Assembly: GCA_012512455.1 (NCBI GenBank)
Contig: JAAZEF010000094.1
Span: forward strand, 1-33,084
Origin: Erysipelothrix sp.
Lineage (GTDB): Bacteria; Bacillota_I; Bacilli_A; Erysipelotrichales; Erysipelotrichaceae
Direction: 5' to 3'
Length of the DNA: 33,084 nt
This document shows positions 1 through 33,084 of this stretch, in pieces; positions within the stretch are counted from its first letter, which is position 1, and each line of letters starts with the position of its first letter. Under the pieces are notes generated by a model. The model was given only the letters and a program-made list of their open reading frames with translations. It made no database searches and had not been told where the DNA came from. The position numbers and the translations under genes are program-made.

Positions 1-82
1 GTAGAGAACCTATGACGTCAGCTAGACCGCCACTTTTGATATAAGGTAGTCCTTCTGCGGCAGCAAATAAAACTTTTTTCAT
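1..82 (-). CDS. glgA: Glycogen synthase GlgA, N-terminal fragment truncated by window edge
   Basis: Reverse complement from ATG at 82 reads MKKVLFAAAEGLPYIKSGGLADVIGSL, the classic GlgA N-terminus (KxGGLxDV); directly downstream of glgC-glgD. Confidence 0.9.
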   Translation of the reverse strand, partial: MKKVLFAAAEGLPYIKSGGLADVIGSL

Positions 83-96
83 ATGAGCCTCTTTTC

Positions 97-1209
97 TTAG
101 ATAAGATCTCTTCGTTTGATGTAAACAAGTTGTTCATCTGTACCTTTGATTTCTTTGATACGATGGACCTTTACATGTTTGTCGATGATTGCTTTGTCGA
201 CATGGACCCCTTCACCAATGATGGTATTAGGTAAAATAATTGAGTTTTCGATTACAGTATTCGGGGCTATCTTGCAGCCTCGTCCTATGATTGAATTGTA
301 TACTTTACCTTCTATTAGGGCTCCGTTTGCTATGAGAGAAGAATTAACTTCTGCGCTCTTGGAGTACATTGTTGGAGGAGAGTCAGATGTTCTGGTATAA
401 ATTGGCCAATCTTCTAAGAATAAAGTTGATTTACGTGGATTGACTAATTTCATGTGTGCTCGATAGTAGGCATCTAGTGTCGTAATCGCATAGACTTCAG
501 ATTTCACTGGATAGCCATCAACCTTTAGGTCCATTATGTTGTCAAAAATAATATCTTTGAGCCAATAAATGGAACTAATTTCATGAGCTTGTTTGCATAA
601 TTTGATAAAGAGTTCTTTACTCATCACAAAAGCATCTAAAGAAATGGCACGATGCATGGCCTGTCCACGATTGACATCGGTAGATATTACGCGTTTTTCT
701 TTATCTAATGTGAGTGTGGTACAGTGAGCAAACTCAGTTTTAGCTTCGTCGGTATTTTTATAAAGCAGTGTGATATCTGAGCCTTTTTCATGATGACGTG
801 TCATTACATCTCTGAAGTTTTGTGTATAAACAAAGTGACTCGGTGCAATAATGACAGTTTCTGCGCTGTCTTCTTCAATCCATTGCATGTTTTCTAAAAA
901 GGCTGTGATGTCTGTATTGTAAATTGGTGAGATTGAGGTTTGTTCACCATACATAATTCTCATTTTCCCTTGTTTGGAGTTGATATTGTATTGTTGACCA
1001 ACACCTACATGTTCAAAGACTGAGCGTGGTTTTTCTTTGACATACACTTGTATGTTTTTGACGCCAGAGTTACTGTAATTGGATAAAATGAAATCGATTA
1101 ATCGATATCTTCCTAAAAATGTTATGGATGAAAAGGGACGAAATTCTGAAATTCCTTCAAGAACTATGTCGTTTTTTTCAAAATCAATTATTCCTAAGAT
1201 TTTATTCAT
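97..1209 (-). CDS. glgD: Glucose-1-phosphate adenylyltransferase, GlgD subunit
   Basis: 370 aa ORF; GlgD-like nucleotidyltransferase ([26 protein letters not shown]) with C-terminal left-handed beta-helix; overlaps the glgC stop by 8 bp. Confidence 0.92.
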
Positions 1210-2347
1210 TAATTGAGACCCCCTGATCTTCTGGTGTAATTAGAGCAATGTTCTTTTTAGATTTAGAACCGTAGGTTTTTTCTTCAGTGAGGATGCAGCT
1301 TTCCATGACAATCGCATTTTTGACAACTGCTCCTTTTTTAATGACAACATTACCGCTGATGACTGAGTCTTTGACAGATGCTCCTTCTTCTATGACAACA
1401 TTTTGGAAGATGACTGAGCTTTCTACTTCACCATAGATAAATGAACCTTGATTTAACAATGACTCTTTGACTTTTGCCTTAGGTCCAATGGTATGAGGCG
1501 GAAGTGTTGTATCTTCTGTAAATATCTTCCAATTGCTATCCATAACATCAATGCCTGAGTCTCTATTAAGTAAATCCATGTTCGCTTCCCAAAGTGAATT
1601 AATGGTCCCGACGTCTTTCCAATAACCTTTGAATCGGTAGGCTTGTAGTTTTTTGTTTGAGTTCAAATAACCTGGAATAATATCTTTTCCAAAGTCATGG
1701 TGTGAATTTTTGTCTTTTTTATCAGCTATTAACGATTTACGAAGTATTGGCCAATCGAAAATATAGATACCCATAGAAGCTAAGTTTGATTTTGGCTTTT
1801 CTGGTTTTTCTTCAAACTCTACAATTACATCATTTTTATCTACATTCATAATACCGAAACGGGATGCTTCTTCGATAGGTACTTCTAAGACGGCGATAGT
1901 TGCTTGCGCTTTAGTTTCTAAATGACAGTCCAACATCTTTGAATAGTCCATTTTGTAGATGTGATCTCCTGACAAAATAAGGACGTGTTGGGGGTTCATT
2001 TGATCAATAAAATCAATATTTTGAGTAATTGCGTCTGCGGTACCTAAGTAGAGACCAAAACCTTCGTTTTTTTCACGTGGTGGTAAGACATAAATTCCGC
2101 TATCTCTTCCATCTAATCCCCAACGTTGGTCTTGGGCGACATATGAGTTGAGAAAGATGCTTTCATATTGGGTTAACACGCCGACGACATTGATCCCAGA
2201 GTTAGCGCAATTACTTAAAGGATAGTCAATGATACGATACTTTCCTCCAAATGAAACTGCTGGTTTTGCTACTTTTTCAGTAAGCTCGTTGAGCCTGGTA
2301 CCTCTTCCTCCTGCGAGAATCATGGCGACCATTGAATTTTTAACCAT
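1202..2347 (-). CDS. glgC: Glucose-1-phosphate adenylyltransferase GlgC
   Basis: 381 aa [47 protein letters not shown] motif. Confidence 0.96.
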
Positions 2348-2381
2348 TATAAGATTCCTCCTTATTCACTGTTCTACATTC

Positions 2382-2410
2382 ATTATACAATGTAACCGCT
2401 TTAATTGACA
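2382..2410 (-). promoter_or_regulatory. Putative sigma-A promoter of the glg operon with a cre-like site in the spacer
   Basis: Minus strand TGTCAA - 17 nt - TATAAT; ATTAAAGCGGTTACA (2391-2405) matches the cre consensus WTGNAANCGNWNNCW with one mismatch. Confidence 0.6.
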
Positions 2411-2420
2411 GTCTTTCCAC

Positions 2421-2449
2421 AAAAAAGAGCAAAGATTATCCTTGCTCTT
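2421..2449 (-). terminator. Rho-independent terminator of folT overlapping its last codons
   Basis: Minus strand AAGAGCAAG-GATAAT-CTTTGCTCTTTTTT; the 5' arm encodes the QEQG end of folT. Confidence 0.75.
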
Positions 2450-3275
2450 GGGGATGACGAAGTAATCGTTTAAATATAAGTCGATACAAAAGTTGACCGA
2501 TTAAGACGTAAATAAATATCATCAAAATAGCTTCTATAATTCGCGGTATCATGTAAATAATCCAAGGGACTTCAAACATGATAGAGAGCCACAATGAGGT
2601 AAGTATCATCTGGATGAAAATTTCACATAAGACGACTATCGTAGAGAACCGTGAGACAAAATATCGTTCTTGATGATCTTCGATGTTGTTTTGTTTGCGG
2701 TATAAATAAATAATAAGTAAAAGTGCCAGTCCAAAAATGATAAGGCTTGAAGTGATTTTAAGAGGTGTGTTGATATGAAAAGGTTCGTTATTAAGTTGAA
2801 TGGTATCGTTCATAGTAATAAACATGATGGCGATAACACTGAGAAGTGAGATGAAAGTCTGAGTTAAGAATGTCATCGTTTGTGCTGAAAGTTTGTTTTT
2901 AGGTGAGAAGATAAAGCCTGAAATGACACCTGTTAAGACTAGATTGAGGGTGAAGCCGAAGAAAGGAAATGAGACTCCTGAAAAGACAAGTTGAAGCAAG
3001 TCTGTAAGTAAACCTGCAATAAATCCCCAACCTGGACCAAATAAGATACCTGTGAACATGATAGGTATTGTGTCGAATTTAATTTCGAAGCTTTCTGGAC
3101 CAAAGAAAGGTAAAGAAATCGTAAGATAACGAGTCCCTAAAGCAATCGCAATCAATATTAACATTGCGACGGTCGTGATGGTTTGTGTTTTAAGTTCAAA
3201 TTTTGTATATCTAAAAATTAAAACTCCTAACCCTACCATAAACATTACAATAATAATTTGAGCAATGATGGCCAT
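2436..3275 (-). CDS. folT: ECF transporter S component, folate type (FolT-like)
   Basis: 279 aa polytopic membrane protein with FDTIPIMFTGILFGPGWGFIAGLLTDLL S-component signature; adjacent to folC. Confidence 0.75.
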   Translation of the reverse strand: MAIIAQIIIVMFMVGLGVLIFRYTKFELKTQTITTVAMLILIAIALGTRYLTISLPFFGPESFEIKFDTIPIMFTGILFGPGWGFIAGLLTDLLQLVFSGVSFPFFGFTLNLVLTGVISGFIFSPKNKLSAQTMTFLTQTFISLLSVIAIMFITMNDTIQLNNEPFHINTPLKITSSLIIFGLALLLIIYLYRKQNNIEDHQERYFVSRFSTIVVLCEIFIQMILTSLWLSIMFEVPWIIYMIPRIIEAILMIFIYVLIGQLLYRLIFKRLLRHPQEQG

Positions 3276-3276
3276 A

Positions 3277-4503
3277 TTATTTCTCCTTTAGGTATTGTCT
3301 TACATCTGAAATAAAGTAAAGGGAGCCAGTAATAACGACCACTCCTTTTGTTTCTTTAATGCTTGTTTCAATTGCTTCTTTATAATCTTTGATTATTCTC
3401 ACATGATGTCCAAGAGCTAAGTTTTCTGCGGTGCTTGCTCTTTTGAAATCAAATTCTGTAACAATAATATCTTGAGTAATTGCTTCTAATTTCTCTATCA
3501 TCTTATCATAGTTTTTATCAGCTACTGCACTGAAAACGATGAAAATGGGTTCCTTGAAAAGTTTAAGCGTGTTGATGAGCTCCTCAATTCCAGCTTCATT
3601 GTGGGCACCATCGATAAAGACTGGTGGATTGTCTTGCATTTTCTCAAAACGTCCTTGCCAAAAAGTATTTTGAAGTCCTTGAATAATTGATTGAGTGCTA
3701 ACTTCTAATAGTTGATGTTGATTGAGTTGATAAGCAATTTCAAAAGCTAGTTGGGAATTCTTTATTTGATAAAGAGCTAAGGTTTGAAGATGAATTTCTT
3801 GATCTCGATAGTGATAAGTAATATTGTCGGAATTTAGTTGATAATCTGTTATGGCTGGAGTGATGGTGATCTCTCTTTGAGCTTTATTTTTAAATATTTC
3901 ATTGAGTTGTGGGCGTTGTTCTCCTGTGATCACTAACCCTTCTTCTTTGATAATACCGGCTTTTTCATGGGCGATTTCTTCTAAGGTGTCACCTAATATT
4001 TTCATGTGATCATAACTGATGTTGGTTATGGCACTAACAATTGGTGAAATAATGTTAGTGGCATCTAAGCGACCTCCTAGACCTACTTCAAAAATAGCGA
4101 TGTCTACTTTTTGTTCAAGAAAGTAGTTAATGGCGATGAAAACATCAATTTCAAACATACTTAAAGAGTACTCATCCCAATAAGGCGTTGTTAAATTAAT
4201 ATGTCTGAGCAGGTCTTCATCTGAGATGGATTGATTATTGATTCTGAATCGATCGTGGTGGCTAATAAGATGTGGTGATGTGAAGGTAGCTACTTTATAG
4301 CCTTGGGTTTGAAGAATTGATCGCAGGTAATCTGTAGTGGAACCTTTGCCGTTAGTGCCGCCGATGTGAATAGTTTTTAATTGGTTTTGAGGATTGTTGA
4401 GTGTTGCTGCTAGATTTTGAATGTTTTCTAGCTTATATTCGCTGACGATTTGATATCGATTCATTAGAACCTCTAAGGCATGGTTAATATCGTTGAATTG
4501 CAT
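3277..4503 (-). CDS. folC: Bifunctional folylpolyglutamate synthase/dihydrofolate synthase
   Basis: IHIGGTNGKGSTTDYLRSIL P-loop, TFTSPHLISHHDRFRI, FEVGLGGRLDATNI motifs. Confidence 0.93.
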   Translation of the reverse strand: MQFNDINHALEVLMNRYQIVSEYKLENIQNLAATLNNPQNQLKTIHIGGTNGKGSTTDYLRSILQTQGYKVATFTSPHLISHHDRFRINNQSISDEDLLRHINLTTPYWDEYSLSMFEIDVFIAINYFLEQKVDIAIFEVGLGGRLDATNIISPIVSAITNISYDHMKILGDTLEEIAHEKAGIIKEEGLVITGEQRPQLNEIFKNKAQREITITPAITDYQLNSDNITYHYRDQEIHLQTLALYQIKNSQLAFEIAYQLNQHQLLEVSTQSIIQGLQNTFWQGRFEKMQDNPPVFIDGAHNEAGIEELINTLKLFKEPIFIVFSAVADKNYDKMIEKLEAITQDIIVTEFDFKRASTAENLALGHHVRIIKDYKEAIETSIKETKGVVVITGSLYFISDVRQYLKEK

Positions 4504-5153
4504 TATTCTGTGCTCCAGTCTATTGGTTGTTTATTTATATTTTTAAGAAGTTGGTTAGTTTGTGAGAAAGGCTTTGATCCAAAGAAACCGCGATAGGCTG
4601 ATAAAGGAGAGGGATGACTTGATTTTATGACAAAGTGACCATATTGTACAGCGATTTTTTCGAATTGTTGAGCATGTTTTCCCCAAAGAATAAAGACTAA
4701 TTGATTTGTGTTTTGACATAGTGTTTGAATTGCATTGGTGGTAAATGTTTCCCAGCCTAATCCCTTGTGTGACATGGGTTGATCTTGGCGGACTGTTAAG
4801 GTGGTATTGAGTAGCAAAACTCCTTGTTTGGCCCAGTTTATTAATGATCCAGATTGGTTAGAAATGTTGAGATCATCGTAAAGTTCTTTGAAGATATTGA
4901 TGAGACTTTTAGGAAGTGGTGTGTCTTGTTGGACAGAAAAGCTTAGTCCCATAGCTTGGTTAGGTTGATGATAGGGGTCTTGACCGATAATGACCACTTT
5001 TGTTTTGTCGAACGGTGTATGTTCAAGTGCATTGTAGATTTGATGTTTGGGCGGAAAGATTACGTGTTCTTTTTGTTCCTGTTGGAGTGTTTTTTGTAAT
5101 TGAATGTAATAAGGTAATTGTTTCTGTTGTTCTATAAAAGTTTGCCAGTTCAT
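4503..5153 (-). CDS. ung: Uracil-DNA glycosylase
   Basis: VVIIGQDPYHQPNQAMGLSFSV and SSHPSPLSAYRGFFGSKPF motifs; start set at the ATG at 5153 (ATGA overlap with the upstream gene, GAGG upstream) rather than the track start 5171. Confidence 0.95.
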   Translation of the reverse strand: MNWQTFIEQQKQLPYYIQLQKTLQQEQKEHVIFPPKHQIYNALEHTPFDKTKVVIIGQDPYHQPNQAMGLSFSVQQDTPLPKSLINIFKELYDDLNISNQSGSLINWAKQGVLLLNTTLTVRQDQPMSHKGLGWETFTTNAIQTLCQNTNQLVFILWGKHAQQFEKIAVQYGHFVIKSSHPSPLSAYRGFFGSKPFSQTNQLLKNINKQPIDWSTE

Positions 5154-6460
5154 CGATTTTCCTCTATCCATTGTTGGTATTGTTTAACAATTTCTTCTTG
5201 AGCTTGTTGGGGAGTTAGCTTTTGGCTGTAGACATCTTTTATGGTTTTCGTGATGTCGATGTCAGTGAAGACATCCCAAAGGAGTTTGTTTTGGTTAGCT
5301 GGAGTGGTAACAAAAGGCTTGGTTCGTGCTTGTTGATGGGCTAAAGCTAGTTGACGTTGGCGTAGCGGGATGTTTATAGTTCTTAGTACATTTGAATGAA
5401 TCGCAGGTGTTTTGTTAGTTGTGTTTGTAAGTATTTCTATGGCTTGAGGGGAGCGTAGGAATGTTAAGACTTCATGTCCTGCGGATGGATAATAGGTGTT
5501 TTTATGCATGACCCATCCTTGCACAGATGATAAATGAGTGAGTGTTTGTTGTTGATAACTTGGATAGGCAGTGAATAAGTAGTTGTGTTGTGTAGATGCT
5601 TCTATAATTTCCATGTTGACATATGGTTTGTAGATAGATAAAGGTCCCTTTTCATTTGCGAGAATTGTATCGTATTGCCAAGTGAATTCATTTGGATTAT
5701 TTGTTGGGTTTTTTGAATCCCAGATATAGTCTCCTAATGTTTGAATGAATATTAGACCGTTTAGAAATTCTGTTGAATCAAGGTGAGCTAGATCTAATTC
5801 GAAATCATTGAATGGATACCAGCCATCGACTGTTAAAAGTGGATAGAGTGTATCAAAATCGTTGAAAATTAAAGGGAAAATCACTTCATAGTTTTCCGTT
5901 AGGCTTGAATGATGTTGAAAAAGATTGTCGAAGGTTGCGACATTGTTAAGGGAAAGGTTGTTATTATCTAGAGATGTAATATCGGTAATTAGGGTGTCGC
6001 CTGTAATGAAAGTGGTGATGAATACGGGATGATTTGAGTTGATGTCTTCTGCTAAGGAAAGATTGACTTGTTCAGCGATGATAGGCATTATTGCTGGATC
6101 TAATTTATAAAGATTGTCGAGTGCTAGTGCAGCATGAGATGAATCAAGAAGAAAAATATCTTCACCGATTGTAGAAACTTGATTAGCTTCAATTGTTGAT
6201 CCAACATCGATTTGAAGAAGTGTGGATTTAGTGGGATATTGACTTTTCCAGAGTTGTTCTAATTGTGTTTTTGTCTCTTGAGTAGGGACACGTACTAAGA
6301 TTGTGGCGTTGTCTTCTATGAGAAAATGGCTTGTTTCGATGTCGAAACATACCTTGTTATTATCCAAATTACATTGATTTATTTCCAGGGAAATTTTGAT
6401 TCCCCAAATGGTTGCTAAAACGATCAGCATTATAGCAATAAAAGTGAATATTTTCTTCAT
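5150..6460 (-). CDS. Extracellular solute-binding protein-like (carbohydrate ABC transporter family 1-like), N-terminally anchored
   Basis: 436 aa; N-terminal hydrophobic segment MKKIFTFIAIMLIVLATIWG; C-terminal FTDIDITKTIKDVYSQKLTPQQAQEEIVKQYQQWIEEN typical of sugar-binding proteins; located among maltodextrin genes. Confidence 0.6.
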   Translation of the reverse strand: MKKIFTFIAIMLIVLATIWGIKISLEINQCNLDNNKVCFDIETSHFLIEDNATILVRVPTQETKTQLEQLWKSQYPTKSTLLQIDVGSTIEANQVSTIGEDIFLLDSSHAALALDNLYKLDPAIMPIIAEQVNLSLAEDINSNHPVFITTFITGDTLITDITSLDNNNLSLNNVATFDNLFQHHSSLTENYEVIFPLIFNDFDTLYPLLTVDGWYPFNDFELDLAHLDSTEFLNGLIFIQTLGDYIWDSKNPTNNPNEFTWQYDTILANEKGPLSIYKPYVNMEIIEASTQHNYLFTAYPSYQQQTLTHLSSVQGWVMHKNTYYPSAGHEVLTFLRSPQAIEILTNTTNKTPAIHSNVLRTINIPLRQRQLALAHQQARTKPFVTTPANQNKLLWDVFTDIDITKTIKDVYSQKLTPQQAQEEIVKQYQQWIEENR

Positions 6461-6511
6461 AAAATCTCCAATGTTTGATTCTATCTTATCAAAAATGATT
6501 TGTTATCTCAA

Positions 6512-6540
6512 TTGACTTTCATCTAGACCAAAAATACTGT
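6512..6540 (+). promoter_or_regulatory. Putative sigma-A promoter for the GH13 gene
   Basis: TTGACT (6512-6517) - 17 nt - TACTGT (6535-6540), followed by AGGGGAAG-like SD before ATG 6569. Confidence 0.5.
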
Positions 6541-6568
6541 AAAATAACGGTATTGAAAAGGGGAAGCT

Positions 6569-8632
6569 ATGAAGTCGTTAAAAAAAATTAGGCAGTATCT
6601 TGTTGATGAAATGAATAACCATGATACTGTGTTCAATTATGTCATTCCTGATGTTTGGAATGTGCATGAAATAAGTAATCAAGTACATGTTGTGGGAGAT
6701 GGAAATCTAATGGTTAATCCATATGATTTTATTATTTCTACAATTGATTATATTGTATCGCAAACAAAGTTGCGTCATATGAATTTTGCGCAGCCATATT
6801 TTAATATCCACCATGTGGAAGAAGATTTTGATGGTGGCGATTGGATTAAAAAATCTGTTGTATATTCGTCGATGATTAGAACATCGACAAGTTATGATCA
6901 CGATCGTTCAGGAGAACTTAATGAGAGTAATATTTATTCGTTGAAAGAAACGGGAACGTTTTTAAAAACATTGATGATTTTACCGATGTTAAAGAAAATG
7001 GGTGTTGATGTCTTGTATCTTTTACCTATTACTAAGTATTCGAAAAAAGATAAAAAAGGAGAGTTGGGTTCTCCTTATGGGGTGACTAATTTCTTTGGGA
7101 TTGAAGGCTCTTTAAAAGATCCAATGACAGGCGACAATTCAAGTGCTAGTTTGGAATTTAAGGCTTTAGTTGAGGCGTGTCATATTTTAGACATTAAAGT
7201 TATTATTGATATTATTCCTAGGACTAATTCACGTCATTCAGATTATATTTTAGAGCATCCAGAATGGTTTTATTGGATAAATATTGAGGCTAAGGAAGGG
7301 TATCATCCTCCTGTGGTAGATACATTAGGTCCTTCGTTAGTACCGAGAAAAGAATTCTTTGATGATTTGTTTAGCAGCGATGATGTGATTAATCATTTAC
7401 GTCAGTTTGTTGTTAATCCTAAAGAACAAAATCCTGCTAAATGGCAAAATTTAGTTGAAAGTGTGACTGAAGATACAGATGTCTTACAATTGATTGAAAA
7501 TACTTTTGGTATCACTGTTGCTTATGCGTTTAGTGATCATATTAATGATCCACAACCTGCTTGGAGTGATATAACTTACTTTAGAATGTATTTAGATCAT
7601 CCTCAAAATTCAAAACCTTATTTAGAGAACTTAGATTTTGAAGTGGCTCCATATTTGTTGTACGATATCGCGAAATCTAGTTTAAATCCTGGTTCGATTA
7701 TAAATGAGGAACTATGGGATCTTATCGCAAATATTATTCCTTATTTTCAAAGTGAATATGGAATTGATGGAGCACGAATTGATATGGGCCATGCGTTGCC
7801 TAAGGAATTAGTTGCTCAAATTGTTCATAACGCGAAGGCTGTTGATCCTAACTTCACATTAATTGCTGAAGAATTAGATATCAGAAATGCTGATATTCAA
7901 AAGGATCAAGGATATAACATGATCATCGGTGATGGATTTATGCAATTACCACGCATTAATGATGGTAGCTTTAACCGCTTTGCCTATGGTGTGCAAGATA
8001 TTTCATTGCCAGTGTTTGCATGCGGTGAGACACATGACTCCCCTCGCCTTGCTTCACGAGCTGGAGGTAAGACAACCGCAAAGTTGATTACACTCTTTAA
8101 TTATTTCATCCCCAATGCTATTCCCTTTATTAACTCTGGGCAGGAATTTTACGAGCAAGTCCCTATGAACACAGGACTAGATATTAGTCCTGAAACAGTG
8201 TACGAAGGAAAACTCGCACTGTTTGACTATTATTCGTTTAATATGACTAAATATGATCGCTACGAATTACTAGATTTAACAAGTAAAATCGTAGTAATAC
8301 GAGATCAATATCTTGACGCAATTTTAGACCCAAACAGAGTATATTCATTAACCTTTGAACACCCTGGAGTCAAAAGTGCAGCGTTTGCCTTTGAGAATCA
8401 AGATAGTATCTTAATAGCCATAGCAAATACTGATTTTAACACTGAGCAAACTCATAGAGTATTCGTGATTGGAATACCTCCACGATTTAAAGACAACTCT
8501 AATATTGAAATTAAAGAAGTCTTTGCCAGTGAACAATCACTAGATATAAAGTATGCGCTCGACGAATATGAATCACTCTGGATTCCAATGCACAAAGGTG
8601 AAGTCAAGTTACTTCAAATCACATTAAAATAA
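6569..8632 (+). CDS. GH13 alpha-amylase-family protein, possibly related to the GlgE/maltosyltransferase-type branch
   Basis: 687 aa; VDVLYLLPITKYS, GIDGARIDMGHALPKEL (nucleophile), LIAEELD (acid/base), GETHDSPRL (third acid). Confidence 0.8.
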   Translation: MKSLKKIRQYLVDEMNNHDTVFNYVIPDVWNVHEISNQVHVVGDGNLMVNPYDFIISTIDYIVSQTKLRHMNFAQPYFNIHHVEEDFDGGDWIKKSVVYSSMIRTSTSYDHDRSGELNESNIYSLKETGTFLKTLMILPMLKKMGVDVLYLLPITKYSKKDKKGELGSPYGVTNFFGIEGSLKDPMTGDNSSASLEFKALVEACHILDIKVIIDIIPRTNSRHSDYILEHPEWFYWINIEAKEGYHPPVVDTLGPSLVPRKEFFDDLFSSDDVINHLRQFVVNPKEQNPAKWQNLVESVTEDTDVLQLIENTFGITVAYAFSDHINDPQPAWSDITYFRMYLDHPQNSKPYLENLDFEVAPYLLYDIAKSSLNPGSIINEELWDLIANIIPYFQSEYGIDGARIDMGHALPKELVAQIVHNAKAVDPNFTLIAEELDIRNADIQKDQGYNMIIGDGFMQLPRINDGSFNRFAYGVQDISLPVFACGETHDSPRLASRAGGKTTAKLITLFNYFIPNAIPFINSGQEFYEQVPMNTGLDISPETVYEGKLALFDYYSFNMTKYDRYELLDLTSKIVVIRDQYLDAILDPNRVYSLTFEHPGVKSAAFAFENQDSILIAIANTDFNTEQTHRVFVIGIPPRFKDNSNIEIKEVFASEQSLDIKYALDEYESLWIPMHKGEVKLLQITLK

Positions 8633-8643
8633 TTCTTGGGAAC

Positions 8644-8659
8644 TAGGCATCATTGCCTA
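8644..8659 (-). other. Hairpin at the right end of the TnpB element, candidate 3' scaffold of an omega-RNA (reRNA)
   Basis: Perfect stem TAGGCA-atga-TGCCTA on the minus strand, 4 bp after the tnpB stop, as in IS200/IS605-family right ends. Confidence 0.5.
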
Positions 8660-8662
8660 TAT

Positions 8663-9781
8663 TTACCAAGCTAACCCCGCCCTATCAACGGTTTTAATAT
8701 TGGCTTGTTTAAGCCCTTGAAATAGAATGTTACGACTCGCATTAATGTCGCGGTCATGAATTTTATGACAAGATGTACATTGCCATTCTCGAATTGAGAG
8801 TGGCATTTTTTCATGTCTGATACCACAGCTCGAACAAATTTGGGATGAAGGAAACCATCTATCAACATAGACAATTCTTCTTCCATACCATTTTGCTTTA
8901 TAGTTAAGTTTTTCAACAAAAAGTGTCCAAGCCACATCAGCAATGCTTCTAGATAATTGTCGATTTGAAATCATCTCTTTAATTTCTAGTTGTTCGATAC
9001 AAATTACATCGTGGTTTTTGATGATAAGTGTACTTAATTTGTCTAGAAAATATTTTCGTTGATTGAAGCTTTTTTCATAAAGTCTGGCTACTTTTCGTTT
9101 CTGCTTTTGATAATTGGAAGCTTGATACAAAGGTTTGTTATCTTTAATTGCTTTTTCTCTTCGCTTAGAAAGTTTTCGTAGTTCTTTATTAATTTTAGTG
9201 TCCATTTGTCTATTAAAGCGTCTATTTCCAATTTTTTGTCCTGTTGATAATATGGCGAAGTTTTCAAGTCCTAAATCTATACCAACAACCTTGTTTGTCT
9301 TCTTCATTGGTTCTATATTTTCTTTTACAAGAAGAGAAAGGAAATAATTACCAGATGCTTTTTTAGAGAAAGTTAAAGAAAGAATGAGACCTTTAGGATT
9401 GATGTGAACTTTGGCTTTTAATGGTTTGTCAAAGAGTGATATATCTATTTGATATTTGTTAAGTAATTTAATAGATTCTCTGTTCTTAATTCGAAAGCTT
9501 TGTTTACTATAAGACTTACTTTTGAATTTTATTTCATTGATATTCTTAGACTTAATCGCACGATACAGGTTTGCTTGAGCATATTCTAAAGACGTGATAT
9601 CGACTTCTTTAAGATATGGATATTCTTCAATTAATGATTGAAGATTTTGTGCTTTCTTTGTTTTTCTTTGATCTAAGGTGAGATTAAATACTTTACGAGA
9701 GCAACCAAAAGATTGTGCCAAAATTTGTTTTTGTTGGTCTGTTGGATAGATACGAAATTTATAACCTTTATATTGTTCCAT
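8663..9781 (-). mobile_element. tnpB: RNA-guided endonuclease TnpB (IS200/IS605-IS607 family accessory protein), solo element without tnpA
   Basis: 372 aa; RuvC motifs VGIDLGLENFAIL (D), ICIEQLEIKEM (E), HDRDINASRNI (D); zinc ribbon CSSC...CTSC; no neighbouring tyrosine or serine transposase ORF. Confidence 0.9.
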
Positions 9782-9814
9782 ACCTTATAATAGTCAGGTT
9801 TGTAAATGATTCCT

Positions 9815-9844
9815 AAAAAAGGAAAAAGGCACCTTGCGGTGCCC
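9815..9844 (-). terminator. Rho-independent terminator downstream of the msmX-like gene
   Basis: Minus strand GGCACC-GCAA-GGTGCC followed by TTTTTCCTTTTTT. Confidence 0.8.
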
Positions 9845-9877
9845 GGGCGATTTCCTCAGAACTATCGAATACACGGA

Positions 9878-10969
9878 TTATTTAATTTTGACTTCTGTCT
9901 CTGCATCAAAGAAGTGAAGTTTTGAAACGTCCATAGCTAATTTTAGAACTTCTTCAGGATGTACATCAACACGAGCTGCGACTTTAGCAAGAAGTTTTTG
10001 TCCTGCGAAAGTACCATGAAGGATAAATTCATGACCTAACAATTCACTAACATCTACCTTGAAATCAAAAGGAGTATCAGGGAATGCATCAGCAACAATG
10101 CCTTCATAATGGATGTCTTCAGGACGTATACCCATTATAACATCTTTGCCGTCGTAAGGTTTTAGAGCATCTTGGTACATGCCAGGAATAGAAATTTCTT
10201 TTTCACCAAATTTAATCTTACCAGCTTCAACTTTACAGTTGATAAAGTTCATTGCAGGAGATCCGATGAAATTAGCTACGAATAAATTAGATGGGTTGTT
10301 GTAAATCTCGCGAGGAGATCCGACTTGTTGAATATAACCATCTTTCATAACGACGATACGTGAAGCCATTGTCATCGCTTCAGTTTGGTCGTGTGTTACA
10401 TAGATCGTTGTTGAATCGAGTGATTTGTGTAACTTAATAATCTCAGAACGCATTGCTACTCTTAGTTTAGCGTCTAGGTTTGATAAAGGTTCGTCCATAA
10501 GGAATACTTGAGCATTTCTTACAATAGCTCTACCTAAAGCGACTCTTTGTCTTTGTCCACCTGATAAAGCAGCGGGTTTTCTTTTAAGATATGGTTCAAT
10601 CTCAAGAATTCTTGCTGCATCGGCGACCCTACGTTCAATTTCATCTTTGGGTACTTTTCTAATTTTGAGACCAAATGCCATGTTATCATACACAGTCATA
10701 TGGGGATAAAGTGCATAGGATTGGAAAACCATCGCGATATCTCTATCCTTAGGAGGGACATCGTTAACAACTTTGTCGTTAATTTTGATGACTCCTGATG
10801 TTATATCTTCAAGGCCGGCTACCATACGTAGCGTGGTTGATTTACCACATCCTGATGGACCTACAAATACAATAAACTCTTTGTCTTCAATTTCCAAGTT
10901 GAAATCAAATACAGCTTGTACGTTATTGTCATAAATTTTATTCACATTTTCAAATGATAATGTTGCCAT
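9878..10969 (-). CDS. Sugar ABC transporter ATP-binding protein (MsmX/UgpC/MalK family)
   Basis: GPSGCGKSTTLRMVAGLE, SGGQRQRVALGRAIVR, MDEPLSNLDAKLR, C-terminal TOBE-like domain. Confidence 0.95.
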   Translation of the reverse strand: MATLSFENVNKIYDNNVQAVFDFNLEIEDKEFIVFVGPSGCGKSTTLRMVAGLEDITSGVIKINDKVVNDVPPKDRDIAMVFQSYALYPHMTVYDNMAFGLKIRKVPKDEIERRVADAARILEIEPYLKRKPAALSGGQRQRVALGRAIVRNAQVFLMDEPLSNLDAKLRVAMRSEIIKLHKSLDSTTIYVTHDQTEAMTMASRIVVMKDGYIQQVGSPREIYNNPSNLFVANFIGSPAMNFINCKVEAGKIKFGEKEISIPGMYQDALKPYDGKDVIMGIRPEDIHYEGIVADAFPDTPFDFKVDVSELLGHEFILHGTFAGQKLLAKVAARVDVHPEEVLKLAMDVSKLHFFDAETEVKIK

Positions 10970-10996
10970 ATAATCACCTCACATTGTAATTATAAA

Positions 10997-11578
10997 CTAT
11001 TTATAATAAGTGTCTTGTGCGTCGTGCACATTGTTGATATAAATATCGATGAGTCTTAATAACATTCTTAGATTGTTGTCTTTTAAGTCAAGTTGTGTGA
11101 GTTTTTCGAATTGGTGAAGTCGATTGGTGACTGTGTTGCGGTGGACGTATAGATTGTTGGCCGTTAGGATGATGTTGTCGGTTTTTGAGTATTCTTTTAC
11201 TAATTCTAGATGGTCTTTTGGTAGATTGATGTAGAAGTTAACGAACTCATTAAGAATTGCCTTGTTTTGTTGATTCATTGCGATGATGAAAAGCTCTAGA
11301 ATATGGTGAAAAGAACCAGGATATTGTTGGTTTTGAAAGTGTAGTACAGCATGTGATAGTTTGGGATAATTAATACTATGTAACATTGTTAAAGTAAATG
11401 TTCCTTCTGTTTGAAGGTGTTGACATAGCAATTCCAAAGATTGGATATCTTCAGTAGACGAGTATATGGTACCTGAGAATTCGTCGTCAAATGTGATGGT
11501 GCTGTTGATGGTGATACTTTGGATCATCTCTTCAATCACTGGTTGTTGATGTGGTTTTGAGCAAATGAAATAAATCAT
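10997..11578 (-). CDS. PucR/CdaR-type C-terminal HTH transcriptional regulator
   Basis: C-terminal DNIILTANNLYVHRNTVTNRLHQFEKLTQLDLKDNNLRMLLRLIDIY is a PucR-type HTH; ATGA overlap with the upstream glucosidase gene. Confidence 0.75.
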   Translation of the reverse strand: MIYFICSKPHQQPVIEEMIQSITINSTITFDDEFSGTIYSSTEDIQSLELLCQHLQTEGTFTLTMLHSINYPKLSHAVLHFQNQQYPGSFHHILELFIIAMNQQNKAILNEFVNFYINLPKDHLELVKEYSKTDNIILTANNLYVHRNTVTNRLHQFEKLTQLDLKDNNLRMLLRLIDIYINNVHDAQDTYYK

Positions 11579-13242
11579 GATTCTTTAAGAAGTATTGCTT
11601 CGTATGGACGTAGTTTAGCGTTGGCTAAATTATCGTAGTTGTGAAAGGTTACTTCTTGATATTTGGGGAGTTGGTAAGGGACTTCATAGTCTCTAAAGTT
11701 GGCGATTAGAATATATTTTTCTTGGTTAAATTGTCTTTTGAAAATAAAGAGATCTGGATGTTTGGCGTCGATTAGTTCGAAAGTTCCGTAGGCAAAAAGT
11801 TGAATATTATCTTTTCTTATTTTAGCCATTGTTCTGTAGGTATTTAAGATTGATTTTTCTTTATTTTCTTGGTCTTGGACATTGATAGTTGTGTAGTTAC
11901 TGACGAGTTTCAGATAAGGTGTTGTGGTGCTGAAGCCCGCATGTTGATTGGCGTTCCATTGCATAGGTGTGTGACCGTTGTCTCTTCCTGTATAGCGCAT
12001 ATGATTCATCATCTGTTCTATGGTGAGACGGTGGGCGTTATTTTTAAAATAGTTGCGTGTATTGACGTCTTTGAAATCTTTCGGGTTGGTATAGTCTACG
12101 TTAGTCATCCCTATTTCTTCTCCGTTGTAAATAAAAGGCGTTCCGGGTAGACTTAAAAGCACCATGCCTAGCATTGAACCGGATTCTCTGTGGTAGTCTA
12201 GGCTACCGTATTGACTTAAGACACGTGGATGATCGTGATTGAGCCAGTACATTGGCGGATGAATGTTATGTTTTTGACTGTTTTGTATCCAATAGTCTAA
12301 GTCTTCTTTAAGAGCAATGACGTTGGTGTTGAATTTTTCTGGTGTTAAGACTTCATAACCATAAGGCATATTATGCCAGGTATGGTCGAAGTTAAAGACC
12401 ATATCGATAGATGGGTTTTGTGGATTTGTGTATTTATAACCTTCGGGGAATTTGGCCCCTCCTCCGACTTCTCCTATCGTGACGATATCATAATGTGAAA
12501 AGACTTTTTGATGGAGTTCTTGTAAATAATCAAAAAGTTGGGGACGGTTGGAAAATTTGGACCAATCGTAAGCAATTCCTCTTTCATCACTTTCTAAGGT
12601 GCTGTCTGTGAGGGTCATGTCTTTGCCGAGATGGGCAATGGCGTCCATCCTGAAGCCATCGATCCCTAAGTCTAGCCAAAAGCGAATGATATCGGCCATT
12701 TCTTGACGTAGGGTTGGATTGGACCAATTGAGATCAGGCATTTTATCTGAGAATATTTTTAAATAATATTCATCAGTTAGTTTGTCGTATTTCCAAGCAG
12801 ATTCACCGAAAAAACTTCCCCAATTATTGGGAGGTTGGTTGTCTTTACCTTGAGCCCAAATATAGTAGTCTCTTTTTTCGTTATTTTTACTGCTTCGTGA
12901 TTCGATAAACCATGGATGTTCGTCACTGCTTTGATTAAGCACACAGTCCAAAATAATACGGATACCTTTAGCGTGGGCTTTTTCGATAAGTTCTTTAACT
13001 TCTTCTAGAGTACCTAATTGTGGGTCGACTCCTTTGAAGTCTGAGATGTCATAGCCGTTGTCATCAAGTGGGGATGGATAAAAAGGGCTTATCCAGACAA
13101 GATTAACGTTGAGAGATTCAATATAATCTAACTTATCAATAATGCCTCTGATGTCGCCGATTCCGTCATGGTTTGTGTCTAGGTAGGAACGAGGATAGAT
13201 TTGATAGCCAATTGCCTCTTTCCACCATTTTCTAATCATCAT
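11575..13242 (-). CDS. malL: Oligo-1,6-glucosidase/alpha-glucosidase (GH13_31)
   Basis: 555 aa; KEAIGYQIYPRSYLDTNHDGIGDIRGIIDKLDYIESLNVNLVWISPFYPSPLDDNGYDISD, GIDGFRMDAIAHLGKD, TIGEVGG, HDHPR. Confidence 0.93.
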   Translation of the reverse strand: MMIRKWWKEAIGYQIYPRSYLDTNHDGIGDIRGIIDKLDYIESLNVNLVWISPFYPSPLDDNGYDISDFKGVDPQLGTLEEVKELIEKAHAKGIRIILDCVLNQSSDEHPWFIESRSSKNNEKRDYYIWAQGKDNQPPNNWGSFFGESAWKYDKLTDEYYLKIFSDKMPDLNWSNPTLRQEMADIIRFWLDLGIDGFRMDAIAHLGKDMTLTDSTLESDERGIAYDWSKFSNRPQLFDYLQELHQKVFSHYDIVTIGEVGGGAKFPEGYKYTNPQNPSIDMVFNFDHTWHNMPYGYEVLTPEKFNTNVIALKEDLDYWIQNSQKHNIHPPMYWLNHDHPRVLSQYGSLDYHRESGSMLGMVLLSLPGTPFIYNGEEIGMTNVDYTNPKDFKDVNTRNYFKNNAHRLTIEQMMNHMRYTGRDNGHTPMQWNANQHAGFSTTTPYLKLVSNYTTINVQDQENKEKSILNTYRTMAKIRKDNIQLFAYGTFELIDAKHPDLFIFKRQFNQEKYILIANFRDYEVPYQLPKYQEVTFHNYDNLANAKLRPYEAILLKES

Positions 13243-13580
13243 AGAGCTCCAAATAATAACCAGTTAAGAATATAGCCGCTGAATACTGCGGTGAGTGTAA
13301 ATGGTACTGAAATCTTCATAAAGGTTTGGGTAGATACTTTATACCCTGCTTTTCTTAAGATACCGATGCCTGTGATGTTGGCAGAGGCACCGATTGGTGT
13401 TAGGTTTCCGCCTAGTGTGGCTCCTATAAGTAAACCAAAATAGAGTACTGTAGGATTGACACCCATGGAAGTTGCGACACTGCCGACAACTGGTAACATG
13501 GCTGCGATGTAGGGTCGATAATCTTGAAATAAGATAAGCCCTATGTAAGTCAAAATAAATAGAATTAAAGCTAGTTCCAT
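13239..13580 (-). pseudogene. Internally deleted remnant of an ArsB/NhaD/SLC13-type ion transporter
   Basis: 113 aa; N-terminal MELALILFILTYIGLILFQDYRPYIA joins directly to a C-terminal GLLIGATLGGNLTPIGASANITGIGILRKAGYKVSTQTFMKISVPFT segment; intact families run roughly 400 aa. Confidence 0.7.
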
Positions 13581-13615
13581 TGTTGTTTTTCTCTCTTCTC
13601 TCTTGTGTTATTTAA

Positions 13616-14236
13616 TTATTTGGTTCCGTATAGACGGTCACCAGCGTCCCCTAGACCTGGTACAATATAACCATTTTCATCTAATTTTTCGTCTAATGCT
13701 GCTAGATAGATATGGACATCAGGATGGGCATCTTCAATGACTTTGACACCTTCTGGTGCCGCGACAAGACAAACTAATTTAACTGAAGTTGCGCCTCTTG
13801 CTTTAACGATGTCGATGACAGCGGAAGCTGAGCCTCCGGTTGCGAGCATTGGGTCTAAAATCATCACGATTGAATCTTTTAGATTTGGTGGAAATTTTGC
13901 GAAGTATTCGATTGGTAACAATGTCTCTTCGTCACGGTAGACTCCGACATGCCCTACTTTAGCAGTGGGGATAAGTGAACGGATACCGTCGACCATACCG
14001 AGTCCTGCTCTTAAAATAGGTACTAACACAATATCTTTTGCGAGTTGTTGAGTTGTTGTTAATGTTAACGGTGTCTTGATTTCGACATCTTTGACTGGTA
14101 GATCACGTGTGATTTCATAGGCCATTAATCCGGCGATTTCGTCTAAACTTTGTCGAAAATCCTTTGTGCCTGTTTTTTCGTCTCTCATGTAAGAAAGTTT
14201 GTGTGTAATGAGTGGGTGATTGAGTACTGTTACCAT
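13616..14236 (-). CDS. upp: Uracil phosphoribosyltransferase
   Basis: [25 protein letters not shown]-binding motif; [14 protein letters not shown]. Confidence 0.97.
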
Positions 14237-14239
14237 GTC

Positions 14240-15472
14240 TTATTCTCCTTTTTTTAATATAGGAAATTGCTTCGTTAAAGCAAAGACCTCTTGTTTAATT
14301 TTAGCGATTTCTTCAGGATTGTCAACATGCGTTATGGCTTGGTTTATCCATGTGGCGAGTTGTTTAAATTCTTTTTCCTTAAAACCGCGGGTTGTCATGG
14401 CGGGTGTTCCTAAACGGATGCCTGATGACACCATAGGTTTTAGGGTATCGAAAGGGAGTGTGTTTTTATTGACGGTGATTCCACATTGAGCTAAGAGTTC
14501 TTCACATTGTTTACCGGTGATGTTTTTTGAATTGTATACATCTACTAAGACCATGTGGTTGTCGGTGGTTTGACTGATTATCTTAAAGCCTAATTCACTT
14601 AAGCTGGTGGCTAGTGTTTTGGCGTTTTTGATGACTTGTTGTTGATAACTTATAAATTCAGGCTGTAGTGCTTCATGAAAGCAGATGGCTTTGGCGGCGA
14701 TAATGTGTTCTAAAGGACCACCTTGAGTTCCTGGAAAGACACTGCGGTCGATGGCTTTAGCAAATTTTTCTTTACATAAAATAATTCCACCGCGAGGTCC
14801 TCTGAGTGTTTTGTGGGTTGTTGATGTCACAAAATCAGCATAAGGGACTGGGTTGGGATGGAGTTTGGCGGCAACGAGACCGGCAATATGGGCCATGTCG
14901 ACCATGAAATAGGCTCCTACTTCGTCCGCAATTTCTTTGAAGGTTTTGAAGTCGATGGTGCGGCTGTAGGCACTTGCACCGGCTACGATTAATTTTGGTT
15001 TGATGGCGTGTGCTTTTTGTCTGACGTCTTCCATATCAATTAATTGTGTGTCTTTATTTACACCGTAACTTTCGAAGTGATAAAGATTTCCTGAGAAATT
15101 TAGGTGATGGCCGTGAGTTAAGTGGCCTCCGGCAGTGAGTGACATGCCTAAAACAGTATCTCCTGGTTTTAATACAGACATATAGACTGCCATATTGGCT
15201 TGAGATCCACTGTGAGGTTGGACATTGGCGTGTTGTGCTCCGAATAATTCTTTGAGACGTGATATGGCTAGACTTTCGATTTGGTCAATGATTTCACAGC
15301 CTCCGTAATATCTTTGACCAGGGTATCCTTCCGCATATTTGTTGGTTAAAATAGATCCTTGTGCTAATAGCACTTCTTTGGATACATAGTTTTCTGAGGC
15401 AATGGCCTCGATATGTTGTGATTGACGTTCGTATTCTTGGTCAATTAGGTTAAAAATTATTTGATCTTTCAT
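14240..15472 (-). CDS. glyA: Serine hydroxymethyltransferase
   Basis: [53 protein letters not shown]-lysine motif. Confidence 0.98.
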
Positions 15473-15486
15473 AAATGGATCTCCTT

Positions 15487-16083
15487 TTATTTTATATCTG
15501 ATAGTTTAATAGGACCTTGACGAAGGATAGTTAGCTCTTCTGAGGTGGCGTCGATAATAGTGGAAGCGATTTGATTGTCGGAGTGTCCTTCTACAATCGC
15601 ATCGATTCTTGAATTTAATTGTTGATAGACTTCTTTAGATGATGAAGTAGATGGTAATGTACTGAGATTGGCGGAGGGTAAATAAATTCCGACTGGTAAG
15701 TATTGAAGTACTTCCAATATCAGTGGATGGTTGGGTATACGGATGGCGAGTGTAGATAAGTTGGATTCATTGACAATAAGATCGTTGTCTTTCTTATTGA
15801 AAATAAATGTGATGGGTCCGGGTAGATTATTTTCTATGAGCTTTCTGTCTCTGGGTGAAAGCTGACAAACTGCTTCTATTTTTTCTATGGAGTTGACGAC
15901 ATAGGCGAAGGCTTTTTCGTCTGGACGTTTTTTGGCGATTCTTAACTGATTGATGGCTTGTGGGTTGTTGGCTATGCATCCTAAACCATAGACAGTGTCA
16001 GTTGGTAGAGCGACCAGTTGTCCTTTTTGTAGCAATTTAGCGATGAATTGTGTTTCTTTTGGTGAGATTAATAGTGTTTCCAT
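15487..16083 (-). CDS. L-threonylcarbamoyladenylate synthase (Sua5/YrdC/YwlC domain)
   Basis: [41 protein letters not shown] signature; adjacent to glyA and upp. Confidence 0.93.
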
Positions 16084-16117
16084 AGTGACCTTTCAAAAAA
16101 CAGGATGTGAAATCCTG

Positions 16118-17248
16118 TTAAATATTTTGTTGAATGTGAGCGATGAGTTTCTCTGCTTCCCCTTTTTGAAAAGGAGACATGAGGGCTTCATAGCGATTTA
16201 ATTCAAAACTTTCTGTGGATGTCATAATTAAATCATAGCCATTGGTATAACAAATACATTCAACTTGTTTTTCTTCCTTGAGATTTTTCATCACATCGCT
16301 GGTCATTTCGACAGGTAGTGTGATAAGTACAGTATCGTTAAGGTGAATGATTTGATAGGAAATGGTCATCGTTTCTTTAATGTTAGTATATGAATCAACT
16401 TGTTTTCTTTTTAAGTCGATTTGATATTTTCTGACTTCAAATTTATTAAGTTCACCGATGTAATCTGGATGTTTTAATAGGATGTTCATTTCATAGGCTA
16501 TTTGTCTGCCAAATTCGTCTAATTGTTCGTAAGTATCACTTTTCGTGAATGTTTTAGTATTAATATTACCGGCATTTCCGTTTAGAAACATAACCATTTC
16601 ATGAGTTCGATTATGGGTTAAAACGGCACCTGGAAAATCTGCACTTAATTTATTGTTCATTTTACCTAAGACTGAGGCTTGGCAAGCAAAGTGATAGAGT
16701 AACAATAATTTTGAATTGTCTAAGAGAAAGCGGACCATAAAAATATGAGGGTCAGTAGCGCTTGTTTTATCTTCACGGATACTTCCAATGTTGTTGAAAG
16801 TTGTTTGGATGACTTCCATTCTGAAATGGTGCCACTGAGCCATGCTTTCTTTGATGGCTTCGACTGTTATTTGTGCTATTTGATTAATTAATGGTAATTG
16901 AGGAGTGCCAAAAAAACCACTCATATCTTTAAGTGGACCGATCATAGTGTTGACGACACCTGCTGGCCCTGAATGGGTGTGGGTGGCACTTAGAACGAAA
17001 TGATTAATATTAATTCTTTCTTCTTGACACAGTTTTTTAATTCGGTCGATTAATAAGTGATCAACTCCGATAAGGTCATAGCTAATAAGTGCTGTTATTT
17101 CATCTTTTTGGTTATCTTTAATAAGAATACATCTTAAAAATAGTGGGTCATGAATAGCGATTGCTTCACGGGTTGGTTGATAACCCGCCATCGTTATTGG
17201 TACCTGTGGTGTTATTTCTTTTTGTGAATATCCTAATACAAATCCCAC
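16118..17248 (-). CDS. Neutral/alkaline non-lysosomal ceramidase-domain protein
   Basis: GYSQKEITPQVPITMAGYQ...HDPLFLRCILIKD and LSATHTHSGPAG zinc-type motifs; AAGGAGG upstream of a GTG at 17248 favours that start over 17290. Confidence 0.75.
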   Translation of the reverse strand: MGFVLGYSQKEITPQVPITMAGYQPTREAIAIHDPLFLRCILIKDNQKDEITALISYDLIGVDHLLIDRIKKLCQEERININHFVLSATHTHSGPAGVVNTMIGPLKDMSGFFGTPQLPLINQIAQITVEAIKESMAQWHHFRMEVIQTTFNNIGSIREDKTSATDPHIFMVRFLLDNSKLLLLYHFACQASVLGKMNNKLSADFPGAVLTHNRTHEMVMFLNGNAGNINTKTFTKSDTYEQLDEFGRQIAYEMNILLKHPDYIGELNKFEVRKYQIDLKRKQVDSYTNIKETMTISYQIIHLNDTVLITLPVEMTSDVMKNLKEEKQVECICYTNGYDLIMTSTESFELNRYEALMSPFQKGEAEKLIAHIQQNI

Positions 17249-17353
17249 AGCAAAACCTCCTTGTTCAATGTTATTACAGTTTCCTATCACTTATTATGAC
17301 ATATATTCAATCTTTTTTTAAGTAGCTTTGTGTATTGATGGTATTCTTTGCAT

Positions 17354-17387
17354 AAAAAAAAGACAATTCGGGCTAATTGTCTTTTTC
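17354..17387. terminator. Bidirectional rho-independent terminator
   Basis: AAAAAGACAATT - loop - AATTGTCTTTTT perfect inverted repeat, between flavodoxin and the ceramidase-like gene. Confidence 0.75.
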
Positions 17388-17480
17388 ATTTCTAACTTGA
17401 CACCATGCAAATTATATTTCACAGCTACGCTGTGTATATTATCATACACTAAATCATTTTAAAAAGATAGTGTTTTTTAA

Positions 17481-17906
17481 TTAATTCGCTAATTTCTCAC
17501 CTAAAGCATGGCATTTTTCTAAAGCATCTGCGTCTGGAAATAGATTAGCAATGAGGCCTTCTCCGCCTACTAATTCTGCTCCTGCGGCACTGACAGCTTC
17601 TTGCCAGTCTAGCATCCATTCACCATTACCCCAGTCGTATGATCCAAAGAGTGCGACTTTTTTGCCTTCTAACATTGGTTCTAATTCATCATAGAAAGGT
17701 TGAAATTCATACTCTTCTAATACTTCGTCTCCATAAGATGCGCATCCTAAAGCAATCACATCAAATTCAGCGACTTCATCAGCTGAAGTTTCATTGACGT
17801 TGACTAATGTTACTTCGGCTCCTGCTTCGGTTGCTCCTCTTGAAATTTCTTCTGCCATGGCTTCAGTATTTCCTGAGGCGCTATAATAAGCAATAACTAC
17901 TTTCAT
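17481..17906 (-). CDS. Flavodoxin
   Basis: MKVVIAYYSASGNTEAMAEEI FMN-phosphate loop; GSYDWGNGEWM; SD GGAGGA upstream of ATG 17906. Confidence 0.95.
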   Translation of the reverse strand: MKVVIAYYSASGNTEAMAEEISRGATEAGAEVTLVNVNETSADEVAEFDVIALGCASYGDEVLEEYEFQPFYDELEPMLEGKKVALFGSYDWGNGEWMLDWQEAVSAAGAELVGGEGLIANLFPDADALEKCHALGEKLAN

Positions 17907-18003
17907 TGTGTGTCCTCCTTTTTTCTCTATTATTATCACTTTATCTAATGAAGTTTACAAGTCTTATTATTCAACAAGTTATCCAGACTGGAGCTAAATA
18001 GGG

Positions 18004-18009
18004 TATAAT
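18004..18009 (+). promoter_or_regulatory. Candidate -10 element of the murF-ligase operon
   Basis: Perfect TATAAT about 30 bp upstream of the murF start; -35 element weak or unclear. Confidence 0.4.
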
Positions 18010-18038
18010 AAAAAAAGAAAAAGAGTAAGGTGGCTAAC

Positions 18039-20453
18039 ATGATTTTCTTATCCCTACATCAACTAGCGACTATGTGTCAAGGTGAACTAATTAACAGTAA
18101 AGATGCCTATAAAGTAAAAGGCGTTTATATCAATACCAGAGAACATCAAGGTGAAGATATTTTTATTCCTATCATTGGTGATAATTTTGATGGACATCAA
18201 TATGTAGAAAATGCGTTTGAACAAGGCGCAAAGGTCTCTTTGTTTCAAAGAGATCATGATTTTTCTTCACTAGATAAACCTCTCATTTTGGTAGATGATA
18301 CAAGACTTGCTTTGGGAAATCTGGCTAAGGCATATCGGTTGTCGATGAATGCGAGTGTGATTGGTATTACTGGTTCTAATGGAAAGACTTCAACAAAAGA
18401 TATTCTTTATCATTTACTCAATCCTTATTTTGAAGTCAGTGCGACAGTGGGTAATCGTAACAATGATATCGGTTTGCCTCTTACGATATTGGAGAGTGAC
18501 CCTTCTGTTAATCTCTTTATTTTAGAGATGGGGATGTCTGCTTTAGATGAAATTGACTATTTACAAGAGATTGCGATGGCGAGTATTGGTCTAATTACAT
18601 CTATAGGTGCTGCTCATTTAAATGATTTGGGATCTTTGGACAATATCATAAAAGCAAAATTAGAAATTACTCATCACATGCCTGATGATGGTGTGTTGAT
18701 TGTTAATGGAGATCATGAGCGATTTTTAGAGATTTTAAGGAGTTATCAATTAACTCAAAGGGTTGTGACGTATGGACTTAAGTCTTCTAATGATTATGTT
18801 ATTACGGAGACTCATCAATTTAAGGATACCTTAGTGTTTCATTGTGAACAGTTGACAGATAATCCTATTATTGTGCCTTTGTTGGGGAGACATCAAGCAT
18901 TGAATACTTTAGGAGCATTGTTGGTGGGTAAGGAATTACATATACCAATTGAGACCTTGTTGAGTAATTTAGCGAATGTATCAATTACTGCTTCGCGTAA
19001 TGAAGTAGTTAAAATTGGTCAAGCAATGATTATAGATGACTCTTACAAATCAAATCCTGAGGCTTTGACTGAAAGTTTAATGATGTTGTCTGAATTTTCG
19101 AGTCATGATCGTAAAATTGCGGTGTTGGGTGATATGTTGGATTTGGGTCCTAGGGAAATAGAGTACCATCAAGAAATCTCGAGATTGATTGATTCGTTAG
19201 TGATTGATCGCGTGTATACAATTGGTAAGTTGGCTCATCATTTTAGTGATTTTAATACCAAAATATCTCATCATTTTACAAGTCATGATGAACTATTAGC
19301 CGCATTGAAACCATGGTTGAAACAGCCTTCTATTATTCTATTTAAGGGTGCGAATGCTTTACGTTTATTTGATGTTATTGAACAATTAAAAATGGAGGAA
19401 AAGAAAATGAAAAAAGTTGCGTTAATATTTGGTGGAAAGAGTTCAGAGTATCTTGTGTCTTTATCGTCAATTTCTTCTGTGATTCAAAACTTTCCTAGTG
19501 AAAAATATGAAATGTGTTTAATTGGAATGTCTTTAGAGGGACGTTTCTATACTGGAGATTACACTTTAGAGGAAATCGAAAACAATACTTGGTTAGAGAA
19601 TAAAACAAGTCGTGAGGTGGTCTTAAAACCTGGCGATGATTCTTGTTTTATGGCCGTGGATACCTTGGAAGAGACTGTGGTTGATGTGGCGTTTAATATG
19701 ATTCATGGTAAATATGGTGAAGATGGCGTCTTACAATCGTTAATGAAGGCTTCTAATATTTCTTTGACGGGTTGTGATCAACAAAGTTCTATCTTAGCTT
19801 ATGACAAAGATATTACACATCGCTTGTTGGATAATGAAGGAATTCTTAAGGCTAAATATCGTACCTTAACGTCTTCTTTGACTCTTGAACAGTATGGTGA
19901 TTTAACAGATTATTTAGGTCAAAAAGTGATTATTAAACCAGCGCGTGAGGGTTCTTCTTATGGAATTTCAGTGGCGGATAATTATGAAGATTTTAAGATT
20001 GGGTTAGAGGAAGCTTTAAGATTTGATACGAAAGTAGTTATTGAAGAGTTTATTAAGGGCTTTGAAGTCGGTGCAGCGGTATTGGAAAAAGATGGCAGAC
20101 TCTTAGTGGGGGATGTTGATGAGATTGAACTAGCGACTGATTTCTTTGACTATGAAGGAAAATATGCATTCAAAAATGCTCAGATTGTGTGTCCGGCTCG
20201 AATTGATGAAAGTGCGACTCGTATTGTGAAAGAGAGCGCGAAGTTAGTATTTAAACTGTTGGGTTGTCGTGATTTTTCACGAGTGGATTTCTTTTATGGT
20301 GAAGATGGACAGGTCTATTTTAATGAGATTAATACCATTCCTGGGTTTACTTCTCATTCCCGTTTTCCTAATATGATGAAGGGAATTGGCATTGATTATA
20401 AAGAAATAATTGAAACTTTGATTGAGAATGCCTTGAATCGTATTCATGGATAG
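18039..20453 (+). CDS. Fusion: MurF (UDP-MurNAc-tripeptide--dipeptide ligase) + VanC-like D-Ala--D-X ligase
   Basis: Single ORF; MurF half with VIGITGSNGKTSTKDIL and GNRNNDIGLPLTILE; ligase half from about residue 457 (MKKVALIFGGKSSEYLVSLSS, HGKYGEDG, KPAREGSSYGI, NEINTIPGFTSHSRFPNMMKG). ATG 18039 preferred over GTG 18030 (AAGGTGG SD). Confidence 0.93.
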   Translation: MIFLSLHQLATMCQGELINSKDAYKVKGVYINTREHQGEDIFIPIIGDNFDGHQYVENAFEQGAKVSLFQRDHDFSSLDKPLILVDDTRLALGNLAKAYRLSMNASVIGITGSNGKTSTKDILYHLLNPYFEVSATVGNRNNDIGLPLTILESDPSVNLFILEMGMSALDEIDYLQEIAMASIGLITSIGAAHLNDLGSLDNIIKAKLEITHHMPDDGVLIVNGDHERFLEILRSYQLTQRVVTYGLKSSNDYVITETHQFKDTLVFHCEQLTDNPIIVPLLGRHQALNTLGALLVGKELHIPIETLLSNLANVSITASRNEVVKIGQAMIIDDSYKSNPEALTESLMMLSEFSSHDRKIAVLGDMLDLGPREIEYHQEISRLIDSLVIDRVYTIGKLAHHFSDFNTKISHHFTSHDELLAALKPWLKQPSIILFKGANALRLFDVIEQLKMEEKKMKKVALIFGGKSSEYLVSLSSISSVIQNFPSEKYEMCLIGMSLEGRFYTGDYTLEEIENNTWLENKTSREVVLKPGDDSCFMAVDTLEETVVDVAFNMIHGKYGEDGVLQSLMKASNISLTGCDQQSSILAYDKDITHRLLDNEGILKAKYRTLTSSLTLEQYGDLTDYLGQKVIIKPAREGSSYGISVADNYEDFKIGLEEALRFDTKVVIEEFIKGFEVGAAVLEKDGRLLVGDVDEIELATDFFDYEGKYAFKNAQIVCPARIDESATRIVKESAKLVFKLLGCRDFSRVDFFYGEDGQVYFNEINTIPGFTSHSRFPNMMKGIGIDYKEIIETLIENALNRIHG
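19394..19409 (+). promoter_or_regulatory. Internal ribosome-binding site plus ATG at the MurF/ligase junction
   Basis: GGAGG (19394-19398), 8-nt spacing, ATG (19407), in frame with the ligase domain start MKKVALIFGG. Confidence 0.75.
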
Positions 20454-21531
20454 AGCTTTTTTAGAGGTCAATGTTGATGCATTGCGTCATAATATTGAAC
20501 AAATTAATCGTAGTATTGGTCGTTCTAAGATAATGGCGGTGGTGAAGGATCAATGTTATGGCTTGGGATTAGAGGCTGCTTTTTATTGTCAAGAACTAGG
20601 TATTGATTTTTTTGCGGTGGCGACGATTGATGAAGCGATTCAATTGCGTCAATTTGATATTTATCAACCTATTTTGATTTTTGGATATACTCACCCTACT
20701 CGTTTTGATGATTTGATAACTTATAACTTAATACAGACTGCGATTTCTTATGAGTACTTGTTATTGTTGGAAAATTTTCAAAAAGGTATTGAGGTTCACT
20801 TAAAAATAAATACAGGGATGAATCGCTTGGGTATACCTTATGATTTTGATTTAATTGAGTCTTTTTTTACATTAAAAAACATTAAAATTACTGGTATTTA
20901 TACACATCTATTGTCTTCAGATCAACCTGGTGAGGGTCATAAAAAGAGCATTGAACAGTTGTCTCTTTTTGATAAGTTACTTGGTCATTTAGATAATTGT
21001 AAACTTAATTATGGTCTGACTCATGTTCATAATTCGGCAGGAATTGTTTACTTTGGTGACTCTTATGTTTATGACTATGTACGTCCTGGTTTATTGTTGG
21101 CTGCTTCGAGCCGTTTTGATAATTATCGTGAGGTAGTTACTCTGAAGGCGAGAGTGGCGATGGTGAAAGAAGTTTCAGTTGGTGAGAATATTGGTTATGG
21201 GGTGGAGAACACCTTAAATAAGAGTACTAAAGTGGCGACTGTGACGATTGGTTATGGTGATGGTCTACAGCGACGTTTGGCACAGTTGGGCTTTAAGTTG
21301 CGTGTTTCTGGTCAATGGTGTCGTGTTATTGGTAGAATTTGTATGGATCAGTTATTGATAGATGTGAGTGATGTGAATGTCGATATCGGAGATGTTGTTG
21401 AAATCATTCATGATGAATTTACAGTAGATGATATGGCTGATTTATTGGGGTCTATTCCTAATGAGGTGTTGACTCAATTGGGAAGTCGTATTGAAAGGGT
21501 GTTGGTTTATGACGACAAAGAAAGCCTATAA
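20446..21531 (+). CDS. Alanine/serine racemase (PLP fold III), similar to the racemase domain of VanT
   Basis: IMAVVKDQCYG (PLP Lys region), DFFAVATIDEAIQLRQ, YDYVRPGLLL, ENIGYG, GYGDGLQRRL, GRICMDQLLIDVSD; ATG overlaps the fusion stop by 8 bp. Confidence 0.9.
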   Translation: MDRAFLEVNVDALRHNIEQINRSIGRSKIMAVVKDQCYGLGLEAAFYCQELGIDFFAVATIDEAIQLRQFDIYQPILIFGYTHPTRFDDLITYNLIQTAISYEYLLLLENFQKGIEVHLKINTGMNRLGIPYDFDLIESFFTLKNIKITGIYTHLLSSDQPGEGHKKSIEQLSLFDKLLGHLDNCKLNYGLTHVHNSAGIVYFGDSYVYDYVRPGLLLAASSRFDNYREVVTLKARVAMVKEVSVGENIGYGVENTLNKSTKVATVTIGYGDGLQRRLAQLGFKLRVSGQWCRVIGRICMDQLLIDVSDVNVDIGDVVEIIHDEFTVDDMADLLGSIPNEVLTQLGSRIERVLVYDDKESL

Positions 21532-22492
21532 TAAATTAATTGATGATTTAAGAATTGTGGCGGCTATTTTAGTTGTGGCGATTCATACGGCTCCTTTTGT
21601 TGAATTTAATGAAGTGTTTTCATATATTATCACTAATATTATAGGGCGTTTGGCGGTTCCTTTCTTTTTTGTGTTGAGTGGTTACTTTTTATTTAGAAAG
21701 TTTAAATATCTGACGAAGGAAGAACAATATCAATCATTTATTAAGACAGAGTTGTCATTATTGAAGACTTATGCTTTGACGTTTATCATTTATATCCCGG
21801 TGTGGATTTATCTTCATGGGATTGATGTGACGTTGTTTGTTAAGGACTTATTGTGGGATGGCCTTCATTATCATTTATGGTATTTTCCTGCTTTAATTGT
21901 GGGGATTGCGATTGTTTATTTCTTAAATAAGAATCTAAAATTTGACCATATGTTTATTGTGGTGGTTCTACTTTATCTAGTTGGTGCACTTTTTAATGTC
22001 TATGGTCCTTTGTTGCCTGAAGCCTTGGTGAACTTAATGAGTAATACGCGTAATGGTATCTTTTTTGCTCCGTTGTTTATTTTTATTGGTTTGTTTTTAG
22101 CACTAAAGAAATTACGTTTTAATAATGTAATTGTTCTGATTTCTGTAGTTCTATTTTTATTTGAACCGTTATTATTATATTTCACCAATTTATCAGATCC
22201 ATTAAATGCAATGTTTCTTACATTACCAATTACCGTCTATTTCTTGATGACTAAAGTACTCGCTCATAAGGGTAGGACACATAATTCACTCTTTTATCAT
22301 AATGTGTCTTTGTATATTTATGTTATTCATCCAGTGGTCATTTTGGGGAATCGTTTAATTGTGGGTAAGATTTTGAACATGGAATTAACGAACACTCTAA
22401 ATTTTGTGTTGACGACCGTTTTCTCTCTATTGGCAGCTTATGTCTATCAATTTATGAAGGAGTATTATGAAAAAAACAAATCAGTTAACTAG
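21509..22492 (+). CDS. Acyltransferase-3 family membrane protein, similar to the membrane domain of VanT
   Basis: DDLRIVAAILVVAIHTAPF (AT3 R/H motif), GRLAVPFFFVLSGYFLF, YHLWYFPALIVG, TRNGIFFAPLFIFIG; overlaps the racemase 3' end. Confidence 0.85.
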   Translation: MTTKKAYNKLIDDLRIVAAILVVAIHTAPFVEFNEVFSYIITNIIGRLAVPFFFVLSGYFLFRKFKYLTKEEQYQSFIKTELSLLKTYALTFIIYIPVWIYLHGIDVTLFVKDLLWDGLHYHLWYFPALIVGIAIVYFLNKNLKFDHMFIVVVLLYLVGALFNVYGPLLPEALVNLMSNTRNGIFFAPLFIFIGLFLALKKLRFNNVIVLISVVLFLFEPLLLYFTNLSDPLNAMFLTLPITVYFLMTKVLAHKGRTHNSLFYHNVSLYIYVIHPVVILGNRLIVGKILNMELTNTLNFVLTTVFSLLAAYVYQFMKEYYEKNKSVN

Positions 22493-23021
22493 TATGGCGC
22501 TGATTGCGGCGTTGTGTTTTATAGCTTTTAATTATTTTAAAATCGATGTTCATGTGATGGGTGGACGGACCTCTTTTCACTTTGCGAATAGTTTTGTGGT
22601 GTTGGGTGCTCTTTTATTGGGTGGTTTGCCTGGAGGTTTGGCGGGCGCAGTTGGTTTAACGCTGGCTGACTTAACGACAGGTTATGCTCATGTGGCACCG
22701 CGTACTTTTTTTCTAAAATTAATGATTGGTTTAATTGTGGGTCTGATTGCTCATCGTTTTGGTAAAATTAATTCGTTACATAAAACTTCTGATATCCTGA
22801 AATGGAGTATCTTGGCAGGTACTGGTGGTATGATTTTTAATGTGATAGTTGATCCTTTGGTGGGTTATTTATTTAATCGTTTCATTTTAGGAGTTGATGC
22901 TAATCCGGCGACGATTATTGCGACATGGTCTGCTGGGGTGACGGCTGTTAATGGAGTCATTACTGTCGTGATGGCGACGTTGGCTTATATGGCTTTGAGA
23001 AAGATGAAGTTTAAGGTTTAA
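22467..23021 (+). CDS. ECF-type transporter S component, substrate unknown
   Basis: 184 aa, polytopic; FHFANSFVVLGALLLGGLPGGLAGAVGLTLADL signature; AAGGAG SD; overlaps the AT3 gene end. Confidence 0.8.
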   Translation: MKKTNQLTSMALIAALCFIAFNYFKIDVHVMGGRTSFHFANSFVVLGALLLGGLPGGLAGAVGLTLADLTTGYAHVAPRTFFLKLMIGLIVGLIAHRFGKINSLHKTSDILKWSILAGTGGMIFNVIVDPLVGYLFNRFILGVDANPATIIATWSAGVTAVNGVITVVMATLAYMALRKMKFKV

Positions 23022-23031
23022 ATAAGTGTGA

Positions 23032-23056
23032 CCTAAGATAATCTTAGGTTTTTTTA
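23032..23056 (+). terminator. Rho-independent terminator closing the murF-ligase operon
   Basis: CCTAAGA-TAA-TCTTAGG followed by TTTTTTT. Confidence 0.85.
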
Positions 23057-23069
23057 ATAGTCATTTGAT

Positions 23070-23098
23070 TTGATTGTATTTTGTTTTGTGACTACAAT
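23070..23098 (+). promoter_or_regulatory. Putative sigma-A promoter for the FMN reductase gene
   Basis: TTGATT (23070-23075) - 17 nt - TACAAT (23093-23098). Confidence 0.5.
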
Positions 23099-23121
23099 TA
23101 GTGCGGATTAGGAGGATTTTT

Positions 23122-23691
23122 ATGTCTGAGAAATTAAATGTTGTTGGAATCGTGGGTAGTTTACGCAAGGATTCCGTGAATAGAAAACTACTAAATGTGG
23201 CTAAAACTTTTTTAGATGATTCAGTGACTTATAGTGAAATGGATATCAGTGATGTTCCTTTGTTTAACCAGGATTTGGAACATGAGATACTTAAGAGTGT
23301 TCAAAGAATTAGAGAGCAGGCTCTTAATGCTGATGCGTTTATCTTTGTGACACCTGAGTATAACAGTGGTGTACCTGGTGTTCTTAAAAATGTGGTGGAC
23401 TGGTTGAGTCGTCCATTGGATAAACATGGTAATAAGCCGTTGGTTAATAAAACTGCTTATGTGATGGGAGCTACGACTGGTATTTCTGGTACGATTACGC
23501 CTCAGGAACATTTGCGTTCTATTCTTGCATATATGGGAGTTTTTGTTTTACCTAGCACTCGTACTACTGTGCCTTTAGTGGCGAATCATATCGATGATGA
23601 GGGTAATTTAGAACTGAGTGATATGACTTTAGGTTTTCTTAAAGATGGTATTAAAAACTTCGTAAAGTATTCTAAGAAGTTGATTGATTAG
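23122..23691 (+). CDS. NADPH-dependent FMN reductase
   Basis: VGIVGSLRKDSVNRKLL...FVTPEYNSGVPGVLKNVVDWLSRP; AGGAGG SD supports ATG 23122 over 23101. Confidence 0.92.
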   Translation: MSEKLNVVGIVGSLRKDSVNRKLLNVAKTFLDDSVTYSEMDISDVPLFNQDLEHEILKSVQRIREQALNADAFIFVTPEYNSGVPGVLKNVVDWLSRPLDKHGNKPLVNKTAYVMGATTGISGTITPQEHLRSILAYMGVFVLPSTRTTVPLVANHIDDEGNLELSDMTLGFLKDGIKNFVKYSKKLID

Positions 23692-23762
23692 TTAAGTTAA
23701 CAGAGTATTTATATAAAAGATTTGTCTATCATGTATAATGGTAGGTGGAAAGTGAGGAACTC

Positions 23763-24584
23763 ATGTCAAAGAAATTTATTTTTATAGACATCGATGGAAC
23801 CCTATTAAGCCATATAACGGGTATTCCCGATTCAGCTAAAGAAGCTATTGATATCGCTAGAGAAAATGGCCACAAAGTATTTATTAATACGGGGCGCGTT
23901 AAGTCTGCGGTAGATGCGATTATTCGTTCTATGCCTTTTGATGGAATGGTGTATGCTGCTGGAGCTCATGTAGAGCTTAACGATTCACCTATCGTTGAAC
24001 ATAACATTGCTCAAGAGGAGCTTGAGGAATTAATCAAACTTTTTGAAGAGAAAAATGTTGGTTATGTGTTAGAAGGATCTTCTATTTCTTATTATAATGA
24101 TAAAGCGATTGCTTTCTTTAATAAGCGTATGGAGAATAAAGTCAACTTGAAACCCCAAGTGAGTCGTCATTTAGTTCAAGAGAACATGGTGGCACCGTTG
24201 AAGAACTACTTTGCTCGTCCGACACCTATCAATAAATGTTCGATTTTCGCGGATAACAACGACCAGATTTACAGCTTAGATGAAGCGTTGGATAAGAAAT
24301 ACCAATTTATTATCTATGATGAGAACCATTCTGGCGAGATTTTTATTCGTGGTATTGATAAGTCCTATGGAATCCAAACTGTATTAAATGAGTTTGGTGG
24401 AAAGATGGAAGATGCGATGGCATTGGGTGATTCCATGAATGATTATGAAATGGTGAAAGCGGCAGGTATGGGAGTTGCTATGGGTAATGCTCATGATAAA
24501 CTTAAAGCTGTTGCTGACTATGTCACCTTCGATGTTGATGATGCGGGATTATTTCACGCAATGAAATACTACAAGTTAATATAA
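23763..24584 (+). CDS. Cof-type HAD-superfamily hydrolase
   Basis: FIFIDIDGTLL, MALGDSMNDYEMVKAAGMGVAMGNA; GAGGAA SD supports ATG 23763. Confidence 0.93.
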   Translation: MSKKFIFIDIDGTLLSHITGIPDSAKEAIDIARENGHKVFINTGRVKSAVDAIIRSMPFDGMVYAAGAHVELNDSPIVEHNIAQEELEELIKLFEEKNVGYVLEGSSISYYNDKAIAFFNKRMENKVNLKPQVSRHLVQENMVAPLKNYFARPTPINKCSIFADNNDQIYSLDEALDKKYQFIIYDENHSGEIFIRGIDKSYGIQTVLNEFGGKMEDAMALGDSMNDYEMVKAAGMGVAMGNAHDKLKAVADYVTFDVDDAGLFHAMKYYKLI

Positions 24585-24590
24585 AAGGAA

Positions 24591-24615
24591 AACCAACCCC
24601 TCGGGGTTGGTTTTT
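24591..24615. terminator. Bidirectional terminator between the HAD gene and PTS IID gene
   Basis: AACCAACCCC-TC-GGGGTTGGTT followed by T-tract. Confidence 0.85.
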
Positions 24616-24651
24616 AACATGTCAAACAGTGTTTTCTTATACAATAATCTT

Positions 24652-25473
24652 TTAGAAAATTCCGAAGAATGATCCTACAATAGCTAGAACCAATAGGAAT
24701 AAAATTCCGTGAGTTGGTTTCCAGTTATGTTTTGTAAATAGATAATATAGTAATAAAGTTAATGCTAATGGGATTAGTTTAGGTAATACACCATCTAAAA
24801 TTGATTGAACGTTAACGACTGCTTCACCTTGTGTATATTGTAAAGCTAAAGTAGTTCCACCAAAGTTTGATGTAAGTGCACCAACTACGAATACTCCTAA
24901 GATACCTGCTGCACGTGAGAATTCACGGGCATTTTCAGTTAGGACATCAATAGCTTGTGAACCTAAACGATATGACCAGTGCATGAGTCCGAAACGAACA
25001 ATGAACTGAACCACATTAAATATAACTAAGAACATGATTGGACCTAAGATAGATCCATCGATAGCCCAGTTAGCTGTAATACCAGCAGTAATTGGAACTA
25101 GTGTAAACCAGAATAGAGCATCCCCAATACCACCTAAAGGACCCATTGCTGCGACACGTACTGAACGAATTGTGTCAACTGGTGCTTTAGCTTGTTCTAA
25201 GGATAGAACGATACCCATAACGAATGTTACTAAGAATGGGTGAGTATTAAAGAACTCAAGGTTATGACGCATTGATAAGGATAAATCTTCCTTATTAGTA
25301 TGAATTTTTTCAAGGCCTGGTAAAATACCCCATAGCCAACCAGCAGCTTGCATACGCTCATAGTTGAACGATGCTTGTAGGAATAATGATCCCCACACCA
25401 TTTTGTTAAGAGTACCCTTATCTAATGGTGCAGCTGGAGTTGTATCAACATATTCTTTTACATTATATGCCAT
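24652..25473 (-). CDS. PTS mannose/fructose/N-acetylgalactosamine family IID component
   Basis: LFLQASFNYERMQAAGWLWGILPGLEKI; VAAMGPLGGIGDALFWFTLVPI; start 25473 or 25482. Confidence 0.95.
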   Translation of the reverse strand: MAYNVKEYVDTTPAAPLDKGTLNKMVWGSLFLQASFNYERMQAAGWLWGILPGLEKIHTNKEDLSLSMRHNLEFFNTHPFLVTFVMGIVLSLEQAKAPVDTIRSVRVAAMGPLGGIGDALFWFTLVPITAGITANWAIDGSILGPIMFLVIFNVVQFIVRFGLMHWSYRLGSQAIDVLTENAREFSRAAGILGVFVVGALTSNFGGTTLALQYTQGEAVVNVQSILDGVLPKLIPLALTLLLYYLFTKHNWKPTHGILFLLVLAIVGSFFGIF

Positions 25474-26305
25474 CTTCTTCATCTCCTCCGTGACCTACAG
25501 TGCCTGCAAGGTTTTTAATTTTGACGTTAGCTTGGTAGTCTGCAAGAGCGATTGCTACTCCAATGAACGAAATAATAAGTAGAGCTGAACCACCAAGTGT
25601 TGCTACGAAGGCGCCATTGGCGTCAACATAACCGACTGCTCCAACAATTGTAGCAAGTGCGAAACCTGCAAAGTAGTAACCCCATAGTTCGCCTGACATC
25701 ATAATACGAAGTAATGTAGCGAAACCTACGTAACGAAGCATACCACCACCGACGTTGAAGCCGTTTTGTAGCCAAGCATATTCATCAAAGAATGCTTGAA
25801 TTTGAGGACCGAATGCTGAACCAGCTGTTAAAGCTAATACGGCAACGATTCCGAAAGCTGTTCCTAATAGAGTCATTGACAGCAAGTTAATATTACGAAT
25901 ACCTGCTGGGTTAGCTTCATCTGCTGCTTTATCCGCAACACCCATAAGTGGTGAGAATAAAGTAAAGATGAGTGTAACCATCATTTGACCTAGAATAGCA
26001 AATGGTACTGCGATACCAACTGCTGCAGCAGGCTCTAAGCCTAATCCTACTGCGAAGATAGTTGCAACAACGCCACCAATAACTGCGTTTGGAGGTTGTG
26101 CACCACCGATTGGCATACTACCAATTTGAATCAATTGATAAGTACCACCAACAACAAGTCCGATTTGTAAATCTCCTAAAATTGCTCCTACTACTGGACC
26201 AACAACAATTGGTTGATAGAGGGATTCTAGGAAACTAAATTGGTCAATAGCAGCAATAAATGTCACTATGAAAACCAAGATAATTTGTAAAGCATTAAAA
26301 TCCAT
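25463..26305 (-). CDS. PTS mannose/N-acetylgalactosamine family IIC component
   Basis: VVGPVVGAILGDLQIGLVVGGTYQLIQIGSMPIGGAQPPNAVIGGVVAT. Confidence 0.95.
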   Translation of the reverse strand: MDFNALQIILVFIVTFIAAIDQFSFLESLYQPIVVGPVVGAILGDLQIGLVVGGTYQLIQIGSMPIGGAQPPNAVIGGVVATIFAVGLGLEPAAAVGIAVPFAILGQMMVTLIFTLFSPLMGVADKAADEANPAGIRNINLLSMTLLGTAFGIVAVLALTAGSAFGPQIQAFFDEYAWLQNGFNVGGGMLRYVGFATLLRIMMSGELWGYYFAGFALATIVGAVGYVDANGAFVATLGGSALLIISFIGVAIALADYQANVKIKNLAGTVGHGGDEEDGI

Positions 26306-26351
26306 AATTTTCCCCTTCTATACAGTTTCCTGTATCAAGATTTTTCTTTAT

Positions 26352-26828
26352 TTAAATAAAGAGATTTTTGTTGTCTTCGCTTGATTCAGTGGGAACTCGT
26401 TTAATTTCGATTTCTACACCTAAATCACGAAGAGCTTTGAATGCGGCTACGTCGTTATCATCTACAGAAACTGAACGGCCTGCAGCACGTTTACCTTCCG
26501 CATGATGCATATTACCGACGTTTACCTTTTTAATAGGTACACCGCCTTCTACTAGCGTCAATACGTCTTGTGGAGTTTCACATATAATGAAAATCTTTTG
26601 ACGATCGGCCGCTTTGTGAATTACGTCAATAGTTTTTTGAAGTGAGAAGTAACGAGTCTGTGCAGACTGCGGTGCGCTCATATCCATCAAACCTTGACGT
26701 GGTTTGTTTGTGGACACTTCATCATTGGCGACTAACAATAAGTTAGCTCCGATAACGTTGGTCCATTGAGTTGCAACCTGACCATGAATTAGTCGGTTAT
26801 CAATACGGGTTAACACAATATTTGGCAT
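26352..26828 (-). CDS. PTS mannose/N-acetylgalactosamine family IIB component
   Basis: LTRIDNRLIHGQVATQW phospho-His motif. Confidence 0.96.
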   Translation of the reverse strand: MPNIVLTRIDNRLIHGQVATQWTNVIGANLLLVANDEVSTNKPRQGLMDMSAPQSAQTRYFSLQKTIDVIHKAADRQKIFIICETPQDVLTLVEGGVPIKKVNVGNMHHAEGKRAAGRSVSVDDNDVAAFKALRDLGVEIEIKRVPTESSEDNKNLFI

Positions 26829-26884
26829 GTTTTTCCTCCTTACAATATAAAGATTATTTAATCTTCGTATTAATTATATCGTAA

Positions 26885-26898
26885 AGAAGGCGCTTTCA
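26885..26898 (-). promoter_or_regulatory. cre-like (CcpA) site upstream of the PTS IIB-IIC-IID operon
   Basis: Minus strand TGAAAGCGCCTTCT, close to the cre consensus TGAAAGCGNTNNCA. Confidence 0.55.
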
Positions 26899-26982
26899 CT
26901 AGTAATACACTTATAAGTATTAACAAATATCTTATCTTTTTTAAAAGTGTTATAATTAATCAACAAAACCAAAGGAGTAGAC

Positions 26983-28143
26983 ATGTATAACAAGACAACA
27001 AGTTTCAATCAGACTAAATATTATGACATTGTAAGTCAGTCAGAGATACAAGCAGATTATGAATTCACTCTCTATGAGACGCTTCATAAGTCATCATCCA
27101 CACTAATGCACTTTAATAGGACCATTTATGTTCAATCTGTTTATGGCATTATTGCCTTAATGATTGCAGAGTCGCCACATCATAAAATCGAACAGTACAT
27201 CTTACATGGTATTGTTGCGATTCACCCAGGGATGCATTTTTATTTATTAAAAATCACCGATGACGCTAAGGCAGGACTTTATCGAGCAGCATATGATCAT
27301 CCCCAATATTATCAATCCAATCATCCTATTATGATTAATGAAGTGAAGGAAACATTCTTTTTACCTCAGATTTATGCCTCTTATTATCAAATTAAAAAGG
27401 CTCCCTATTACTATGATTTTGAGAGACATTATTTTTGGGAGATGACGGTTGTTAATTCTGGAGTGCTTCAGACTAATATTGATGGCATTAATTATGAATT
27501 ACATAAAAATGACCTTATCTTTTATGGACCTTTACAGAAACATAACCAACGTATTGAAGATGACATGTGTACCTATGTCACCATTATGTTTGATTGTTAT
27601 CCCATTCATAGAACTCTTTTAAATAAAATATTTCATTTAGATCAAATGCAATCTCGATTGATGGAAGATATTGTTCGCTATACAGATAATGAATATGACG
27701 AGTACAACAATGAACTCTTTATTAATCAGTTGAAGGAACTTATTATTTTATTATTAAGACAAGATCCAAAGGAAATTCCTCAACATCACCATACGACGAC
27801 GATGCGTTTTAACTTCGAGAATGATTTATTGAATAGAATATTGGAACATATTCATAATAATATTGAGGGCGGTCTTAGAGTCATTGATTTATGTCAATAT
27901 TTTGCGATTAGCCGTGCGACCATCCAGAGTATCTTCAATAATAATTTAGAGATGACGCCTAAACAATATATAAATGATGTGCGACTTAAACAAGCTAAGG
28001 TTTTAATTAATGAGTCGAAATATACCTTGTCAGAGATTGCGAATCGTTTAGGCTATTCGTCTATCCACTATTTCTCTAGAGCTTTTAAGGAAGAGTTTAA
28101 CACAACACCTTCTGAATACGCGAAATCTTTAGTTAAGAAGTAA
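26983..28143 (+). CDS. AraC-family transcriptional regulator
   Basis: C-terminal RVIDLCQYFAISRATIQSIFNNNLEMTPKQYINDVRLKQAKVLI...EIANRLGYSSIHYFSRAFKEEFNTTPSEY. Confidence 0.95.
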   Translation: MYNKTTSFNQTKYYDIVSQSEIQADYEFTLYETLHKSSSTLMHFNRTIYVQSVYGIIALMIAESPHHKIEQYILHGIVAIHPGMHFYLLKITDDAKAGLYRAAYDHPQYYQSNHPIMINEVKETFFLPQIYASYYQIKKAPYYYDFERHYFWEMTVVNSGVLQTNIDGINYELHKNDLIFYGPLQKHNQRIEDDMCTYVTIMFDCYPIHRTLLNKIFHLDQMQSRLMEDIVRYTDNEYDEYNNELFINQLKELIILLLRQDPKEIPQHHHTTTMRFNFENDLLNRILEHIHNNIEGGLRVIDLCQYFAISRATIQSIFNNNLEMTPKQYINDVRLKQAKVLINESKYTLSEIANRLGYSSIHYFSRAFKEEFNTTPSEYAKSLVKK

Positions 28144-28171
28144 AAAAGTTTGGAAATTACCAAACTTTTTT
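28142..28171. terminator. Bidirectional terminator between the convergent araC-type and kbaZ-type genes
   Basis: Perfect 12-bp inverted repeat AAAAAAGTTTGG-aaatta-CCAAACTTTTTT. Confidence 0.9.
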
Positions 28172-29458
28172 AATAGCATAAATATAGTCGTCTAATGTAA
28201 CACCAATCACATCATTAATTAAGGCTGTTGGTGTTTTTTCTAATCGTCCTTCATTAACCTTACGATATTGGACTGGTAAGAATTGACTAATTAGATTCAT
28301 GGGTAAGTCGACACTTTCTAGATTGTCTAATAGCTGTTTTATGGCTGAGTCGACTGCTGGTTGTGGTAGATAGTAACGAGCTCTATCAGAGAAAGAAAAG
28401 GCACGTTTAGTGGCTAATTCTTCTGGAGTTCCATGATAGTATGGTTGCCATGAGCCAGGGTTTTCTAACATCACTTTTTCAAGTGTTTCAATAAAGCGTG
28501 ATTGTTTTTCTTCACTAAAGAGTTGTTGTTCAATGTAACTTAAGGCGAAGAGTGCTTCACGGTAAGCGAAGGTTAAGCCTGGTCCTACTTTAAGAATGGC
28601 GATGCCATCTTCTACCATTTGTTTTAAATGGTATTTTGATTGATAGTCTGAGGAGTGACCTTCAAAGACTATTGGATCAAATTGTGTTAGTGCTGCTGTT
28701 AATTCTTTGGCAGCTTCACGGTTATAGAAGTCAACCTTCTCATCACCATATTCAACACCTGGTTGGACAACGACACCCACGACTTGATTGAAGACATGTC
28801 CTACACCATGGCTTTCAAGTTGAGCTTTAAATTCATTGACAGTATTGATGAAATCATCGACTGTAGTGACTTGCATTTCTTCAACATCAGTTGCACCACC
28901 TGGTACAGGAACTTCACTTCCTATAATATAGGCTAATTGAGGTGCATCTGGATTAGTAGTTAACAATTCTTGGTAAGCTTGTTCTGTGACTTGAATTAAT
29001 TCAGCTCCACGACGAGCAATTACAGTTGTTGATAGTGGTTCTGTTGTGGAGTCACTGGCGACACGCATACTAGTGTCAATATGAATCTTTGTGAAGCCTG
29101 CTAATACGTATTCTTTGACCAAAGTTTTGGCTTCTTCCATAGCTTGTGCTTCTTCATATTTGATAAAAGTGAGTGGACCTAAATGGTCGCCCCCTAAAAT
29201 AACTTGTGATAATTCAATGTCTACTTCTTTCGCTAATTTATGAACCATATTGACAAAGTCTTTAGGTTTCATGCCTGTATAGCCACCGTATTGATCAACT
29301 TGGTTGGCTGTGGCTTCTATGACTGCGGTTGTATTGGTTTCTTTTGCTTTTATGAGGACTTCTTTGATGACGACTTCATTAGCGGTACATGCTGAGTAGA
29401 CACCCATCTCGTCCCCTGTTTTTCTATTTTTTAATAACTCTATTAAACGATTTTCCAT
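28157..29458 (-). CDS. Tagatose-1,6-bisphosphate aldolase-associated subunit, GatZ/KbaZ family
   Basis: MGVYSACTANEVVIKEVLIKAKETNTTAVIEATANQVDQYGGYTGMKPKDF; VILGGDHLGPLTF. Confidence 0.93.
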   Translation of the reverse strand: MENRLIELLKNRKTGDEMGVYSACTANEVVIKEVLIKAKETNTTAVIEATANQVDQYGGYTGMKPKDFVNMVHKLAKEVDIELSQVILGGDHLGPLTFIKYEEAQAMEEAKTLVKEYVLAGFTKIHIDTSMRVASDSTTEPLSTTVIARRGAELIQVTEQAYQELLTTNPDAPQLAYIIGSEVPVPGGATDVEEMQVTTVDDFINTVNEFKAQLESHGVGHVFNQVVGVVVQPGVEYGDEKVDFYNREAAKELTAALTQFDPIVFEGHSSDYQSKYHLKQMVEDGIAILKVGPGLTFAYREALFALSYIEQQLFSEEKQSRFIETLEKVMLENPGSWQPYYHGTPEELATKRAFSFSDRARYYLPQPAVDSAIKQLLDNLESVDLPMNLISQFLPVQYRKVNEGRLEKTPTALINDVIGVTLDDYIYAIKKVW

Positions 29459-29467
29459 TAAATTCTC

Positions 29468-29743
29468 CTATTTCTCTATGGCTGAAATTGCGTAGCGTGA
29501 TACAGTGATCACGGCACCTGATTTAACTTCGATATCTGCAGTTTGTTCACTTAGACTACGGATTGTTCCGTATAGCCCGTTGGAAAAACTAACTTTGTTT
29601 CCTACTTTTAGTTCTTGGTGTAGCTCTTCGAAGTATTTTCTTCTTTTCTTTACATTACGATAATTAGCCAGCTGCATAATTAAAATACCGAGACTGACTA
29701 TGATAATAATCGCAATAGAGGATGCTAAAATATTTTCCCACAT
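29468..29743 (-). CDS. YajC-family small membrane protein
   Basis: 91 aa; one TM plus LKVGNKVSFSNGLYGTIRSLSEQTADIEVKSGAVITVSRYAI, YajC-like. Confidence 0.8.
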   Translation of the reverse strand: MWENILASSIAIIIIVSLGILIMQLANYRNVKKRRKYFEELHQELKVGNKVSFSNGLYGTIRSLSEQTADIEVKSGAVITVSRYAISAIEK

Positions 29744-30177
29744 TAGATGCCATCTCCTTCATCAAAATCTTCTTTGACTTCAATTTCTTTTACAAATTGA
29801 ACTTGTTCTTTTCCAGTATCTTCTGATAATTTAGCGAATTCGACTACATTATCATGGGCTAATCTGGAGAATACCCCATCGATTAACATACCTAGGTTGG
29901 TTCCGGCCATGACACCGACGTTGTCGTGACTTTGAGCTAACATAAGGGCTGTCTTAAAGGGTGTACCGCCGAAGAGATCTGTGTAAATTATAACCCCTTC
30001 ACATTCTTTCTTTAATTCGATGATGGCATTTTCAATGTCTTCACTGATTTGTTCTAAAGGGTTCTCTTCTAGAAAGTCAATCACATGATAATGGTCTTGT
30101 TTTCCTGCGATCATTTCGAGTGAGCTGGTGATGCCACTCGCAAACTGTGCGTGTCCGCTGATGATGATTCCGATCAT
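29743..30177 (-). CDS. PTS mannose-family IIA component
   Basis: IGIIISGHAQFASGITSSLEMI His motif; YTDLFGGTPFKTAL. Confidence 0.95.
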   Translation of the reverse strand: MIGIIISGHAQFASGITSSLEMIAGKQDHYHVIDFLEENPLEQISEDIENAIIELKKECEGVIIYTDLFGGTPFKTALMLAQSHDNVGVMAGTNLGMLIDGVFSRLAHDNVVEFAKLSEDTGKEQVQFVKEIEVKEDFDEGDGI

Positions 30178-30179
30178 TT

Positions 30180-31346
30180 TTATTCTCCTTGATAATCGTA
30201 AAGGGTAACTCCTTCAACTACACGATTGACCATTCCAGTTGGGAATGGATTGTCTGGTGTTTTATTGAGGGCTACTGATTTAAGTGCTGAGAAACTTTGG
30301 GCAGTCATCACATAGACAAGACCTAGTAACTCATCATTTAATGGTGTGTCGTAGACAATTAAATAGTCTGCGTTTGAATAATTTTCTTCATACTTCTTTG
30401 TAGTGACGACTAACACTTTAGCTACTTGACCATTAATTATTTCATTGAATAAATCTTGGTCATAGCGTTGAGTATATTCATCTTGAGAAGTGTAGAGGAC
30501 AACAAGTGTTTTATCATTTAAGAATGATTTTGGTCCGTGTCTAAATCCTAAGGATGTATCATGTAGTGAGACTACTTCTCCTGTAGTTAATTCTAACATC
30601 TTAAGTCCTGATTCCTGAGCTAATCCTTTATGATTATTAGATCCTAAATACACAATTCTTTCGAAGTTAAAATCTTGTACAATCTTTTCGACTGTTTTAA
30701 CTTTATCATTGACGAACAACTCACCTAAGTCACCAAGTTGTTTAACCACTTTTTTATTGGTTTCAAAGTTGTCTAAAGTGAGTGCTAAATAAGCTGCTAG
30801 GACCATATTAGTATAGGATGATGTCATTGCGAAGGCTTTGTCATGTGTTTCTTCTGGTAAGTTGATGGCGAATACTTTTGATTTGTCTGACTTAAATTTA
30901 GCGAGTTCACCTTCTGCGTTACAAGTAATAACTAAATGATAGAGTGTATCGACAATGGCTTCCGCGTGTTCTACCGCACCGATGGATTCAGGACTGTTGC
31001 CTGATCGTCCAAAACTTACTAGTAAAGTTGGTGTTTCTTTATCGAAATAAAGATCAGGATTACTGACGATGAGAGTCGTGGCGATACTTTCAACTCTGAA
31101 GTTGTAGCGTTTTCTTAGGACATCGATGAGTGTGTTGCCTACAAATTCTGAAGTACCTGCGCCGCTAAAAATAATTCTATAATTTTTATGACTGAGCACT
31201 TCGTTAACGAATTGGTCTAATTCTTTGAAGTTTTCCTCAATGATTCCTGCTGTTTTTTGCCATGTGGCAGGTTGTTGTTTTATTTCGCTTACGGTAAATT
31301 CCGCATTCTTTTGGACTAATAATTCTTTATTTAAATCAAATAACAT
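30180..31346 (-). CDS. agaS: SIS-domain sugar isomerase/deaminase, AgaS-like
   Basis: FSGAGTSEFVGNTL, LVSFGRSGNSPESIGAVEHAE; GAGGAAAAAGG SD directly before ATG 31346 favours that start over 31403. Confidence 0.88.
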   Translation of the reverse strand: MLFDLNKELLVQKNAEFTVSEIKQQPATWQKTAGIIEENFKELDQFVNEVLSHKNYRIIFSGAGTSEFVGNTLIDVLRKRYNFRVESIATTLIVSNPDLYFDKETPTLLVSFGRSGNSPESIGAVEHAEAIVDTLYHLVITCNAEGELAKFKSDKSKVFAINLPEETHDKAFAMTSSYTNMVLAAYLALTLDNFETNKKVVKQLGDLGELFVNDKVKTVEKIVQDFNFERIVYLGSNNHKGLAQESGLKMLELTTGEVVSLHDTSLGFRHGPKSFLNDKTLVVLYTSQDEYTQRYDQDLFNEIINGQVAKVLVVTTKKYEENYSNADYLIVYDTPLNDELLGLVYVMTAQSFSALKSVALNKTPDNPFPTGMVNRVVEGVTLYDYQGE

Positions 31347-31363
31347 ACCTTTTTCCTCATTTC

Positions 31364-31377
31364 TATTCGCTTTCATT
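31364..31377 (-). promoter_or_regulatory. Partial cre-like element upstream of agaS
   Basis: Minus strand TGAAAGCGAATAGA; good left half, poor right half. Confidence 0.3.
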
Positions 31378-31455
31378 ATATCAATTACCTTGTTTCTTAT
31401 CACTGATAAGCCTTATAACTTTTAATAACCTTTGTGTCTAAACTAACAATTTTGA

Positions 31456-31484
31456 TTTACAAGTGGCCCTTTTTCCTCTATTAT
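31456..31484 (+). promoter_or_regulatory. Putative sigma-A promoter for the downstream membrane protein
   Basis: TTTACA (31456-31461) - 17 nt - TATTAT (31479-31484). Confidence 0.5.
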
Positions 31485-31508
31485 TGATATAAAGAAAGAG
31501 AGAATGTT

Positions 31509-32012
31509 ATGAATTTCAACAATTTATTTGCGCAATTATTTAAAGATAAAAGGGGACAGACCATTTACTATCATCCAAGATCACAGATGGCTTATGTTGT
31601 TCCTGAGAGTGAGGAAAGAAAAGTAAATGCTTTTCATCATCGTTTGTTATTAAGTTTGGCGATGGGTGCTGCTTTCTTTTCCTTTTTTGATAATCAATTA
31701 TGGGGTGCTTTGGCTTTATTTATAGGGATGTATGTCGCCACTACTTTTTGGTTATTTAGAAAATTATTACCACGTTTTACAACGTATGCTAATTATAAGA
31801 TTGAACAGAATTTACCAGCAACTCCAGAAAGAGATCCTCGTCGATTGTTAGTTGTGGGAGTTGCCTACATTGCATTGGGTGTTTTATTACTAATGACTTT
31901 ATTCTTTTATGATAATACCCCTTTGGAGAGAGTCTTATATGTTGTTATATCCTTGATGGGTCTAGGACTAGGTTTCCATAATTTGTCTACCTATCTAAGA
32001 TTTAAGAAATAG
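31509..32012 (+). CDS. Hypothetical membrane protein with about four predicted TM segments
   Basis: 167 aa; paired hydrophobic segments by eye; AGAGAG SD-like sequence. Confidence 0.7.
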   Translation: MNFNNLFAQLFKDKRGQTIYYHPRSQMAYVVPESEERKVNAFHHRLLLSLAMGAAFFSFFDNQLWGALALFIGMYVATTFWLFRKLLPRFTTYANYKIEQNLPATPERDPRRLLVVGVAYIALGVLLLMTLFFYDNTPLERVLYVVISLMGLGLGFHNLSTYLRFKK

Positions 32013-32139
32013 AAAAATAAAGAAAAAAGAAAACAAGAAAGAGGTGGTATTATGTTCTCATTTAACAATATTCACCAATCAGAGATAGTCGTCTAATCTG
32101 TTTGGGATGTCAATTTTATCGACTTAGAAATGGAAGACT

Positions 32140-33084
32140 ATGATTACAATTAATGAAACAACTAAAGAGGATTTAGCCTCTTTGCTTTTACTATGGAATG
32201 ATGGCCAAGTGATGAAATGGGTAGGTTTTCCAGATGGTTTAAATACAACCATCGAAGCCATGCATCAATGGTTTACTAACTTAAAACCACATGAGAAACA
32301 TTTCAGTATTTATGATAATGAACAAAATTTTTGTGGAGAAACTTTTTATCGACTTTCTGATATTACTACAGTAGATATTAAGTTGTTTAGTCAGTTTCAA
32401 AATAAGGGAATTGCGGCTTATGCTTTATCGTATGCGATGAGAGAAGCTTTAGAACATAATCCTAATACAACATTGATGGTGGATCCACATTATTTTAATG
32501 AAGATGCTATAAGGTTATATCTAAAATTAGGTTTTAAGGAAAAGACAAACAATGGTAAACACATAGAGATGATTTGTACAAAGGATTCATTTAAATTTCA
32601 TCATCACATCTCTATTCGTCCCATAATGAAACAAGACTTATATGAGTTATGGCAAAATTTAGATCAACATGACTCCTATTGGTATCAAGCGTGGGATGGA
32701 CCTTATTTTCCCAAGAGTAAACCTTTATCGTATGAAGAATTTTTAGAGAAGAGACAAGAAAGCTTCTTAGATCCTAAACGCTATCACATTATATGTGTAG
32801 ATCAATCTATTGAGGGTATCATTAGTGCTTATTTTGAGGATGAGATGAAACACTGGTTAGAAATTGGTCTTATCCTCTTTGATGAAAAAATGATATCGCA
32901 GGGAATTGGAACAAGAGCCATTAAATTATGGTTAACATATTTGTTTGAACAATATGATGTTCCTAGAATTGGCTTAACCACTTGGTCTGGTAATAAGCGA
33001 ATGATCAAGGCAGCTACTAAAAGTGGCATGTCTTTAGAGGCACAAATTAGATTAGTACGTTACTATCAAGGTCAATACTATGAC
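32140..33084 (+). CDS. Tandem GNAT-domain acetyltransferase, running off the window end
   Basis: Open frame from ATG 32140 to the window end (315 codons, absent from the track because no stop is reached); two GNAT repeats, the second with ISIRPIMKQDLYELWQNL...QGIGTRAIKLWLTYLFE. Confidence 0.8.
   Translation, partial: MITINETTKEDLASLLLLWNDGQVMKWVGFPDGLNTTIEAMHQWFTNLKPHEKHFSIYDNEQNFCGETFYRLSDITTVDIKLFSQFQNKGIAAYALSYAMREALEHNPNTTLMVDPHYFNEDAIRLYLKLGFKEKTNNGKHIEMICTKDSFKFHHHISIRPIMKQDLYELWQNLDQHDSYWYQAWDGPYFPKSKPLSYEEFLEKRQESFLDPKRYHIICVDQSIEGIISAYFEDEMKHWLEIGLILFDEKMISQGIGTRAIKLWLTYLFEQYDVPRIGLTTWSGNKRMIKAATKSGMSLEAQIRLVRYYQGQYYD

Follow-up and report, generated by a model that had tools for sequence, protein, structure and literature searches.

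Organization of the operon

The window, namely the whole 33,084-nucleotide stretch analysed here (Erysipelothrix sp., assembly GCA_012512455.1, contig JAAZEF010000094.1), carries four plus-strand genes at positions 18039–23021, with overlaps of 8, 23 and 26 nt between them. The first gene, preceded by a Shine-Dalgarno-like AAGGTGG (18027–18033, plus strand), is a single open reading frame of 804 amino acids from its ATG (18039–20453), in which profiles identify a MurF half (18039–19406) and a D-Ala:D-Ser-type ligase half. Inside this frame a GGAGG Shine-Dalgarno sequence (19394–19398) lies 8 nt before an internal ATG at 19407, from which the VanG-like ligase half (19407–20453) extends. The first gene overlaps by 8 nt the gene of a VanT-type PLP racemase, predicted to act on serine and alanine (20446–21531), in which the codon of Asn339 lies at 21460–21462. 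An AT3 (acyltransferase-3) membrane protein is encoded at 21509–22492 from an ATG, with an alternative TTG start at 21491; the 23-nt overlap with the racemase gene is counted from the ATG. The last gene (22467–23021), overlapping the AT3 gene by 26 nt, encodes an ECF transporter S component (PF07155), and an intrinsic terminator-like stem-loop with a 9-pair stem and a T-run follows on the same strand at 23030–23057. The arrangement given in a preliminary description of this DNA, four overlapping open reading frames followed by one terminator, is thus confirmed.

The neighbouring genes are of ordinary kinds. Those upstream, on the opposite strand, encode flavodoxin, a ceramidase-like protein, Sua5, GlyA and Upp; FMN reductase and HAD phosphatase genes lie downstream. 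The G+C content of the operon is in line with that of its surroundings. Another genome of the same genus (G001) keeps all four genes in the same order with 67–80% protein identity, indicating that the fused frame is not a chance product, and the agreement of this genome and of many others indicates that the operon is real.

The MurF–ligase frame

The MurF half scores 360 bits against TIGR01143, over the cut-off. A predicted structural model of the fusion (mean pLDDT 84, pTM 0.59) has a helix of residues 443–457 that continues straight into the first strand of the ligase, and the two halves of the model match MurF and VanG structures. MurF and the ligase lie in one frame in the genus of the window (G000 and G001) and in G009, G189, G029, G062, G064 and G049. 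G062 and G064 are fused whereas three members of their genus (G004, G063 and G065) keep the two genes apart. In-frame joins represent at least four separate events on a tree of 58 rows. The fused frame of G049, a genome of family f2, has an ordinary Ddl signature in its ligase, and locus L038 shows that an ordinary Ddl-type ligase can be fused to MurF.

A Shine-Dalgarno match of 5–7 nt stands just before the ATG of the free ligase in all eight joined frames, whereas a match of at least 5 nt is found at 12 of 159 other internal ATGs of these frames, which served as the control. In split relatives the gap from murF to the ligase gene ranges from −29 to +12 nt. The retained ligase Shine-Dalgarno sequence and ATG, together with these tight gaps, make the joined frame look like the result of a lost stop between two coupled genes. 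These sequence features also suggest that free ligase may be made from the fused frame by internal initiation. The earlier view that the ligase is hard-wired to MurF has to be softened because the start signals for a free ligase are kept and because a Ddl-type ligase (L038) can be fused too.

The ligase half belongs with Van ligases

In profile searches the ligase half scores 379 bits against the VanG model NF000091, above the best D-Ala-D-Ala model (301 bits), VanC (248 bits) and VanA (215 bits). Since its scores fall below the curated NCBIfam cut-offs (379 against 495 bits for the VanG model NF000091 and 312 against 520 bits for the D-Ala:D-Ser ligase model NF000207), the name VanG should not be given to it. 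In agreement with the profiles, VanG (4fu0, 285 bits) heads a PDB sequence search, with VanA and all Ddl behind it, and VanG 4fu0 also ranks first in a fold search. The strings EYLVSL, HGKYGEDG and NTIPGFTSHSRFPNMM, quoted in the preliminary description as shared with VanC rather than with Ddl, are all present. The likeness to Van ligases rather than to Ddl stands, but the sequence of the ligase is closer to VanG than to VanC.

In the 58-row tree the window ligase and its relatives fall into a clade with VanA, VanB, VanG and VanN with a support of 100/97, and the same clade takes in the ligases of other murF–ligase–racemase operons of Erysipelotrichaceae. Outside it lie the ordinary Ddl ligases, among them that of Staphylococcus aureus and those linked to MurF in family f2; a 123-row tree agrees on the placement of the window ligase. 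AU tests reject a nesting of the window clade in standard Ddl (p = 6e-7) and its union with the MurF-linked f2 Ddl (p = 0.006); a single clade of all Erysipelotrichaceae operon ligases is neither confirmed nor rejected (p = 0.42). The tree proposed earlier as a check on the ligase, with a place among ordinary Ddl as the outcome that would speak against a Van-type enzyme, thus comes out on the Van side.

At VanG positions 17, 243, 252, 258, 322 and 324 the window ligase has Y-D-F-Y-H-R, identical to VanG and VanN, whereas S. aureus Ddl has H-G-Y-Y-F-M. The window ligase therefore agrees with VanG and differs from S. aureus Ddl at five of the six specificity positions (Y17, D243, F252, H322 and R324), and the Gly/Tyr/Met-type signature of ordinary Ddl is absent from it. 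The MurF-linked ligases of family f2 have the Ddl signature HGYYIM. VanA and VanB have D243, F252 and R324 in common with the window ligase, but they lack Tyr258 and have His17. In the VanG structure D243, F252 and R324 are reportedly determinants of D-Ser use, and VanC2 mutants at the positions equivalent to F252 and R324 are said to shift towards D-Ala-D-Ala. The signature of the window ligase speaks against a main product ending in D-Ala and equally against one ending in D-Lac.

The racemase, the AT3 protein and the ECF S component

The racemase scores 324 bits against vanT-G and 266 bits against alr, whereas the separate racemases of relatives show the opposite order, alr above the VanT profile. 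Asn339 aligns with Tyr354 of alanine racemase, and VanT-G (PDB 4ecl) also has Asn at this position, where Asn is reportedly a residue of serine specificity in the VanT structure. Tyr occupies the Tyr354 position in every one of the 20 separate racemases retrieved from related genomes; L044, a racemase encoded close to an operon but on the opposite strand, has His.

Among related genomes, an Asn racemase lies beside 70 of 75 ligases with the D243/F252/R324 triad and Tyr258, so that two independent enzymes jointly carry the serine signature. The sister genome G009 is an exception: its fused ligase is of this type, yet the racemase has Tyr and no AT3 gene adjoins. A ligase of this type can therefore be retained when the serine equipment is incomplete. 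In the related operons of G024 and G027 the ligase signature is HYYYHL and the racemase has Ser or Asp in place of Asn.

The AT3 protein matches the N-terminal membrane half of VanT with about 153–154 bits (154 to vanT-CELN). Another operon AT3 protein also matches this half, whereas the controls, seven AT3 proteins of relatives not linked to such an operon, gave no VanT-membrane match in six cases. The NCBIfam models vanT-L-mem and vanT-L-cat are both matched, and the AT3 domain typical of VanT is present as a gene adjoining the racemase. The resemblance of these two proteins to the two halves of VanT, noticed earlier from shared strings, is borne out by the vanT-G score and by the 153 bits to the VanT N-terminal half. 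A role of VanT as an L-serine transporter has been proposed (PMC9558356). The ECF S component is found in this genus only, and a PDB search with it gave no match.

Copy number in the genome and spread in the family

The genome assembly comprises 1.37 Mb in 124 contigs, with a completeness of 97.6% and a contamination of 6.6%. It has one Ddl (a single PF07478 match), one alanine-type racemase, one AT3 protein and one MurF over the TIGR01143 cut-off, all four in the operon. These sole-copy counts rest on the 97.6% completeness, and a second ligase missed in the 124-contig assembly is possible but unlikely. Since Ddl and racemase are each single, the operon route is not a backup: the sole racemase must supply D-Ala as well as D-Ser, and whichever residue terminates the wall has to be put there by this ligase. 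With one racemase making both, the ligase will encounter D-Ala and D-Ser alike, and its product may be mixed.

No member of the VanX family (PF01427) and no protein of VanXY grade was detected in the genome; two VanY-domain proteins fit LdcB best and reach only 80–96 bits for VanXY against a cut-off of 250. No VanRS adjoins the operon. The remark that the window contains neither VanRS nor VanXY is therefore upheld for the operon neighbourhood and, as regards VanXY, for the whole genome, and the suggested search for a second ddl or a vanXY elsewhere returned neither.

A tightly coupled operon of murF, ligase and racemase, with or without AT3, occurs in many genera of Erysipelotrichaceae, and its ligase and racemase are the sole copies also in G002, G004, G011, G022 and G030. 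Some other genera of the family possess Ddl and Alr of the ordinary kind instead, and others, such as that of Dielma fastidiosa (G025), carry both sets. In a family-wide search G016 and G017 gave no match to the racemase Asn motif pattern, which is too short to be informative; as these two genomes matched nothing at all, the absence of Ddl from them is ascribed to missing sequence rather than to biology, and probably likewise in G036. A murF and ligase that are split is the usual form of the operon. The description of the locus as a housekeeping-style operon is thus supported by the sole ligase and racemase, with the qualification that the split form is widespread and that the in-frame join alone is special.

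A proposed route to D-Ala-D-Ser and its alternatives

These sequence comparisons make it likely that the operon is a housekeeping pathway for D-Ala-D-Ser and represents a variant of the Clostridium innocuum system. It is probably also the only means by which the cell makes the two terminal residues of the peptidoglycan stem, with D-Ala-D-Ser as the dipeptide that it is built to deliver. The racemase would make D-Ser and, as the only one, D-Ala too, and the AT3 membrane protein would probably supply or channel L-serine to it. The ligase half, produced both fused to MurF and free, would couple D-Ala with D-Ser, and the MurF half would add the dipeptide to UDP-MurNAc-tripeptide to give pentapeptide[D-Ser]. 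The outcome would be a constitutive low-level vancomycin resistance that does without VanRS or VanXY.

That the ligase is instead an ordinary housekeeping D-Ala-D-Ala ligase sharing only ancestry with Van, accompanied by an ordinary alanine racemase, is unlikely. The order murF–ddl–alr is nothing unusual, D-Ala has to come from the one racemase, and in family f2 ligases that are linked, or even fused, to MurF carry the HGYYIM signature of Ddl. However, the phylogeny and the AU tests place the ligase outside Ddl, and its D/F/R signature, the Asn339 of the racemase with its co-occurrence with the ligase type, and the VanT-specific AT3 protein all speak for D-Ser. A D-Ala-D-Lac product like that of VanA and VanB would fit the wider clade that the window ligase shares with them and the common D243, F252 and R324. 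This reading was rejected as very improbable because the window ligase keeps Tyr258, absent from VanA and VanB, and has Tyr17 instead of their His, and because at this locus a racemase, not the lactate dehydrogenase VanH, adjoins the ligase.

It is similarly improbable that the operon is a recently acquired vancomycin-resistance cluster. The closest named single proteins are indeed VanG and VanT-G, but the operon holds the only Ddl, racemase and MurF of the genome, the same operon type is spread over genera of the family, no VanXY-grade protein exists in the genome, no VanRS adjoins, and the G+C content matches the surroundings; a recent acquisition was rejected on these grounds. The least probable of all is a D-amino acid other than Ser or Ala at position 5: the operons of G024 and G027, with their different ligase and racemase signatures, indicate that the pair can diverge, but the window signature is identical to that of VanG and VanN.

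Beyond the D-Ala-D-Ser route favoured for this organism, a broader and more doubtful idea may be put forward tentatively. D-Ala-D-Ser might be the native peptidoglycan terminus in much of Erysipelotrichaceae, and the D-Ser and D-Lac ligases of Van resistance clusters might derive from such housekeeping murF–ligase–racemase operons, in which the ligase became joined to MurF repeatedly.

If the D-Ala-D-Ser route is true, low-level vancomycin resistance belongs to the basic make-up of this gut-type organism, and a widespread family of gut bacteria owes its resistance to a last-line drug to the ordinary course of its wall synthesis. This would have a bearing on the interpretation of "vanG/vanT-like" metagenome matches and on which commensals survive oral vancomycin. 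The operon also gives the D-Ser branch of Van ligases a possible origin that can be tested, and it may be relevant to the vancomycin resistance intrinsic to Erysipelothrix; the case papers on this resistance state no mechanism.

Comparison with known systems

C. innocuum, a member of the class Erysipelotrichia (PMC9942572), has an intrinsic resistance that is attributed, according to the account in PMC8888209 citing David 2004 (J Bacteriol 186:3415), to two chromosomal genes leading to serine-terminated precursors; as described there, these precursors have a low affinity for vancomycin. The operon resembles this system, as described, in combining a chromosomal housekeeping ligase with a serine-type racemase. 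Unlike the system so described, it has MurF and ligase in one frame, a ligase and a racemase that are sole copies, and a separate AT3 gene that follows. With the VanG/VanC-type clusters of enterococci, acquired or intrinsic, it shares the ligase clade, the specificity residues, a serine-type racemase and a VanT-like membrane domain, but it differs from them in having no VanXY-grade protein, no adjoining VanRS and no backup Ddl, and in having MurF in the frame of the ligase.

Unlike the VanT fusion, the racemase and AT3 protein are encoded by separate genes in reversed order. The VanL cluster, in which VanT is split into VanTm and VanTr, likewise has the racemase and the membrane domain on separate polypeptides, but here the racemase precedes AT3 and VanXY is absent. 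As in MurC–Ddl (PRK14573) and MurF–Alr (PRK11930), enzymes for cell-wall precursors are joined in one frame; unlike in these, the partner is a Van-type, D-Ala:D-Ser-like ligase on MurF that keeps its own ribosome-binding site. New features are the fusion with MurF in one frame, the presence of the enzymes as sole copies, the way in which ligase and racemase residues vary together, and the distribution of the operon across the family.

Variation of the operon among related genomes

MurF-ligase fusions are also present in other genomes. In the related genome G009 (loci L036/L198), MurF is fused to a D-Ser-type ligase. The next gene encodes a racemase whose key residue, at the position of Tyr-354 of alanine racemase, is Tyr, and this fused locus has no adjoining gene for an acyltransferase-3 membrane protein (AT3). 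The racemase of G189 (L143/L197), which belongs to the same genus as G009, has Asn at this position. In G049 (L038) of family f2, MurF is joined in frame to an ordinary Ddl-type ligase, and a Van-type ligase is also encoded at a separate locus (L188). Genus g64 (L153–L156 and L199–L201) has an operon of the split type on a long branch, with the ligase signature HDFYSR at VanG positions 17/243/252/258/322/324 and a racemase of the Asn type. The genomes of this genus are 1.3–2.5 Mb, with a G+C content of about 37–38% in the g64 loci read, values that would be compatible with Erysipelothrix, a genus with intrinsic vancomycin resistance.

The murF-ligase-racemase operons of G027 (L039) and G024 (L048) have the ligase signature HYYYHL, and residue comparison places Asp or Ser at the Tyr-354 position of their racemases. 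The operon ligase and racemase are the sole copies in each genome. These two operons possibly have a different substrate specificity.

ECF S component and other genes of the window

The gene for the ECF S component (22467–23021, plus strand) overlaps the AT3 gene. Its conservation is limited to the genus of the window, with 80% identity in G001. The ECF S component could be either unrelated to the pathway or a supplier of a cofactor.

Elsewhere, the window encodes an IS605-family OrfB/TnpB-type protein (8663–9781, minus strand) and a ceramidase-like protein (16118–17290, minus strand), whose PF04734 match (47 bits) covers the N-terminal part of neutral/alkaline ceramidase and whose gene adjoins glyA and Sua5. 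An ordinary sugar cluster (24652–31403) includes two proteins that by eye resemble PTS IIC/IID, an AraC-type regulator, a GatZ/KbaZ-like protein and an AgaS-family isomerase.

VanG-VanT loci and an unlinked VanT-like AT3 gene

Dielma fastidiosa (G025) encodes a VanT-like AT3 protein (L218, 108 bits) outside its operon. A genuine VanG-type ligase adjoins a full VanT fusion of about 710–720 amino acids in G031 (L043) and G056 (L012/L193). These VanG-VanT loci, whose hosts are Erysipelotrichales genomes, are distinct from the housekeeping operon type.

Follow-up and report, generated by a model that had tools for sequence, protein, structure and literature searches.

A conserved fusion of MurF with a VanG-like D-Ala-D-X ligase in two Erysipelotrichaceae genera retains the ligase's own start signal

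Results

Organisation of the locus

The window analysed here is a stretch of 33,084 nucleotides from a genome deposited as Erysipelothrix sp. (contig JAAZEF010000094.1 of assembly GCA_012512455.1). On its forward strand a single frame stays open from an ATG at 18039 to a stop codon ending at 20453 and encodes 804 amino acids. As the original prediction from the sequence had it, MurF is fused in frame to a D-Ala-D-X ligase. Both enzymes are complete, and there is no linker between them, as the last residues of MurF run straight into the ligase's own methionine at 19407. The fused gene is followed by three further genes of an apparent operon:

18027..18033, + strand: Shine-Dalgarno-like AAGGTGG ahead of the murF ATG, read from the sequence
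18039..19406, + strand: MurF half, 456 codons (TIGR01143; Pfam Mur_ligase N/M/C)
19394..19398, + strand: retained Shine-Dalgarno GGAGG inside the fused frame (dG -9.3)
19407..19409, + strand: ligase start ATG, the junction methionine (M457 of the fusion), a Met in all fusions compared
19407..20453, + strand: VanG-like D-Ala-D-X ligase half, 348 codons and stop (best match VanG 4FU0; PF07478)
20446..21531, + strand: alanine/serine racemase resembling the catalytic part of VanT (NF033131, 4ECL, PF00842), its first 8 nt lying within the fused gene
21509..22492, + strand: membrane protein of the acyltransferase-3 type, similar to the membrane half at the N-terminus of VanT (NF033132 vanT-CELN positions 1-331, E 7e-45)
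22467..23021, + strand: S component of an ECF transporter, encoded by the gene that closes the apparent operon (PF07155, E 6e-27; same position in the congeneric genome G001)
23030..23050, + strand: terminator-like stem and T run, likely the operon end (consensus match only)

A mechanical start at GTG 18030 falls within the Shine-Dalgarno sequence of murF, so that ATG 18039 is the likely start of this gene. The junction reads ..TTA AAA ATG GAG GAA AAG AAA ATG AAA AAA GTT GCG.., and the GGAGG, 8 nt and ATG described in the original prediction are indeed found there at 19394-19398 and 19407-19409.

The MurF half scores 360 bits against TIGR01143 (cut-off 288.6), and the N, M and C Mur ligase domains of Pfam are all detected. 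Both Pfam domains of the ligase half are complete, with PF01820 covered from 1 to 121 of 121 positions and PF07478 from 2 to 204 of 204. This is in line with Foldseek comparisons, where MurF structures match one part of the protein and VanG structures the other. In an AlphaFold model of the fusion (mean pLDDT 93.3, pTM 0.74) the last MurF helix, residues 443-457, leads directly into the first ligase strand, residues 459-465, while the relative placement of the two halves is uncertain given the pTM. As one conserved polypeptide with two complete Mur-pathway enzymes, the protein can, by its sequence, be classed as a bifunctional Mur-pathway fusion.

In the window genome, a draft of 124 contigs with 97.6% completeness and 6.6% contamination, the fusion is the sole MurF above the MurF cut-off and the sole PF07478 D-Ala ligase match. 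It is therefore a housekeeping enzyme rather than an additional resistance operon. In each of the three related genomes G001, G009 and G063, too, no strong D-Ala ligase match besides the fusion was found.

Conservation and age of the fusion

The uninterrupted fused frame is shared by four genomes of two sister genera. Relative to the window protein (genome G000) the fusion is 75% identical in G001, which belongs to the same genus, and 55-56% identical in G009 and G063 of the other genus. The idea that the open junction is an assembly or sequencing artefact that deleted a stop codon could draw on the fragmented state of the source, a draft in 124 contigs, but the same open junction in three further assemblies at 55-75% identity leaves it a practically negligible probability, and we reject it.

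In a tree of both halves the four fusions are monophyletic with a support of 100, and their sister is the unfused group g84. In g84, represented mostly by closed chromosomes, murF and the ligase gene share a frame that is interrupted by one stop codon directly before the ligase ATG. The original prediction had seen a recent loss of the stop codon between adjacent genes. The loss of a single stop between neighbours is borne out, whereas "recent" is not, as two genera share the fusion at 55-75% identity. Since the four fused genomes group together beside an unfused sister, the fusion, on this tree, arose before the two genera split, and a recent origin is rejected for the lineage of the window.

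Recurrent fusion within the order

We searched for fused frames in 272 genomes of the family and 43 genomes of a second family (about 315 genomes of the order) and found six more (G028, G060, G119, G081, G101 and G111). G060 and G119 are fused while their sister G118 is not, and G081 is fused while its sisters G093 and G095 retain a TAA. The ligase frame of G119 breaks near its end; in G111 the contig ends within the ligase. With G111 absent from the tree and thus not placed, the tree gives at least four further losses of the stop at this point, independent of that in the clade of the window. Across much of the order the murF and ligase genes adjoin with hardly any gap, and they are ancestral neighbours. 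When a profile of the fused protein was compared with samples of 395 genomes of the class and 392 genomes of the phylum, no fusion was found outside the order; in one genome sampled there (G420) the two genes are adjacent and in frame with a stop between them.

Two kinds of candidates were discarded. Apparent frames of 1012-1036 amino acids in the second family, which resembled triple fusions, comprise three genes separated by stops, namely murF, one for a lysozyme-like protein, and ddl; a lysozyme-like gene between murF and ddl was recorded at four loci of this family (L127-L130 in G086, G096, G092 and G082). A 922-residue match in G007 is made up of two separate ORFs. In G007 (L133, 422-3190) another Ddl-like ligase is adjoined by a second MurF-like protein, whose N-terminus carries a hydrophobic stretch, and similar matches occur in several genomes of the family. 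Two fused genomes of the second family, G081 (L162, C10:78807-79403) and G101 (L163, C48:6306-6878), have an extra, separate D-Ala-ligase homologue.

Retention of the internal start

The hybridisation of the junction Shine-Dalgarno sequence with the anti-Shine-Dalgarno amounts to -9.3 kcal/mol, compared to a median of -7.7 at gene starts, and no signal as strong precedes any of the roughly 195 other in-frame ATGs inside the genes of the window. The junction signal is kept in all ten fusions, at -7.0 to -11.7, despite differences in the encoded residues. Because this start signal is stronger than those of the other internal ATGs and is kept in every fusion, the production of free ligase besides the fusion is plausible.

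Alternatively, the fusion may be the sole product, with the signal and the methionine as leftovers or kept for other reasons such as a Lys/Glu-rich coding sequence, whose codons readily yield GGAG-like strings. In the four-genome clade alone the excess is modest: the fractions of synonymous recodings that are as strong are 0.19, 0.02, 0.25 and 0.05, so that in two of the four members 19-25% of recodings would do equally well. Over the ten fusions, which are related and non-independent sequences, comparison with synonymous recoding gives a combined p of about 9e-6. Moreover, in the four clade genomes about 2% of the internal ATGs reach a value of -7, yet all four junctions do, despite diverged amino acids (MEE, SEE, KEV and KEI). 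The junction methionine is invariant in this clade, where the other invariant methionines are M1 and those in conserved motifs. A fusion-only gene is thus a possibility that we take seriously but do not favour. The joint retention of signal and methionine favours continued use of the internal start as a reading of these junctions.

Ligase specificity and the adjacent racemase

The best solved relative of the ligase half is VanG (4FU0, E 3e-84). Among all NCBIfam models the VanG model NF000091 also scores best, with 379 bits, and since this lies below its cut-off of 495 we call the ligase VanG-like and not a vanG gene. We take residues D243, F252 and R324 of VanG to be the determinants of D-Ser specificity; these positions fall on D, F and R in 4FU0. 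The D/F/R triad and an FDYxxKY loop are conserved in the window ligase and likewise in those murF-linked ligases of its family that were examined, while murF-linked ligases of the second family mostly carry G/Y/M at the triad, as in Ddl. The D-Lac ligase VanA shares D/F/R but is without the FDYxxKY loop, so that only the loop argues against D-Lac. The predicted D-Ala-D-X ligase, whose product MurF would use, is supported by these data, and X can be narrowed: judging by the specificity residues, D-Ser is a better candidate than D-Ala or D-Lac.

The racemase gene encodes the sole PF00842 match in the window genome. It is closest to VanT_G, its best PDB match is the serine racemase 4ECL, and with 324 bits against NF033131 (vanT-G-Cterm) it stays under the cut-off of 460, so that we refer to it as VanT-like. 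In VanT an Asn replaces the active-site Tyr of Alr. The window racemase has this Asn (SIPNEVL aligned with SITNELL of VanT_G), as have all murF-linked racemases examined except that of G009, with Tyr in its only racemase. In g84 the second, unlinked racemase (Alr) carries Tyr; the combination of linked Asn and unlinked Tyr in the same genomes suggests separate serine and alanine racemases. The loci compared at this position were the window racemase, L076-L079 and L183-L186.

The homologue of the VanT membrane half is a separate gene after the racemase and not a domain fused to it. The same gene order is found in G001, and in G009 this gene was not seen beside the racemase. We also looked beside the ligase for vanXY and for vanRS/U regulators and found none: its neighbours encode the racemase, the acyltransferase and the ECF component. 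The window genome has two genes of the VanY family, on other contigs.

It is unlikely, though by no means far-fetched, that the ligase makes ordinary D-Ala-D-Ala despite its VanG-like sequence, in which case the locus would have no bearing on vancomycin. The enzyme is the only one of its genome and the host must make a dipeptide; the VanG model stays under its cut-off; and VanC2 keeps some D-Ala-D-Ala activity (PMC12004154). This reading is at odds with the D/F/R triad of the family members examined, as opposed to G/Y/M in the murF-linked ligases of the sister family, and with an operon that holds both a racemase with the VanT-type Asn and a VanT-like membrane gene. Judged by these residues and neighbours, the locus appears to be a housekeeping pathway for D-Ala-D-Ser.

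Discussion

Fusions within the Mur pathway have been described for MurE-MurF, MurB-MurC, MurG-MurC, MurC-Ddl and MraY-MurG (PMC6420597, PMC4803751). In the papers searched for a MurF-Ddl fusion we found no description of one, and no model of such a fusion is among the NCBIfam matches listed. The MurF-ligase protein is a new pairing within this known kind of enzyme fusion. Like the MurC-Ddl protein of Chlamydia, its polypeptide begins with a Mur ligase and continues with a D-Ala ligase. However, MurC and Ddl do not catalyse consecutive steps, while MurF directly uses the ligase product, and the window ligase is VanG-like with its internal Shine-Dalgarno sequence and ATG kept. According to the account in PMC4803751 of McCoy and Maurelli (2005), the Ddl activity of the Chlamydia protein depends on the fusion structure. 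The MurE-MurF protein of Bordetella, which is bifunctional, elongated and flexible (PMC6420597), also joins consecutive Mur enzymes, but the partner of MurF is MurE and not a dipeptide ligase. In MurF-Alr (NCBIfam PRK11930) an N-terminal MurF is likewise followed by a D-amino-acid enzyme of the same branch; there the racemase itself is fused, whereas in the window it is a separate, overlapping downstream gene. The locus resembles D-Ala-D-Ser operons of the vanG/vanC type in bringing together a VanG-like ligase, a VanT-like racemase and a VanT-like membrane protein. It differs from them in that its ligase and racemase are sole copies, linked to murF, in having neither regulatory genes nor vanXY, and in that the VanT halves are split and in reverse order.

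We propose that the fused gene arose when the one stop codon separating the two neighbours was lost, at a time before the two genera split. Its C-terminal VanG-type half would join D-Ala to D-Ser, and possibly also to D-Ala, and its N-terminal MurF half would attach the dipeptide to UDP-MurNAc-tripeptide. The D-amino acids would be supplied by the adjacent racemase and the VanT-like membrane protein. With the Shine-Dalgarno sequence and ATG of the ligase kept, ribosomes probably make a fusion of about 90 kDa and some free ligase of about 39 kDa. We hold with reasonable, if limited, confidence that this is a conserved fusion of the last two cytoplasmic enzymes of the peptidoglycan peptide, with a VanG-type D-Ser ligase, probable dual products and a VanT-like supply of D-amino acids. 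More tentatively, a dual-product gene may serve a housekeeping D-Ala-D-Ser wall, the fusion handing D-Ala-D-Ser to MurF beside free ligase, with repeated stop losses, and the locus may explain why Erysipelothrix-like bacteria are intrinsically resistant to glycopeptides.

A 2022 genome paper dealing with E. rhusiopathiae 319078 gave a vancomycin MIC of 32 mg/L, left the resistance mechanism open, proposed the vex23-vncRS locus as a candidate and deduced D-Ala-D-Ala solely on the basis of murF (PMC9637936). The positions of murF (670 kb) and of the second racemase (73 kb) in G235 are close to those implied by the locus tags of strain 319078, and g84 is therefore probably Erysipelothrix itself. 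The VanG-like ligase beside murF offers a testable alternative for the intrinsic vancomycin resistance of Erysipelothrix. In addition, these two consecutive enzymes have been fused repeatedly, and each time the start of the second was kept. Such recurrence amounts to a natural experiment that asks whether selection in peptidoglycan synthesis acts on substrate hand-over or on a fixed stoichiometry.

Elsewhere in the window, an IS605-type TnpB-like protein is encoded on the minus strand at 8666-9781. At 3280-4503, also on the minus strand, a Mur ligase-like protein adjoins an ORF of 222 amino acids (4503-5171, minus strand), possibly forming a MurT/GatD pair.
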